From: Asaia bogorensis
Lineage (GTDB): Bacteria; Pseudomonadota; Alphaproteobacteria; CACIAM-22H2
Assembly: GCA_945901855.1 (NCBI GenBank)
Contig: CAMDLT010000011.1
Coordinates: 1 to 64,000 of the forward strand
DNA: 64,000 bases
Direction of reading: 5' to 3'
In this document: in pieces, positions 1 to 64,000 of the stretch
Numbering within the stretch: position 1 is the first letter of the stretch
Layout of the letters: every line of letters starts with the position of its first letter
Made by a program: the position numbers and the translations under genes
Notes under the pieces: generated by a model
Seen by the model: only the letters and a program-made list of their open reading frames with translations
What the model was told of the DNA's origin: nothing
Databases searched by the model: none

Positions 1-80
1 AGCTCGCCGGCTTTCCCGCCGGCCGCGTGCAGCTTCAGGATCTCGATTATCTTCTCTTCCGTGAACCGGCTCTTCTTCAT
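1..80 (-). CDS. IS3-family transposase OrfA, N-terminal fragment (continues off window edge)
   Basis: Reverse complement reads MKKSRFTEEKIIEILKLHAAGGKAGEL, typical N-terminus of IS3-family OrfA. Confidence 0.8.
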   Translation of the reverse strand, partial: MKKSRFTEEKIIEILKLHAAGGKAGE

Positions 81-132
81 CGTCCGCTCCTCTCTTTGGG
101 CGGACTCTACACTTCTCAGTGGGCGGGTTTCA
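1..132 (-). mobile_element. End of an IS3-family insertion sequence
   Basis: OrfA start plus terminal sequence TGAAACCCGCCCACTGAGAAG (reverse complement of 112-132), beginning with TG as IS3-family ends do. Confidence 0.7.
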
Positions 133-137
133 CGGGC

Positions 138-731
138 TCAGGCCACCGGGAAAGAAAGGCTAGAAGAAATTTGTAACTCAATTGAAGACGTCCGCTCATC
201 CAAGCCAAATTTACCGACTTGATGGTTTCCAATGAATTCCCAATAACTCGCGGAAGCCAGATCGCGTTGTAAAAATGTCAGACCATGTAGAGGCCGATTC
301 AGTAGATATTTTTCGTTCGTTCCATAGAAACGCTCGATAATCCCTCTCGCCGCGCCAACAGTAGGCGTCAATCTAAAATCATCAATTTGTGCACCATGAG
401 GCAAGAGACCTTCGTATCGGCCGTTAAGAAAGGCACCGCTATCGAAGGGGTAAACCCGATCTATTGGCTTGATAAATTCTGGGCGAACGACAAAGCAAAC
501 TGGCAGATTCTGCAATGAACTCGACGGACCGCCTACAACATTCAGTTTATAAGCTGGCCTGCCGAGAAAAACATAGGTTAACTCCTTCTTGAAGTCCCTA
601 CAAATCTGCGGCTTGAGGACACCCGAATCTAGTATTGCGTCAAACACAAAAACCGAGGTTACGTGCGTCCCGGGCAGCTCGCAGAGCGTTTTCCCGAGAT
701 CACCGCAGTATTTTTCGAGGCGTGATATCAT
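138..731 (-). CDS. Uncharacterised 197-aa protein with GRPAY and PFDSGAF motifs; possibly C-terminally truncated next to the IS end
   Basis: Intact ORF MISRLEKYCGDLGKTLCEL...; AT-richer than the rest of the window. Confidence 0.6.
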   Translation of the reverse strand: MISRLEKYCGDLGKTLCELPGTHVTSVFVFDAILDSGVLKPQICRDFKKELTYVFLGRPAYKLNVVGGPSSSLQNLPVCFVVRPEFIKPIDRVYPFDSGAFLNGRYEGLLPHGAQIDDFRLTPTVGAARGIIERFYGTNEKYLLNRPLHGLTFLQRDLASASYWEFIGNHQVGKFGLDERTSSIELQISSSLSFPVA

Positions 732-810
732 AAGCTTTCAGATTGTTTTTTTTTAGATTATCCGATTTATAATGATGAGGCTTTACCAGCTTTCGTCAAC
801 ATTTTTTTGA

Positions 811-1011
811 TTCATCATCTCGGTCGCGTCGGTGATCATCTTCACGGGCTTGACCGCGTGGGACACGCAGCGCTTGAAGGACACGTACGGCGAAACCTAC
901 GGCACCGAAATGCAGGACAAGGTCGCGCTGATGGGCGCTCTGTCGCTGTATCTGAACTTCGTCAACATGTTCCAGGCGATCGTCTCGCTGATCGGCCAGA
1001 AGAACGAGTAG
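811..1011 (+). pseudogene. 3' remnant of a Bax inhibitor-1 (YbhL/YccA-type) family gene
   Basis: Frame reads FIISVASVIIFTGLTAWDTQRLKDTYGETYGTEMQDKVALMGALSLYLNFVNMFQAIVSLIGQKNE*, BI-1 C-terminus; a TGA stop lies just upstream and there is no N-terminal half. Confidence 0.75.
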
Positions 1012-1040
1012 TCGAAACTGCCCTCGGGCAGAACGGCAAA

Positions 1041-1073
1041 ACCCCGGCCGGCGAAAGCGCGCCGGGGTTTTTT
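1041..1073 (+). terminator. Rho-independent terminator after the BI-1 remnant
   Basis: ACCCCGGC...GCCGGGG stem followed by TTTTTT. Confidence 0.75.
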
Positions 1074-1099
1074 GTTGCCCGCCATGAGCCGGCTGGCGC

Positions 1100-2425
1100 T
1101 TACCAGCCGATCGCCTTCGGCAGCCACAGGGCCAGCGCCGGGAACTGGAACACCAGCACGAGCGCTAAAAGTTGAAGGCCGATAAAGGTCCAAACGCCCC
1201 GATAGATGTCGCCCGTGGCGATTTCGGGCGGCGCCACGCCGCGCAGGAAGAACAGCGCCCAGCCGAAGGGCGGCGTGAGGAAGCTCGTCTGCAGATTGAT
1301 GCAGATGAGCGTCGCGAGCCACACCAGATTGACGCCCGCATCGATGAAAATCGGCAAGAACAGCGGCACCGCGATGTAGCTGATCTCAATCCACTCGATG
1401 AAAAAACCGAGCACAAAAATGATCGCCATCATGAACCAAATGTCGGCGCCAACGCCGCCGGGCAGCAGCGCAAACAGGTCGTGGACAAGTTTTTCGCCCT
1501 GCAAACCGCGGAAAGCGAGCGCAAAAACCTGCGCGCACATCAAGATGAACATCATCATGGCCGAGATTTTGGTCGTGGTAAAAACCGTCTCGCGCAGCAC
1601 GGCAAACGAAAAGCGCCGCCCGAGCGCGGTGACCAGAATGGCGCCAAGCGCCCCCATCGACGCCGCTTCCGTGGGCGCCGCAATGCCGCCGATGATCGAG
1701 CCCAGCACCGCCACCACCAGGCCGACCGGCGGCAGCACCACCTTCAATAGCTTGAGCCACAGCTCGGCGCGCGGCAGCGCGTCGCGCTCTTCTTGCGGCA
1801 CGGGCGGCACCATGTCGGGCCGCAGCATGCCGAGCACCAGAATGTAGATGCAGTAGATCGCGGCCAGCATCAGGCCCGGAATCACGGCGGCCGCAAACAG
1901 CGTGCCGACCGATTCGTTCATGATGTCGGCCAGCAGAATCAAGATGAGCGACGGCGGAATGATCTGCCCGAGCGTGCCCGACGCGCAGATGACGCCGCAG
2001 GCGAGCCCCTTGTCGTAGCCGCGGCGCAGCAGCGTGGGCAGCGTCAGCAGCCCGAGCGTCACGACCGTCGCGCCGACGATGCCCGTGGTCGCCCCCATCA
2101 AAACGCCGACCGCCACGATGCCGATGCCAAGTCCGCCGCGCAGACTGCCCGCAAGATGGCCCACGACCTCCATTAGATCCTCGGCCAGACGCGATTTTTC
2201 CAGCATCACGCCCATGAACACGAACAGCGGAATCGCCAGCAGCGAATAGTTGGTGATGACGCCGTAGAGGCGATGCGGCAGCAGATTGAACAGCAACGGG
2301 CCGAAGCCGAGCCAGCCGAACACGAAGCCCGACACGGCCAAGGTGAGGCCGACCGGAATGCCGATCATCAGCAAGCCGAAAAACGCCACGAGCATGGCGA
2401 TCGCGTAGATTTCTGTCAGCGGCAT
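1100..2425 (-). CDS. dctM: TRAP transporter large permease (DctM)
   Basis: MPLTEIYAIAMLVAFFGLLMIGIPVGLTLAVSG...; hydrophobic multi-pass DctM-like sequence; internal ATG chosen over long upstream extension. Confidence 0.88.
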   Translation of the reverse strand: MPLTEIYAIAMLVAFFGLLMIGIPVGLTLAVSGFVFGWLGFGPLLFNLLPHRLYGVITNYSLLAIPLFVFMGVMLEKSRLAEDLMEVVGHLAGSLRGGLGIGIVAVGVLMGATTGIVGATVVTLGLLTLPTLLRRGYDKGLACGVICASGTLGQIIPPSLILILLADIMNESVGTLFAAAVIPGLMLAAIYCIYILVLGMLRPDMVPPVPQEERDALPRAELWLKLLKVVLPPVGLVVAVLGSIIGGIAAPTEAASMGALGAILVTALGRRFSFAVLRETVFTTTKISAMMMFILMCAQVFALAFRGLQGEKLVHDLFALLPGGVGADIWFMMAIIFVLGFFIEWIEISYIAVPLFLPIFIDAGVNLVWLATLICINLQTSFLTPPFGWALFFLRGVAPPEIATGDIYRGVWTFIGLQLLALVLVFQFPALALWLPKAIGW

Positions 2426-2432
2426 GGGAATC

Positions 2433-2927
2433 CTAGGGGCGGCGAAGCTGGACCGCGTAGCGCAACGCCAGCGAAAAATACTGCAGCAGCAAAACTGCAA
2501 AGCCGATCGGGATCATCGCCTTCAAGGCCCAGCGAAAAGGAATGCCGCCCGGATTGGCAGACGCTTCCGACTGGCCGAACGATTGCGCGACATAGCCCCA
2601 CGAGAGCCAGATGACGGCAACGCACACCAGCAAGCCAAGACCGGCCGAAACGATTTCGACGAACAGCTTGGTGCGCGGCGAGAAGTCCGCAAACAGCACG
2701 TCGACGCGCACATGTTCGCCGTGCGCCAACGCATAGGACATGCCGAACAGGCAGATCGGCGCCATCAAATGCCATTCGAGTTCCTGCGCCCAGACCGAGC
2801 CCGCGCTGAAGCCGTAGCGCAGCAGCACGTTGCCCGCCATCACGCAGACCAGCACGAACGTCGTCCAGGCCGACGCCCGCCCGATCGTCTCGACCAGACG
2901 GTCGAGCGACCGGACGAGGCGCGGCAT
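2433..2927 (-). CDS. dctQ: TRAP transporter small permease (DctQ)
   Basis: MPRLVRSLDRLVETIGRASAWTTFVLVCVMAGNVLLRYGF...; position between DctP and DctM. Confidence 0.85.
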   Translation of the reverse strand: MPRLVRSLDRLVETIGRASAWTTFVLVCVMAGNVLLRYGFSAGSVWAQELEWHLMAPICLFGMSYALAHGEHVRVDVLFADFSPRTKLFVEIVSAGLGLLVCVAVIWLSWGYVAQSFGQSEASANPGGIPFRWALKAMIPIGFAVLLLQYFSLALRYAVQLRRP

Positions 2928-2950
2928 GCCTTGCGTTTGTTCGGCGAGGA

Positions 2951-4042
2951 TCAAGATTTGGTCCGGATCTTCGCGTGGTAAACCGACTCGCTGTAACCCG
3001 CCCACGAATCGTATTTCGATTTGTAGGCCATGTACGAGTCGTGCACGCGCTTGACGAGCGGGTCGCGCGCGACGGCTTCTTCCAGGATGCGGTCGTTGGC
3101 GCTGCGCAGCGCGTCGACGATCGGATCGGGCAGCGGCGATGCGATGACGCCCTGGTTTTTGATCAGGTCTTCCATCGCTTCGGCATTGTTTTTCTGGCAC
3201 CACGCTTCGGAAATCACGTTGCACGCCGCCGTCGCGTTTTCGACGATGGCTTTGAGGTCGGCGGGCAAGCGCGCCCACGCGGCCTTGTTGACGATCAGTT
3301 CGGATGCCGTTGCCGTCTCGTGCCAGCCGGTCGTGTAATAGTATTTGGCCGCACGCTGCAATCCCAGCTGCCGGTCGAGGAACGGGCCGACAAACTCGGC
3401 CGCGTCGATCACGCCGCGTTCGAGCGCGGGGAAGATTTCGCCGCCGGGCAGCAGGCGCACATCCACGCCCAAGGCCTGGTAAGCGCGCCCCGCGAGACCC
3501 GGAATGCGCATCTTGAGACCGCGAAGATCCTCGACGCGCTCGATCGGCTTCTTGAACCAGCCCGTCATCTGCACGCCGGTATTGCCGCACAGGAAGGGGA
3601 CCAGATTGAAGCGGTCATAGACCTCGCGCCACAGCGCCAAGCCGCCGCCGTCATACATCCAGCCGTTCAGCCCCTGGAAATTGAGGCCGAAGGGAACGGC
3701 GGTGAAATATTGTGCAGCGAAGCTCTTGCCCGTCCAAAAATAGGCATTCGCGTAATTCATTTCGACGATGCCCTGCGAGACGGCATCGAACCCTTCGCCG
3801 GCCGGCACGAGTTCGCCTGCGCCAAAGAACTGGATGCGGATGCGCCCGTTCGACATGGCTTGGATGCGCTCGATCAGGTCCTTGGCCGAGCCGGGCCCAG
3901 TCGAATAGAAGGCGGCGTTGGGGCCATAGAAACTCGTCATGCGCCAGTTGAACGTAGTCTGCGCGGTGACGACAGCGGGTGCCGCAAGTCCGGCACCGAC
4001 TGCACCCAAGGCCGCACCGGACATAAAGCGACGGCGTATCAT
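2951..4042 (-). CDS. dctP: TRAP transporter substrate-binding protein (DctP)
   Basis: MIRRRFMSGAALGAVGAGLAAPAVVTAQTTFNWRMTSFYGPNAAFYSTG...; Tat/Sec signal and DctP-like body. Confidence 0.88.
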   Translation of the reverse strand: MIRRRFMSGAALGAVGAGLAAPAVVTAQTTFNWRMTSFYGPNAAFYSTGPGSAKDLIERIQAMSNGRIRIQFFGAGELVPAGEGFDAVSQGIVEMNYANAYFWTGKSFAAQYFTAVPFGLNFQGLNGWMYDGGGLALWREVYDRFNLVPFLCGNTGVQMTGWFKKPIERVEDLRGLKMRIPGLAGRAYQALGVDVRLLPGGEIFPALERGVIDAAEFVGPFLDRQLGLQRAAKYYYTTGWHETATASELIVNKAAWARLPADLKAIVENATAACNVISEAWCQKNNAEAMEDLIKNQGVIASPLPDPIVDALRSANDRILEEAVARDPLVKRVHDSYMAYKSKYDSWAGYSESVYHAKIRTKS

Positions 4043-4142
4043 GTATGGCTCCTCGATCGTCGACAAAAGGGATCCTTCCGTTCGGAAGGCGGGGGAGCCC
4101 CTCTCTCAGCAATCGATATGCCAAACCCGATCGACCGCCTTG

Positions 4143-4898
4143 CTAGATGCAGCGGCCGCCATCGACCTCAAGCGCCACGCCCGTGATGAATTCGGCTTCG
4201 TCCGAGCACAAATAAAGAGCGGCGTTCGCGATATCGAGCGGCGTGGACAGCCGCCCGAGCGGGATCGACGCCTTGAACTGGGCGCGTTTTTCGGGCGTAT
4301 CCGCGCCCATGAACGTCGCCAGCAGCGACGTTTCGCCCGCCACCGGGCACAGGCAATTGACGCGGATTTTTTCGGGCGCCAATTCGACCGCCATGCCCTT
4401 GGTGATCGTGATCGCGGCCCCCTTGGAGCCGTTGTACCAAACCAAGCCCGGACGCGGGCGCAAGCCCGCCGTCGAGGCGGTGTTCAAAATCACGCCCCCG
4501 CCTTGGCGGCGGAACACCGGCACCGCCGCGTGCGCCGCCAAGAAAATCGATTTGACGTTGACGGCGTAGACGCGCTCGAACATCGCTTCGTCGACCGCCA
4601 GCATCGGCCCGTTGACATGGCTGATGCCGGCATTGTTGACCAGAATGTCGAGCCGACCGAATTTCTCGACGGTGGCTTCGACCATCCGGTCGACGTCGGC
4701 CGCCTTGGCGACATCGACCGCCATCGCCTGCGCGCGGCCGCCCGACGCCAGGATCGCCGCGACCACGCGCGCGGCCGCTTTGGCGTCGATATCGGCCACA
4801 ACGACGCTGGCGCCTTCTTGCGCAAAGCGCAGCGCAATGCCCTCCCCAAAGCCAGAGCCGCCGCCCGTCACGATCGAAATTTTATTGGCCAAGCGCAT
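4143..4898 (-). CDS. SDR family oxidoreductase
   Basis: MRLANKISIVTGGGSGFGEGIA...NNAG...YNGSKGA; Rossmann GxxxGxG and YxxxK. Confidence 0.92.
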   Translation of the reverse strand: MRLANKISIVTGGGSGFGEGIALRFAQEGASVVVADIDAKAAARVVAAILASGGRAQAMAVDVAKAADVDRMVEATVEKFGRLDILVNNAGISHVNGPMLAVDEAMFERVYAVNVKSIFLAAHAAVPVFRRQGGGVILNTASTAGLRPRPGLVWYNGSKGAAITITKGMAVELAPEKIRVNCLCPVAGETSLLATFMGADTPEKRAQFKASIPLGRLSTPLDIANAALYLCSDEAEFITGVALEVDGGRCI

Positions 4899-4975
4899 TT
4901 TTTGTTTCCTCCCCGAAGCCGACTGTTGGATGCGACTGTAGCGGGGCCGCAGGCTTTTGCGCTAGCGTCGCCGAC

Positions 4976-6463
4976 ATGCCCACAATGCCCGCGATGCCCG
5001 TCCATTACTGGCTCTATGCCGCCGCACTTGTGGCGCTGGTCGTTTGGTTTGGCTTGCGCGGCATGCGCTCGACCGACACGGCCGCGCGGCGCCTGACCTG
5101 GGTCGGCGGCGTTCTGATCGCCTCGACCGCATTGTGGCTTGGCCTGCCCGCGATCGCGGCATGGATCGGCCTGCCGGTGGTGAGCGGCTTGCTGAGCGAT
5201 GCTGCGCGGCTGTTCGGCGTCGTGTGGTGGCTTGTTTTTGCCTTCTTCGCGATCGTGGTGCTCGAACGTTTTGTGTGGCGAGCGCTCGACCGGCGCGAAA
5301 TCGGCGTGCCCAAACTGCTGAAAGACGTCGTGCGCGCCCTGGTGCTGGTCGTCGCCATGTTCGGCGTCGTGTCGGCCGCGTTCGACCAGTCTTTCACGGG
5401 CGTGCTGGCGGCCTCGGGCGTTTTGGCGGTCGTCATCGGCTTTGCCATGCAATCGACCTTGGCCGATCTTTTCAGCGGCATCGCGCTCAATCTTGAGCGG
5501 CCCTACAAGGTCGGCGACTGGGTGCGCGTCGACGGCGTGCTGGCGGGCCAGGTCGTCGAGATCAACTGGCGAGCGACGCGGCTGCGCTCGGCCGAGGGCA
5601 ACACGGTCGTGATGCCCAACTCGAAACTGGCCGCCGCCCAGATCGTCAATTACGACCTTTCCGTGTCGCGCTACCGCGCCGTCCTCGCGGTGCCGCTCGA
5701 CGCGCGCATCCCGCCGGGTCTCGCCAAGGAAGCGCTGGCCGCCGCCGCCCTCAAATCGATGCGCGTCTGCCTCGAACCGCCGCCGGCCGTCTCGACCCAG
5801 GAAATCCGCGACGCGTCGATCGTCTACGAGGTCGCGTACTGGGTCGACACGTTCGACGACGACGCCCGCGTCCGCGACGAGGTCGCGACGTCGATCTGGT
5901 ACGCGCTCGATGCTGCCGGCATTGCCCTTGGCCAGCCGCGCGACACCGAGCGCCCGATGGCCGAGCGCGTGCTCGACCATGTCGATCTGTTCCGCGACCT
6001 GGACCAAGAATTGCGCGCGCGTCTGGCGGCCGCGGCCCGTATCGCGACGTTCCATGCGCGCGACGAGGTCGTGCGCCTGGGCGATACCGGCGGCTCGATG
6101 TTCGTCGTGGCGCGCGGCGTGTTCGAGGTGAGCCTGGAAACCGACGGGCGGCGCGTGCCCGTCGCGCGCCTGGGCACGGGCGATTTTTTCGGCGAAATGT
6201 CGCTGCTGACGGGCAGCCCGCGCAGCGCCCACGTGACGGCCCTGTGCGATACCAGCGCGCTCGAATTCGACAAGGCCGCCCTCGCCCCGCTGCTGCAAGC
6301 CCATCCCGAGCTTGCCACGAAGCTTGGCGACGTCGTGCTCGACCGCAAACTTGCCAACGACGCGACATTGCGTGCGCTGCCGCCGCTGGAGCGCCGCCAA
6401 GCGACCCGCAACCAAGCGGCCGCCTTGCTCGCCAATATTCGCAGCTTCTTTTCGCTCGATTGA
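4976..6463 (+). CDS. MscS-family mechanosensitive channel with C-terminal cyclic-nucleotide-binding domain
   Basis: MscS core (GFAMQSTLADLFSGIALNLERPYKVGDWV) followed by CRP-like cNMP domain (LGTGDFFGEMSLLTGSPRSAHVTA). Confidence 0.88.
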   Translation: MPTMPAMPVHYWLYAAALVALVVWFGLRGMRSTDTAARRLTWVGGVLIASTALWLGLPAIAAWIGLPVVSGLLSDAARLFGVVWWLVFAFFAIVVLERFVWRALDRREIGVPKLLKDVVRALVLVVAMFGVVSAAFDQSFTGVLAASGVLAVVIGFAMQSTLADLFSGIALNLERPYKVGDWVRVDGVLAGQVVEINWRATRLRSAEGNTVVMPNSKLAAAQIVNYDLSVSRYRAVLAVPLDARIPPGLAKEALAAAALKSMRVCLEPPPAVSTQEIRDASIVYEVAYWVDTFDDDARVRDEVATSIWYALDAAGIALGQPRDTERPMAERVLDHVDLFRDLDQELRARLAAAARIATFHARDEVVRLGDTGGSMFVVARGVFEVSLETDGRRVPVARLGTGDFFGEMSLLTGSPRSAHVTALCDTSALEFDKAALAPLLQAHPELATKLGDVVLDRKLANDATLRALPPLERRQATRNQAAALLANIRSFFSLD

Positions 6464-6517
6464 CCGCTTGCGGGCACTTGGCCACTCTGGAGGCCAACCC
6501 AGTTCCCGAGTCGCCCC

Positions 6518-7762
6518 ATGCACCCGATCTATTTCGACGAACTTGAAACGCGCGACCCGGCCTTTCGCGAGGCCCGGCAGTTCGACGAATTGCGCGTCCA
6601 AATCGAACACGCCAAGGCCAAAGCGCCCTATTTTGCGCGAACGCTTGCCGGCATCGATCCGGGCGCCGTGCTGGGCCGGGCAGCACTCGCCAAATTGCCG
6701 GTCGTGCGCAAAAGCGAGCTGGTCGAGCTGCAAAAGCACCGCGTCGAGGCGCGCGACCCGTTTGGCGGCCTGACGGGCGAAAAAACCGGTCGGCTGGGGC
6801 GGATCTACATGTCGCCGGGGCCGATCTACGACCCCGAAGCGATGCGCCCCGACTATTGGCGCATGGCGCGCGCCTTGTGGGCGGCCGGGTTCCGGCGCGG
6901 CCAGATCGTCCATAACAGCTTCAGCTACCATCTGACGCCGGCGGGTTCGATGATGGATATGGGCGCGCACGCGATCGGCTGCGCAGTAGTGCCCGCTGGC
7001 GTTGGCAACACCGAGCTGCAAGTGCGCGCGATCGCCGATATTCGTCCAGACGGCTATGCTGGAACGCCGTCGTTCCTGAAAATCCTGGTCGAAAAAGCCA
7101 AAGAGCTTGGCGCGGATATCGCAAGCCTCAAGCTTGCTTTGGTTTCGGGCGAGGCCGTGCCCAAGGCGCTACGCGGCGAAATGGCCGCGCACGGCATCGA
7201 TTTGTGCCAATGCTATGCGAGCGCGGATCTGGGGCTCATCGGCTACGAAACCGTGCCCGACGAAGGGCTCATTCTCGACGAGTGGCTGATCGTCGAGATC
7301 GTGCGCCCCGGCACGGGCGAACCGGTCGCCGACGGCGAGGTCGGCGAAGTGGTCGTCACCACGCTCAACCCCGACTATCCGCTGATCCGGTTCGCGACGG
7401 GCGATCTTTCCATGTTCGTGCCGGGCCAATCGGGCTGCGGGCGCACGGGACAGCGCTTGCGCGGCTGGATGGGGCGCGCCGACCAGACGACCAAAGTGAA
7501 GGGCATGTTCGTGCATCCGGGCCAGGTGGCGGATGCCGCCAAGCGCTGCGGCATCGCCAAATTCCGCCTGGTCGTGACGCGCGATGCCGACGCCGATTCG
7601 ATGGCGCTGCATGTCGAGGCGGCCGAAGACAAAGCGCTCGCCGCCAAACTTGGCGACGCGTTGCAGGCGGCCACCAAGCTCAAAGGAACGATCGCGTTCG
7701 CGGCCCCCGGCAGCCTTCCCAATGACGGCAAGGTGATCGAGGACAAGCGCACATACGATTGA
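6518..7762 (+). CDS. Phenylacetate-CoA ligase-like AMP-binding enzyme
   Basis: MHPIYFDELETRDPAFREARQFDELR...; PaaK-like organisation (YASADLGLIGYET, RFATGDLS, GRADQTTKVKGMFV). Confidence 0.85.
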   Translation: MHPIYFDELETRDPAFREARQFDELRVQIEHAKAKAPYFARTLAGIDPGAVLGRAALAKLPVVRKSELVELQKHRVEARDPFGGLTGEKTGRLGRIYMSPGPIYDPEAMRPDYWRMARALWAAGFRRGQIVHNSFSYHLTPAGSMMDMGAHAIGCAVVPAGVGNTELQVRAIADIRPDGYAGTPSFLKILVEKAKELGADIASLKLALVSGEAVPKALRGEMAAHGIDLCQCYASADLGLIGYETVPDEGLILDEWLIVEIVRPGTGEPVADGEVGEVVVTTLNPDYPLIRFATGDLSMFVPGQSGCGRTGQRLRGWMGRADQTTKVKGMFVHPGQVADAAKRCGIAKFRLVVTRDADADSMALHVEAAEDKALAAKLGDALQAATKLKGTIAFAAPGSLPNDGKVIEDKRTYD

Positions 7763-7791
7763 GTTCCAGGCGAACTCAAGGCCCGGAAAGT

Positions 7792-8130
7792 TCAGCCGGG
7801 CGCGGTTCCGTTGGCCAAAAACAGCTTCAGCAAAGCTTCGGTCTCGGTTTCGGGCGGCGTGCGCAGCTCCCACGTGCCGGCAACATCGCCGCCGTCGGCG
7901 CGCACGACCTTGCCGCGTCCGCGCACTTCGACCGAACCGATATCCGAGCGAATCCCGAGCACCAGATCGAATTCCGCGCCGATCGGGGACCAGGCTTTGG
8001 GCGCGCGCACGCGCCAGCCATTGCGGCTCCAATCGACGATCGCATGGCCGTCGCCATCGACCAGCAGCGTGCCGCGCAGCACGCCCGCGCGCGATTGTTT
8101 GCGTTTTTCGTCGTGCGGTCGGTCGGTCAT
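7792..8130 (-). CDS. PilZ domain-like protein
   Basis: MTDRPHDEKRKQSRAGVLRGTLLVDGDGHAIVDWSRNGWRVRAPKAW...; RxxxR and DWSxxGxR motifs. Confidence 0.65.
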   Translation of the reverse strand: MTDRPHDEKRKQSRAGVLRGTLLVDGDGHAIVDWSRNGWRVRAPKAWSPIGAEFDLVLGIRSDIGSVEVRGRGKVVRADGGDVAGTWELRTPPETETEALLKLFLANGTAPG

Positions 8131-8165
8131 GGCTGCGGCTTCCGGCGTAAAAGAATCGAAGGGCG

Positions 8166-9140
8166 CTATTTCTGCCGGAAAGCGTAAGTCGCGTCCAGCC
8201 GTTCGCGCAAATAATCGGCCCCGTTCGTCGGCGGATACAGAACCGGCCGCCCCGGCCCCGTGCAGCTGGACAGGCACGCAACCGGCGCGTCGCCGTTGGG
8301 ATCCAGGAAAAACGGGATCGACCAGCGCCGCCGACCCGAGCGATTGACGACACGATGCGGCGTCGAGACATAGACATCGTTCGACCAGCGCATCAGACAA
8401 TCGCCGATATTGCAAACGAACGTGCCCGCAATCGGCGGCGCGTCGATCCATGCCCCGTCGCGCGTTTGCACCTCCAGCCCGCCGACCTCGTCCTGCCACA
8501 GCACGGTCACGTTGCCATAGTCGGTGTGCGGGGCGGCGCCGTACTGGTCCTGCACGAACGCGCCCGGATGCGGCGGGTAGTGCAGCAAGCGCAGGGTGGC
8601 GAGCGGCTTGTCGATCAGATTTTCAAAGAACGTTTCGGGCATACCGAGATCGTGCGCGAATGCGCGATGCAGATCTTGGCACAGCGCCAGCATCGCGTCG
8701 AAATACGCGCGCATCGCGGGCTTGAACGCCCCCGACGGATCGCAAGGCCATTGGTTGGGGCCGCAAAACGCTTTGCCCGCCAGAAGATCGGGATCGTCGG
8801 CGGCAAGCTCGCGCCCGATATTGAAACCTTCTTTGAGATCGCCCTTGCGCGTGGGATCGAGCTTTTCGCTCTCGAACGGCACGTAGCCGCGATTGTGGCG
8901 CGAGTTTTCGATCGACACCGTGCGTTTCTCGGCGTCGGGCCGCTCGAAAAACCCCTCTGCTGCGGTTCGCACGCGCGCCAGCAACGCATCGTCGATGCGG
9001 TGATTGGCGATATAAAAGAACCCGACCCCGCGACACGCAGCACCGATCTTGGCGGCGACGTCGGCTGTGCCCGAGCGGTCGCGCCGGTCTTTATCGCGCA
9101 GGCGGGAGATATCGATAACAGGGATTTGGGGGGCTGGCAT
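8166..9140 (-). CDS. 2OG-Fe(II) oxygenase, isopenicillin N synthase-like
   Basis: MPAPQIPVIDISRLRDKD...; HTDYGNVTVLWQDEVGGLEVQ and STPHRVVNRSGRRRWSIPFFLDPN. Confidence 0.9.
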   Translation of the reverse strand: MPAPQIPVIDISRLRDKDRRDRSGTADVAAKIGAACRGVGFFYIANHRIDDALLARVRTAAEGFFERPDAEKRTVSIENSRHNRGYVPFESEKLDPTRKGDLKEGFNIGRELAADDPDLLAGKAFCGPNQWPCDPSGAFKPAMRAYFDAMLALCQDLHRAFAHDLGMPETFFENLIDKPLATLRLLHYPPHPGAFVQDQYGAAPHTDYGNVTVLWQDEVGGLEVQTRDGAWIDAPPIAGTFVCNIGDCLMRWSNDVYVSTPHRVVNRSGRRRWSIPFFLDPNGDAPVACLSSCTGPGRPVLYPPTNGADYLRERLDATYAFRQK

Positions 9141-9154
9141 CGGCGCTTCGTTTT

Positions 9155-9988
9155 CTAGCGTGTCCTGAATCCGCCCGTGATCGCGTGGATCAGAATTGCT
9201 GCGGTCGCGGCGACGTTCAGCGATTGGATCGGCCCCGCGCCCGGCAGGGTTGCCACATGTTCGCACACGGCAAGCGCTGCGGCGCTCATGCCTTCTTCTT
9301 CGTTGCCGAGCACGAGGCACACGGGCTTCGACCCGGTCGCGAGTTTTTGCATCGGCATCGGCGCGCCCGTGCCAAGGGCCGTGCCCACCACCGTGTAAAA
9401 CGGGCTCAAGCGGCGCAGCATGTCGGGCAGACGGTGCATCCGATAGATATCGAGCCACACAAGCCCGCCTTCGGAAACGCGATACGCCGCCTCCGACGGG
9501 GCGGCTTGCGCCGGGTTGTCGGTGATGGCCAGCCGCGTGAGGCCGAAAAACGCGGCCGTGCGCGCGATGGCGCCCAAATTGTGCGGATTGCCGATGCCGT
9601 CGAGAATGACCAGCGGCTGCCAGCGCCGCGCCCATTCCTGCGCCTGGCCCAAATCGAATTGCTGCACCGGGCGCAGTTCGGTTTCGGCGACAATGCCGCC
9701 ATTGAGCGGCGTTCCCGCGATCTTGGCCAAGGCTTCGTCGTGGACAAAACGATGCGGGATTTTGCGCGCGGTCGCCTCGCGCAGCAGATCGCTTGCGGCT
9801 TGGGCCATGTTGGGGGTCACGAGCAAACGCTGCACGGCTTGCGGCGCCTTGGCGAACAGCGCCTGCACGGCCGGCAAGCCCGCCACGCGCAGCACGTCGC
9901 GGCGATGGCGCTGGGGTTCTTCCGGCGGGCGCTGGCGCTCGGCCTGGGGCGGGCGCGATTTACGGGGCCGGGGCGGAAAGCGTTTCAT
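9155..9988 (-). CDS. TrmH/SpoU-family RNA 2'-O-methyltransferase
   Basis: MKRFPPRPRKSRPPQAERQ...LDGIGNPHNLGAIARTAAFFG...LVLGNEEEGMS...SLNVAATAAIL; SpoU motifs. Confidence 0.9.
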   Translation of the reverse strand: MKRFPPRPRKSRPPQAERQRPPEEPQRHRRDVLRVAGLPAVQALFAKAPQAVQRLLVTPNMAQAASDLLREATARKIPHRFVHDEALAKIAGTPLNGGIVAETELRPVQQFDLGQAQEWARRWQPLVILDGIGNPHNLGAIARTAAFFGLTRLAITDNPAQAAPSEAAYRVSEGGLVWLDIYRMHRLPDMLRRLSPFYTVVGTALGTGAPMPMQKLATGSKPVCLVLGNEEEGMSAAALAVCEHVATLPGAGPIQSLNVAATAAILIHAITGGFRTR

Positions 9989-10104
9989 GGGCCCAGCCTT
10001 AGCGCGATTGCGCGCCGCTGGCCATGGGGCTTGCTTGCGGGGGGGCTTGTATTTGTGTTTCGCGCCCGAACCTCTTATCTTCGCGCTCCCTTTTGCAGGA
10101 TGGA

Positions 10105-12000
10105 ATGCCGACAATGGACGCCAAAGCCGCCCCCGATCTCGACCGCATGCGGCATTCGTGCTCGCATGTTCTGGCCGCAGCCGTGTTGAAGCTGTTTCCG
10201 GAAGCCAAGCTTGGCGTGGGGCCGTCGACCGACACCGGCTTCTATTACGACATCGAAACGGCCGTCCCGCTGACCAGCGAAGACCTGCCCAAAATCGAAG
10301 CCGAGATGCGCAAGATTCGCGAGCGCAAAGTGCCGTTCGTGCGCACCGAAACGGCGATCGGCGACGCGATCGCGTTCATGGAAAAAACCGGCCAGGGCTA
10401 CAAGGTCGAGCTATTGGAGCTGCTGCGCACGCGCGGCTCCACTGCGGCCAAGGGGCTCGAAGATCCCAACTTGGTCGAAGCGGGCGCTGCGGGCGTCGCG
10501 TCCGTCTCGCTCTATCAGCTTGGCGAGTTCACCGACCTTTGCCGCGGTCCGCATGTCGAGCATTCGGGCCAAGTCGGCGCGTTTCGCTTGATGAAACTGG
10601 CGGGCGCGTATTGGCGCGGCGATTCGCGCAACCCGCAGCTCACGCGCGTTTACGGCACGTGCTGGGCCAACGAAAACGACCTAAAAGCGTATTTGGTCCG
10701 TCTTGAAGAAGCCGAAAAACGCGACCATCGCAAGCTCGGCGCCGCGATGCAGCTTTTCCATCTTCAAGAGGAAGCGCCGGGCGCCATCTTCTGGCACCCG
10801 AAGGGCTGGACGCTGTTTCGCACGATCGAGCGCTACATGCGCACGCGTCTGGATGCCGACGGCTATGTCGAGGTGAAAACGCCGCAGCTGGTCGATCGGG
10901 TGTTCTGGGAGAAGTCGGGCCATTGGGAGAATTACCGCGACGCGATGTTCGTCGCGACCCCCGGCAAAGAAGGCGAGGAGGTCGATCGGCTCTACGCGAT
11001 CAAGCCGATGAACTGCCCCGGCGCCGTGCAGATCTTCCGCCAGGGCCAGCGCAGCTACCGCGAATTGCCGCTGCGCTTGGCGGAGTTCGGCGCCTGCCAT
11101 CGCTACGAACCGTCGGGCGCCTTGCACGGCATCATGCGCGTGCGCGCCTTCACGCAGGACGATGCGCATATTTTTTGCACCGAAGATCAGATTCCGGCCG
11201 AATCCAAACGATTCTGCGATCTGCTGCGCGAGATCTACGGCGATTTCGGCTTCAAGGATTTGCTCGTCAAATTCTCCGACCGGCCCGAAAAACGCGCGGG
11301 CGACGACGCGCTGTGGGACAAGGCCGAATCCGCGCTCGAAAAAGGTTCGGCGGCGGCAGGGCTTGCGACCACGCGCAATCCGGGCGAAGGCGCTTTCTAC
11401 GGTCCCAAGCTCGAATTCGTGCTGCGCGACGCGATCGGCCGCGACTGGCAATGCGGCACGCTGCAAGTCGATTTCGTGCTGCCCGAGCGCTTGGATGCGA
11501 GCTATATCGGCGAAGATGGCGCCAAGCATCGCCCCGTCATGCTGCATCGCGCGATCTTGGGGTCGTTCGAACGTTTCATCGGCATTCTGATCGAAAACTA
11601 TGCCGGTCGCCTGCCGACATGGCTGTCGCCCATCCAGGCGCGCATGGTGCCGATCGCCGACCGCCATGTCGATTTTGCGCGCGATTTTGCCAAGCGTCTG
11701 GCGGCGGCCGAACTGCCGCAGACCGACGGCGGCATTCGCGTCGACGTGGATGCGTCGACCGAGCGCATGCAAAAGAAAATCCGCACGGCCCAGCTCGAGC
11801 AGATCCCCTACATGCTCGTGGCGGGCGACAAGGAAGCGGCCGAGGGCAAGGTTGCCGTGCGGTTGCGCTCGGGCCAGGATTTGGGCGCCATGACGGCCGA
11901 GGAAGTGATCGCGCGCATTCGCGGCGAAGTTGCAACGCGAACCGACGCGCCCGCCCCGACGCCCGTTCAGCAAACCCCGGCCCAGGCGAAGGCGCCGTAA
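10105..12000 (+). CDS. thrS: Threonyl-tRNA synthetase lacking the N-terminal TGS domain
   Basis: Begins near the editing domain (RMRHSCSHVLAAAVLKLFPEAKLGVGPSTDTGFYYDIE), DLCRGPH, class II motifs, anticodon domain. Confidence 0.95.
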   Translation: MPTMDAKAAPDLDRMRHSCSHVLAAAVLKLFPEAKLGVGPSTDTGFYYDIETAVPLTSEDLPKIEAEMRKIRERKVPFVRTETAIGDAIAFMEKTGQGYKVELLELLRTRGSTAAKGLEDPNLVEAGAAGVASVSLYQLGEFTDLCRGPHVEHSGQVGAFRLMKLAGAYWRGDSRNPQLTRVYGTCWANENDLKAYLVRLEEAEKRDHRKLGAAMQLFHLQEEAPGAIFWHPKGWTLFRTIERYMRTRLDADGYVEVKTPQLVDRVFWEKSGHWENYRDAMFVATPGKEGEEVDRLYAIKPMNCPGAVQIFRQGQRSYRELPLRLAEFGACHRYEPSGALHGIMRVRAFTQDDAHIFCTEDQIPAESKRFCDLLREIYGDFGFKDLLVKFSDRPEKRAGDDALWDKAESALEKGSAAAGLATTRNPGEGAFYGPKLEFVLRDAIGRDWQCGTLQVDFVLPERLDASYIGEDGAKHRPVMLHRAILGSFERFIGILIENYAGRLPTWLSPIQARMVPIADRHVDFARDFAKRLAAAELPQTDGGIRVDVDASTERMQKKIRTAQLEQIPYMLVAGDKEAAEGKVAVRLRSGQDLGAMTAEEVIARIRGEVATRTDAPAPTPVQQTPAQAKAP

Positions 12001-12164
12001 CAAGCGCCGAACAGCCCGTTCAACAGTCCGAACACGACAAGGTCAAGCGCGACCAAAGCGGCCAGCACGGGCACGGCATAGCGCCACAGCAGCAGCGGCA
12101 CCAAGCGCCAGGTTCGCTTGGGCGCCGCGATACGGTGGCCGAAGATGCGCTTGCGCTCGCTCAT
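11967..12164 (-). CDS. Small membrane protein, 65 aa, translationally coupled to the upstream GNAT-like gene
   Basis: MSERKRIFGHRIAAPKRTWRLVPLLLWRYAVPVLAALVALDLVVFGLLNGLFGACYGAFAWAGVC; 4-bp overlap with 12161..13054. Confidence 0.55.
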   Translation of the reverse strand: MSERKRIFGHRIAAPKRTWRLVPLLLWRYAVPVLAALVALDLVVFGLLNGLFGACYGAFAWAGVC

Positions 12165-13054
12165 AGATACGTGCCTGCCAAGGTCAGCGGGACGCCGCCC
12201 GCGCCCAGCTTGAAGCGCGCAAGGCCCGGGCTTTTGTCGGTATCGACGGTGCCAAGATCGACGCGCCGCACGCCGCGTTCTTTGAGCGCCATCAGCCCGC
12301 GCCACAGCACCAGATTGGCGGCGTTGGCGGCGCGGCCTTCGGGCGTTGTCGCGGCCGCATAGTAGCTGGCGTCGGGGCCGTGGCGCAAAAACACCGCGCC
12401 CGCGACCGGATTGCGCCCCGCCAGCGCGACGACCGCCAATGTCTGGCGCGGCGTTTTGAGGCGGACAAGCTGTTCGACAAACGCCGCCGACGGCCCGGCA
12501 AACCCCTTGGCTGCGCGCACGCGGTCGTACGCGCCGATGACCCAATCGAACCATTTGCCGCGCTCGGCAATCTCGATGCGCAGTTTGGCGCGCTCGGCCG
12601 CATGCAGGCGATTGCGCCATTTTTGGCGCAGGCTCGATTTGCCGTAGGCCGCAAGATCGACCAGCGCGCAGCTATGGCCGGTATAGACGCGGGCGCGCCC
12701 GTGCCAGCGCGATCGTGTCAATTCTGTATCGGCCAGTTCGGGGGCAAGCAGGACCGCGCGCAGCAGGCCCTTCGGCATGGCCGCGAAGATTTCGGCCGGC
12801 ATCGGCTGGCCGTCGCGCAGACAAACGGGTCCGCGCAAAGCGAGCCACAGCTCCGCCAGCCCGAACCAGCGTCGGCCGACCAATTGCGCGCATGCGACGG
12901 GGCCTTTGGCGTCCTTGGCGAGCAGGCGCAGCACGGGCTGCGCCTGCCAGCGCACGGCAAGCCCGTAATCCCAATCTTGCTGCAACGGCCAAAACGCCGA
13001 AAGCTCGGCCGCTTGCGCCCACAAACGCCAATCGGGTTCGACAATAACGTCCAT
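12161..13054 (-). CDS. FemAB/GNAT-like acyl/aminoacyl transferase
   Basis: MDVIVEPDWRLWAQAAELSAFWPLQQDWDYGLA...SLRQKWRNRLHAAERAKL...GAVFLRHGPDASYYAAATTPEGRAANAANLVLWRGL. Confidence 0.75.
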   Translation of the reverse strand: MDVIVEPDWRLWAQAAELSAFWPLQQDWDYGLAVRWQAQPVLRLLAKDAKGPVACAQLVGRRWFGLAELWLALRGPVCLRDGQPMPAEIFAAMPKGLLRAVLLAPELADTELTRSRWHGRARVYTGHSCALVDLAAYGKSSLRQKWRNRLHAAERAKLRIEIAERGKWFDWVIGAYDRVRAAKGFAGPSAAFVEQLVRLKTPRQTLAVVALAGRNPVAGAVFLRHGPDASYYAAATTPEGRAANAANLVLWRGLMALKERGVRRVDLGTVDTDKSPGLARFKLGAGGVPLTLAGTYL

Positions 13055-13059
13055 CGACT

Positions 13060-14475
13060 TTGAATTGCTTCCTCGCGTTGGTTGATGGCATTGTGGATTC
13101 CCCGATCGAACACTGGACGGCCATCGCAGACAAGGATGTCGCTTTGGGTACGGTCAAGCAAGTCGAACGCAAGAAGCTCAGCAAGCTCGACCTGCTCAAG
13201 CGGGTGGATGCGCACGAGCGTTTCGTCAAGCGCATGTCCGGCGGGGCGCGCATGTCGATCCATTTCGCCCAAATTCCGCGCAACGAATTTGTCGGCAAGG
13301 CGCTGGCGGAAGCCGAATTCGTCGGCGCGGACCTGACCGAATGCGATTTTACCGGCGCCAATTTGAACCGGGCCAATTTTTTTGGCGCCAATCTTTCGTA
13401 CGCGATTTTTGTCGGGGCCGATCTGTCGCGCGCCGATCTGCGCGGCTGCATTCTGAAGGGCGCCGTGCTGGAAGGCGCCAATCTGACGCGCGCCGACATT
13501 CGCGACGGCTTCATCGTCACGGCCAACGAAACCGGCGATCTCGACTATTCGGTCATGACCACGCACAAGGCGAACATGGACGACGCCAAGTTCGCGGGCG
13601 CCAATCTGGGCGAAGCGCGTTTGGCGCGCAAAGCCGCCCAGCGCACCGACATGACGAACTGCAATCTGCGCGGCGCCAATCTGGCGGGGGCGGACCTTTC
13701 CAACGCCAACATGTCGGGCGTTGTGCTGGCCGGAGCGGACCTGACCGACACGAATATGTCGGGCTGCAAACTCACCGGCGCCGTGCTGGTCGGCGCCCAG
13801 ATGTCGGGCGCCAATTTGGACGGCGCGGATCTGTGCGCGAGCTACTTCATCATGGCGCAGATGGAAAAATGCGACATGAGCAGAGCCATCTTGCCAAGAT
13901 CGCTCGCCGATATCGGCATTTCGTTCGGCGATATCGTGGTAACGCACAACGATTGGCTGCGCACGGGCGGCGGCCAGGGTAAGCAAGCCATGTTCGACGG
14001 CGTCGATCTGGGGTCGATCGAATGGCCGGGCATCACGCTGTCGGCCGCCAAGATGATGCGCGTGACGCTGGTCGGGGCCAAGTTCCCCTCCGGCCGTTTC
14101 GACATGTCGACTTTCGAAGGCTCGATGCTGGCCGAAATCGACATGTCGTCGGCCAGTTTGCGCGGCGCCAATCTGGACAAATGCACGCTCGACGGCGCCA
14201 ATTTCCGCGATGCGGATTTCTCGCCGCTGCCGCTCGCGGGCATGCAAGGCACCAAGTGGCCCGCGCGCTTGCGCGGCTGCCGCGCGCAAAAAGCCGATTT
14301 TCGCGGCGCCGATCTGAGCGGGGCAGATCTGAGCGAAGCGAGCCTGCGCGACGTCGATTTTCGCGGCGCCAATTTGTCCGGCGCCAAGCTGGTCGATTGC
14401 GATCTGGCCGGCGCGGACCTGCGCGAAACCACGATGACCGATGCCGATCTGCGCAGCGCGATGGGCGTGCGCTAG
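13060..14475 (+). CDS. Pentapeptide-repeat protein
   Basis: Many A(D/N)LxX repeats, e.g. ANLNRANFFGANLSYAIFVGADLSRADLRGCILKGAVLEGANLTRADI. Confidence 0.9.
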   Translation: MNCFLALVDGIVDSPIEHWTAIADKDVALGTVKQVERKKLSKLDLLKRVDAHERFVKRMSGGARMSIHFAQIPRNEFVGKALAEAEFVGADLTECDFTGANLNRANFFGANLSYAIFVGADLSRADLRGCILKGAVLEGANLTRADIRDGFIVTANETGDLDYSVMTTHKANMDDAKFAGANLGEARLARKAAQRTDMTNCNLRGANLAGADLSNANMSGVVLAGADLTDTNMSGCKLTGAVLVGAQMSGANLDGADLCASYFIMAQMEKCDMSRAILPRSLADIGISFGDIVVTHNDWLRTGGGQGKQAMFDGVDLGSIEWPGITLSAAKMMRVTLVGAKFPSGRFDMSTFEGSMLAEIDMSSASLRGANLDKCTLDGANFRDADFSPLPLAGMQGTKWPARLRGCRAQKADFRGADLSGADLSEASLRDVDFRGANLSGAKLVDCDLAGADLRETTMTDADLRSAMGVR

Positions 14476-14960
14476 GGCCGCCGGATCGTCGGGCCCAGGC
14501 GGCGTTTTTCGACCGTAAACGTGCGCGCGGCCGATGTCGGCCTGCTGACGATCGGCTGGGTCAGGCCCAGACGGTCGGCATCGGGGCGCAGATGCGCCGG
14601 GACAGCGCCCGCCCCAAAATCGCCGCCAGCAGGGGTGCTGCGGGGGGCACGCGCGCGCGGCGGCTTTTTGACTTTTTCTTTGACGTCCGCGAACCGCACC
14701 TCGATCTTGCGATCCTTGATTTTCGTGCCGTCGAGGGCGGCGATCGCGGCCTTGCAATGGCTCTCGGTTGCCATCGTCACAAACGCGTAGCCGATGGTTT
14801 TGCCAGTTTTGGGGTCGGCCGGGATTTGGCTTTGGATCACGATGCCGTGCGCGTCGAACAAATCGGCCAAACCTTCGACGTCCAAATCGAAAGGCACATT
14901 GCCAACAAAAAGTCGGGTATTGTAGGTTTTGGCTGGTGCGGCGGTTTTTGGCATCGGCAT
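14472..14960 (-). CDS. RRM-type RNA-binding protein
   Basis: TRLFVGNVPFDLDVEGLADLFDAHG...GYAFVTMATESHCKAAIAALDG: RNP2 and RNP1 motifs. Confidence 0.88.
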   Translation of the reverse strand: MPMPKTAAPAKTYNTRLFVGNVPFDLDVEGLADLFDAHGIVIQSQIPADPKTGKTIGYAFVTMATESHCKAAIAALDGTKIKDRKIEVRFADVKEKVKKPPRARAPRSTPAGGDFGAGAVPAHLRPDADRLGLTQPIVSRPTSAARTFTVEKRRLGPTIRRP

Positions 14961-15088
14961 CCCCCGAAGATCGGCAAACAGTATGGCGCTTTTCGGGCCG
15001 GATCGCCCGCGCGAAAACCGCCCGACCGGCCGCCATCTGCCGAACTTGGCAGACGGGTTGTAAAAAAGTCGCAAAAAGGGGCGCGTGC

Positions 15089-15508
15089 GTGTTTTCGAAA
15101 TTCAGGGTTTTGGCGATCGAGGACGACAACGCGACGCGGCTGGTGCTGCGGCGCATGCTCGAAACGCTGGAATTTGCGGCCGTCGATACGGCCGCCGGGG
15201 TCGAGGGCGCCAAACAGGCCTTTCAGACCCCGATCGACCAATGGCCCCATGTCGTGCTGTGCGACGTCGACATGCACCCCGAAAACGGGCTCGATTTTGT
15301 TGCCTGGATGCGCAGCCAACCGCTCGGGCAGATGCGCAAAATGCCGGTCATCATGGTGACGGCGCACGCGCATGCGGCGCTGGTGCGGCGCGCGATGGAA
15401 TTGAGCGTGTCGGGCTATCTGATCAAGCCGGTCAGCGAGGCCGCGTTGCGCGCGCGGCTCGAGCGCGCAATCATGCCGCTGGCCTTCGGAACGGCGCCCA
15501 CTAGCTGA
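15089..15508 (+). CDS. Response-regulator receiver-domain protein
   Basis: GTG start; VFSKFRVLAIEDDNATRLVLRRMLETLEF...VVLCDVDMHPENGLDFV...VSGYLIKPV. Confidence 0.88.
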   Translation: MFSKFRVLAIEDDNATRLVLRRMLETLEFAAVDTAAGVEGAKQAFQTPIDQWPHVVLCDVDMHPENGLDFVAWMRSQPLGQMRKMPVIMVTAHAHAALVRRAMELSVSGYLIKPVSEAALRARLERAIMPLAFGTAPTS

Positions 15509-16943
15509 ACAGCCGCACGAGCCCGAGCGCCAAGCCCGGAAAAATCACCACCAGCGCCAAGCGAAACGTGTCGGCCGCCAAAAAGGGCAGGACGCGCAGA
15601 TAGGTCGATGTGATCGGCACTTCCTTGGCGATCGAGGAAATCACGAATACGTTGAGCCCGATGGGCGGGGCTGTCAGCCCGATCCCGACCACGATCAGCA
15701 CCAGAATGCCGAACCAGATCGCGACCTCGTCGGGCGGCAGGCCAAAATCGAGCGCCACGACGACCGGGAAAAACACCGGCAGCGTCAGCAAAATCATTGC
15801 AAGCTCGTCCATCACCGCGCCCAGCAGCACATACAGCGCGAGCATCGAAACGAGCACGAGCATCGGCGAGAAACCCGACTGGCCGATCCACCCGGCCGCC
15901 AGCGTGGGCAGCCGCGTCAGGGCCAAAAACGCGCCGAAAACTTCGGCGCCCAGCAAAATCATGAAGATCATGCCAGAGGTTTCGGCCGTCTGGCGCAGCG
16001 CGTCGATGATTTCGCGCCAGCCCAGCGTGCGCTGGGCAAGGCCCGTCGCCAGCATCGCGACGGCACCGACGGCAGCCCCTTCGGTTGGCGTAAAAACGCC
16101 GCCGTAAATGCCGCCCACCACGACGCAAGCGATCCCGATCGCGGGCAAAATCGCGATATCGACGATGCCCACGAGCAAGGCCAGCACGACCGCGAGCCCC
16201 GCATCTTCGATATCCAGCGCACCGCGCTGCCATTGCACGGCGATCGCAACGATGCATGCGGCGGCGACCAGCTTGGGCCATAGCGGCTGCTTTTGCCGCG
16301 CTTCTGCCGACAGATCCGCCATCGGCGCCAGGGCGGGCCTGCGCCACACGACGATCGCGATGGTCGCACAGTAAAAAGCCGCCGCCAGCAGGCCGGGGAT
16401 CAGCGCGGCCTGGAACAGCTTGGCGATGTTCTGCTCGGTCGTGATCGCGTAGACAACCAGAATCACCGACGGCGGCACCAGAATGCCAAGCGTCCCGCCG
16501 ACCGCGATGGTCGCGCAGGCAAAGCCGCCGTCATAGCCGAACTTGCGCAGTTCCGGCAGCGCTGCACGCCCGAAGGTTGCGGTCGTTGCGACCGACGAGC
16601 CGCAGATCGCGCCGAACGCCGTGCAGGCGCCGATCACCGCCATGGCAAGGCCGCCGCGCCGTTTGCCAAGACCGCGTTCGGCGGCTTTGAACAGGGCCTG
16701 CGCGATGCCCGCCCGCTCGGCCAAAGCGCCCATCAAGATGAACAGCGGAATGACCGAGAGCGTGTAGTTGGCGAACTGATGATAGGTGTTGGTCTTCATG
16801 TAGCCAAAAAATGCTGTCCAGCTCGTGAACTGAATGTAGCCCGCGGCGCCCACCAGCAGCATCGACAGGCCGATGGGCAGGCGCAGCGCGATCAGCGCCA
16901 GCATCACGCCGAACCCCACGAGCGAGATCGCAAGACCGCTCAT
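15501..16943 (-). CDS. TRAP transporter large permease
   Basis: MSGLAISLVGFGVMLALIALRLPIGLSMLLVGAAGYIQF...; DctM-like. Confidence 0.88.
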   Translation of the reverse strand: MSGLAISLVGFGVMLALIALRLPIGLSMLLVGAAGYIQFTSWTAFFGYMKTNTYHQFANYTLSVIPLFILMGALAERAGIAQALFKAAERGLGKRRGGLAMAVIGACTAFGAICGSSVATTATFGRAALPELRKFGYDGGFACATIAVGGTLGILVPPSVILVVYAITTEQNIAKLFQAALIPGLLAAAFYCATIAIVVWRRPALAPMADLSAEARQKQPLWPKLVAAACIVAIAVQWQRGALDIEDAGLAVVLALLVGIVDIAILPAIGIACVVVGGIYGGVFTPTEGAAVGAVAMLATGLAQRTLGWREIIDALRQTAETSGMIFMILLGAEVFGAFLALTRLPTLAAGWIGQSGFSPMLVLVSMLALYVLLGAVMDELAMILLTLPVFFPVVVALDFGLPPDEVAIWFGILVLIVVGIGLTAPPIGLNVFVISSIAKEVPITSTYLRVLPFLAADTFRLALVVIFPGLALGLVRLFS

Positions 16944-17425
16944 GCGCGTCTGCCGACGGCAAGGCGCAGCGCCGTCAGCACGGCCGTCAGGCTCAAGACC
17001 GCGCACAGCGCAGCGCACAGCGCGATCACCGGCCAGATCTGAAGCTGGAGTTGCATCGTGGTTTCGAAATTTTCGCGCGCCTCGCGCGCGCCCACCAGCA
17101 AGCCCCACGCAAGGAACCCCATGGCGGCGGCAAAACATAGATCCCACACGGCGTCGATCGCGATGCGCGCGCGCTCTGGCAGCCAGCTTGTGAAAGTATC
17201 GACCATGATATGGCCGCGCCGCGCCTGCGTGTAGGGCAGGAAGGCAAACACCGCCGCCGCCGTCGCCATTCGCACGAATTCGAAATCGCCCTCGACGGGC
17301 TTCAAAAACAGCCACCGCCCAAGCACGCTGGTACAGACCAATGCCGCAATGCCGACAGCCAGAATGCCGCCCAGCAACGCCAGCGCGCCGGTCGCGCGTT
17401 CAAGGATGTGGGGGCGGCTGTCCAT
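16940..17425 (-). CDS. TRAP transporter small permease
   Basis: MDSRPHILERATGALALLGGILAVGIAALVCTSVLGRWLF...; 4-bp overlap with large permease. Confidence 0.83.
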   Translation of the reverse strand: MDSRPHILERATGALALLGGILAVGIAALVCTSVLGRWLFLKPVEGDFEFVRMATAAAVFAFLPYTQARRGHIMVDTFTSWLPERARIAIDAVWDLCFAAAMGFLAWGLLVGAREARENFETTMQLQLQIWPVIALCAALCAVLSLTAVLTALRLAVGRRA

Positions 17426-17492
17426 CGCGCGGCGGCATGCTTTCGGGAACGAAAAACGGCGGCGCCAAATGCGGCGCCGCCGTTCGTTTTAC

Positions 17493-18554
17493 CTACGCGC
17501 GCTCGTGCTTGGCAACCAGCGCCTTGGCCGCCGCGATCAGCGCGTTGCCGTCGATATTGCGCTCGCGCATCTGCGCGACCCATGCGGGCGCGACGCTTTC
17601 GGTGGCTTTTTCCCAACGCGCTTTTTCGGCTTCCGTGATGGTCGTGATCGCATTGCCGCGCGCGCGCACCATGTCGGACACGGTCTTGGCTTCGTTGTCC
17701 CACATGGGGCCGGCCAGATCGGCAAAGGCCATGCCCGAGTTGCGGTCGAGGGCGGCGCGCAATTCGCGCGGCAGCCCGTCGTATTTGGCCGGATTCATCG
17801 CCAAGAAGAAGCTTGCGGTATAGAGCGTGGGCGAGCCCGGAATCTCGGTATGGAAGCGCACCAGCTCGTGCACGCGCACGGCCGGCACCACTTCCCAGGG
17901 CACGACCGCGCCGTCGATGACGCGCTGGGCGAGGCTTTCGGGCACTTGCGGGATCGGCATGCCGACCGATACGGCACCCAGCGCCTTCAACGCTTCGCCC
18001 GCCAAGCGCGTCGGGTTGCGCAGCTTCAAGCCGCGCAGATCTTCCATCGTCGTGACCTGCTTGTTGGCATGGATGACGCCCGCATCGTGCGCCCAGAAGG
18101 CCAGCAGCTTGGTATCGCGCACTTCTTCGGCCAGATGCGCGTCGGCAAATTCCTGGCACGCGCGCGCATTGACGATGCCGCGCTTGGACGCCAGGAACGG
18201 CAGTTCGAACACTTCGGTGCGCGGGAAACGGCCCGGCGTATTGCCCGGCAGCGTCCAGATGATGTCGGCCACGCCGTCGCGCGCCTGGTTGTAGAGCTGG
18301 GGCGGCGTTCCGCCAAGCTGCATGGCCCCGAAAATCTCGATCTTCAGCGCGTTGTTGGTTGCAGCCGCAACGCGCTCGGCCCAGGGGACCAGCACCTTGG
18401 CATGCACGTTCGATGCGGGCGGCAGAAAATGGTGCAACCGCAGCGTTACGGCCTGGGCGTGCGCGGGGCGCACGATTGCCGGTGCCGCCGCGACGGCGCC
18501 CGCACCCAGTGCGGCACCCATAAATGTGCGACGTCCAATTTTCGAAAGCGTCAT
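17493..18554 (-). CDS. TRAP transporter substrate-binding protein
   Basis: MTLSKIGRRTFMGAALGAGAVAAAPAIVRPAHAQAVTLRLHHFLPPASNVHAKVLVPWAERV... Confidence 0.9.
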   Translation of the reverse strand: MTLSKIGRRTFMGAALGAGAVAAAPAIVRPAHAQAVTLRLHHFLPPASNVHAKVLVPWAERVAAATNNALKIEIFGAMQLGGTPPQLYNQARDGVADIIWTLPGNTPGRFPRTEVFELPFLASKRGIVNARACQEFADAHLAEEVRDTKLLAFWAHDAGVIHANKQVTTMEDLRGLKLRNPTRLAGEALKALGAVSVGMPIPQVPESLAQRVIDGAVVPWEVVPAVRVHELVRFHTEIPGSPTLYTASFFLAMNPAKYDGLPRELRAALDRNSGMAFADLAGPMWDNEAKTVSDMVRARGNAITTITEAEKARWEKATESVAPAWVAQMRERNIDGNALIAAAKALVAKHERA

Positions 18555-18696
18555 CGGGGGTTTCCTCGCCTTGTGCGATCCGCTTTTTTTGGGGCGGCTT
18601 TGCGGATCGTCGATTGTACCTAAGTTCGAGCCTAGCACAGGCCCGCCCGCCTGCAATAGGATGGGGCAAATACGACACTCGCCCGGAGGACACGCC

Positions 18697-19437
18697 ATGC
18701 CCGACGCCGATTTTTCCGCTGGTCTCGCCGCTGCCCGCAGCGATCTTGCAGCCGCCTTGCGCTGGGCGGCGCGCCTTGGCCTCAACGAAGGGACCTGCAA
18801 CCATTTCAGCTTGCAGGTTGCGCCCGACCGTTTCCTCGTCAATCCGTGGGGGCCGCATTGGGCCGAGATGCGCGCGAGCGATCTGCTGCTGGTCGACGGT
18901 GCGGGCAAAATCCTCGAAGGCAAGTGGCCGATCGAAGAAACCGCGCTGTTCATCCATACGCAGATCCATGTGCGCCACCCCGATGCGCTGGCGGTGCTGC
19001 ACACGCACATGCCCTACGCGACCGCTTTGTGCTCGGTCGAGGGCGGACGCATCGAGCCCTGCGTTCAAACGGCGCTGCGCTTTTACGACCGCGTCGCCTA
19101 CGACGACGACTATAACGGCCTCGCCGACGGCCCGGCCGAAGGCGCACGCATGGCCGCAAAAATGGACGGCAAGCCCGTGCTGTTTTTGGCCAATCACGGC
19201 GTGATCGTGGCCGGCCCCAGCGTCGCCGAAGCCTTCGACGAGCTTTATTACCTCGAACGCGCGGCGCAAGCCCAAGTGCTGGCCATGTCGACGGGCCGTC
19301 CGCTGAAATTGGTGCCGGGCCAGCTTGCCAAACGCACCTCGCGCCAGATGGAAGACGGGCGCAAAGCGTATGCCGACGTGCATTTTGCAGCGCTCAAACG
19401 CATGCTGGCGCGCGCCGAACCCGAATTCGCGACCTGA
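18697..19437 (+). CDS. Class II aldolase/adducin family protein
   Basis: MPDADFSAGLAAARSDLAAALRWAARLGLNEGTCNHFSLQV...HPDALAVLHTHMPYATALC...LANHGVIVAG. Confidence 0.93.
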   Translation: MPDADFSAGLAAARSDLAAALRWAARLGLNEGTCNHFSLQVAPDRFLVNPWGPHWAEMRASDLLLVDGAGKILEGKWPIEETALFIHTQIHVRHPDALAVLHTHMPYATALCSVEGGRIEPCVQTALRFYDRVAYDDDYNGLADGPAEGARMAAKMDGKPVLFLANHGVIVAGPSVAEAFDELYYLERAAQAQVLAMSTGRPLKLVPGQLAKRTSRQMEDGRKAYADVHFAALKRMLARAEPEFAT

Positions 19438-19452
19438 GGCCCAAAAAAGAAA

Positions 19453-19476
19453 GGGCCGTACCCGAAGGCACGGCCC
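19453..19476. terminator. Hairpin, terminator-like (GGGCCGTaccCGAAggcACGGCCC); T-run only on minus-strand reading
   Basis: 7-bp perfect stem; minus reading is followed by TTTCTTTTTT. Confidence 0.4.
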
Positions 19477-19782
19477 AAGTTTAGGGAGGAAACGCCCACG
19501 AAACGGCGCAAAGGCCATTTCGAGATGCGGCAATCAAATGCCGCAATGCAATAATTGTATGTTGCGGCGCAAAAATCAAGGGGAAAAATGGTTAGAATTG
19601 TTAAAAATCAGCGACTAAGCGTACCGACTCAAGCATCCAGTTGAGTTCATTTGATATTTTGACGGGTATTTTACGTCTCAGAATACCGCAACGCACCATA
19701 ATACGGCCTTCTGCCGGAGTTTTTGAGCGCTCGCTTGCCCTGTTGCGCAAGCAATGCGCAAATAGGCGCCGAACGAGGGGCG

Positions 19783-20949
19783 ATGGGACAACCAGCAAAA
19801 TCGGCCGCAATCGGGCCTGCCGAGAAGCCCTGGGCAAAAGCCCAAATGGCGGGCGCGGCGATGCGCGTGTCGATCGGCGGGCGCTGGACGCTGGTGCATA
19901 TCAAAACGCTCGATGCCGCGCTGGCGGCCCTCGATACCAAGGGTGCAGCAACGCTGGAGATCGATCTGGGCGAGGTCGCGGCGATCGACACGGGCGGCGC
20001 CTGGACGCTGCACCGCCAGTTGCTGCGCTGGCAAGAGCGGGGTGCGAATATTGCCCTTGTCAATGCAAGCCACGGTCAAACCGCCCTGCTCGAACGCATG
20101 GGCGGCGAGAACGAGGCGCGGGTCCCGTTGCTGCGCCCCAGCGGCGGCGCGCTGGCGGAACTGATCGTGCGGACCGGCAAAGGGGCGCGCGAGATCGCAG
20201 GCGAAGCGCGCGCCATGATCGGCTTTGTGGGCGGGGTCACGGTTTCGTTCGGCAGAACGCTGGTGCAGCCTGGCCGCGTGCGGCTGGTCAGCACGGTCCA
20301 CCATATCGAGCAAATCGGGATCGACGCGATTCCGATCATGGGATTGCTCGCGTTTTTGATCGGCGTCGTGCTCGCCTTCCAGGGCGCGGACCAATTGCGC
20401 CAGTACGGCGCGGAAGTGTTCACGATCAATCTGCTGGGCGTGTCGATTTTGCGCGAGATCGGCGTGCTGATCACCTCGATCATGGTCGCCGGGCGCACGG
20501 GCAGCGCGTTCGCCGCCGAAATCGGCACGATGAAAGTGAACCAGGAAATCGACGCGATGCGTACCATCGGCCTCGATCCGATGGATACGCTGGTGCTGCC
20601 GCGCGTGCTGGCGCTGGTCGTCACGTTGCCGCTGCTGGTTTTTTTCGCCAACGCAATGGCGCTGGCCGGCGGTGCGACGATGGTCATCGTCGGGCTCGAT
20701 CTGTCGCTCGAACAGTTTATCGAGCAGCTTTCCAACGCGGTCGATCTGGGCACGCTGGCGGTGGGGCTTATCAAGGCGCCCGTCTTTGCCGTGCTGATCG
20801 GCATGGTGGCTTGCTATGAAGGGCTCAAAGTGTCGGGCTCGGCGGAAAGCGTGGGCATCCACACCACGCGCTCGGTCGTCAAATCGATCTTCCTCGTGAT
20901 CGTGTTCGACGCGGCGTTTTCGATTTTCTTTTCGCGGATCGGGCTATGA
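19783..20949 (+). CDS. mlaE: MlaE-type ABC permease with N-terminal STAS domain
   Basis: STAS-like LEIDLGEVAAIDTGGAWTLHRQL then MlaE core (EVFTINLLGVSILREIGVLITSIMVAGRTGSAFAAEIGTMKVNQEIDAMRTIG). Confidence 0.9.
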   Translation: MGQPAKSAAIGPAEKPWAKAQMAGAAMRVSIGGRWTLVHIKTLDAALAALDTKGAATLEIDLGEVAAIDTGGAWTLHRQLLRWQERGANIALVNASHGQTALLERMGGENEARVPLLRPSGGALAELIVRTGKGAREIAGEARAMIGFVGGVTVSFGRTLVQPGRVRLVSTVHHIEQIGIDAIPIMGLLAFLIGVVLAFQGADQLRQYGAEVFTINLLGVSILREIGVLITSIMVAGRTGSAFAAEIGTMKVNQEIDAMRTIGLDPMDTLVLPRVLALVVTLPLLVFFANAMALAGGATMVIVGLDLSLEQFIEQLSNAVDLGTLAVGLIKAPVFAVLIGMVACYEGLKVSGSAESVGIHTTRSVVKSIFLVIVFDAAFSIFFSRIGL

Positions 20950-21731
20950 GCGGGCCGGAAACCGTCATCCGCGTGCGCGGCCTCGTCACGCGTTTTGGCG
21001 CGCAGACGATTCACGACGGGCTCGATCTGGACGTCAGGCGCGGCGAAATTCTGGCGATCGTCGGCGGGTCGGGGACCGGCAAATCGGTGCTGATGCGCAC
21101 CATCCTTGGCCTCAAATCGCCCGACGGCGGCGCCATCGACGTGCTGGGCGCCAACCTCGACGCGCTCGACGATGCCAAGCGCCGGCCCGTGCTGCGGCGC
21201 ATCGGCGTGCTGTTCCAGGACGGGGCGTTGTTCAGCGCGCGCACGGTGGCGCAAAACATCCGGCTGCCGTTCGTCGAACATGCCGGGCTCGACCATCGGC
21301 TGGTCACCCAGCTCATTCGCGTCAAACTTTCGATGGTCGGCCTGCCGCAAGATGCCGGCGCCAAATTGCCGTCGGAATTGTCGGGCGGCATGCGCAAGCG
21401 CGCGGGCCTGGCGCGCGCGATCGCGCTCGATCCCGACATCCTGTTCCTCGACGAGCCGACGGCCGGGCTCGACCCCATCGGCGCCGAGAAATTCGACTCG
21501 CTGATCCGCGACTTGCAGCAAGCGCTGGCGCTGACGGTCGTCATGGTCACGCACGACGTCGACACGCTGTGCGCCATTGCCGACCGCGTCGCCGTTCTGC
21601 TCGACAAAAAAATCGTCGTCGGAACGCTGGACGAAATCCGCGCGCACAAGCATCCTTGGATCCACGAATATTTCAACGGACCGCGCGGGCGGGCGGCGCA
21701 GGCCGGACACGCCATCGGCGGGGAGAACTGA
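20946..21731 (+). CDS. mlaF: MlaF-type ABC ATPase
   Basis: GGSGTGKSVLMRTILGL, LSGGMRKRAGLARAIALDPDILFLDEPTAGLDPI. Confidence 0.92.
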   Translation: MSGPETVIRVRGLVTRFGAQTIHDGLDLDVRRGEILAIVGGSGTGKSVLMRTILGLKSPDGGAIDVLGANLDALDDAKRRPVLRRIGVLFQDGALFSARTVAQNIRLPFVEHAGLDHRLVTQLIRVKLSMVGLPQDAGAKLPSELSGGMRKRAGLARAIALDPDILFLDEPTAGLDPIGAEKFDSLIRDLQQALALTVVMVTHDVDTLCAIADRVAVLLDKKIVVGTLDEIRAHKHPWIHEYFNGPRGRAAQAGHAIGGEN

Positions 21732-21734
21732 AAC

Positions 21735-22718
21735 GTGGAAACGCGCGCCAACTATTTTCTGGTCGGCTGTTTTGTGCTCGCCTTGATCGCGGGCATCTTT
21801 GCGGCCGGCATCTGGTTCGCGCGCGCCAATCTGGGCGAAGCCAGCACCTACTACTACACGTATTTTCGCGGCTCCGTGACGGGGCTGTCGGTCGGCTCGA
21901 CCGTGCGCTATCGCGGCGTGCCGGTGGGCACCGTCTCCGACATCGCGATCGACGCGGGCAATGTCGAGCTGATCCAGGTGACGCTGGCGCTCAAGCCCGA
22001 CGCGCCGGTCAAAACCGATACGGTCGCATCCTTGCAGCCGCAAGGCATCACCGGGCTCGCCTTCCTGCAGCTGACCGGCGGCACGCAGAACGCGCCGCCC
22101 TTGCTGCCGCGCGAAGGCAAGCGGCGCGCGGTGATCCCGTCCACGCCGTCGGCGATCGAAAAGATCCTCAACGACGCGCCGATGATCATCTCGCGCATCG
22201 CCGAACTTTCCGAACGCATCGCCGTGGTGCTGAACGACGACAACCTCAAAAATCTCGACCGGCTGATCGACAATACGGCCGATGCCGCAGGCAGCCTTGC
22301 GCAGGCGCTGCTGGGCGTCGAAACGCTGGTCTACGATGCCAACGCCACGCTGAAGCGCGTCGACCGATTGGTCGGCACGGTGGACGGGGCGGCAGGCGAC
22401 GCGCGCGGGCTGATCGCGGAAGGGCGCAGCGCGCTGCGCGAAACCGGCGGTCTTGCCCCGCAAGTGGCCGGCGCGATCGACGAGCTCAAGCGCACGGCGG
22501 GCGGGTTCGGGCGCGTCGCCGACACGCTCGAAAAAACCGTCGCGGCGGCGCAGCCCGGCGTGCAGGATTTTGGCCAACACGGCGTGTACGAGTTGCAGCA
22601 ATTCATGACCGAAGGGCGCGCCTTGATCGTCACGCTCAACCGCGTGATCGCGAATTTCGAGCGCGATCCCGCACGGTTTTTGTTCGGCGACCAGCAAAAA
22701 GGGGTCGAGGCACGATGA
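21735..22718 (+). CDS. mlaD: MlaD-type MCE-family lipid-binding protein
   Basis: METRANYFLVGCFVLALIAGIFAAGIWFARANLGEASTYYYTYFRGSVTGLSVGSTVRYRGVPVGTV. Confidence 0.92.
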   Translation: METRANYFLVGCFVLALIAGIFAAGIWFARANLGEASTYYYTYFRGSVTGLSVGSTVRYRGVPVGTVSDIAIDAGNVELIQVTLALKPDAPVKTDTVASLQPQGITGLAFLQLTGGTQNAPPLLPREGKRRAVIPSTPSAIEKILNDAPMIISRIAELSERIAVVLNDDNLKNLDRLIDNTADAAGSLAQALLGVETLVYDANATLKRVDRLVGTVDGAAGDARGLIAEGRSALRETGGLAPQVAGAIDELKRTAGGFGRVADTLEKTVAAAQPGVQDFGQHGVYELQQFMTEGRALIVTLNRVIANFERDPARFLFGDQQKGVEAR

Positions 22719-23347
22719 CGGGTTTTGCGATCGCGCACGGGCGGCGCGGCTTTTTGCTGGCGGCGGCGGCAGGGGTACTTGCCGGCTGCCAGTTGCCGGG
22801 TTCGGGCGAACCGCCGCAGCTGTTTACGCTGACGCCGAAAACCAATTTCGCCGCCGATCTGCCGCGCGCGAATTGGCAGCTTGCGATCGAAACGCCGGTC
22901 GCGTCGGGCGGCATCGACAGCGCGCGCATCGCCCTTGCGCGCACGCCCGTCACGCTCGATTATTTCGCGCGCGCCAATTGGACCGATACGGCGCCGCGCA
23001 TGGTGCAAACACTGCTGGTCGAGAGTTTCGAAAATACCGGGCGCATCGTGGCGGTGGGCCGCGAATCCTCCAGCCTCAGGCCCGACTATCTGCTGAAGGT
23101 GGATTTGCGCGAGTTCCAGGCCGAACTGCGCGCCGGCGCATCGCCGATCGCGCGCGTGCGGTTGGCCGTGCGCTTGGTGCGCTTGCCCGAACGCACGGTC
23201 GTCGCCAGCTTTTCCAACGAAGCCCAGCAGGTTGCCGCCAGCAGCGACATCCATCAAATCGTGCTGGCCTTCGACGAGGCGCTGGGCAGCGTCATTCGCC
23301 GCACGGTCGAATGGACCCTGCGCACGGCCGCGCCCCGAGCCGCTTGA
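22715..23347 (+). CDS. ABC-type transport auxiliary lipoprotein (PqiC/MCE-associated)
   Basis: Lipobox LAGC, FTLTPKTNFAADLP..., in operon with MCE genes (ATGA overlap). Confidence 0.82.
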   Translation: MTGFAIAHGRRGFLLAAAAGVLAGCQLPGSGEPPQLFTLTPKTNFAADLPRANWQLAIETPVASGGIDSARIALARTPVTLDYFARANWTDTAPRMVQTLLVESFENTGRIVAVGRESSSLRPDYLLKVDLREFQAELRAGASPIARVRLAVRLVRLPERTVVASFSNEAQQVAASSDIHQIVLAFDEALGSVIRRTVEWTLRTAAPRAA

Positions 23348-23357
23348 CCCCGAGCTG

Positions 23358-23729
23358 CTAGGCGTCCAGCACCGCTTCGACGGATGCGGAGTCGGCGGGC
23401 CATTTGGCCCAGTCGCGCGCGGTCAGGCCGAATTTGTTGGCGTGCTCGCGATTCGCGCCCGCCGCATGCAGGCGCGCCGCGCAAGCCCCTTGGCCGCGCG
23501 CGCACGCATACATGAACGCGGTGTTGCCAAAATCGTCGGCCGTGTCGAATTTGGCGCCGCGCGCCAGCAGCCGTTCCACGACCGGCAAATGGCCGCGGGC
23601 GGCGGCGCGCATCAAGGCGGTCAAGCCGCCCGGACCGCGCGTTTCGGGGTCGCTCGGCAGATCGAGCAGCCGCTCGAGCGCGGCAACGTCGCCGCTGACG
23701 GCAGCGGCAAGCAGGGGATGGCGTTCCAT
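23358..23729 (-). CDS. Ankyrin-repeat protein
   Basis: MERHPLLAAAVSGDVAALERLLDLPSDPETRGPGGLTALMRAAARGHLPVVERLLARGA. Confidence 0.82.
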   Translation of the reverse strand: MERHPLLAAAVSGDVAALERLLDLPSDPETRGPGGLTALMRAAARGHLPVVERLLARGAKFDTADDFGNTAFMYACARGQGACAARLHAAGANREHANKFGLTARDWAKWPADSASVEAVLDA

Positions 23730-23817
23730 GCCCCAGCAGTGCCGCAAGCACCCGGCTTGCGTCAAGCGCGCTTCGTGCGCGACAGTCGGCTTCGTGCCGT
23801 TCCCCAGGAGTCCGCCA

Positions 23818-24090
23818 ATGTCGCAAGTCGCCGCCCGCATGCGCGCCAAGCTCGAAGCCGCCTTGACCCCCAGCCTGCTCGAAATCGACGACGATTCCGC
23901 CAAACATGCCGGCCATGCCGGGGCGCGGCAGGGCGGGGAGTCGCATTTTTCGGTGCGCCTGGTCAGCGCCGCGTTCGCGGGCAAATCGCGCGTCGATCGC
24001 CAGCGCCTGGTGCACGGCTTGCTGGCCGACGAACTGGCAGGCCCCGTTCACGCGCTGGCCTTGCAGCTCAAAGCGCCCGGCGAAAGCTGA
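23818..24090 (+). CDS. bolA: BolA family protein
   Basis: MSQVAARMRAKLEAALTPSLLEIDDDSAKHAGHAGARQGGESHFSVRLVSAAFAGKSRVDRQRLVHGLLADEL. Confidence 0.92.
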   Translation: MSQVAARMRAKLEAALTPSLLEIDDDSAKHAGHAGARQGGESHFSVRLVSAAFAGKSRVDRQRLVHGLLADELAGPVHALALQLKAPGES

Positions 24091-24137
24091 AAAAATTTCT
24101 TGAGTAAATAATCTAGTTATTCTACTTTTTGTTCGCA

Positions 24138-24503
24138 ATGGGATCCGTTCAAAAGCCGCGCAACGTGCGCCTTCACGGCCGCCGCACGAGCATGCGGCTG
24201 GAAGCGCCGTTCTGGGAGGCGCTCGAAGAGATCGCCGCACTGCGCAACCGCAGCGTCGAATCGATCTGCGAAAACATTGCCGGACGCCTGCATCGCGGCA
24301 ATCTGTCGTCGGCGATCCGGGTCTATGTGCTGGCATGGTGGCGCAAGCGCGTGCTGCCCGATGCGGGGCCGTCGCTGGCCGACAAACTCGGCACGCGCGC
24401 GTCGCCTGCCTTGTTTGGCAAATTTGCGCTCTGCCACACGCATCCAACTTACAACCCTAAAGCAACACAGCCCAAAGCATCCCCGCGTTCGCGCCGACGC
24501 TGA
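24138..24503 (+). CDS. Ribbon-helix-helix domain protein
   Basis: RNVRLHGRRTSMRLEAPFWEALEEIAALRNRSVESICENIAG. Confidence 0.8.
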   Translation: MGSVQKPRNVRLHGRRTSMRLEAPFWEALEEIAALRNRSVESICENIAGRLHRGNLSSAIRVYVLAWWRKRVLPDAGPSLADKLGTRASPALFGKFALCHTHPTYNPKATQPKASPRSRRR

Positions 24504-24509
24504 GGCGTG

Positions 24510-25061
24510 CTACTTGGCGCCCGTATAGAATTCGGGCCAATGCGTCGCAACGACGGGGCTGTCGCTTGCCAGCGCGTGGCAGGTATCGAGAAAGCCCGCG
24601 CGTCCGTCGGTGCCGGGCGATTCCTTGGCGCGCAGCGGCACGATGGTTTGGATCGCCGCCGTTGCCATCGCCCCCAGCGCCAGTTCGACCAAATGCGTGC
24701 AGCCTTGGCGTCCGCCCAGACGCTCTTGCACGTGCTTGCGCCAGCCCTTGCCGATGCGCAAACCCACCAGCGCCTGGAAATTCGGCACGATATCCGGGCA
24801 CATTTCGAACGGGCTTGCATCGGTGCATGCGGCCACTTCGTGCACCAAATAGCCGTCGTCGACCGTCAGGCGCAGCCGCATTTCATGGACGGGCGTGCCC
24901 GGCGCCATCGGGCCGCGCCAGGCGTTGTCGAACGCGTAGGCTTTGGTGTCGACCAGATGGCCTTCGATGTCCCACAGCCCGTCGGCACGCCGAAAGCCGG
25001 CGCATTCGATGCGCCGCGTATGGATGGGTTCGCGCGCGACGGCGGGCGGTGGCAAGGGCAT
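24510..25061 (-). CDS. DUF2889-like protein
   Basis: MPLPPPAVAREPIHTRRIECAGFRRADGLWDIEGHLVDTKAYAF...GCTHLVELALGAMATAAIQ. Confidence 0.75.
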   Translation of the reverse strand: MPLPPPAVAREPIHTRRIECAGFRRADGLWDIEGHLVDTKAYAFDNAWRGPMAPGTPVHEMRLRLTVDDGYLVHEVAACTDASPFEMCPDIVPNFQALVGLRIGKGWRKHVQERLGGRQGCTHLVELALGAMATAAIQTIVPLRAKESPGTDGRAGFLDTCHALASDSPVVATHWPEFYTGAK

Positions 25062-25136
25062 GGCAGACCTCTGGTGCGCGAAAATTTCGATCCGTCGCGA
25101 TGATGGCCCGCCGCCCGCCCGAAATGCAAAAAAACT

Positions 25137-25592
25137 TCAGGTCAGCCCGTAACCGGCCGAGCCCGAGATGAAGGCGTCGCGCTCCTGCAACCCTTCTTCA
25201 AGTTCGCCAAGCGCCGTTGCGTAAAGATCGCGGACCGATACCATGCCGACCAATTTTGCGCCGTCCACGACCGGCAAATGGCGGTAGCCGTGCTTGCGCA
25301 TCATGCCGAGCGCTTCGGCAGCGCTTTCCTCGGGGCCGATCGTGTCGGGATTGCGCGTCATCACGTCGGCCAAGCGCGTGGTGTCGGGATCGCGATGGGC
25401 GGCCACCACTTTGCCCATCACGTCGCGCTCGGTGAAGATGCCCGACAGTTGGCCCTGCTCGTCGAGCACCATCAGCGCGCCGATGCGCCGGGCTGCCATC
25501 GCGACGGCCGCTTCTCGCACGGTCATGCCGATATGCGCGACGGCCAGTTCCTGTTTGCCGGAAATCACGTCGGGAACGATCTTGCGGTTCAT
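25137..25592 (-). CDS. CBS-domain protein
   Basis: Two CBS motifs: MVLDEQGQLSGIFTERDVMGKV and GYRHLPVVDGAKLVGMVSVRDLY. Confidence 0.92.
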   Translation of the reverse strand: MNRKIVPDVISGKQELAVAHIGMTVREAAVAMAARRIGALMVLDEQGQLSGIFTERDVMGKVVAAHRDPDTTRLADVMTRNPDTIGPEESAAEALGMMRKHGYRHLPVVDGAKLVGMVSVRDLYATALGELEEGLQERDAFISGSAGYGLT

Positions 25593-25674
25593 CGATGCCC
25601 TCCCCTTCAAGCGCGCGACTTTGCGCCGCGAGCGACAAGGATAGCGCCCGCATCGGCGGCTTTGGCAAGCGACT

Positions 25675-27027
25675 TTACGCGGCTTGGCCCGCTTTGGCGT
25701 CGGCTTTTTGCGCCGCCGCATCGCCGATGGGCGCTATTCGCAAGGTCGCGATCTGGTTGCGTTTGCGGCGCAATATTTCGAACCGCAGCCCGTGGAAGGT
25801 CAGAATCTGGCCGACATCGGGAATGCGGCGCGCATCGTACAGCACCAAGCCCGCGATGGTCGCGGCGCGGTCGTCGGGCAAGCGCCAGTCGAACTGGCGG
25901 TTGAGATCGCGGATCGTCACCGACCCGTCGACGACGAACGTGCCGTCGGCCTGGGCGCGCACGCCGGGCACTTTGAATTCGTGCTTTTCCGCGATGTCGC
26001 CGACGATTTCTTCCAAAATGTCTTCGAGCGTGACGACGCCCATGAGGCCGCCATATTCGTCGACCACCAGCGCAAAATGTTCGCGCCGTCGGCGGAATGC
26101 CTCGAGCTGGTCGAGCAGGCTCGTCGAGTCCGGAATGAACCACGCGCGCCCGGCGATCTGGGCAATGTCGATCGTCGTGGGATCGCCGCCATTGGCGCGC
26201 AGCGCCGAGAGCAGCGCCTTGGCATGCAGCACGCCGATCACATTGTCCTGGGTGCCGCGCCACAGCGGAATGCGCGTATGCGGGCTCGACAGCGCCTGCT
26301 CCAGAATCGCGGCCGGCGGCTGGTCGGCGTCGATCGCGACCACTTGGCGGCGATGGATCATGATGTCGGATACCGCCACGTCGGCGAGGTCCAGGATCGA
26401 GCGCAGCATCTGGCGCTCCTTGCGCACGGTCGCAGCCCCCGCCGCTTCGCCCGCACCGTGCAGTTCGATGGCACCGCGCAGTTCCTCGGCCGCCGCCTCG
26501 GCCGTGGGCGCGCCGTAGCGCACGCCCAGCATCGTCAGCATGCCCTTGGCCGCGATGCGCGTGGCGGTCGCCAGCGGCGACAAAAACGCCATCATCGCGC
26601 GCGCGAACGGCGCCAGCGTCAGCGCCACGCGGTCGGCATTGGCAAGCGCCCACATTTTCGGCATCACCTCGCCGAACACGACGACCAGCACGGTCATGAT
26701 GACCGTCGCATAGAGCACGCCCGCGTCGCCGAACAATGCGATCAACGCGCTGGTGGTCAGCGCCGAGCCCAAAATATTGACGAGGTTGTTGCCCAGCAGC
26801 ACCGCGCTGATGAACTGGTCGCGTTGGTCGCGCAGTTGGTTGACGAGGCCCGCGCGCTTGGAGCCCAGACGCTCCATTTCCGCCAGCCGCGGACGCGAGG
26901 CCGAGGTGATCGAGGTTTCGACCGCCGACAGCAAGGCCGCTACCAAAAGCAGCAGCACCACGGCCACGACCACGATCCAGCCCGGCAGGTCGGGCATTTC
27001 CGGCAGTTGGAAATCCGCGAGATTCAT
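25675..27027 (-). CDS. CNNM/CorC-type transporter (HlyC/CorC family) with CBS domains
   Basis: [48 protein letters not shown]...VVDEYGGLMGVVTLEDILEEIVGDI. Confidence 0.92.
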   Translation of the reverse strand: MNLADFQLPEMPDLPGWIVVVAVVLLLLVAALLSAVETSITSASRPRLAEMERLGSKRAGLVNQLRDQRDQFISAVLLGNNLVNILGSALTTSALIALFGDAGVLYATVIMTVLVVVFGEVMPKMWALANADRVALTLAPFARAMMAFLSPLATATRIAAKGMLTMLGVRYGAPTAEAAAEELRGAIELHGAGEAAGAATVRKERQMLRSILDLADVAVSDIMIHRRQVVAIDADQPPAAILEQALSSPHTRIPLWRGTQDNVIGVLHAKALLSALRANGGDPTTIDIAQIAGRAWFIPDSTSLLDQLEAFRRRREHFALVVDEYGGLMGVVTLEDILEEIVGDIAEKHEFKVPGVRAQADGTFVVDGSVTIRDLNRQFDWRLPDDRAATIAGLVLYDARRIPDVGQILTFHGLRFEILRRKRNQIATLRIAPIGDAAAQKADAKAGQAA

Positions 27028-28139
27028 CGCGCCGTCTCCGCCGCCAGAAACGGGCGCAAGGCCGCAGCCTCGATGCCGGGCGCAACGAAGGCTTTGCCGA
27101 TGCCGCGCGCCAGAATGAAAGTCAGTTTGCCGTCCTTCACTTTTTTGTCGTGTCCCATATGCTCGATCAGTCTTTCCGCGTGCCACGAACGTTGCAGGCC
27201 AAGCCGCGTGGGCAGACCCATGCGCGCCAAGTGGGCCGCAACGCGCGCGGCGTCGGCAGGCGGGCACAAGCCGCTTGCGGCCGAAAAATCGAACGCCTGG
27301 CGCAAGCCGATCGCCACCGCCTCGCCATGCAGCAATTCGGCGCCGAAACCGGTTTCGGCTTCCAGCGCATGGCCGAACGTGTGGCCCAGATTGAGAAGCG
27401 CGCGCAGGCCCGCCTCGCGCTCGTCGGCGGCAACGATGCGCGCCTTGGCCGCCACGGCCGCGTGAACGGCCGCCGCGCGTTTGTCGCGATCGCCCGCCAG
27501 CAAAGCTTCGCCATGCGTCTCGCACCAGTCGAAAAACGCCGGATCGTCGATAAGGCCGTATTTGACCGTTTCGGCATAGCCCGCCAGCAACTCGCGCTGG
27601 GGCAGCGTTGCGAGCGTATCGAGATCGCACAGCACCAAGCGCGGCTGGTAGAAGGCGCCGATCAGATTTTTGCCGTGGCGCGTGTTGATGCCCGTCTTGC
27701 CGCCGACCGAGCTGTCGACTTGGGCCAGCAGCGTGGTCGGGCACTGCACAAAATCGACGCCGCGCAGCAGCAGCGCCGCCGCAAGCCCGGTCATGTCGCC
27801 GATCACGCCGCCGCCAAGGGCCAGCAGCAGATCGCCGCGCTCGGGCCGGTGCGCCAGCAAGCCCTCCAGCAACGCGCCCAGATGCGCGAGGTCCTTCGCA
27901 CCCTCGCCCGGCGCCTGGACAAACACCTCGACGTCCAGCGCCGCCGCGCGCAGCCCTTGCTGCAGGCGCGCCAGATGCCGCTCGGCCACGGTCCGGTCGG
28001 TGACCACGAACACGCGCCGCGCCTTGCGCACGGCCAAGATTTCGGCGCCCGCGCGCTCCAGCAGGCCCGGCCCGATTTTGACGTCGTAGCTGCGCGCGCC
28101 AAGGTCGACGCGTACTTTTTGTATCAAGGATTCGGACAT
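27024..28139 (-). CDS. aroB: 3-dehydroquinate synthase
   Basis: [27 protein letters not shown]...[47 protein letters not shown]. Confidence 0.96.
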
Positions 28140-28717
28140 GGGGCTCCGCAATGGCGTTCGATAGCGTCGAAGACGCGTTGGGTGGTTTCGTCGGGCGAGG
28201 TTTCGTTCGACACCACGTGCAGATCGGCCTCGGCATAGACCGGGTCGCGCGCCGCCATCAGGCGCGCCAAAATTTCGCGCGGATCGCCGCTGTTGAGCAG
28301 CGGGCGATGCGTGCGTTTGGCGGTGCGCCGCACGAGCGTGTCGAGATCGGCCTTGAGCCACACCGACAAGCCGCTTTGTTTGACGCCAGCGCGCGTCTGC
28401 GCGTCCATAAACGCGCCGCCGCCCGTCGCCAGCACGCAACGCGGCCCGGCCAGCAAGCGCGCGATCACCCGCCGCTCGCAGTCGCGAAACGCCGCCTCGC
28501 CGTATTTGGCAAAAATATCCGCGATCGTGCAGCCTGCCGCCGTTTCGATTTCTTTGTCGGTATCGAAAAACGGCAAATCGATGCGCGCGGCCAAACGCTT
28601 GCCGATCGCCGTTTTTCCGGCGCCCATCAGCCCGACCATCACGATCGCGCGCTGGGGCCACGGGACAAACGCAGATGAAGCCGCAGGCAGCGGCACGGAT
28701 TCGAACGGCTCGATCAT
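28124..28717 (-). CDS. aroK: Shikimate kinase
   Basis: [34 protein letters not shown]...LATGGGAF. Confidence 0.94.
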
Positions 28718-28902
28718 CGGCGTCAGCGTCGTTGCGTCGGACTTGTCCAAACCGCCCGCACGCTTGCGGGCCGGTCTTGCACGTCGCCTTTTTTCTTGCA
28801 CAAATGCCTCATGGCGAGTGAGTGTAGCAAACCCTGGCGCCGCCCGCACGGGGACTTGCGGCTTCCTGAACTTTCGTAATTTTTGCAAGGGTTTAACCAA
28901 TT

Positions 28903-29043
28903 ATGCGTCGCCCGTTTCTGGTTGTTTTGCTGGTTATTGCGGCTGTTTTTGCGGCAGCCGTCGGCTTTCTGGCAAGCTGGGATATCCCGCCGCCAACCGC
29001 GCGAATCGAAAAGACGATCCCCAATGACCGCCTTGGACGCTAA
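28903..29043 (+). CDS. Small membrane protein, 46 aa (below ORF-track cutoff)
   Basis: MRRPFLVVLLVIAAVFAAAVGFLASWDIPPPTARIEKTIPNDRLGR*; overlaps the next start (29024) by 20 bp. Confidence 0.65.
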   Translation: MRRPFLVVLLVIAAVFAAAVGFLASWDIPPPTARIEKTIPNDRLGR

Positions 29044-30889
29044 ACCCCGCCTGCGTTGGCAGTGCGTGGCAGCCGCCTTGCTGACGCTGGCGGCATCGCC
29101 CGCAAACGCGCAATTGAATCCGCCGGTGAATCCGCCGGTGAATCCGCCGGCGAATCCGTCGGCGAATCCGCCGGTATTGCTGCGCCCGCCCGTCCCCGCG
29201 CGCCAAGAAGCCCCGCCCGCCGCTGCGCCCCCCTTGCGGGCACCGGCCGGGATCGAGGTCGAATCGGCGCGACCGCTGGAACCGGGTGCCATCGGCTTGG
29301 CCGATCCCGCCCAAAACGGCTTCCCTGCCGATGCCTGGGCGCAAAGCAGCCGCCCGCTGGTCGAGCGCTTGATTCGCGAACTGCCGGTTCCGTTGTCGTC
29401 GCAGCCGCTGCGCGATCTGGCGTGGCGCGCGTTGGCCGCACCGGCGGCGGCACCGCTGGCCGCCACGGCGCTGACGGCGGACGGCGCGCGCAGCGAAAAC
29501 AATTTTGCCGCTCTGCGCGCCTTGCGGCTGCGCGCGCTTGGCGATCTTGCGGGCGCCGCCGACATGGCGCGCCGCGTGCCCGAGCGCATGGCCAACCCCG
29601 CTTTGGCCCAGGTGCTGATCGACGATGCGTGGCTTGCCGCGGCCGACGAGCGCGCTTGCGCGCTGGTGCGCGAGGCGCTGGCCCTGCAGCCCAATCCGCG
29701 CACGCGCGACGTTGGCTTGCAAAAATCGCTGATGTTCTGCCAAGCGCTGGCGGGCGACATGGACCGGGCACAACTGGGCTTGGCGCTGCTGCGCGACCAG
29801 GGGGCCGCCGAAGACGCGACGTTCGTCACGCTGCTGCTGGCGGCGGGCGGCGACGGGCGCGGCGTGCGCGTCGATACGCTGCGCAATGCCGATGCGCTGG
29901 CGCTTGCCATGCTGCGCGCCGCCAAAATTGCCCCGCCGGCCGATACGGCGCAAAGCAACGACCCCGCGATCCTGGCGGCGCTGGCAAAAGGCGATCTGGG
30001 CACGCCGGAATTTCGTCTGGCAGCCGCCGAGCGCGCCGAAGCGTTTGGCGCCTTTAAGGCAAGCGAGCTTGCAGCGCTCTATCGCGATCTGGAACTGACC
30101 CCGGCGCAAATCGCCGACCCGGCGGCGTTTGCGCGCAGCGATGGCGGTCCGCGCGGCCGGGCAGCCTTGTTCAAGGCCGCCGCCGCAGCCCCGATCGGGC
30201 CTGCGCGGCTTGCCGCCTTGCAGGCCCTGTGGAACCACGGGCGCGAGCGCGGCGGCTATGCCACGCTGGCGCGCGCCAGCGCAGGCTTGCTCGGCGAAAT
30301 TCCGGCCTCGCCGGAATACGCCGCCAGTGCGGGCGATGCCGCGCGCGCTTTGCTCATGGCGGGCGCGCGCGATGCTGCGACGGGCTGGATCCGCGTCGTG
30401 CGGACGGCCCAGATAGGCGGTACGGAAACGGCCGAAAATGCGGCATCCCGGATGTGGTTTTTGGCGACGCTTGCGGGCGTCGAGAGCACCGAAGCGCGCA
30501 GCGCCACCCGGCTGGCTGCGTGGCGCCAAGCGCTGGACGGGGTCGATGCGCGCATGGCGGCCCCGCGCGCAGCCTTGGGCGTGGCGCTGTTGAGCGGGCT
30601 TGGCCATCTGCCCGGCGGTGGGGCGTTGGTGGCAATGCCGCAAGGCACGCTCGAACGCCAGCCCGTGCTGCTGCCGCACCCGGCGGTGGCAACGGCCCTG
30701 CACGAGGCGGGCATCGGCGGCAGGGCAGCCGAATGCGCGCTGCTGGTCGTGCATGTTTTGGGCGGCGAGGGTGCGGCAGGCGCGCCCGCGCAAACGTTGT
30801 TGGCCGTGCTCGACGGCTTGCGCGCGGTCGGGCTCGAAGAGACGGCCCGCTTGCTCGCGCTCGAATCGGCGATCGCGTCGGGGCTTTAG
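29024..30889 (+). CDS. Secreted, Pro/Asn-repeat protein; long alpha-helical body of unknown function
   Basis: MTALDAKPRLRWQCVAAALLTLAASPANAQLNPPVNPPVNPPANPSANPPV...; signal peptide, 622 codons. Confidence 0.8.
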   Translation: MTALDAKPRLRWQCVAAALLTLAASPANAQLNPPVNPPVNPPANPSANPPVLLRPPVPARQEAPPAAAPPLRAPAGIEVESARPLEPGAIGLADPAQNGFPADAWAQSSRPLVERLIRELPVPLSSQPLRDLAWRALAAPAAAPLAATALTADGARSENNFAALRALRLRALGDLAGAADMARRVPERMANPALAQVLIDDAWLAAADERACALVREALALQPNPRTRDVGLQKSLMFCQALAGDMDRAQLGLALLRDQGAAEDATFVTLLLAAGGDGRGVRVDTLRNADALALAMLRAAKIAPPADTAQSNDPAILAALAKGDLGTPEFRLAAAERAEAFGAFKASELAALYRDLELTPAQIADPAAFARSDGGPRGRAALFKAAAAAPIGPARLAALQALWNHGRERGGYATLARASAGLLGEIPASPEYAASAGDAARALLMAGARDAATGWIRVVRTAQIGGTETAENAASRMWFLATLAGVESTEARSATRLAAWRQALDGVDARMAAPRAALGVALLSGLGHLPGGGALVAMPQGTLERQPVLLPHPAVATALHEAGIGGRAAECALLVVHVLGGEGAAGAPAQTLLAVLDGLRAVGLEETARLLALESAIASGL

Positions 30890-30896
30890 GCGCGTC

Positions 30897-31832
30897 ATGG
30901 CGCGCGGCCGGCCGCCCGCATCGGTGCAGGAGCTTTCGCCGCAAGCCGAAAGCTTCCTCGAAATGATGCTGGCCGAGCGCGACGCCTCGCCGCACACCGC
31001 GCGCGCCTACCGCGCCGATCTGGCCGACTACGAAAAGTTCCTCGCCGCCAAGGCGGCAACCCCGCTCGACGCCACGCCGGAATTGGCGCGTGCCTATTTG
31101 GCCCGCCTCAAGGCCCAGGGTCTGAGCCCGCGCAGCGCCGCCCGGCGGCTGTCGGCGTTGCGCCAAATGCACCGGTTTTTCGTGTCGGAATCCTACCGCG
31201 CCGACGATCCGCTGGTGCATGTCGAAGCGCCGCGCGCCGGGCGCCCCTTGCCCAAGATATTGTCCGAAGCGGATGTGCGAAATCTGCTCGACGCCGCGCA
31301 TGCCGCGTCCGACGTCGATGGCGGCAGGCTCGCCTGTTTTCTGGAGATTCTGTATTCGAGCGGCCTGCGCGTATCGGAGCTTGCGAGTCTGAAACTGTCC
31401 GCCTTGTCGCGCGACGGACGATTTTTGGTCGTGCGCGGCAAGGGCCGCAAGGAACGGCTGGTGCCGCTGGCCGCCGCCGCCTTGGTCGCCATCGCCGCAT
31501 GGCGCCAAACGCGCGACCCCCGCCACGCCAAATCGCCGTTTTTGTTCCCGAGCGACGCCGCCGCGGGCCACACGACGCCCGCGCGCATTGCCCAGCTTTT
31601 GAAGGACTTGGCCCCCAAAGCCGCGATCGCGCCGGGCCGCCTGTCGCCGCACGTGTTGCGCCACGCATTTGCCAGCCATCTGGTCGATCGCGGGGCCGAT
31701 CTGCGCGCGGTCCAGCAGATGCTGGGCCATGCCGACATCGCAACGACCCAAATCTACACCCATGTCGGTGGCGAACGGCTGAAACGGCTGGTCGACGAAG
31801 CCCATCCGTTGGCGCGCCGCCGCCGCTCGTGA
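30897..31832 (+). CDS. xerD: Tyrosine recombinase XerD-type
   Basis: SPHTARAYRADLADYEKFL...SGLRVSELASLKL...SPHVLRHAFASHLVDRGADLRAVQQMLGHADIATTQIYTHV; catalytic R-H-R-H-Y. Confidence 0.93.
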   Translation: MARGRPPASVQELSPQAESFLEMMLAERDASPHTARAYRADLADYEKFLAAKAATPLDATPELARAYLARLKAQGLSPRSAARRLSALRQMHRFFVSESYRADDPLVHVEAPRAGRPLPKILSEADVRNLLDAAHAASDVDGGRLACFLEILYSSGLRVSELASLKLSALSRDGRFLVVRGKGRKERLVPLAAAALVAIAAWRQTRDPRHAKSPFLFPSDAAAGHTTPARIAQLLKDLAPKAAIAPGRLSPHVLRHAFASHLVDRGADLRAVQQMLGHADIATTQIYTHVGGERLKRLVDEAHPLARRRRS

Positions 31833-31917
31833 CCTGACTTGCGCTTGTAACTCGCAAAAACCGGGGTTACACCAGCAAGACGGACAAATTGTCGGAGTCG
31901 CAAGGGATACAACGCCG

Positions 31918-34098
31918 ATGGCTGCCAAAAAGAAGCTCGCCAAGAAAGCACCCGCGAAAAAGCCGCCCGTCAAGAAAGCGGCGGCAAAGACCGCATCGGT
32001 CAAAAAACCGGTGCCCAAATCCGTGCCCAAAGCCAAACCGGTACCGGCAAAAAAGCCCGCAGCGAAACCCGTCGCCAAGAAGCTCCCGGCTAAAAAGGCG
32101 GCAGCGGCTAAATCGGCGCCGACTAAATTGGCAGCGGGCAAATTGGCACCGGGCAAATTGGCACCGGGCAAATCCGCTCCCGCGAAGCTGGTTCCCGTCA
32201 AGACAGGCGCCAAATCTGCCGCCAAACGGGCGGTTGTGGCAGCACCTGCCAAGGCGCCTGCCCCGAAGGCTGCGGGCTCCAAAGCCCCGGCTTCCAAACC
32301 AGTCGCAGCCCCCGCACCGCTCGCCGCTGTTGCACCCGCCAAACAGGCTGGCGCCGCGAAACCGGCAGCACCCGTCAAACCGGCCCCCGCTACAAAATCG
32401 GCCCCCCCGGCAAAACCGACCGGAGTCGCCAAACCGGCCGCGCCGCCCCCGGCGGTAAAGCTGCCCGTCAAGGGCCCCGGCGGCACGATGCTGCCCGATG
32501 ACGGCGTCAAGCTCGATGCCAAGATTCTGCCCGCGCACGTGGCGATCCTGACGCCCGAGGCGATCGCGTTTGTGGTCGAGCTGGAGCGCAAATTCGGCGC
32601 GCGGCGGCACGAATTGCTGGCCCTGCGCGCGGCCCGCCAAACGCGCCTGGATGCGGGCGAGAAGCCCGATTTCTCGCCGCTGACACGCTCGGTGCGCGAC
32701 GGCGACTGGACGGTCGCCCCGCTGCCCAAGGATCTGCTGGATCGGCGCGTCGAGATTACGGGACCGGTCGACCGCAAGATGGTGATCAACGCCCTCAATA
32801 GCGGGGCGAACGTGTTCATGGCCGATTTCGAGAATGCCTCGACGCCGAGCTGGAACAATCTGCTCGACGGCCAGATCAATCTGCGCGACGCGGTTGCGGG
32901 CACCATCGCCTACAGCGATGCCGGCACCGGCAAAAGCTACAAAGTGGGCCCCAAGCCCGCCGTGCTGTTCGTGCGCCCGCGCGGGTTCGCGCTGCCCGAA
33001 AAGCATCTGTCGGTCGACGGCAAGGCGATGTCGGGCGCGTTTTTCGATTTCGGCCTGTATTTTTTCCACAATGCGCGCGCCCTGCTGAAAAACGGGTCGG
33101 GTCCGTATTTCTATCTGCCCAAGCTCGAAAGCCATCTGGAAGCGCGGCTGTGGAACGACGTGTTCGTGCACGCGCAGAACGCGCTTGGCTTCCGCCAGGG
33201 CTCGATCAAAGCGACCGTGCTGATCGAGACGATCTTGGCGGCGTTCGAGATGGACGAGATCCTTTACGAACTGCGCGAGCATTCGGCCGGGCTCAATTGC
33301 GGGCGCTGGGACTACATCTTCAGCTTCATCAAGAAATTCGCCGCGCGCGAATCCTGCCTGATGCCCGATCGCGGCCAGGTGACGATGACGGCGCATTTCA
33401 TGCGCGCCTACAGCCAGTTGGCGATCCGCACGTGCCACAAGCGCAACGTGCATGCGATGGGCGGCATGGCGGCGCAGATTCCGATCAAGGACGATGCGGC
33501 CGCCAACAAAACGGCGATGGACAAGGTGCGTCTGGACAAGGAACGCGAAGCCGCCGACGGACATGACGGCACGTGGGTGGCGCATCCGGGCCTGGTGCCG
33601 ATCGCGCGCGCGGCGTTCGACGACAAAATGAAAGACGCCAACCAGATCCAGCGCAAGCGCCAGGACGTGCATGTGGTGGCGGGCGATCTGCTGCAAGTGC
33701 CCGCCGGAACCGCGAGCGAAGCGGGCCTGCGGCAGAATTGCGCGGTCGGGATCGGCTATCTGGAAGCGTGGCTGCGCGGCCAGGGCTGCGTGCCGCTCGG
33801 CAATCTGATGGAAGATGCGGCGACGGCCGAAATCAGCCGCGCGCAGGTGTGGCAGCAAGTGCACCATGGCGCGCATCTGGACGACGGGCGCACGGTCGAC
33901 AAGGCGATGGTGCGCAAGACCGTCGACGAAGAAATCGAGAAGATGAAGAAGACGCTCGGCGCCGAGCGTTTCGCCAAGGGCCGCTTCAAGGAAGCCACGA
34001 AGCTGTTTTTGGAACTCGTGGAAGCCGAAAGCTTCCCCGAATTCCTGACGCTGCCCGCCTACGACTGGATCGTCGCCAACGAAGCCAAGCTCGGTTAG
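31918..34098 (+). CDS. aceB: Malate synthase (A-type) with ~190-aa Lys/Ala/Pro-rich, histone-H1/AlgP-like N-terminal extension
   Basis: Low-complexity MAAKKKLAKKAPAKKPPVKK... continuous with GPVDRKMVINALNSGANVFMADFENASTPSWNNL...MTAHFMRAYSQLAIRTCHKRNVHAMGGMAAQIP. Confidence 0.88.
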   Translation: MAAKKKLAKKAPAKKPPVKKAAAKTASVKKPVPKSVPKAKPVPAKKPAAKPVAKKLPAKKAAAAKSAPTKLAAGKLAPGKLAPGKSAPAKLVPVKTGAKSAAKRAVVAAPAKAPAPKAAGSKAPASKPVAAPAPLAAVAPAKQAGAAKPAAPVKPAPATKSAPPAKPTGVAKPAAPPPAVKLPVKGPGGTMLPDDGVKLDAKILPAHVAILTPEAIAFVVELERKFGARRHELLALRAARQTRLDAGEKPDFSPLTRSVRDGDWTVAPLPKDLLDRRVEITGPVDRKMVINALNSGANVFMADFENASTPSWNNLLDGQINLRDAVAGTIAYSDAGTGKSYKVGPKPAVLFVRPRGFALPEKHLSVDGKAMSGAFFDFGLYFFHNARALLKNGSGPYFYLPKLESHLEARLWNDVFVHAQNALGFRQGSIKATVLIETILAAFEMDEILYELREHSAGLNCGRWDYIFSFIKKFAARESCLMPDRGQVTMTAHFMRAYSQLAIRTCHKRNVHAMGGMAAQIPIKDDAAANKTAMDKVRLDKEREAADGHDGTWVAHPGLVPIARAAFDDKMKDANQIQRKRQDVHVVAGDLLQVPAGTASEAGLRQNCAVGIGYLEAWLRGQGCVPLGNLMEDAATAEISRAQVWQQVHHGAHLDDGRTVDKAMVRKTVDEEIEKMKKTLGAERFAKGRFKEATKLFLELVEAESFPEFLTLPAYDWIVANEAKLG

Positions 34099-34114
34099 GG
34101 CGGGGCGGCGCCGT

Positions 34115-35854
34115 TTGCTGACCAAGCTGAGTATCCGGAATTTGAAGCGCTTCGACTCGGTCGAAATCGACCTCGGGCGCGCAGTCGTGTTTGTCGGACC
34201 CAACAATTCCGGCAAGACAACGGCGTTGCAGGCGCTGTCGCTGTGGCGCCACGGGCTGCTCGCCTGGACGGCCAAGCGCGAAAGCGGCTCCGTTGCCGAG
34301 AAACGTCCCGGCGTCGCGCTCAATCGGCGCGACCTGATAGCAATTCCGGTTCCGTCCGCGAAACAGCTGTGGCGGCGCCTTGAAACGCGCCACGCGCGCA
34401 AGAAGTCCGGCAAGCTAGAAACCGAGAACATTCGCATCGAAATTGTTGTCGAGGGAATCGACGACTTGACCGGTACGGCGTGGACTTGCGGCCTCGAGTT
34501 CGATTGGGGCAACGAGGAGTCGTTCTATTGTCGGCCGCTTCGGCTTGAAAAATCGAAAAACGTCGGCCGCATGCCGGTGCCGCCGCAAGCGGCAGATACG
34601 AAGATCGCTTTTCTGCCGCCGATGTCGGGCATCGCGGCCATCGAGCCGAGGCTCGAACGCGGACGTGTCGATGTGTTGCTGGGCGAAGGGCAGACCGCGC
34701 AGGTCTTGCGCAATCTTTGCCATCAAATCGCCGAAGACAGGAGCGATCCCGGCGCGTGGGACGAGATGTCGGGGCATATCAAGATTTTGTTTGGCGTCGA
34801 TCTCCGACGTCCGACTTATCTCGCGGCCCGCGGCGAAATCACAATGACCTACGCCGAGGCGAACGGGACTGTATTGGACATTGCGGCCGCGGGCCGGGGC
34901 CTGCAGCAAACCGCCTTGCTACTTTCCCATGTCTATGCAAACCCGCGAACGATACTGCTGCTCGACGAGCCCGACGCGCATCTCGAGATTCTGCGCCAGC
35001 GCCAGATCTACCAGCTTCTGTCGTCGCTCGCGCAAGAAAAGGGCTCGCAGCTTATCTGCGCGAGCCACAGCGAAATCGTTTTAAACGAAGCGGCCGAAAG
35101 AGACGTGGTCGTCGCGTTTTTGGGAAAGCCCCATCGCATCGACGACCGCGGCGCGCAGCTTCGGAAATCGTTGGCCGAAATCGGCTTCGATCAATACTAC
35201 CAAGCCCAGTCAAACGGGTGGGTCCTCTATCTTGAGGGTTCCACGGATTTGGCGATCCTTCAGGCATTCGCCGCGACGCTCGACCATCCGGCGCGCACTG
35301 CATTGGCGCAACCCTTCGTGCGATATGTAGAGAACCAGACGGGCAGCGCACGGGGCCATTTTCGAGCGCTCAAGGAAGCGGTTCCAAATCTGCAGGGCGT
35401 CGCAATTTTCGACCGTTTGCAGACGACTCCGGATTCGCCGACAGATCTCGCCATCCGAAGCTGGCAAAAATACGAGATCGAAAATTATCTTACGCGCAAG
35501 GACGTGCTTTTGGCCTTTGCGGCGCACGCCACGGCGGATGATCTTGTCGGCCAAGCGGAGTCGGCTTCCCGTCGGGAAGCGATGGGCCAGGCGATCGAGC
35601 AGATAGAAGCGGCACTCAAAGCACTCGACAAAGATCCATGGTCGGACGATATCAAGGCATCGACGGAAGTTTTGGAGCCGATTTTTCGTCGTTATTTCGA
35701 ACGGCTGAAATTGCCGATGCTGGTGCGAAAATCGAGCGCTCATATTCTGGCATCTTTCCTGCCAAGGGCGCATATCTCGCCCGAGATCGTCGAGACGCTC
35801 GATCTGATCGACGCGACCGCGCGTCGGGCGAAACGCGCGGAAGACAGCTATTGA
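34115..35854 (+). CDS. OLD-like AAA ATPase with C-terminal TOPRIM-like region
   Basis: TTG start; GPNNSGKTTALQALSLW (Walker A), TILLLDEPDAHLEI (Walker B), ICASHSEIVLNEA, then YLEGSTDLAIL...VAIFDRLQ (TOPRIM-like). Confidence 0.82.
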   Translation: MLTKLSIRNLKRFDSVEIDLGRAVVFVGPNNSGKTTALQALSLWRHGLLAWTAKRESGSVAEKRPGVALNRRDLIAIPVPSAKQLWRRLETRHARKKSGKLETENIRIEIVVEGIDDLTGTAWTCGLEFDWGNEESFYCRPLRLEKSKNVGRMPVPPQAADTKIAFLPPMSGIAAIEPRLERGRVDVLLGEGQTAQVLRNLCHQIAEDRSDPGAWDEMSGHIKILFGVDLRRPTYLAARGEITMTYAEANGTVLDIAAAGRGLQQTALLLSHVYANPRTILLLDEPDAHLEILRQRQIYQLLSSLAQEKGSQLICASHSEIVLNEAAERDVVVAFLGKPHRIDDRGAQLRKSLAEIGFDQYYQAQSNGWVLYLEGSTDLAILQAFAATLDHPARTALAQPFVRYVENQTGSARGHFRALKEAVPNLQGVAIFDRLQTTPDSPTDLAIRSWQKYEIENYLTRKDVLLAFAAHATADDLVGQAESASRREAMGQAIEQIEAALKALDKDPWSDDIKASTEVLEPIFRRYFERLKLPMLVRKSSAHILASFLPRAHISPEIVETLDLIDATARRAKRAEDSY

Positions 35855-35971
35855 TTTTCTGGCTCGATCGGCGCGGGAAAATCGGCCGCCGCATATCGGA
35901 AAGCGGATGGGTTCGCGTATGATTTTATGCTATATTGAACACAACCTCCGGCTTCCACCCCCGGACGGGGC

Positions 35972-35989
35972 GCTGTTTGACATGGTGAA
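35972..35989 (+). promoter_or_regulatory. boxA-like conserved motif GCTGTTTGACATGGTGAA
   Basis: 18-nt exact inverted match to 63423-63440. Confidence 0.45.
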
Positions 35990-36004
35990 AAACGACACGA
36001 TCCG

Positions 36005-36027
36005 CGCGGCAAAGATTTTTTGCCGCG
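36005..36027. other. Perfect hairpin CGCGGCAAA-GATTT-TTTGCCGCG
   Basis: 9-bp perfect stem, 5-nt loop in intergenic DNA. Confidence 0.8.
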
Positions 36028-36072
36028 AAATGGGTCGGCTTTTCAAATAAATCAAAGACTTGATATGCAACA

Positions 36073-36149
36073 TGTCGCGCAGATGTCGCGTCTGTGTCGC
36101 GCAGGAGTCGCGTCTATGTCGCGTAAGAATCGCATGGATGTCGCGCGGA
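36073..36149. repeat. Seven-unit 11-bp-period array, core TGTCGCG
   Basis: GTCGCG (or ATCGCA in unit 6) begins at 36074, 36085, 36096, 36107, 36118, 36129, 36140. Confidence 0.9.
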
Positions 36150-36202
36150 ACCTGACGGCGGCGGGCCAATAGGCGCGTTGCCCGGCTAGGCGCCTTTTTC
36201 CG

Positions 36203-37660
36203 TTAGGCGCGCTGAGACGTATCCGAACGTTCGCTGGAATTGGGCGGTGCAACCGGCAGGTAAACCACAAACGTCGTGCCCCGGCCGATCTCGCTTGCAA
36301 TGTCGAGCGCGCCGCGATGGCGGTTGACGATGTGCTTGACGATCGCCAAGCCCAAACCAGTTCCTCCCATATCGCGCGAGCGGCCCGCATCGACGCGGTA
36401 GAACCGCTCGGTCAAACGCGGCAAATGCTCGCGCGCGACGCCCTCGCCGTCGTCGGCGACCGAGATCTCGACATAGGCTTGGGCGCGGGCGGCAAAGCCG
36501 GGCGGCAGGCGCTTGGCGTTGGCCGCACGCACTTTGACCGTGCCGCCGCTGCGGCCGTACTTGATCGCATTGTCGATCAGGTTCTGGAAGACTTGCGCCA
36601 ACTGGTCGCTGTCGCCCGTTACGGGGGCAAGGTCGTCCGCGATGTCGACCGCCAGAACGGCGTTTTTCGCCTTGGCCGCCAGCGTCAGCGAATCGAGCGT
36701 CGTTTGCAGCGTCTTGGCGACGTCGGCGCGCGTGGCGGGCGGCGAGTGTTCGAGCTCTTCGATCTTCGACAGCGAGAGCAGGTCTTTGACGATGCGGGTC
36801 ATGCGCTGGGTCTGCGCATCCATGATGGCAAGGAAGCGCAAGCGCGCGGGCGCATCGTCCTTGGCGGGACCTTGCAGCGTTTCGATGAAGCCCGTGAGGG
36901 TCGCAAGCGGCGTGCGCAGCTCGTGGCTGACATTGGCCACAAAGTCGCGGCGCATGCGTTCGGCCTGCTGCACGCCCGTGACGTCCGCCATCGCGACCAG
37001 CACGGCGGGGGCGGCGCCAAGCGGCCGGGGCAGCGGCACGACGCGCACCCGCAAGGCACGTTCGACCGTGCCCGCAAGCCTTGCATCGACCGCCTCGGGA
37101 TGGCGGCCGGCCAGCGCTTCGGCCACCGCATCGAGCGTGCCGGGATCGCGCAAAAAGGCGATCAGCGGCTTGTTTTCAAGATCGCTGCCGAACAAAGCGC
37201 GGGCCGCCGTATTGGCCCGCACGATGTGCTCGTCCGCATCGAGCTGCAAAATTGCGTAGGGCAGCGCATCGACGATCGACTCGAGCGCGGCCTCGCTTGC
37301 CATCGGCTGCGCGCGTTCGGGCAAGGCGCGCTCGAGCCGCGCCACCGCCTCGGCCAAGGGCGCGGTCGGGCCGTCTTCGGTGGCGGCCGCCATCGAGTCG
37401 GCGGGCTCGCCTTTGGCCAATTCGTCGAGGCGGCTGGCGTGGCGGGCCAGGCGTTCGAGATGCCGATGGACCACATAGGCGGTCGCCAACACCGTGGCCA
37501 CGATGCCAAGCAGCGCCGATGTCCACGGGATCTCGTGGGCGACCGCAAGCGCCGTCAGCACGCTTGCGGCCGGCCCCGCGAGAGCCAGCAAAGAAGTCCA
37601 GAAACTGCCAGGTGCGCCGCGCATCGTATGTTTGTGCAGTCTCTTTCGGGCGGGCGTCAA
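36203..37660 (-). CDS. phoR: PhoR-like sensor histidine kinase
   Basis: PAS domain, RRDFVANVSHELRTPLATLTGFIETLQG, DNAIKYG, MGGTGLGLAIVKHIVNRHRGAL. Confidence 0.9.
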   Translation of the reverse strand: MTPARKRLHKHTMRGAPGSFWTSLLALAGPAASVLTALAVAHEIPWTSALLGIVATVLATAYVVHRHLERLARHASRLDELAKGEPADSMAAATEDGPTAPLAEAVARLERALPERAQPMASEAALESIVDALPYAILQLDADEHIVRANTAARALFGSDLENKPLIAFLRDPGTLDAVAEALAGRHPEAVDARLAGTVERALRVRVVPLPRPLGAAPAVLVAMADVTGVQQAERMRRDFVANVSHELRTPLATLTGFIETLQGPAKDDAPARLRFLAIMDAQTQRMTRIVKDLLSLSKIEELEHSPPATRADVAKTLQTTLDSLTLAAKAKNAVLAVDIADDLAPVTGDSDQLAQVFQNLIDNAIKYGRSGGTVKVRAANAKRLPPGFAARAQAYVEISVADDGEGVAREHLPRLTERFYRVDAGRSRDMGGTGLGLAIVKHIVNRHRGALDIASEIGRGTTFVVYLPVAPPNSSERSDTSQRA

Positions 37661-37702
37661 GACAACTCGAAGGCGGCGAGTGTCGCACGCCTTCGAGGCA
37701 GT

Positions 37703-37744
37703 CTTATGAACGCGGGCTTATGAACGCGGGCTTATGAACGCCGG
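37703..37744. repeat. Three tandem copies of 14-bp CTTATGAACGCGGG
   Basis: 37703-37716, 37717-37730, 37731-37744 (last copy with one difference). Confidence 0.9.
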
Positions 37745-37745
37745 C

Positions 37746-38786
37746 TCAGCTGCCGAGCTGGGGCAGCATGCGCTCGGCTTGCGGGGGCAAAAAGCGGTCG
37801 GTATAGACCCGGCCCGGCGTCAGCGTGCTGTTCTTCACCTCGAACGCCTCGTTGACGATGCGGATATTGTTGGCGAGCTTGTCTTCGCGCACCGCCGACA
37901 TGCCGTTGGCCATCACGTAAGGCGTCATGACCAGCTCGCGCATCGACAGCATCATGCGCTCGTACTCGAGGGCCACGTCGACAAGCTGGTCACGCGACTT
38001 CAGCGACGCCACCGCCTCGCGCGGGTTGGCGATCGATTCCTTGATGCCGCGATTGATCGCCCGAACCATCGCCGCCACCGTGCGCGGATTTTTGGCCGCA
38101 TAGTCTTGCGTCACGTAGACCGCCGAGGAATAGACGTCGACGCCGAACTCGCGATAGCGGAACGTGACAATGTCCTCGTCCTTGGCGCCCAGGGCGCGCA
38201 GCGAGAAAATGCCCGACGTGATGAAGCCCGTGATCGCGTCGACCTCGCCGCGGAACAGCATCGTTTCGCGCAAGGGGGCGTTCATCGTCACCCACTCGAT
38301 CTTGGCCGCATCCAGCTTTTGGGCCTGCACCAGGGCCGGGAACATCTGGCGGCCCGCATCGACCGTCGGAGCGCCGAGCTTGCGGCCTTCGAGCTGTTTG
38401 AGGGTCGTTATGCCGGTCCGCCGCAAGGTCATGACCGCGAGCGCCGCCTGCTCGTAGGCCATGTACACGGCCGTGAGTTCCCGGCCCGGATTTTCGGCGC
38501 TGAACTTGATCATCGGATTGATGTCGCCAAAGCCGATATCGTAGGCGCCCGACGCAACACGCGTCACCGTATCGCCCGACCCCATGCCGCGATCGAGCGT
38601 CACGTTGATGCCTTCTTGCCGGAAAAACCCCTTTTCGGCCGCGTAGGTAAACACCGCCTGCGGCCCTTGAAAGGCCCAGTCGAGCGAAAAACGAACATTG
38701 GTCTGTTCGGGCGCTTGCGCCCACGCCGACGACGCCACAAACAAACCGGTGGCCAGGCTGGCGGCGACAACGATTGCAGATTTCAT
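37746..38786 (-). CDS. NMT1/THI5-like (SsuA/TauA-type) ABC substrate-binding protein
   Basis: MKSAIVVAASLATGLFVASSAWAQAPEQTNVRFSLDWAFQGPQAVFTYAAEKGFFRQEGINVTLDRGMGSGDTVTRVASG. Confidence 0.9.
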   Translation of the reverse strand: MKSAIVVAASLATGLFVASSAWAQAPEQTNVRFSLDWAFQGPQAVFTYAAEKGFFRQEGINVTLDRGMGSGDTVTRVASGAYDIGFGDINPMIKFSAENPGRELTAVYMAYEQAALAVMTLRRTGITTLKQLEGRKLGAPTVDAGRQMFPALVQAQKLDAAKIEWVTMNAPLRETMLFRGEVDAITGFITSGIFSLRALGAKDEDIVTFRYREFGVDVYSSAVYVTQDYAAKNPRTVAAMVRAINRGIKESIANPREAVASLKSRDQLVDVALEYERMMLSMRELVMTPYVMANGMSAVREDKLANNIRIVNEAFEVKNSTLTPGRVYTDRFLPPQAERMLPQLGS

Positions 38787-38960
38787 GGGTAGCTCTCCTC
38801 AGGGCAGGCGGGTTGCCGGGGGACATTCCCGTCCCGGGAGCGCATGCAAAAATCGTGGCAAATCGGATTCGCGAGGCCTTGCTGCAAACCAGGTTTTGGG
38901 ATGCTTGCAGCCCACGCGATTGTCGTCGCCTGGCTTTCAAATGTGCCAAGGTGCCAACCG

Positions 38961-39521
38961 ATGGACAGCGATTCGTGGCCCAAATTGATGGCGCTGGCAC
39001 AAAACGGCGATGCGGCGGCGTATCGTCGCTTTCTGTCCGAATCATTGCCGTTTTTGCGCATCGTTGTCGGCCGCACGGGCATTCCGCACGACCAGATCGA
39101 GGACGTCGTGCAGGATACGATGATCAGCCTGCACGCCATTCGGCACACATACGACCCGACGCGGCCCATCAAGCCGTGGCTCGTGGCGGTCGCCAGGCGT
39201 CGAGCGGTCGATTGGCGGCGGCGGCGAAATTCGGCCCATCGGCACGAAACGCCGCTCGACGACATCACGCACGAAACCTTTGCCGATCCGTCTGCGAACC
39301 GTGACAAAGAGAAGTCGGAAGCGGCCGCTGCCGTCCAGCGCTGGTTGGTTCAACTGCCGCCCGGCCAGCGCCAGGCGGTCGAGATGCTGAAACTCAAAGA
39401 GCTCAGCCTGAACGAGGCTGCGGCGCTGTCGGGCCAGTCCGTCGGGTCGCTAAAGGTAGCAACGCATCGCGCGATCGCCAGCTTGCGCAAGATTTGGAAA
39501 CGCGAAGAGCAAAACAAATGA
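38961..39521 (+). CDS. ECF RNA polymerase sigma factor
   Basis: DVVQDTMISLHAIRHTYDPTRPIKPWLVAVARRRAVDWRRRR...LPPGQRQAVEMLKLKELSLNEAAALSGQSVGSLKVATHRAIASLRK. Confidence 0.93.
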   Translation: MDSDSWPKLMALAQNGDAAAYRRFLSESLPFLRIVVGRTGIPHDQIEDVVQDTMISLHAIRHTYDPTRPIKPWLVAVARRRAVDWRRRRNSAHRHETPLDDITHETFADPSANRDKEKSEAAAAVQRWLVQLPPGQRQAVEMLKLKELSLNEAAALSGQSVGSLKVATHRAIASLRKIWKREEQNK

Positions 39522-40162
39522 CCCCGTCCGAAAAACTCGCCGCTGCTTTGAGCGAGGCGCTCGTGCCCATCGCCCGCCTCGACCCGCCGATGGTGCGGGC
39601 CGGCAAGTGGCTCGCCTTTGCCGTCGTCCTTGCCGGCGCGCTCATCGCCCTGCATGGACTGCGCGACGATTTGGCGGCGCGTTTTTCCGAACCCAGCTTT
39701 TTTGTGCCGTGGCTGGCCTCGGTGCTCGTCGCGATTACCGCCGGGATTTCGGCGTTTTACATGTCGGTTCCCGGCAGCCCGCGCGGCATCGTTGCCTTGC
39801 CCGCAGTGCCGCTGGCGGTGTGGCTTGGCGCGCTCGGCTCGGGCTGTGCGGTCGAGCTGTCCGAACAGGGGACGGCGGCGCTGGGCACCAGCTGGGGGTG
39901 CCTTAAATTCATCGGACTGACCAGCCTGCCGTTGGGCGGCGCCATGGCGATCATGCTGCGCAAGGCCGCCCCGCTCGCCCCAAGCCCGACACTGGCGATG
40001 GGCGCATTGGCGGCGGCGGCATTCGGGTCGGCCGGGCTCGAGCTGTTCCACCATCTGCAAACTTCGACGATGGTGCTGATATGGCATTTGGGAACGGTCG
40101 CGGCCGTCACGCTGATTGCGTCGGCCCTGGGGCGGCGCGTGCTGGGCGGACCCGCCTACTGA
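39518..40162 (+). CDS. nrsF: NrsF (DUF1109)-like anti-sigma membrane protein
   Basis: Six-TM-like protein directly coupled (ATGA) to ECF sigma gene; W(H)LGTV and LRxxAPLAP region typical of family. Confidence 0.8.
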   Translation: MTPSEKLAAALSEALVPIARLDPPMVRAGKWLAFAVVLAGALIALHGLRDDLAARFSEPSFFVPWLASVLVAITAGISAFYMSVPGSPRGIVALPAVPLAVWLGALGSGCAVELSEQGTAALGTSWGCLKFIGLTSLPLGGAMAIMLRKAAPLAPSPTLAMGALAAAAFGSAGLELFHHLQTSTMVLIWHLGTVAAVTLIASALGRRVLGGPAY

Positions 40163-41133
40163 GCTTCAAACGCTGTCTTTAGGTGGGCGGACGCGGCCGC
40201 GATGGCCGTCCGCGCAACGCCCGCCGCCGCCGACAGGTGCATAAAACCGTGGTTGGCGCGCGGGAATTCGACATAGACCGTATCGACGCCGGCCGCGAGC
40301 AGCACATCGCGCATGCGGCGGCTATCGTCGCGCAACGGGTCCAGCCCTGCCGCCAGCAAAAACGGCCGTGCGAGTTTTTTGAGGCAGTCTTCAGGTGCCC
40401 GCGCGGGCGCCACCAGCATGTCGCGGCGCTTGGTTTTGTCGGGACAGTACAAGTCCCAATAGAGCGCCATGCCGGCGCGCGACAGGCCAAAGCGCCCGTC
40501 GCCGCGCATCAGATACGAAACCGAATCGAGTTCGCTGTCGAGCACGCCGTAAAGCGATACGGTCGCGATCGGCGCAAGGCGGCCGCCAACCGACAGCGCC
40601 AACGCCGCCGCCACCGCAATATTGGCACCGGCCGAATCGCCCGCAAAGGCCAGCCGCGCCGGATCGACCGCGAATCCAAGGATGCCCGGATTGTCGGCAA
40701 GCCAGCTGCAAACGGCGAGCGCATCTTCAAGGGCGGCGGGATACGGATGTTCGGGCGCCTTGCGGTAGACGATCGACAGAAACGCCAAACCAGATCCGGC
40801 AGCCAGCATCCGAGTCAGCCGGTCGTGCGTCGTAAGACTGCCCACCGCCCAACCGCCGCCATGCAAATACAGCACAAGTCCGTTTGCGGGCAGCACCGGC
40901 ACATACAGCCGCAACCTCAGATCCCGCCCCGGCAACGCAACTTGGATGTCGCGCTGGATCGCCATTTGCGGCCCGCCTTCGTTCCAAGGGGCTCGACGGC
41001 GCTCCATTTCGGCACGCGCAGCCGCCGGATTGCTCGGCAAATGCTCCGGCGCCGGGCCAAAGCGCGTCGAATCGAGTTCCAAACACGCCGCAATTTCGCT
41101 GTCGATTTGAATCATCGCAAAAATTTCCGACAA
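40156..41133 (-). CDS. Alpha/beta hydrolase, HSL/esterase type
   Basis: LYLHGGGWAVGSLTTHD, FAGDSAGANIAVAAAL. Confidence 0.92.
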   Translation of the reverse strand: MSEIFAMIQIDSEIAACLELDSTRFGPAPEHLPSNPAAARAEMERRRAPWNEGGPQMAIQRDIQVALPGRDLRLRLYVPVLPANGLVLYLHGGGWAVGSLTTHDRLTRMLAAGSGLAFLSIVYRKAPEHPYPAALEDALAVCSWLADNPGILGFAVDPARLAFAGDSAGANIAVAAALALSVGGRLAPIATVSLYGVLDSELDSVSYLMRGDGRFGLSRAGMALYWDLYCPDKTKRRDMLVAPARAPEDCLKKLARPFLLAAGLDPLRDDSRRMRDVLLAAGVDTVYVEFPRANHGFMHLSAAAGVARTAIAAASAHLKTAFEAQ

Positions 41134-41244
41134 TTTGGACCCAAATTCAAGCGCTCGATTTGCGCCTTCGGCACTTGAAATGCGGACTGGGACACCTCAC
41201 TTCTACACCGTGAAATTGGCTTTTGCACGGACGAGGCCCTGTCG

Positions 41245-41475
41245 ATGACGCCGAAATTTCAGGCAGCTCTGGCGGTACTTGGCGATACGCATCCGGTCGT
41301 GCGCGATTTGGTCCGCGCAGAGCGCAGCCGCGATGCGTTGGACGAGCTGGTCGTCGAGGCCGGCCTCGCCCAACTGCCGATCAAACTGCAAGACGCCATC
41401 GCCGAGATCGCCGAGTTCCTCGCGACGCGCGATCAGTCGGCGGCTTTGCGCGTCGAAGCTTCCGCCGCCCGATAG
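41245..41475 (+). CDS. Small uncharacterised protein, 76 aa
   Basis: MTPKFQAALAVLGDTHPVVRDLVRAERSRDALDELVVEAGLAQLPIKLQDAIAEIAEFLATRDQ...; 3' end overlaps 41433..42686 on opposite strand. Confidence 0.5.
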   Translation: MTPKFQAALAVLGDTHPVVRDLVRAERSRDALDELVVEAGLAQLPIKLQDAIAEIAEFLATRDQSAALRVEASAAR

Positions 41476-42686
41476 AGCGACAGCGCCTGCGGCACGGCCG
41501 CGTTGGCGGCAATTTTGGCCCCGCACGACAGCAGCACGGCTTCCAGCGCGGCCAGCGTCGTCAGCACGCAGTCTTTGCGCGCATTGTAGCCCATCGTGCC
41601 GATGCGCCAGATCTTGCCGTGCAGCGGTCCGAAACTGGTGCCGATCTCGATCCCAAAATCCTCCAGCATCGAACGGCGCACGGCCTCGCCCGCAACGCCT
41701 TCGGGAATGTGGATGCCGACCACGTTGGCCATTTTGTTGGCCTGGTCGCCGAACAGTTCGAGGCCCATCGCGGCGAGCCCTTGTGCCATCGCATCGCCCG
41801 CCAGACGGTGGCGCTGGAACGCGGCATCGAGCCCTTCTTCGACCAGTATCTTGGCGCATTCGCGCGCGCCGTACAGCATGCTCGTCGCTTCGGTGTGGTG
41901 GTTGAGGCGCTTTTCGCCCCAGTAATCCATGATCATGGCGAGGTCGAAATAGTTGGACGCAATGCGCATCCCCGGTCCCGCAATGTCGGCAGCACTTGCG
42001 ATCCCTTGTTCGACATGGCGCCGACGCATGATCGCAGCCTCGGCGCGCGGGCCGATCGTGATCGGTGCCGAACCCGACGGGCCCGCCAGACATTTTTGCA
42101 GCCCCGACGACACCAGATCGAGCTGCCATTCGTCGGCGCGCAGATCGTTGCCGCCAAGCGACGCGGTCGTGTCGGTATAGAGGAGCGCGTCGTACTTGCG
42201 CGCAAGCTTGCCGAGTTCGGCCAGCGGCTGCAGCATCGTGGTGGACGTATCGCCCTGGCAGACGGCCAACAGCTTGGGGCGGTGCTGCTTGAGCGCGACT
42301 TCGATCCGCTCGGGCGAAAACACCGTGCCCCATTCGGTTTCGATTTCGACCACGTTGGCGCCGCAACGGCGCGCGATTTCGGCCTTCAAATGGCCGAAGC
42401 GGCCGAAGATCGGAACCAGCACTTTGTCGCCGGGCTCGATCAGCGACACCATCGCCGCCTCGATGCCGCCGCGCGCGGTCGCATCGACCAGCAGCGACCA
42501 TTTGTTCTGGGTGCGAAAGACCTGGCGATAGAGCGCCATCGTCTCCCCCATCAGCGCCGTCATCGACGGGTCGAACTGCCCGACCAGGGGGGTTGCCATG
42601 GCGCGCAGGACGCGCGGATCGGCATTGATGGGACCGGGTCCCATGAGCAGGCGGGCGGGCGGGTTGAGATCGGCAAAAACGGGCAT
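41433..42686 (-). CDS. PLP-dependent class V aminotransferase (alanine/ureidoglycine-glyoxylate type)
   Basis: MPVFADLNPPARLLMGPGPINADPRVLRAMATPLVGQFDPSM...SSGLQKCLAGPSGSAPIT. Confidence 0.9.
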   Translation of the reverse strand: MPVFADLNPPARLLMGPGPINADPRVLRAMATPLVGQFDPSMTALMGETMALYRQVFRTQNKWSLLVDATARGGIEAAMVSLIEPGDKVLVPIFGRFGHLKAEIARRCGANVVEIETEWGTVFSPERIEVALKQHRPKLLAVCQGDTSTTMLQPLAELGKLARKYDALLYTDTTASLGGNDLRADEWQLDLVSSGLQKCLAGPSGSAPITIGPRAEAAIMRRRHVEQGIASAADIAGPGMRIASNYFDLAMIMDYWGEKRLNHHTEATSMLYGARECAKILVEEGLDAAFQRHRLAGDAMAQGLAAMGLELFGDQANKMANVVGIHIPEGVAGEAVRRSMLEDFGIEIGTSFGPLHGKIWRIGTMGYNARKDCVLTTLAALEAVLLSCGAKIAANAAVPQALSLYRAAEASTRKAAD

Positions 42687-42813
42687 GGCGTGACCCAACG
42701 GTTCGAGGGAAAGCGGCAGCGGTTTTCCCGCGAATTTGTCGCGAGCGCAAGTTTTGCCAGCGCCAGATGCGCATGCTATCCAAACCATCTGCCAAACTGA
42801 GGTGTCCACAACC

Positions 42814-44088
42814 ATGCTCGACCGGAATTTCATTCTCGCCCATCTTGCCGATGTCGCCGCCAATTGCCGCAATCGCGGGGTCGAGGTCGATCTCGAGCGC
42901 TTTGCCGCGATCGACGCCGAGCGCAAAAAGACCGACCAGGCCCTGCAAGACGCCCAGCGCGAAGCCAACGCGCTCGCCGCCGCCAAGGAACTCTCGGTCG
43001 ACCAGAAGCGCGAACAAGGCCGCGTGCTGCGCGACCGGCGCGAAACGCTGAAAGCGGCGCTCGAAACGCTACAGACCGAGACCGATGCGCTGCTGCTGCG
43101 CATCCCCAACATGACGCACCCCGCCTCGCCGACGGGTCGCGACGACAAGGACAACAAAGAGATCGACCGCAACGCGATCCCCGCCCCGTCCTTCGATTTC
43201 GTGCCGCGCGACCATGTGGCGCTGGGCGATCTGCTCGGCATCATCGATACCGAAGGCGGCAGTAAGGTCGCGGGCCCCGGTTTCTATTTCCTCAAGGGGG
43301 ACGGCGCGCGCCTCGAACTCGCGTTGCAGAATTTCGCGGTCGAATTTCTGGCCAAGCGCGGCTACGTGCCGCACATCACGCCCGATATGGCGCGCGATTC
43401 GATCCTGCAGGGGACGGGTTTCACGCCGCGCGGGGCCGAAACCAACACCTACCGCATCGAAGACCACGACATGTCGTTGATCGCGACGGCCGAGATCACC
43501 TTGTGCGGACTTTACCAGGACACGATCCTGGACGAAGCCGAGTTGCCGATCCGCATTGCGGGCGTCTCGCACTGTTTTCGCACCGAGCGCGCGGCGGGTC
43601 GCGCCACGCGCGGTCTCTATCGCGTGCACCAATTCACCAAGGTCGAAATGGTTGTGATCGCCACGCCCGAACAGTCCGAGGCCGTACACGCCGAACTGCT
43701 CGCCAACGAGCGCGCAATATTCGACGCGCTCGAACTGCCTTATCGCGTGCTCGACATTTGCACGGGCGATTTGGGCGGGGCGGCCTACCGCAAATACGAC
43801 CTCGAAGCCTGGATGCCGGGACGCGGGCAAGGCGGCGAATTCGGCGAAGTGACCAGCACGTCGAACTGCACCGACTACCAGGCGCGCCGCTTGAACATCC
43901 GCTATCGCAAAAGTCCGAAGGACAAGCCCATCTTCGCGCACACGCTGAACGGCACGGGCATCGCCCTGGGCCGCGCGATGGTCGCGATCTTGGAAAACAA
44001 CCAATTAGCCGACGGCAGCGTGCGCTTGCCGCACGTGCTGCAAAATTTTATGGGCCAGACGCATATCGTGCCGCGCAAAAAAGCATGA
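42814..44088 (+). CDS. serS: Seryl-tRNA synthetase
   Basis: MLDRNFILAHLADVAANCRNRGVEVDLERFAAIDAERKKTDQALQD...VHQFTKVEM...SCTSNCTDYQARR-type motif (TSTSNCTDYQARRLNIRYR). Confidence 0.95.
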   Translation: MLDRNFILAHLADVAANCRNRGVEVDLERFAAIDAERKKTDQALQDAQREANALAAAKELSVDQKREQGRVLRDRRETLKAALETLQTETDALLLRIPNMTHPASPTGRDDKDNKEIDRNAIPAPSFDFVPRDHVALGDLLGIIDTEGGSKVAGPGFYFLKGDGARLELALQNFAVEFLAKRGYVPHITPDMARDSILQGTGFTPRGAETNTYRIEDHDMSLIATAEITLCGLYQDTILDEAELPIRIAGVSHCFRTERAAGRATRGLYRVHQFTKVEMVVIATPEQSEAVHAELLANERAIFDALELPYRVLDICTGDLGGAAYRKYDLEAWMPGRGQGGEFGEVTSTSNCTDYQARRLNIRYRKSPKDKPIFAHTLNGTGIALGRAMVAILENNQLADGSVRLPHVLQNFMGQTHIVPRKKA

Positions 44089-44687
44089 GCGCGGCGCTGC
44101 GCAATTTTGTCGTCGCCGCGACCCAAGCGATGGGACCGGGCGGTCTGGACGAAGAAAGCGCGCATGCCAAACTTGGTCCCTTGCTGCGCCAACTGATCGC
44201 CACCGATGATTGGCTGCCAGCCGCCTTCGCTGAACCGGACCCCGTGCATTATCGCCAGTATCTGCTGCATTGCGATCCGCTTGAGCGGTTTTGCGTCGCA
44301 AGTTTTGTCTGGGGTCCGGGCCAGAAGACGCCGATCCACGACCATACGGTATGGGGCTTGATCGGGATTTTGCGCGGGGCCGAGCGCTGCACGTTTTACG
44401 AACGCGCCGCCAACGGCCTGCTTGTACCGAGCGGCGAAGAGACGCTCCAGCAAGGCCAGCTCAGCACGCTTGGACCTGCGAGCGGCGACATCCACGAAGT
44501 GGCCAACGCCTATGATACGCGCGTATCGATCGCGATCCATGTCTATGGCGCCAATATTGGCGCGGTTCAGCGCCACGTATTCGACCCGCACACGGGCGCC
44601 GCAAAAAACTTCGTCTCGGGCTATGCCGCCGCGATCGTGCCGAACTTGTGGGACCGGTCGGCAGAAATCCGCGCCGTACGGACGTGA
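44085..44687 (+). CDS. Cysteine dioxygenase family protein
   Basis: FVWGPGQKTPIHDHTVWGLIGILRGAERCTFYER...GDIHEVANAYDTRVSIAIHVYGANIGAVQRHVFDP. Confidence 0.9.
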   Translation: MSAALRNFVVAATQAMGPGGLDEESAHAKLGPLLRQLIATDDWLPAAFAEPDPVHYRQYLLHCDPLERFCVASFVWGPGQKTPIHDHTVWGLIGILRGAERCTFYERAANGLLVPSGEETLQQGQLSTLGPASGDIHEVANAYDTRVSIAIHVYGANIGAVQRHVFDPHTGAAKNFVSGYAAAIVPNLWDRSAEIRAVRT

Positions 44688-45838
44688 CGTACAGCCCGGC
44701 CCTGATCGGCGTCTTGATGTGCACGATGGCCAGCGCCGTCGCATTGCGCGCGGTCGATCCGCTGCTGCCCGAACTGGCGCTTGAATTTGGCACGCTGCCG
44801 GGGGCCGTCGGCATCGTGATAACGGCCTATACAATCGCCTATGGCGGCGTGCAATTCGTATCGGGCCGCGTTGGCGACCGCTGGGGCAAGCCGCAGACCA
44901 TCGCGCTTGCGGCCCTGCTGGCCGCGATCGCGACGTTCGCATGCGCGTTTGCGCCCTCGCTCGATCTGTTGCTTGTGCTGCGCGTATTTGCCGGCGCTTG
45001 TGCGGGCGGCATCATTCCGCTGGGCATTGCCTATATCGGCGATTCGGTTGCCTACGAAAAGCGCCAGCAAGCTTTGACCAATCTGTCGTCGATGCAGATT
45101 ATCGGCACGATGGCGGGCCAGGTCGGCGGCGGTTTGGTCGGGGCGAGCCTTGGTTGGCACGGCGTTTTTCTTGTCTTGGCGGCGCTGTTTGCGGTCGGCG
45201 GCCTTGCGTTGGCAACGATCCTGCGCCGCTTGCCGGCAGCTCCGTGCAATGCGCATGCAGCGCCGCTGGGCTACGGGTGGGTCTTGAGCCCGCGCGCGGG
45301 TATGGTGCTGACGAGCGTGATGCTCGAAGGATTTTTCTTTTATGGCAGTCTCGCGTTTGTCGCCACGCACCTGCAAACGCGCTTTGCGCTCGATCTTGCC
45401 AGTGCCGCCGCCGTTCTGCTCGCTTTCGGGGTCGGCGGTCTGCTGTTCTCGCTGAGCTTTTCAAGGGTCATGGCGAAGTTGGCGCGCGGGCGCGTACCTC
45501 TGTTGGGGGCGGCAGCGCTTGGCATCGGCTTCGCGCTGCTGGCCATCGCGCCCGCGCCGCATTTTGTGTTGCCCGTTTTGGCCTTGTTGGGATGGGGATT
45601 CTTTGCGCTGCATTCCTGGTTGCAGACGGAAGCCACGCAGATGCTTCCCCAAGCGCGCGGCCATGGCGTTGCGACCTTCGCGGCCGTGTTTTTTGCAGGA
45701 CAGGCTGCGGGCGTTGCGGCAGGCGGGGCGGTCTTCGACCAGTTCGGCGGCGCGCCGCTGTTTCTTGCGAGTGCAGCATGCCTTCTGGCGCTGGGCACGC
45801 GCTTTGCGCGCGCCCTTGCGCGCGACTACGCCAGATAG
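44684..45838 (+). CDS. MFS transporter
   Basis: GTG start; [36 protein letters not shown]...[16 protein letters not shown]. Confidence 0.9.
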
Positions 45839-46593
45839 GGCTTGAGCCAGCCAAGACCTGCGGTTGTCGTCGTGCGCGGGCGGTATTCGCAGCCGATATG
45901 GCCGCGATAGCCAAGCCGGTCGATCAGCGCGAACAAATACGGGAAATTGAGCTCGCCTTCGCTGGGTTCGTGCCGATCGGGCACGCCCGCGACCTGCATG
46001 TGCGAGACGCCCGCGAGATGTTGCTCGATCTTGCGCGCAACGTCGCCTTCGACGATCTGGCAATGGTAGAGATCCATCTGCACGCCCAGATTCGCAGCGC
46101 CAACGGCTGTGCAGATCGCGTGCGCTTCGTCCTGGCGATTGAGGAAATAGCCGGGAATGTCGCGCGTGTTGATCGGCTCGATCGCAAGATCGACGCCGCT
46201 TGCGGCGGCCACGGGTGCCGCGCGACGCAGATTGGCAAGGTAGGTCGCGAAATCGGCGCCATCTTCGACGCGTCCGGCCATCGCATGCACGCGCGGGCAG
46301 CGCAAGATTTTTGCGTAGTCGAGCGCCTTGGCGAGCGCCGCATCGAACTCGGACTCGCGGCCCTGCAACGCTGCCAATCCGCGTTCGCCGCGCGCCCAAT
46401 CGCCGGGCGGCAAATTGAACAAAACGATCTCGACGCCGGCTGCCTTGGCAGTTTTTGCGACGCGCTCGGCCGATTCCTCGTACGGGAACAGGAACTCGAC
46501 CGCGCGAAACCCGTCGGCCGCTGCCGCTGCAAATCGGTCGAGGAAGGTGTGTTCCCCGTAAAGAAACGACAGATTGGCTGCAAAACGCGGCAT
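45826..46593 (-). CDS. hyi: Hydroxypyruvate isomerase
   Basis: [39 protein letters not shown]...[18 protein letters not shown]. Confidence 0.93.
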
Positions 46594-46596
46594 AGG

Positions 46597-47820
46597 CTAT
46601 GCCCCCGCCGGGCGTTTGCCGACCAGCCACGCATGCGCGCCAAACCCGAGCGTCGCCATGGCCAGCATCGTCGCGCACATGGGCAGGGGCGTGCCGTCGG
46701 CAAACACGGCAACGATCAGGCCCGCAACCGCGCCCATCGCAAACTGCGTGAAGCCCGCTAGTGCGGAGGCGGCACCGGCGATCTGCGGATGGTCGGCAAG
46801 CGCGCCCGCCATCGCGTTCGAACCGATCAAGCCCATGCAAGACAGCATCAAGACAATGGCCACAACGATGCCCGCAAGGCCGAATGCGCCGCTGGCGCCG
46901 ATCGCCAGCAGCCCCAGGCCAAGCACGACCGATGCTACCAAGCCGATGCGCAGGGCCGCGTCGCTGCCCATGCTGCGCACGAGGCGCACGTTCAAATAGT
47001 TGGAACCCATCATGCCGATCACATTGAGGCCGAACAGAAAGCCGTACGTCTCGGGCGATACGCCGAAGAGCTCGATATAGACGAACGGCGTGCCCGAGAT
47101 ATAGGCGAACATCGCGCCGAACACGCCCGCCCCCCCCAGCACGTAGCCGATATAGCGCCGATCGCGCAGCAACCGCAGATATGCTCCGACGACCGAAGCC
47201 ATGTCGCCGGGGCGACGGCGATCGGTTGGCAAGGTTTCGGGGCCGCGCAGCAACGGCACCCCGGCAGCAAGGCCAAGCAAGCCAAGCACCACGAAAATTG
47301 CACGCCAATCGAAAAAAGCCAGCATCTGGCTGCCGAGGATCGGGGCGAGCATGGGAGCGGCGCCCATCACGAGCATCATCATCGACATGACGGTCGCGCT
47401 GCGGTCGCGGTCGAACACGTCGCGCACCATGGCGCGCGCCAAGACGGGCGCCGCCGAGGCGCCCAATGCCTGCACCACGCGCCAAGCCGCCAGTTCCATC
47501 GCATCGCGCGCAAACACGCAGCCAAAACTACCAACCGCAAACAATAGGATCCCCAGCAGGGTGGGCCCACGTCGCCCGAACCGATCGCCGATCGGCCCCC
47601 ACGCCAACTGCCCGAACGCAAAGGCGAGGAAAAAACCCGAAAGCGAAAGCTGGATCTGGTCCTGGGTTGCATCGAACGCGCGCGCGATCGTCGGCAAGGC
47701 GGGCAGATACATGTCGACGGCACTGGGTGTAATCGCCATCAGTGCGCCCAGCATAAAGACAAAACCGATATCGCCGCGCCAACCCGCCGGGCGCGGCCCG
47801 CCTTTCAAAGCATCGAACAC
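46597..47820 (-). CDS. MFS multidrug transporter, Bcr/CflA type
   Basis: ITPSAVDMYLPALPTIARAFDATQDQIQLSLSGFFLAFAFGQLAWGPIGDRFGRRGP. Confidence 0.92.
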   Translation of the reverse strand: MFDALKGGPRPAGWRGDIGFVFMLGALMAITPSAVDMYLPALPTIARAFDATQDQIQLSLSGFFLAFAFGQLAWGPIGDRFGRRGPTLLGILLFAVGSFGCVFARDAMELAAWRVVQALGASAAPVLARAMVRDVFDRDRSATVMSMMMLVMGAAPMLAPILGSQMLAFFDWRAIFVVLGLLGLAAGVPLLRGPETLPTDRRRPGDMASVVGAYLRLLRDRRYIGYVLGGAGVFGAMFAYISGTPFVYIELFGVSPETYGFLFGLNVIGMMGSNYLNVRLVRSMGSDAALRIGLVASVVLGLGLLAIGASGAFGLAGIVVAIVLMLSCMGLIGSNAMAGALADHPQIAGAASALAGFTQFAMGAVAGLIVAVFADGTPLPMCATMLAMATLGFGAHAWLVGKRPAGA

Positions 47821-47912
47821 AAACAATCCCCCTTCGCGCTCAACGCGCCCTTTGGGTATAGGCCCGCAATTTGCGGCAGACAAGGATTGCAGCCTGTCGC
47901 ATAGTACGTGCC

Positions 47913-48572
47913 ATGCGCTATGCCGTCTATTTTGTTCCCGCCGCAAACGATCCGCTGTGGTCGTTTGGCACGCAGTGGCTGGGCCGCGATCCCGAAACTG
48001 GGGTTGCCTATCCGCAAGACGCCCACCAAGCCGCGACCACGAAGGAGCCGCGCCGCTACGGGTTCCACGCGACGCTGAAACCGCCTTTTGCGCTGGCCGA
48101 CGGGCAGACCGCCGAAACCTTGTTCGCGGCGGCCGAAACATTCGCGCGCGCGCACCGGTCGTTCGATGTGGCGCGGATGAAAGTTGCGGCACTCGGCCGT
48201 TTTTTGGCGGCGGTCCCGGCGGTCGAAGCGCCCGGCTTGCACGCGCTTGCCGACGCGTGCGTGCGCGATTTCGACCGCTTCCGCGCGCCCAGCGACGCGG
48301 CCGATCTCGCCAAGCGGCGTCAAACGAAGCTCACGGCACGCCAGGACGAATATCTGGTGCGCTGGGGCTATCCGTATGTGTTCGACGAATTTCGTTTTCA
48401 TCTGACGCTGACCGGGCCGCTCGATCCAGCCACGCTTGCCCAAACGCAAAGCTTGCTGGAGTCGCCCGTCCTCGAAGCGCCATTAGCCGTGCGCGAGATC
48501 GCGATTTTCGAGGAGCCTGCAGCCGGCGCGCCGTTCGCGCTCAAGCGTCGCTTTTTGCTCGGATCGTCTTGA
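47913..48572 (+). CDS. DUF1045 phosphonate-associated 2H-phosphoesterase-like protein
   Basis: MRYAVYFVPAANDPLWSFGTQWLGRD...RYGFHATLKPPFALADG...FHLTLTGPL; paired HxT motifs. Confidence 0.9.
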   Translation: MRYAVYFVPAANDPLWSFGTQWLGRDPETGVAYPQDAHQAATTKEPRRYGFHATLKPPFALADGQTAETLFAAAETFARAHRSFDVARMKVAALGRFLAAVPAVEAPGLHALADACVRDFDRFRAPSDAADLAKRRQTKLTARQDEYLVRWGYPYVFDEFRFHLTLTGPLDPATLAQTQSLLESPVLEAPLAVREIAIFEEPAAGAPFALKRRFLLGSS

Positions 48573-49134
48573 GGGCGTCGACAAACGCCGCCACCGCATC
48601 GGCGAGCGCACCGCTATTGTCGATATGGATGGCGCCCGGAATGTCGCCTTCGAGCGCTGCGCCACGCGCCAGACGCGCCTCGATTTCGGCCGCCGGTTCG
48701 CGCCCGCGCGCGGCAAGACGTGTCGCCAGCACCGCGTGCGTCGCGTCGATCAGCACCGGGATTGCGCCGACTTTGCCCGGATCACCGGCCGCAAAATGCG
48801 CGCGGCTGCCGGAGACGACGACCGTCAATCCGGCCGTACGCCACAATTCGATCTCGCGGCCGATCGCGTAGTCCACGTCGCGCGCGCGCCAGTCGAACGC
48901 GAATAGGTTGGCAGCTTTGCGTTCAGCGAACGCCGCACGCGACAGCGGCACAAAAATCTCGTCGTCTGGTACCAGCGGACGCGTAATGTAGCGGTTGGCG
49001 AACGCAAAACCGTGCCCTTCGAGAATCTCGCGCGCCGCCCGCAGCAGCGTATCTTTGCCCGCCCCCGAAGGCCCCATTGTGTAGATGAGCGCGCCCGTCA
49101 AACCACGCGGCGCCCTTCGCGCCAAGTCTCGCAA
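48541..49134 (-). CDS. phnN: Ribose 1,5-bisphosphate phosphokinase
   Basis: LIYTMGPSGAGKDTLLRAAREI; end of phn operon; start codon may be internal. Confidence 0.9.
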   Translation of the reverse strand: MRDLARRAPRGLTGALIYTMGPSGAGKDTLLRAAREILEGHGFAFANRYITRPLVPDDEIFVPLSRAAFAERKAANLFAFDWRARDVDYAIGREIELWRTAGLTVVVSGSRAHFAAGDPGKVGAIPVLIDATHAVLATRLAARGREPAAEIEARLARGAALEGDIPGAIHIDNSGALADAVAAFVDALKTIRAKSDA

Positions 49135-50252
49135 ATCTGCGCGATATCGCCCGAGATGCGCGCGCGCACCAGATCGGCCCGCAAGCCTGGCGCAATCTCG
49201 CCGCGATCGACAAGCCCAACGGATCGCGCAGGGTTAAGGCTGATCATGCGGATGGCGCCCGCCATATCAATGCCGATTCCGGCACCGGCGAGTTTCAATG
49301 CTGCAGGCAGAATGCTGGCGGGCACGTAATCGGACGATACGATGTCGACATGGCCGTTGCGCGCGAGATCGATCGCCGCAACATTGCCCGAATGCGACCC
49401 GCCGAGCACCAGATTGGGCCCGCCGATCAGCACGGCCAAGCCCGCTTCGTGCGATGCGGCAGCGGCTTGCGGCGTCGTCGGGAACTCGGCGATTTTCATT
49501 CCGTCGCGAATGGCCTCCTCGACATGCGGGATCGTCGCATCGTCGTGGCTGGCAAGGGCGATGCCCTTGCGCTGCGCGTGCGCGACCAGCACGCGGCGGT
49601 TTTCGACCGCGTAGGCGTCGTGCATGCGATGGCGCTCGGCGACAAACTCGCGAAAAGCTTCGTCGGTCATCGCGTATTTTTTGGTGTAATAGAGCCGGAG
49701 TTTGCTTTCGTCGATGAATTGGCGCTGGCCGGGCGTGTGATCCATGATCGATGCCAGCCGCACCTCGGGAAACTCCATCATGCGCACCGCGAGCGCTTCG
49801 ACGTTCGGATACGTCACTTCGCAGCGCACATGAATAAGGTGTTCGGCGCGCAACGCCCCTGCATCGGCCGTCGCGATGAGGGCCGCGTGCATGCGTTCGA
49901 GGTTTTCCACACGGTCGCTGCGCTCGAACACGTCGCCGAGCCCCACCGCGTCGAACACCGTGACGATGCCCGCCGCAGCGATCTGCGCGTCGTGCGCGAT
50001 CACCGCTTGCTCGGCCGGCCAGCGCACTCCGGGGCGCGGCCCCATGTGTTTTTCCAGATTGTCGGTGTGCAGTTCGACAAAACCGGGCAACAGCCAGTCG
50101 CCGTCGAGATCGGTGCCCGACTTGCTGCCGTTTGGGTCGATGTCGGCGATTTTCCCGTCGCGTACCTGGACGCTCGCGTTTTCGAGCACGCGGTCGCGCA
50201 GCACGACGCGCGCGTTGCGGAAGATCGTTTCGCCCGTCGATTCGTGCGTCAT
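49098..50252 (-). CDS. phnM: C-P lyase pathway triphosphate diphosphatase
   Basis: MTHESTGETIFRNARVVLRDRVLENASVQVRDGKIADIDP...DGDWLLPGFVELHTDNLEKHMGPRPGVRWP. Confidence 0.96.
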   Translation of the reverse strand: MTHESTGETIFRNARVVLRDRVLENASVQVRDGKIADIDPNGSKSGTDLDGDWLLPGFVELHTDNLEKHMGPRPGVRWPAEQAVIAHDAQIAAAGIVTVFDAVGLGDVFERSDRVENLERMHAALIATADAGALRAEHLIHVRCEVTYPNVEALAVRMMEFPEVRLASIMDHTPGQRQFIDESKLRLYYTKKYAMTDEAFREFVAERHRMHDAYAVENRRVLVAHAQRKGIALASHDDATIPHVEEAIRDGMKIAEFPTTPQAAAASHEAGLAVLIGGPNLVLGGSHSGNVAAIDLARNGHVDIVSSDYVPASILPAALKLAGAGIGIDMAGAIRMISLNPARSVGLVDRGEIAPGLRADLVRARISGDIAQICETWREGRRVV

Positions 50253-50959
50253 GCGGCAATCCTTGCGGGTTCGACATGCAGCGTGCGGGTACCGACCGCG
50301 TCCGCCATATCGTGATCGTGGAACACGCCAAGCACGGCGGCACCGCGCGCTTTGGCGCCGTCGATAAGCGCAGCGACCCGGCGCCGATTTTCGGCATCGA
50401 GCGCCGAAGTCGGCTCGTCGAGCAGCATCACCGGATATTCGACTGCAAAGCCGCGCGCAAGATTGACGCGCTGCTGCTCGCCACCCGAAAACGTGGCGGG
50501 CGGCAGGTCCCACATGCGCTCGGAAATGCCAAGCGACGCGAGCAGCGCGCCGGCGCGTTCGCTGGCACGGTTTTCGTCCCAGCCGATGCGGCGCAGCGGC
50601 TCGGCGACCACGTCGCGCGCACCGACGCGCGGAATTGCGCGCAAGAACTGGCTCACATAGCCAAACACGCGGCGGCGCAGATCGAGGATCGTGCGGTGGT
50701 TGGCCCCGACGATCTGGACTTCGCGGGCGCCGTCGTCCAGCAAAATCGAGCCCGCGTCGGCAAGATAGTTTCCGTAGACGCAGCGCAGCAGCGTGGATTT
50801 GCCCGCCCCCGAGGGGCCTGCGAGCACAAGGCACTCGCCCGCAAACGCGTCGAGCGAGACTCCGGACAGGACCGGCAGCTCGATGCCGCTGCGATTGTGC
50901 AGCGTGAAGCTCTTGTGCAAGTCGCGCACGGCGAGAAGTTTGGTTTCAGTCGCGTTCAT
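50249..50959 (-). CDS. phnL: Phosphonate C-P lyase system protein PhnL
   Basis: ABC ATPase: LAGPSGAGKSTLLRCVYGNYLADAGSI, SQFLRAIPRVGARDVVAEPL. Confidence 0.95.
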   Translation of the reverse strand: MNATETKLLAVRDLHKSFTLHNRSGIELPVLSGVSLDAFAGECLVLAGPSGAGKSTLLRCVYGNYLADAGSILLDDGAREVQIVGANHRTILDLRRRVFGYVSQFLRAIPRVGARDVVAEPLRRIGWDENRASERAGALLASLGISERMWDLPPATFSGGEQQRVNLARGFAVEYPVMLLDEPTSALDAENRRRVAALIDGAKARGAAVLGVFHDHDMADAVGTRTLHVEPARIAA

Positions 50960-51741
50960 ATCTGCAGCACCGAAGAAACGAGCAATTGGGCATAGGCGCT
51001 TTGCGGATCGTCGAGCACTTGGTCGACGAGCCCGAGTTCGATCGCTTTGCCGTCTTTCATGACCAGCAAGCGGTCGGCGAGCGACCGCGCGACGGCCAGA
51101 TCGTGTGTCACGAGCACGGCCGCAAGCCCCAGATCGCGCACGAGCACGCGCAGCATATCGAGCAAACGCGCTTGCACCGACACGTCGAGCCCACCGGTCG
51201 GCTCGTCCATGAAAACTAGGCGCGGCTTGGTCACGAGATTGCGCGCGATTTGCAGACGCTGCTGCATACCGCCCGAAAATTGCGACGGCCGATCGTCGAT
51301 GCGCGCCTGCGAGATCTCCAGCCGTTCGAGCCAATCGCTCGCTTCGGCGCGGATGTTGCCGTAGTGCCGCGCTCCCAGGGCCATCAAGCGCTCGCCCACA
51401 TTCGCGCCCGCCGACACGCCGAAACGCAAGCCGTCGCGCGGGTTCTGGTGGACAAGCCCCCATTCGGTGCGCTGCAAGCGCTTCAGCACCGTCTCGTCGC
51501 ACGCGGCGATGTCGATCTCGCGGCCGTCCGCGCGGCGATAGAAGGCGCTGCCACCGTCGATTGGCATCTGGCCCGACAGGCATTTGAGCAGACTGGTTTT
51601 GCCCGCCCCCGACTCGCCGACGACGGCCAGCACTTCGCCCGGCCAAAGATCGAACGCAATGTCGTCGCACACGGCGCGGCGGCCAAAAAATTTGCGCAAG
51701 CCTTCGACGCGCAAGATCGGCTGGTCGTCCAAGCTGCTCAT
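50956..51741 (-). CDS. phnK: Phosphonate C-P lyase system protein PhnK
   Basis: ABC ATPase: VVGESGAGKTSLLKCLSGQMPIDGGSAFY...EWGLVHQNPRDGLRFGVSAGANVGERLM. Confidence 0.95.
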   Translation of the reverse strand: MSSLDDQPILRVEGLRKFFGRRAVCDDIAFDLWPGEVLAVVGESGAGKTSLLKCLSGQMPIDGGSAFYRRADGREIDIAACDETVLKRLQRTEWGLVHQNPRDGLRFGVSAGANVGERLMALGARHYGNIRAEASDWLERLEISQARIDDRPSQFSGGMQQRLQIARNLVTKPRLVFMDEPTGGLDVSVQARLLDMLRVLVRDLGLAAVLVTHDLAVARSLADRLLVMKDGKAIELGLVDQVLDDPQSAYAQLLVSSVLQI

Positions 51742-52607
51742 TCGGCGGCTTCCTTTGTTTCGTCGCGCGGACCGTGGCCCGCTTCGCGGCGCGTGGCGCA
51801 ATGGTCGCTGTCGGAACACACGAACATGCGCCCGCCTTGGTCGTCGGTCACGACCTCGTCAAGAAACGAATCGTGCGCGCCGCACAAAGCGCAACTCTCC
51901 GTCCAGCTTTCGATGCGAAACGGGTGGTCTTCGAAATCGAGCGAGCGCACGGGCGTGTAGGGCGGCACGGCGTAGATGCGCTTTTCGCGCCCCGCACCGA
52001 ACAGCATCAAAGCCGGATTGCGGTCGAGCTTGGGATTGTCGAATTTTGGAATCGGCGACGGTTTCATCAGATAGCGCCCGTCGACGATGACCGGATAGTC
52101 GTAGCCGGTGGCGATCTGGCCGAAGCGCGCAACGTCCTCGTAGAGTTTCACATGCATGACCGAATAGTCGGCATTCGCATGCATGCGCCGTGTTTCGGCC
52201 TCGCGCGGCTCGAGCCAGCGCAGCGGTTCCGGAATCGGCACCTGGAAGACCATGATCTGGTCTTCGCGCAGTCGGCCTTCGGGGATGCGATGGCGCGTTT
52301 GGATGATCGTGGCGTCGGCCGTGCGCGTGGTCGTTGCAACGTCGGTCGTGTTGGCGAACAGTCGGCGGATCGACACGGCATTTGTCGTATCGTCCGCCCC
52401 CTGGTCGATGACCTTCAGCACGTCGTTGCGCCCGACGATTGCGGCCGTCACTTGGATTCCGCCCGTCCCCCAGCCGTAGGGCAGCGGCATTTCGCGACTG
52501 GCGAACGGCACCTGGTAACCCGGAATCGCCACCGCCTTCAGCAGCGAGCGGCGGATCATGCGTTTGGTCTGTTCGTCCAAATACGCAAAGTTATAGCCTT
52601 CGATCAT
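51738..52607 (-). CDS. phnJ: Carbon-phosphorus lyase core protein PhnJ
   Basis: MIEGYNFAYLDEQTKRMIRRSLLKAVAIPGYQVPFASREMPLPYGWGTGGIQ...SCALCGAHDSFLDE. Confidence 0.97.
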   Translation of the reverse strand: MIEGYNFAYLDEQTKRMIRRSLLKAVAIPGYQVPFASREMPLPYGWGTGGIQVTAAIVGRNDVLKVIDQGADDTTNAVSIRRLFANTTDVATTTRTADATIIQTRHRIPEGRLREDQIMVFQVPIPEPLRWLEPREAETRRMHANADYSVMHVKLYEDVARFGQIATGYDYPVIVDGRYLMKPSPIPKFDNPKLDRNPALMLFGAGREKRIYAVPPYTPVRSLDFEDHPFRIESWTESCALCGAHDSFLDEVVTDDQGGRMFVCSDSDHCATRREAGHGPRDETKEAAE

Positions 52608-53677
52608 TCGGCGGCCTCGCGCGTGGTATCGGCGCGGATGCGCCGAATGAGATTGAGTTCGGACTGGAAGTCCACGTAATGCGGCAGTTTCAGATGCTGC
52701 ACGAAGCCCGAGGCTTCGACATTGTCGGCGTGCGAGAGCACGAATTCCTCGTCCTGGGCGGGCGAGGTGCGTTCTTCGCCCAGTTCGCCCGCGCGCAGCG
52801 AGCGGTCGACAAGCGCCATTGCCATCGCTTTGCGTTCGCTTTCGCCGAACACGAGCCCGTAGCCGCGCGTAAACTGGGCGGGGACGTCGCGCGAGCCCTG
52901 GAACTGGTTGATCATCTCGCACTCGGTTACGCGCGCTTCGCCGATGCAAACGGCAAAGCCGAGTTCCTCGGGCACGATTTCGATCTCGACATCGCCGATA
53001 CGAATTTCGCCCGCAAACGGATGCGTCGACGAATAGCCGCGCTGCGTAGAGTAGCCAAGCGCCAGCAAAAACCCTTCGTCGCCGCGTGCCAGATTCTGCA
53101 GCCGCAAGGCGCGTTCGGCCGGGAAGCGCAGCGGATCACGCGTGAGATCGGGCGGGCTCGCATCGGCAGTCTCGACGCGCTCGATCAGTCCTTCGCGGTC
53201 GAGAATATCGAGAGCGCGGGGACTGGGCGTCGATTCGGTTTGCGCCGCGGCAATCTGCGTCGGCGCCGATTCGGCGGCGAGTTTGAAGTCGAGCAGGCGG
53301 TGCGTGTAGTCGAATGTCGGTCCCAAAATTTGGCCGCCCGGCAAATCCTTGTAGGTCGCTGAAATGCGCCGAATCGGGCGCATCTTGTCGGTGTCGATGG
53401 GCAGACTTTCGGCCAAACGCGGCAAGGTCGTCCGATAGGCGCGCAGCAGAAAAATCGCTTCGACCAGATCGCCGCGCGCTTGCTTGATGGCAAGCGCCGC
53501 AAGTCCGCGATCGTAAAGCGAGCCTTCCGCCATCACGCGATCGACCGCGAGCGACATTTGCCCGTCGATCTGCGCCAGCGACAATTCGGGCGTTGCGGCG
53601 TCGCCACGCCGCGCCGCATTGAGCAGCGCGTGCGAAGCTTCGATGGCGCGCTCGCCGCCTTTGACTGCAACATACAT
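52604..53677 (-). CDS. phnI: C-P lyase complex protein PhnI
   Basis: MYVAVKGGERAIEASHALLNAARRGD...LAIKQARGDLVEAIFLLRAYRTTLPRL. Confidence 0.96.
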   Translation of the reverse strand: MYVAVKGGERAIEASHALLNAARRGDAATPELSLAQIDGQMSLAVDRVMAEGSLYDRGLAALAIKQARGDLVEAIFLLRAYRTTLPRLAESLPIDTDKMRPIRRISATYKDLPGGQILGPTFDYTHRLLDFKLAAESAPTQIAAAQTESTPSPRALDILDREGLIERVETADASPPDLTRDPLRFPAERALRLQNLARGDEGFLLALGYSTQRGYSSTHPFAGEIRIGDVEIEIVPEELGFAVCIGEARVTECEMINQFQGSRDVPAQFTRGYGLVFGESERKAMAMALVDRSLRAGELGEERTSPAQDEEFVLSHADNVEASGFVQHLKLPHYVDFQSELNLIRRIRADTTREAAE

Positions 53678-53680
53678 GGG

Positions 53681-54259
53681 CTAGACCTCCACGCGCGTTG
53701 TGCGCGGCAATGCGAGCACCGCGGCGCCCGCAACAAACACGATGTCGAGGCCGCGCGGGAAAATCTCGTGCAGCATGGCGCGTTCGGTCCAAAATTTGGG
53801 CGACAGTCCTGCTATTTGGGCCGTGTGCGCGGTCTCGATCCCAGGCCCGCGCAGCACAAGCGGCCCGGGCGCTGCAATATGCGGCACCTCAATCACCAGC
53901 GTGCTCGATCGATCGGGATATTCGTTGGTTCCGGCATCAAGCTCCGCGAGGGCCGGACACTCGGCTGCCATCGCGAACGCAAAACGCGACATGCCCGCAG
54001 TGGCGACTATTTTCGCGCCGCAATGGAAGCGCACCCAGTCGGCTGCGGGCACGCAAGACGCGCTCAGCCACACGGGCGTGTCGATATCGGCAAGCGCAAG
54101 CGCAATGGCGGCCGCGGCGATGCCAAATCCGGCGGGCGCTTTGACAGGGGCTGCGAACGTCACAACGCGACCCGGACGCGCCATCGCATCGAGCAGGGCG
54201 CGAAAAGCAGTCTGCGAGTCGGCAACGGGATCTGCAAAACCGGCTTCGAGGGAATCCAT
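53681..54259 (-). CDS. phnH: C-P lyase complex protein PhnH
   Basis: GFADPVADSQTAFRALLDAMARPGRVV...GPGI; operon position. Confidence 0.94.
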   Translation of the reverse strand: MDSLEAGFADPVADSQTAFRALLDAMARPGRVVTFAAPVKAPAGFGIAAAAIALALADIDTPVWLSASCVPAADWVRFHCGAKIVATAGMSRFAFAMAAECPALAELDAGTNEYPDRSSTLVIEVPHIAAPGPLVLRGPGIETAHTAQIAGLSPKFWTERAMLHEIFPRGLDIVFVAGAAVLALPRTTRVEV

Positions 54260-54262
54260 CGG

Positions 54263-54715
54263 CTACTCCCGAACCATCGTGAAAAAATCGACCTTGCTGG
54301 TCGCGGCGTGCGCCGCTTGGCGGGCGACCCGAATTGCCTGAATCGCCGCAAGATTCGCCACCTGTCGGCGAGCGGCGTCGTGGCCGCGCTGCAGCAACGC
54401 ATCGAACATGGCCGCGTGTTCGGCCTGCTGCTTGTCGCGGCCCATCACATAGCCAAAGCCCATCGGGCCTTTGTCGTCGAACCGCACGACGCAGCGCGTG
54501 ACCGTCGCCTCGCCGAAATTGAATGCAGCGCCGCGTCCGCCAATGCGCCCACGCAACAAAGCCAGACCTGTTTCAGGCGGCCGTACGAAATTCGCAGCCG
54601 GCTGGGGTCCCAACGCAGCATAGGCCGCAGCAAGTTCGGTTGCCGCGGCTTTGGCCAGCACGCCCATCCAGCGCTGGCGTTCGTCAGGGACGGCTGTTGG
54701 CGTCATGTCTGTCAT
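54263..54715 (-). CDS. phnG: C-P lyase complex protein PhnG
   Basis: RQRWMGVLAKAAATELAAAYAALG...GRIGGRGAAFNFGEATVTRCVVRFDDKGPMGFGYVMGRD; start codon ambiguous (54706 or 54715). Confidence 0.93.
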   Translation of the reverse strand: MTDMTPTAVPDERQRWMGVLAKAAATELAAAYAALGPQPAANFVRPPETGLALLRGRIGGRGAAFNFGEATVTRCVVRFDDKGPMGFGYVMGRDKQQAEHAAMFDALLQRGHDAARRQVANLAAIQAIRVARQAAHAATSKVDFFTMVRE

Positions 54716-54730
54716 TTTTGTGTCATCCAA

Positions 54731-54744
54731 CTTGTCTATACAAG
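54731..54744. promoter_or_regulatory. Candidate PhnF (GntR/HutC) operator CTTGTCTATACAAG
   Basis: Near-perfect palindrome in the phnG/phnF divergent intergenic region. Confidence 0.65.
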
Positions 54745-54768
54745 AATCTTGTAAGCACTTAACCAACA

Positions 54769-54782
54769 CTTATCTAGACAAG
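54769..54782. promoter_or_regulatory. Candidate PhnF operator CTTATCTAGACAAG
   Basis: Second copy of the same palindrome 38 bp away. Confidence 0.65.
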
Positions 54783-54855
54783 ATGATGCCTACGCGACTA
54801 GCGTGTTTGGAAGAAGTTTTTGTGGCGCTTTGCAGACGCGCCCCTCGAGGCACCG

Positions 54856-55587
54856 ATGGCAGACCCGATTTTTGGCGACGATACGAGCCCGGCCGTGTGG
54901 AAGCGCATCGAGGAGGCGCTGTTCCGCGAAATAGCCGCGCGCGGCAACAAACCCGGCGAAAAGCTCGACTCCGAAGGCGCGCTTGCGCGTCGGTTCGGGG
55001 TGAACCGCCACACGATCAGGCGCGCGATCGGCGGACTGGTACAGCGCGGGCTGGTGCGCGTGGAACAGGGACGCGGATCGTTTCTGGTCGGCGCAGCAGT
55101 CGATTACGCGCTGGGTCCGCGCACGCGCTTTTCCGAGAATTTGCTGCGCCAAGGGCGCGCACCGCGCCACGAGATTTTGGGCATCGTCGATATCTACGCG
55201 TCCAAGCCGATTGCCAAGGCGCTCGAACTGCGCGTCGGCCGACCGGTCGTGGCGTGGCGCGCGGTCGGCAGTGCCGACAACAGCCCAACGAGCTACGCGC
55301 TGCATTATTTTCCGGCCGAGCGCCTGCCCGGCATCGGGGAAGCGCTGCGCACGCATCGCTCCATCAGCAAGGCGCTGGCGACATTGGGCCATGGCGACTA
55401 TCGGCGGAAGTCGACGCGCATAACCGCGCGCCTGGCCGAAGCCGACGAAATCGAGTTGCTGGGCCTTACATCCGCGCGGCCCGTACTTGTCTCGCAAAGC
55501 GTCAATGTGGCGCAAGACGGCGCGCCGATCGATTTTGGCATCACGAGTTTTGCCGCCGACCGGGTGCAACTGACGCTCGACATGTAG
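54856..55587 (+). CDS. phnF: GntR-family phosphonate regulator
   Basis: wHTH GEKLDSEGALARRFGVNRHTIRRAIGGLVQRGLVRVEQGRGSFL plus UTRA-type C-terminus; divergent from phnG. Confidence 0.93.
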   Translation: MADPIFGDDTSPAVWKRIEEALFREIAARGNKPGEKLDSEGALARRFGVNRHTIRRAIGGLVQRGLVRVEQGRGSFLVGAAVDYALGPRTRFSENLLRQGRAPRHEILGIVDIYASKPIAKALELRVGRPVVAWRAVGSADNSPTSYALHYFPAERLPGIGEALRTHRSISKALATLGHGDYRRKSTRITARLAEADEIELLGLTSARPVLVSQSVNVAQDGAPIDFGITSFAADRVQLTLDM

Positions 55588-55589
55588 GG

Positions 55590-56459
55590 CTAGCCCGCAA
55601 GCGCTTGCTTGCCGACCAGCTTTTCGCGCAACGCCCGCGACACCACGTCGATGATCGAGACCGTGACCAGAATCATGAGCACGATGAAACACACCTGGTC
55701 CCAGTCGTTGATGCGAATGCGGTCGGCGAGTGCGAGGCCAATGCCGCCCGCCCCCACCACGCCCAGCACCGTGGCAGAGCGCGTGTTGCTCTCGAAGTAA
55801 TAGAGCACGTTCGAAATGAACACGGGCAGCACTTGCGGCACGACCGAGAAGCGCATTTCGAGCAACGGGCTTGCGCCCGACGCCCGCACGCCGTCGCCCT
55901 GCTCGCGTTCGACGTTTTCGATCGCTTCCGAAAAAAGTTTCGACAATGTGCCGATGTCCGACAAGGCCAACGCCATGACGCCCGCAAACGGACCGAGACC
56001 CACTGCGCTTACGAATACAAGCGCCCAGATCAGCGCGTCGACGCCGCGAAACCCGTCGAGACTGCGCCGGATGCCGAAATGGAAAATGCGGTTCGACACG
56101 ATGTTGCGTGCCGCTAGAAAGCCGATCGGAACCGCGGCCAAGGCCGCAAGGCCCGTGCCCAAAAACGCCATGGCGAGTGTTTCGCCCATGCCGCTGAGGA
56201 AATACAGAAACCAACCGCCATGGCTCGGCGGAAACAGAAACTGGAACAGCCATCCGAGCTTGCCGAGACCTGCGAAGAAGCGGTCCCAGCCAATGCCCAT
56301 CCACCAGAAACCGAACACAACGAAGGCCGCGATCGCAACGAGCGTGGCAAACTGGTTGCGTTTGCGGCGCCGTTCGGCCTTGTAAATCAGGGGATAGCGA
56401 GCTTCCAACGTCGATATCTCGTTGGCATGCGGCAGTGCAGTTTCAATTCGCGGCGACAT
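55590..56459 (-). CDS. phnE: Phosphonate ABC transporter permease (PhnE copy 2)
   Basis: MSPRIETALPHANEISTLEARYPLIYKAERRRK...; EAA-loop ..ATVLGVVGAGGIGLALADRI. Confidence 0.93.
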   Translation of the reverse strand: MSPRIETALPHANEISTLEARYPLIYKAERRRKRNQFATLVAIAAFVVFGFWWMGIGWDRFFAGLGKLGWLFQFLFPPSHGGWFLYFLSGMGETLAMAFLGTGLAALAAVPIGFLAARNIVSNRIFHFGIRRSLDGFRGVDALIWALVFVSAVGLGPFAGVMALALSDIGTLSKLFSEAIENVEREQGDGVRASGASPLLEMRFSVVPQVLPVFISNVLYYFESNTRSATVLGVVGAGGIGLALADRIRINDWDQVCFIVLMILVTVSIIDVVSRALREKLVGKQALAG

Positions 56460-57334
56460 CAGTGGCGGCCCTCGCCCATCAAACCGGATCGCAACCGCTC
56501 GCACACCATGTCGATGGTCGCCACGGTCGCGATGATCATCAGCAAGATTGCCGAAATTTCGGGATAGATGAACTGGCGCACGGCCAGCAGCAGCTCTTCG
56601 CCGATGCCGCCCGCGCCGACAAACCCAAGCACGGCGGCCGAGCGCACGTTGATCTCGAAGCGCAGCAGCGCGTAGCTCACGTAGTTCGGCATCACTTGCG
56701 GCGACACGGCGAAAACCATCGTCTGCCACCACGAGCCGCCCGCCGACTGCACGCCCTCGACCGAGCGCGTATCGACGTTTTCGTTCACTTCCGCAAAGAG
56801 CTTGCCGAGCGCGCCGGTCGAATGGATGAAGATCGCCAGCATTCCCGGAAAAGCGCCCAACCCGAACGCAAACACGAAGATCAGCGCGTAGACCAGCTCG
56901 GGCACGGCGCGAAAGATTTCGAAGATCCGCCGGACGACCCACACGCTCTTGCGCGACGGATTGAGATTGGCGGACGCGTAGAAACAGCCAAGATAGGCCG
57001 CCCCAAACGCCAGCAACGTCGCAAGGCCTGCGATCAGAATCGTTTCGAACAGCAGCCGCAGCCAATGCCAGAAACCCCAATACCATTCGGCCATATCCGC
57101 GCCGAAAGTTTCGAGGCGCAAGACCGGCACGGTCCGCCAAATATAGGCCCAAGCCCCCGGCAGCCCTTCGATCAGGTTGCGCGGATTGACTTCGGCCATG
57201 TAGACCGACAATGCCGTCAAAACGAGGAGAACAAGACCGCCCAGCCAGAGCTGGCGCCGCTTGTCGCGGCGCTGGCTCTGCCAGGCGATCTCGAACCGAT
57301 CGACCGCGTCGGGTGCTGTCGCGGCAGCGCTCAT
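56459..57334 (-). CDS. phnE: Phosphonate ABC transporter permease (PhnE copy 1)
   Basis: MSAAATAPDAVDRFEIAWQSQRRDKRRQLWLGG...RSAAVLGFVGAGGIGEELLLAVRQF. Confidence 0.93.
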   Translation of the reverse strand: MSAAATAPDAVDRFEIAWQSQRRDKRRQLWLGGLVLLVLTALSVYMAEVNPRNLIEGLPGAWAYIWRTVPVLRLETFGADMAEWYWGFWHWLRLLFETILIAGLATLLAFGAAYLGCFYASANLNPSRKSVWVVRRIFEIFRAVPELVYALIFVFAFGLGAFPGMLAIFIHSTGALGKLFAEVNENVDTRSVEGVQSAGGSWWQTMVFAVSPQVMPNYVSYALLRFEINVRSAAVLGFVGAGGIGEELLLAVRQFIYPEISAILLMIIATVATIDMVCERLRSGLMGEGRH

Positions 57335-57341
57335 GGCCGCG

Positions 57342-58271
57342 TCAGGACGCGCGACGCTGGGCTTGGTTGAACTTGATCATCTCGATCACTTCCAAGTAGA
57401 GCGAGTGCTGGGCCGGCAGGAAGCCCTTCGAGTTGTTGGCGGTGATCTGCTTGAAACCTTCCGGATCGGCCGTCACGAATTCGAGCATCGCCTTGCGCAG
57501 GTCGTCGCGCATCGCTTGCGGCAGATCTTTGCGCACCACCCACGGGCTTTCCGGAATGTCGGGCGAGGTCCATACGACGCGCACCGAGTCCTTCGCGATC
57601 AGGTTTTTGTCCCACATGCGCTGGAATACGCTGTCGGTCGCCGAGCGGTACCACACGAAACCCGCATCGTACTGGCCATTGACGATGGCCAGCGCCACGT
57701 TGTCGTGGCTGCCGGCAAAGCCGGTGCGCGCGAAAAACGTGTTCGCGGGCGTGCCCGCTTTCGACAGGAAGTAGTTGGGGGCAACGAAGCCCGAGGCCGA
57801 GTTGGGATCGACGAGAGCAAGCGTCTTGCCGCGCAGATCTTCGATCTTCTGGGCCGGGCTGTCGCTGCGCACGATAATCACCGAACGATACGCCGCAACG
57901 CCGTTGATGTCGGTTTCGACGACGATCGGCTCGACATTGCCGTTCGTCACTTCGTAGGCGCGGGCGTACGAAGCGGGGCCGTGGAACGCCATTTCGACGC
58001 GCCGGGCGCGCTGGGCCTCGATGATGCCGGCATAGTCGGTCGCGGTGAAAAGCCGGACTTCGACGCCGAAGGTACGGCTAAGATACGCCTGCAATGCGGC
58101 ATAGCGGCTCATCACCGTCTGCTGGTTTTCGGCCGGGATTACTGCGACGTTGAGAACCGGGAACTGGGCGCGCCAGCTGGCCTGCGCTTGCGCGCGCGGC
58201 ACAGCAAAAGCGGGGGCGATCAAGGCGGCGCCGGCGGCGCCGGCGATCATTTGACGGCGTGTTGGTTTCAT
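57342..58271 (-). CDS. phnD: Phosphonate ABC transporter substrate-binding protein
   Basis: MKPTRRQMIAGAAGAALIAPAFAVPRAQAQASWRAQFPVLNVAVIPAENQQTVMSRYAALQAYLSRTFGVEVRLFTATDYAGIIEAQRARRVEMAFHGPASY. Confidence 0.95.
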   Translation of the reverse strand: MKPTRRQMIAGAAGAALIAPAFAVPRAQAQASWRAQFPVLNVAVIPAENQQTVMSRYAALQAYLSRTFGVEVRLFTATDYAGIIEAQRARRVEMAFHGPASYARAYEVTNGNVEPIVVETDINGVAAYRSVIIVRSDSPAQKIEDLRGKTLALVDPNSASGFVAPNYFLSKAGTPANTFFARTGFAGSHDNVALAIVNGQYDAGFVWYRSATDSVFQRMWDKNLIAKDSVRVVWTSPDIPESPWVVRKDLPQAMRDDLRKAMLEFVTADPEGFKQITANNSKGFLPAQHSLYLEVIEMIKFNQAQRRAS

Positions 58272-58302
58272 CGGGGAACTCCTCTTTGGCGGATTGGAAA
58301 TT

Positions 58303-59130
58303 CTAGTTTGCGAGTTGGCGGGGCGCGTCGGCGCGCACGGCGGTATCGGTGGCAATCAGGCGCGAGAAGCCCGCCTCCGCCCCTGTTTCGGCCGACATGT
58401 CGTCGCCGTAGATCGTGCGTACGGCAGCAGCGTCGAGCAATTCGGGCACGCCGTCGAAGACGACCTTGCCGCCGCGCATGCCCACGATGCGTCGGCAATA
58501 GCTGCGTGCCGCATCCAGATCGTGCAGATTGACCACGACCGTAATGCCGTCGGCCCGGTTGATGCGCGCGAGCGTATCCATGACCATGCGTGCACTGCGC
58601 GGATCGAGCGATGCGATCGGCTCGTCCGCCAGGATCATGCGCGGCTGCTGGCTCAGCGCGCGCGCGATCGCCACACGCTGCTGCTGGCCGCCGGACAGGG
58701 TGTCGGCGCGCTGCAAAGCCAGCTCCGCGATATCCACGCGCTCAAGGCACCGGATGGCAAGCGCGCGTTCGGCGGCCGTGAATTGCATCAGCAACGACGG
58801 CACCAAACTGCGATAGGCAAGGCGGCCCACCAGCACATTGGTCACCACATCGAGCCGCTTCACCAGATTGAATTGCTGGAAGATCATTGCGCACTGGGCG
58901 CGCCATTTGCGAAGGGCCAAACCGCGCAAACTCGCCACATCCACATCGCCCGCCAGAATGCGCCCGCTCGTGGGATCGGCCAGCCGGTTGATCATGCGCA
59001 GCAGGGTCGATTTGCCCGCACCCGAACGGCCGATGATGCCGACCATCTCGCCGTCGGCAATATCGAGGCTGACGCCGTCGACAGCAGCGGTTGCGCCGAA
59101 TTTCTTGGTCAGTGCGGCAATACGCAGCAT
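58303..59130 (-). CDS. phnC: Phosphonate ABC transporter ATP-binding protein
   Basis: MLRIAALTKKFGATAAVDGVSLDIADGEMVGIIGRSGAGKSTLLRMINRLADPTSGRI...FQQFNLVKRLDVVTNVL. Confidence 0.95.
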   Translation of the reverse strand: MLRIAALTKKFGATAAVDGVSLDIADGEMVGIIGRSGAGKSTLLRMINRLADPTSGRILAGDVDVASLRGLALRKWRAQCAMIFQQFNLVKRLDVVTNVLVGRLAYRSLVPSLLMQFTAAERALAIRCLERVDIAELALQRADTLSGGQQQRVAIARALSQQPRMILADEPIASLDPRSARMVMDTLARINRADGITVVVNLHDLDAARSYCRRIVGMRGGKVVFDGVPELLDAAAVRTIYGDDMSAETGAEAGFSRLIATDTAVRADAPRQLAN

Positions 59131-59299
59131 CGTTGGGCTCCCTTGCGACAGGCAGGGGATACGCGGCGTATGGCGGTGCTTCAATTACGGGTCCGCGAAG
59201 TTTTCGCGGCATATTTATGTCAAACAAATGACGGAGCCTGCGATTCGCGCGTCGCGGGAAACGCCGAAGCTCGGCAGCCTCAAAAATCAGTCTGGAATT

Positions 59300-59385
59300 T
59301 GGTGCCCCGGGTCGGACTTGAACCAACATGTCCTTGCGGACAACAGATTTTGAGTCTGCCGCGTCTACCGTTTCGCCACCGGGGC
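59300..59385 (-). tRNA. tRNA-Leu (anticodon CAA)
   Basis: Reverse complement GCCCCGGTGGCGAAACGGTAGACGCGGCAGACTCAAAATCTGTTGTCCGCAAGGACATGTTGGTTCAAGTCCGACCCGGGGCACCA; acceptor GCCCCGG/CCGGGGC, long variable arm, encoded CCA. Confidence 0.96.
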
Positions 59386-59474
59386 ACCAGGCCGTACGGA
59401 GGCGCGATCATAGGGACGAAATCGCTGCGGTCAACCCCTTGGGTGAAGCCGACGGGCGGGCTAGACTCCGGTCC

Positions 59475-59954
59475 ATGGTTGCCTCGTCCAAGACTCTGGC
59501 TATCTTCGTGGCGCTGGGATCGGCTGCGACGTTGGGCAGCGCCCTGGCGTTCCAACATTGGGGCGGATTGGCGCCGTGCGAGTTGTGCTACTGGCAGCGC
59601 TACCCCTATTGGGGCGCCATTCCGCTGGCGATTTTAGGGGCTGTTTTACGCGGACGCGCCGCCGCTTTGTGCCTGGCGGGTGCGGCCTTGTGCTTGGCCG
59701 CAACGGCCGGGGTCGGCGCGTTTCATGTCGGAGTCGAGCTCAAATGGTGGCAAGGCACGGCTGCTTGCGGCAGCACGCTCGGGCCTGCCGCGAGCCTGGA
59801 GGAATTGCGTGCGCGCCTGCTTGCAGCGCCGATCGTGCGCTGCGATTCGCCGGCCTGGACCCTGTTCGGCCTGTCGATGGCGGCCTATAATATGGTGATC
59901 GCGACAGGGCTTGCTGCAGTGGCGGGCCTCGCGGCATGGAAGTCGGCACGATGA
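59475..59954 (+). CDS. dsbB: Disulfide bond formation protein B
   Basis: ALAFQHWGGLAPCELCYWQRYPYWGA; CxxC and four-TM pattern. Confidence 0.92.
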   Translation: MVASSKTLAIFVALGSAATLGSALAFQHWGGLAPCELCYWQRYPYWGAIPLAILGAVLRGRAAALCLAGAALCLAATAGVGAFHVGVELKWWQGTAACGSTLGPAASLEELRARLLAAPIVRCDSPAWTLFGLSMAAYNMVIATGLAAVAGLAAWKSAR

Positions 59955-60505
59955 GCCACGCGCGCAACATGGGTCTGCCGGGCGAGCCCGCCGGCGAAAA
60001 ACTGATCGACCGGGTTTTGCGAGTCGATCTTGCGGGCGAGTACGGGGCCGTGCGGATCTACGAAGGCCAGCTTGCTGTGCTTGGGCGCGACAGCGAGGCA
60101 GGCGCCGCCATCGCCCACATGGCCCACCAAGAGCGCCGCCATCTGCAGACCTTCGAAAAGCTGGTGCCGGCACGGCGCGCGCGGCCGACCGTGCTGCAGC
60201 CGTTGTGGCATGTCGCCGGTTTTGCGCTGGGGGCCGCGACGGCGTTGCTGGGTCCCAAAGCCGCGATGGCCTGCACGGTTGCGGTGGAAGAAGTGATCGA
60301 CGAGCATTACCGAGAGCAGATCGCCGCACTGCCGGACAATGAGGGCGAGCTCAAAGCCACGCTCGAAGAATTTCGGCGCGAAGAAGTCGAACATCGCGAC
60401 GAAGCCTTGGATCGCGGGGCCGAAGACGCGCCGGGCTACGAAGCGCTGCAGGCAGCGATCAAGTTCGGTTCGCGCGCGGCGATCTGGCTTTCTTCGCGCG
60501 TCTGA
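59951..60505 (+). CDS. coq7: Demethoxyubiquinone hydroxylase
   Basis: LIDRVLRVDLAGEYGAVRIYEGQLAVLGRD...MAHQERRHLQTFEKL...EVIDEHYREQ...REEEVEHRDEA-type diiron motifs. Confidence 0.95.
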   Translation: MSHARNMGLPGEPAGEKLIDRVLRVDLAGEYGAVRIYEGQLAVLGRDSEAGAAIAHMAHQERRHLQTFEKLVPARRARPTVLQPLWHVAGFALGAATALLGPKAAMACTVAVEEVIDEHYREQIAALPDNEGELKATLEEFRREEVEHRDEALDRGAEDAPGYEALQAAIKFGSRAAIWLSSRV

Positions 60506-60569
60506 TCGGCCAAAATATTTCGCGAAGCTGCCGCTATTTTGCCATGCTTCGCAGGGCATAGTCCGCGCC

Positions 60570-60731
60570 ATGCGCAAAGCCCGCCTCTTCGACGACGAAC
60601 CGCCCTTGGCCGAGCTGATCGACGATCCGCTCGTGCGCGCCGTGATGGCGCGCGACGGCATTTCGCCAAGCCAGCTGATCGAAGTTCTGGCCGAAGCCAA
60701 GCGCCGGTTAGCGGTTGCCGAACCCGTCTAG
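60570..60731 (+). CDS. Small uncharacterised protein, 53 aa
   Basis: MRKARLFDDEPPLAELIDDPLVRAVMARDGISPSQLIEVLAEAKRRLAVAEPV. Confidence 0.7.
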   Translation: MRKARLFDDEPPLAELIDDPLVRAVMARDGISPSQLIEVLAEAKRRLAVAEPV

Positions 60732-61381
60732 ATCGGTTCGAGCTCGGCGTCCCAATAGAGAAAATCGCGCCAGCTTTCGTGCAGATAATTGGGCGGGAAA
60801 GCGCGCCCGTTTTCCTGCAACGAGGCCGAGGTCGGTTGAATCGGCTTGTGGCGCGGGTACATTTTGGCTTCGGCCGGCAGGCGGCTGCCTTTCACCAGAT
60901 TGCAGCACGAACAGGCCGTCACGACGTTTTCCCACGTCGTCCGCCCGCCGCGCGAACGCGGCACGACATGGTCGAAGGTGAGTTCGGGTGCGGCAAACGC
61001 ATCGCTGCAATACTGGCATTCGAAGCGATCGCGCAGAAAGACGTTGAAGCGCGTAAAGGCCGGACGGCGCGCCGCCGGCACGTATTCTTTGAGCGAGATC
61101 ACCGACGGCAGACGGAATACTTGGCTTGGCGAGCGGACCACGCGGTCGTATTCCGAGACGACGTTGACGCGATCCTGAAAGACCGCCTTGATCGCGTCCT
61201 GCCAGCACCAGACCGAGAGCGGAAAATACGAGAGCGGGCGAAAATCGGCGTTGAGAACCAAGGCAGGGCAGGCTTGCGCGCGCGATTGCGGGGCGCCCAA
61301 TTCGGCGAAAGGGATGCGGCGCGGATCCAGCGGTGCCGGATCCAGTCTTTGCGCCAAAGCCTCGAACGCTTCGCCGTTCAC
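60728..61381 (-). CDS. HNH endonuclease family protein
   Basis: FECQYCSDAFAAPELTFDHVVPRSRGGRTTWENVVTACSCCNLVKGSRLP. Confidence 0.95.
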   Translation of the reverse strand: MNGEAFEALAQRLDPAPLDPRRIPFAELGAPQSRAQACPALVLNADFRPLSYFPLSVWCWQDAIKAVFQDRVNVVSEYDRVVRSPSQVFRLPSVISLKEYVPAARRPAFTRFNVFLRDRFECQYCSDAFAAPELTFDHVVPRSRGGRTTWENVVTACSCCNLVKGSRLPAEAKMYPRHKPIQPTSASLQENGRAFPPNYLHESWRDFLYWDAELEPI

Positions 61382-61491
61382 GCCTGCCCCTCCGCTTGCC
61401 GCTTCGAGAATCGACGTCTAAATGCACCTACTTTGATAGGCGATCCTGCAATCGAAAGCAATGCGTTGGCCGGTTACAGCCGAATGACATT

Positions 61492-62163
61492 TCAAGCGGC
61501 CAGCACGCTCCCGAGGCGCTGGGCCAGAAATTCGGCGCCCGCTTGCAGGCCCGCTTCGTCGATCGAGTGTGGCAAACCAGGACACGCCAAAGTTTCAACC
61601 GCAATGCCAGCGGCGTCGAGTGCGGCGGCGGCTTCGGCCATGCGCTCGAACGGTACGATCGGGTCGTCGGTGCCGTGCACGAGCAACGCCGGCGGACGCG
61701 ATTTGGCGGCGGCGCCGAAATTCGCCGCATCGACCAGTGCGCCCGAATAGCCGACGACGCCCGCCAAAGCCATCTGGCGGCGCGGCGCCACATAGAGCGA
61801 CATCATCGTGCCTTGGCTGAACCCGACCAGCGCCAATCGCTCGGGCGGCAGTTCGAAGCGCTGAAGTTCGGCATCGATAAAGCCGTCGAGAATGGGCGCT
61901 GCCGCCGCCACGCCTGCGACCACGCGCGCGGGCGTGCGATCCAACAGGCTGAACCATTGCCGGCCGTAGGGCGCCATGTCGCACGGGAACGGCGCGTGCG
62001 GCGAGACGAACGCCGTGTGCGGCAGCAACCGCGCCCAGTAGGGGGCAAGCGAGATCAGATCGTTGCCGTCCGCGCCAAGACCGTGCAGCAGCACCACGAG
62101 CGAGCGCGGCTTGCCGCCGGCTTGCGGGGCCACGCGCGGTCCGTCGAGTTCGAAAAATGCCAT
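61492..62163 (-). CDS. Carboxylesterase/phospholipase, alpha/beta hydrolase
   Basis: LVVLLHGLGADGNDLISLAPYWARLLPHTAFVSPHAPF...LVGFSQGTMMSLYVAPRRQ. Confidence 0.93.
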   Translation of the reverse strand: MAFFELDGPRVAPQAGGKPRSLVVLLHGLGADGNDLISLAPYWARLLPHTAFVSPHAPFPCDMAPYGRQWFSLLDRTPARVVAGVAAAAPILDGFIDAELQRFELPPERLALVGFSQGTMMSLYVAPRRQMALAGVVGYSGALVDAANFGAAAKSRPPALLVHGTDDPIVPFERMAEAAAALDAAGIAVETLACPGLPHSIDEAGLQAGAEFLAQRLGSVLAA

Positions 62164-62206
62164 CGGCCATCCCCTTTGTTCGCACTCGATTCCCTAGCCT
62201 GCGAGC

Positions 62207-63058
62207 ATGCTAAAGTCGAGACCGATGCTTGCCACACGCTTTGCGCCCTCGCCGACCGGCTATCTGCATAGCGGCCACGCTTTTTCGGCGTTGTTCGCCG
62301 CGAGGCTGGCGCGCCGGGCGCAGGGCCGTTTCGTTTTGCGCATCGAAGATATCGATGCGGGCCGCTGCCGCCCCGAATTCGCCGCCGCGATTTTTGAGGA
62401 TCTCGCTTGGCTGGGCCTTACCTGGGAAACGCCGGTGCGCTGGCAGTCCCAGCATATGGCCGCCTACCAAGCGGCCCTTGGACGGCTCGAGGCGATGGGC
62501 GTGCTCTACAAATGTTTTTGCACGCGCGCCGACATCAAGCGCGAGATCGAGGCCGCCGGCGCCGCCCCGCACGCGGGCGAGCCGCTGTATCCGGGCACGT
62601 GCCGCCATCGCGAGCCCCGGGAAAGCGCGGCGCTTGCAGCATCGGGGATCGCGTACGCGCAGCGCTTGAACCTCGCCGCCGCCTGCCGCATCGCAGGTCC
62701 GCTCGAGTGGCACGACCGCGAAGCCGGCACGCAGATTGCGCGGCCCGAATTGCTGGGCGATATCGTGCTTGCGCGCAAAGAGGTGCCCGCGAGCTACCAT
62801 CTTTGCGTCGTGCTCGACGACCATTTGCAGCGGATCACGCTGGTGACGCGCGGCCAGGACTTGTTCGCGGCCACGCACCTGCACCGCTTGCTGCAAAAGC
62901 TTCTCGATCTCGATACGCCCGACTATTGCCACCACCGATTGCTGACCGATGCGGGCGGGGCGCGCCTTGCCAAACGCGCCGGTTCGGTGCGTTTGCGCGA
63001 TCTGCGCGCCGCCGGACAATCGCCCGCCGCGATCATTGCGGCGCTTGACCTCAAATAA
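62207..63058 (+). CDS. gluQ: Glutamyl-Q tRNA(Asp) synthetase
   Basis: MLATRFAPSPTGYLHSGHAFSALFAARLARRAQGRFVLRIEDIDAGRCRPEF; Zn-type cysteines CFC..YPGTC; no anticodon domain. Confidence 0.94.
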   Translation: MLKSRPMLATRFAPSPTGYLHSGHAFSALFAARLARRAQGRFVLRIEDIDAGRCRPEFAAAIFEDLAWLGLTWETPVRWQSQHMAAYQAALGRLEAMGVLYKCFCTRADIKREIEAAGAAPHAGEPLYPGTCRHREPRESAALAASGIAYAQRLNLAAACRIAGPLEWHDREAGTQIARPELLGDIVLARKEVPASYHLCVVLDDHLQRITLVTRGQDLFAATHLHRLLQKLLDLDTPDYCHHRLLTDAGGARLAKRAGSVRLRDLRAAGQSPAAIIAALDLK

Positions 63059-63108
63059 TTTGACTTTTGCTAAAATTAAATACAAATTGATATTTAGAGG
63101 GTCAAACC

Positions 63109-63243
63109 GTGACAGATCTTTTCATCATCTTGGCGGTTTATACGTTGCTCGCATTCGCTTTGGACGCGGCAGTGAGCCTTGTGGACCGGCTGTTCGATCG
63201 GGTCGGACGCATCGAGGCGCGTCTGCGTCGCCCAGCCCCGTAA
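63109..63243 (+). CDS. Possible small protein, 44 aa (GTG start)
   Basis: VTDLFIILAVYTLLAFALDAAVSLVDRLFDRVGRIEARLRRPAP*; preceded by GAGGGTCAAACC. Confidence 0.4.
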   Translation: MTDLFIILAVYTLLAFALDAAVSLVDRLFDRVGRIEARLRRPAP

Positions 63244-63422
63244 GCTGGACCCATAGGTTACTTCGGGTTTCGGTAGGCGACACCTGCAACATATTCTTTA
63301 TTCAATCGAAACAGTTGCTTGACCAAATTAAGCGACCAAGTGACGGAAAAATTTTTCGGTCGCCTATTCGGGCATGATTTGGCAACACGCCACCGTCTGC
63401 CGAAACGGCGATGTTTTTTCGC

Positions 63423-63440
63423 TTCACCATGTCAAACAGC
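63423..63440 (-). promoter_or_regulatory. Second boxA-like motif, reverse complement GCTGTTTGACATGGTGAA
   Basis: Exact match to 35972-35989. Confidence 0.45.
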
Positions 63441-63744
63441 AAGTTAAGGCAAATTGCCTTAGTTAAGATTTTAAACTTTATGGGTTGTTCCGTCAAGCGG
63501 CCTGCGCTTGCGACCAAAACAGCATGCGTGCCCCCATCGGCACGTCGCAACCGGGCGAGCGCCGCATCGCGGCATGGCCGATCCGCCCGAAAAATCCGCC
63601 GGCAATTTCGGCGCGCAATGTTGGTCGCAGTCAAGTCTTTGCGGCCCTTTACCGCTTTGAAAACTTCGCAATTTTTTGCAGCGCCATGGATCGTCTTCCC
63701 CTATGATCTGCGCTTCTCAAATGCTGCCTTTTGACGAGCGCCCC

Positions 63745-64000
63745 ATGACCAATCCCGCCGCCCCGCCGCCCGGCAGCCCCCCCGACGCAGCGCTTGCCGC
63801 GACCCCGGCATTCGATGTGCCGGAGGGCATGATTTATGTCGGCGCCAACTCGGTCGCGCGCTGGTTCATCGAACTCGGGTTCAGCGAGGGCAAACCCTGC
63901 CTGCTGGCGAGACAAGTTTTTGTCGATGCGCCAAAAACCGAGTCGGCGATCACGCGCCAGCTCGCCGCTGGCCGGATTTTCTTTTCATTGAAGCAGCTCG
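63745..64000 (+). CDS. N-terminal fragment of an uncharacterised protein (runs off window)
   Basis: MTNPAAPPPGSPPDAALAATPAFDVPEGMIYVGANSVARWFIELGFSEGKPCLLARQVFVDAPKTESAITRQLAAGRIFFSLKQL; in-frame ATGs also at 63703 and 63721. Confidence 0.65.
   Translation, partial: MTNPAAPPPGSPPDAALAATPAFDVPEGMIYVGANSVARWFIELGFSEGKPCLLARQVFVDAPKTESAITRQLAAGRIFFSLKQL

Follow-up and report, generated by a model that had tools for sequence, protein, structure and literature searches.

A phased 11-bp repeat array as the 3′ part of multi-copy boxA-led elements, probably a family of non-coding RNAs

Between phoR and an OLD-like ATPase gene lies an array of seven 11-bp units, which forms the 3′ portion of a larger element. 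In elements of this kind, the repeats are preceded by AT-rich DNA resembling a promoter, in most cases a hairpin, a boxA of 18 bp, and a leader (Table 1). The explanation that we favor, with moderate confidence, is that the array forms the tail of a multi-copy, rrn-type antiterminated, and probably non-coding RNA family that presents the motif GUCGCG to a partner. In the window, by which we mean the whole 64,000-nt stretch of DNA analyzed, the seven units reported in the earlier note were confirmed, with cores starting at positions 36074, 36085, 36096, 36107, 36118, 36129 (as ATCGCA), and 36140, and the last base of the seventh unit is 36150. The setting between the two genes was also given correctly, both gene calls being backed by Pfam/PADLOC. 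TRF reported periods of 22 and 11 for the array, the former because the spacers alternate between CAG-like and TCT-like forms. A four-unit pattern (RTYGCR-N5-...) matched the array alone in the window (4 overlapping hits) and was found in 0/100 dinucleotide shuffles, which, together with the 18 arrays of the genome, rules out a unique or chance array. A better description of the unit is R-Y-G-T-Y-G-C-R-Y-N-N. The inverted unit that opens the array was absent from the orthologues inspected.

Table 1. Parts of the element and its two neighboring genes in the window.
Feature	Position	Strand	Evidence or remark
OLD/GajA/AriA-like ATPase gene, neighbor on the variable side, outside the element	34115..35854	+	Pfam, PADLOC
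Promoter-like -10 region (TATGCTATATT), AT-rich	35926..35936	+	Sequence comparison
boxB-like hairpin directly 5′ of boxA	35945..35968	+	Enriched across 40 elements
boxA GCTGTTTGACATGGTGAA	35972..35989	+	Identical to the 18-mer that precedes 23S rRNA in two species of the genus
Leader hairpin CGCGGCAAA-GATTT-TTTGCCGCG	36005..36027	+	Sequence
Core ATCAAAGACTTG preceding the array	36051..36062	+	Alignment A1 consensus ATCAAnGnCTTG
Inverted unit GCAACAT at array start	36067..36073	+	Opens about half of the G000 arrays, as GCAACAT or a similar unit
Array of seven 11-bp units, (GTCGCGNNNAT)x7	36074..36150	+	TRF, pattern search, family model R1
Terminator-like hairpin AGGCGC..GCGCCT, then T5	36171..36199	+	Sequence; missing in some copies
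phoR (PAS-HisKA-HATPase), convergent neighbor on the side conserved between species	36203..37660	-	Pfam, flank comparison

All genome-wide statements made here come from searches with patterns or models. Matching a pattern against the assembly identified 18 arrays in the present genome (G000), and the family model R1, a sequence model of the array plus 30 bp, gave 18 full matches there (19 rows, one of them weak). In the three sister species, the model search returned 14 matches (G002), 14 rows including fragments (G003), and 13 matches (G004); over the four genomes, E-values went down to 1e-25. The same search yielded nothing convincing elsewhere, whether in the other seven species of the genus (one weak match, E 8e-4) or in 20 genomes outside the genus. 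Unrelated genomes and viral contigs also contain VNTR-like arrays, but these are mostly homogeneous short repeats with no boxA upstream and were set aside; a phage or plasmid origin was rejected after BLAST returned no match. Exactly seven units were counted in 30 of 50 array records under a strict core rule and six units in 12, and several of the six-unit arrays have a seventh unit that is present but degenerate. By their flanking DNA, the 50 records fall into 18 orthology groups (one of which merges two neighboring sites), and 12 groups span more than one species, including those at rpoD, rpoH, phoR, AsmA-like, HIT, and other sites. Upstream of the rpoD-side element, where the contig ends, a CRISPR-like array of at least 5 repeats with 66-bp spacing was seen (L010:4432-4799).

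Orthologous arrays were compared in 53 ungapped alignments, and the register of the units was kept without indels. Across these comparisons, unit positions 4 and 5 (GC) were 99.7 and 99.4% identical, positions 1-2 were ~93% identical, and positions 3 and 6 were ~81% identical, their changes being transitions; identity at spacer positions 8-9 was ~50-54%. Judged by these substitution patterns, the core and the period of the array are selected and the spacers are nearly free. The concern raised in the earlier note, that the array might be unique to one genome with neither period nor core conserved, is answered by the conservation of both in four species. The copies in G000 resemble each other (mean 0.65) more than they resemble their orthologues (0.58-0.61), a pattern suggestive of concerted evolution or of a selective change that they share. 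At one orthologous site, an 11-nt array is present in this species and an element of the sister type described below in the other three.

The tie to the motif at 35972 that the earlier note had suggested was borne out, as GCTGTTTGACAnnGTGAA lies ~90-175 bp upstream of nearly every array, that is, of ~16 of the 18 in this genome, two local copies (L011 and L016) being without it. The 23S rRNA of two other genomes of the genus (G001 and G005) is preceded by the identical 18-mer GCTGTTTGACATGGTGAA, which is therefore the rrn boxA of the genus. In G001, covariance models also put 16S rRNA and two tRNAs before this sequence, so that boxA stands between the tRNA genes and 23S rRNA. Given a genuine rrn-type boxA, RNA polymerase therefore probably elongates through the element under NusB/S10 control, shielded from Rho. 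Among 40 elements, the 39 nt located 5′ of boxA were more stably folded than control segments taken from upstream (mean z -1.05 vs -0.11; Mann-Whitney p 2e-6), an enrichment as expected for a boxB-like hairpin, although the hairpin of the window copy, taken alone, was no better than shuffles (z +0.4). Boxes resembling the -10 region occupy a similar place in many other copies. A simple consensus scan found no sigma-70 consensus at the window copy, and because it gave the -10-like box no score, promoter activity is something that we infer. Many leaders contain hairpins comparable to that of the window copy (by eye), and the leader sequence GCGCGAUU may pair with GUCGCGC of the array, a candidate leader-to-array pairing.

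The established cases of boxA antitermination are rRNA, CRISPR arrays, phage transcripts, and a small number of mRNAs. Besides rRNA, the Nus factors have few known target genes (PMC5725501), and the expression of synthetic CRISPR arrays is raised by boxA (PMC7862264). Rfam 15 gave no match at gathering score over the element, and a literature search on boxA sRNAs in Alphaproteobacteria and on 11-bp repeats retrieved nothing relevant among open-access papers. The rrn-type boxA was also common in viral contigs (L258-L377), where, by inspection, a hairpin and AT-rich DNA resembling a promoter often come before it; this pattern is reminiscent of phage antitermination, and the boxA sequences of these contigs are possibly phage antitermination sites.

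The genus holds further boxA elements with other tails, and these reveal how the core motif is used in RNA. Eight of them have in common GATAAATAGGTTACC-GTCGCGCTT-GGTAACCTATT-GTCGCG. A covariance model built from the eight detected about ten elements in each genome of the four sister species and further ones in G006 and G008, and at ~20 of the fetched loci boxA was located ~110-180 nt upstream. The sister hairpin (GGYKAC..GTMRCC) has, in nearly every case, GUCGC and then a G or C in its loop; another GUCGC often comes just after the stem, and some loops contain two GUCGC units ~10 nt apart, which are possible intermediates to the array. In an alignment that was fitted to the covariance model, 90.9% of the stem cells were paired vs 84.0 ± 1.1 in shuffled alignments, double-sided changes numbered 21 vs 7.9, and covariation was 0.211 vs 0.112 (0/500 shuffles in each case); for the 8-sequence alignment, made without the model, the corresponding figure was 2/500 shuffles. 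Since GUCGC(G/C) sits in a covarying hairpin loop, the motif acts at the RNA level, at least in the sister elements, and the core of the array is therefore the loop motif of a structured RNA in those elements. Of the possibilities listed in the earlier note, a part of a structured RNA is hence the one that we favor, given the boxA that precedes the array and the covarying hairpin that carries its motif in the sister elements.

A second boxA element in the window (63440-63200, minus strand) ends in a tail of the sister type (GTCGCC/GTAACC), and three species have orthologues of it. In the family relatives G013 and G017, further boxA (GCTCTTTGACATGGTGAA) elements were observed (L379, L380, L383-L390) that have a promoter-like block in common, a related leader TTTTCGCGCGATTGCGGC, and other 10-11-nt tails (TGTATC, TGTCC); their leader sequence ATTGCGGC is complementary to the 3′ sequence GCCGCAAT.

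Folding of the arrays themselves was assessed by several permutation tests. Adjacent spacers are mildly complementary beyond within-genome shuffles, most clearly at lag 1 and not at lags 2-3, and neighboring units can therefore pair into short hairpins whose loop contains the core. An arrangement of three hairpins (units 1-2, 3-4, and 5-6) had 77.8% paired cells vs 75.2 ± 0.9 (1/500) with a covariation of 8/500; the alternative hairpin phase showed no signal in the paired-cell test, and in another test both phases were mildly enriched. Natural arrays had a slight folding advantage over versions with permuted units (mean z -0.36, SE 0.13). This pairing signal at the array level lends weak support to a display of the core in hairpin loops. 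No fold common to the arrays or to whole elements was found. A single long hairpin with a C.C mismatch at each turn, seen in several minimum-energy folds, was rejected, as neither an anti-diagonal permutation test nor two further tests (z -0.4 in one, 55/500 in the other) supported it. No compensation was detected between core positions 3 and 6 of neighboring units. In the core, C-to-T changes occur as often as G-to-A changes, so simple pairing with one RNA partner is not favored.

Compared with dinucleotide shuffles as a composition control, fold energy showed no preference for the boxA strand. Such strand-neutral energies would suit a duplex DNA site, at which a protein oligomer would touch the same face of the helix once per turn, one unit each time, in a nucleoid- or operator-like manner, and the boxA transcript would be a separate neighbor. 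The strict 11-bp phasing, with one core per about one turn of DNA, points the same way, and the conserved GTYGCR, tolerating transitions on both halves, looks like a protein site. We nevertheless consider a DNA site unlikely, because nearly all arrays of the family are downstream of a boxA leader and because the sister elements hold the core in a covarying hairpin loop, with 10-nt spacing and often in one or two copies.

The gene downstream of the array is convergent in 15 of the 18 local copies, its stop codon being close behind the array (partly by inspection), and co-directional in the other three, where the arrays are upstream of SMP-30-like, leuA, and galU genes. Neighbors of the arrays are mostly ordinary genes. 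The downstream flank is common to 53 of 54 orthologue pairs and the upstream flank to 20 of 54. phoR has orthologues in all 11 genomes of the genus, and at the phoR site G002, G003, and G004 are syntenic up to an rpoH-like gene, followed by a different insert of ~1.2-1.5 kb and then the element. In four more distant species, the phoR site is without the element and the neighbor gene differs. The co-occurrence with OLD-like genes considered in the earlier note is unsupported, and a link to them was rejected, the OLD gene being absent at orthologous arrays.

Elements at the edge of variable DNA, dispersed in intergenic positions and homogenized within G000, might be non-autonomous REP/MITE-like repeats that have spread to gene 3′ ends, with the array as the end or binding site of a mobilizing enzyme and with no function for the cell. 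We regard this origin as quite unlikely, given the orthologous positions in four species, the selected cores, and the lack of indels; terminal inverted repeats, target duplications, or conserved ends were not noticed in the elements, and the flank asymmetry is equally explained by free space between convergent genes. The gap beside the phoR-side element (window 34115-35854; L437:16875-18011; L436:16568-17881) holds a different gene in each species, and two of the inserts are defense-like, namely the OLD/AriA-like gene here and an Mrr-type nuclease (Mrr-like PDC-S02) in G003; we read the inserts as insertions into this free space, outside the element. Elsewhere in the window, three 14-bp direct repeats (CTTATGAACGCGGG) are located between phoR and substrate-binding-protein genes (37703-37746), a malate-synthase-like ORF (31918-32400, plus strand) has a long Lys/Ala/Pro-rich N-terminal stretch with tandem 15-bp repeats at 32100-32174, and an Rfam suhB/mmgR small RNA scored above the gathering score at 19439-19522 (minus strand).

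The terminator-like hairpin behind the window array has a 13-nt loop, beyond the limits of the terminator scan, and no intrinsic terminator was consistent across copies. The array could be a Rho-loading or other termination zone, with a YC per ~11 nt over ~77 nt, where the boxA transcript stops short of the convergent gene. Its place at the 3′ end of the unit, with an opposing gene adjoining in most copies, agrees with such a role, as do the inconsistent intrinsic terminators and the C/U-rich tails of more distant relatives. However, GUCGCG is G-rich and able to pair, unlike a rut site, an invariant GC is unneeded by Rho, boxA would counteract Rho, and three copies precede co-directional genes, so we judge a Rho zone to be very unlikely.

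On the preferred explanation, a tail that presents GUCGCG to a partner, each element would be a small non-coding RNA gene with ~13-18 copies per genome in four related species. Transcription, presumably of the boxA strand, would start near 35940 and pass the boxB-like hairpin and then the rrn-type boxA, after which RNA polymerase would proceed past the leader and seven GUCGCG units and stop next to where the convergent gene ends. In the RNA, the tail would show GUCGCG repeatedly, in small hairpin loops formed by neighboring complementary units and in the linkers, and through this repeated display would offer a multivalent platform or a decoy to a partner that acts in trans, either an RNA-binding protein or another RNA. 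More tentatively, these genes may represent a new class of bacterial regulatory RNA. Members of such a multi-copy family, antiterminated through boxA, would have 3′ tails with 10-11-nt repeat arrays specific to their lineage; these arrays would change together throughout a genome and so follow a trans-acting partner with which they co-evolve. If true, the boxA machinery would extend to many short non-coding genes per chromosome, each ending in seven 11-nt units. The paralogues and orthologues of the array family would be a ready set for finding the partner, and a superfamily that swaps the repeat but keeps place and leader would offer a natural experiment in the co-evolution of a multivalent RNA and its binder.

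Several known systems resemble the element in part. The ParR/iteron centromere parC of plasmid R1 has 11-bp iterons, and 11-bp direct repeats are what such centromeres have in common with the array. Unlike them, the array exists in ~18 dispersed chromosomal copies, nearly all behind their own boxA leader, in place of a few sites on one replicon beside parAB-like genes, and the centromere or partition site proposed in the earlier note is thus unlikely. CcsR RNAs are arranged in tandem and have CUCCUCCC loops. These "cuckoo" sRNAs of Rhodobacter (PMC10253847 and related) are likewise a multi-copy alphaproteobacterial sRNA family, from which the present one is set apart, by description, through its single dispersed genes, boxA, and 11-nt array. 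The antitermination leaders of rrn operons (boxB-boxA-boxC; NusB/S10, SuhB) have the same order of hairpin and boxA, and the 18-mer is identical to the 23S-side boxA of the genus, but the element is short, has no rRNA behind it, ends in a repeat array, and occurs in several copies per genome. CRISPR arrays led by boxA (Stringer et al., as cited in PMC7862264) are alike in placing boxA before a transcribed non-coding repeat array and differ from the 11-bp units, near-constant unit number, and absence of unique foreign-origin spacers seen here. The long repeats and unique constant-length spacers of CRISPR arrays were not found, the units being 11 bp and the spacers 5 nt, and Rfam gave only a sub-threshold chance match for the array as CRISPR. 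CsrA, the protein known to use decoy RNAs of the CsrB/RsmZ type, was detected in 0 of 11 genomes of the genus, with control genomes positive, and a CsrA decoy or membership in CsrB is ruled out by this absence and by the conserved motif, which is GUCGCG instead of the GGA that CsrB/RsmZ-type decoy RNAs carry in hairpin loops. The likeness to these decoys (PMC7652899, PMC4005645) is a mechanistic one, a single short motif shown repeatedly and partly in hairpin loops, and by this analogy the family would work like CsrB without being a member of it.
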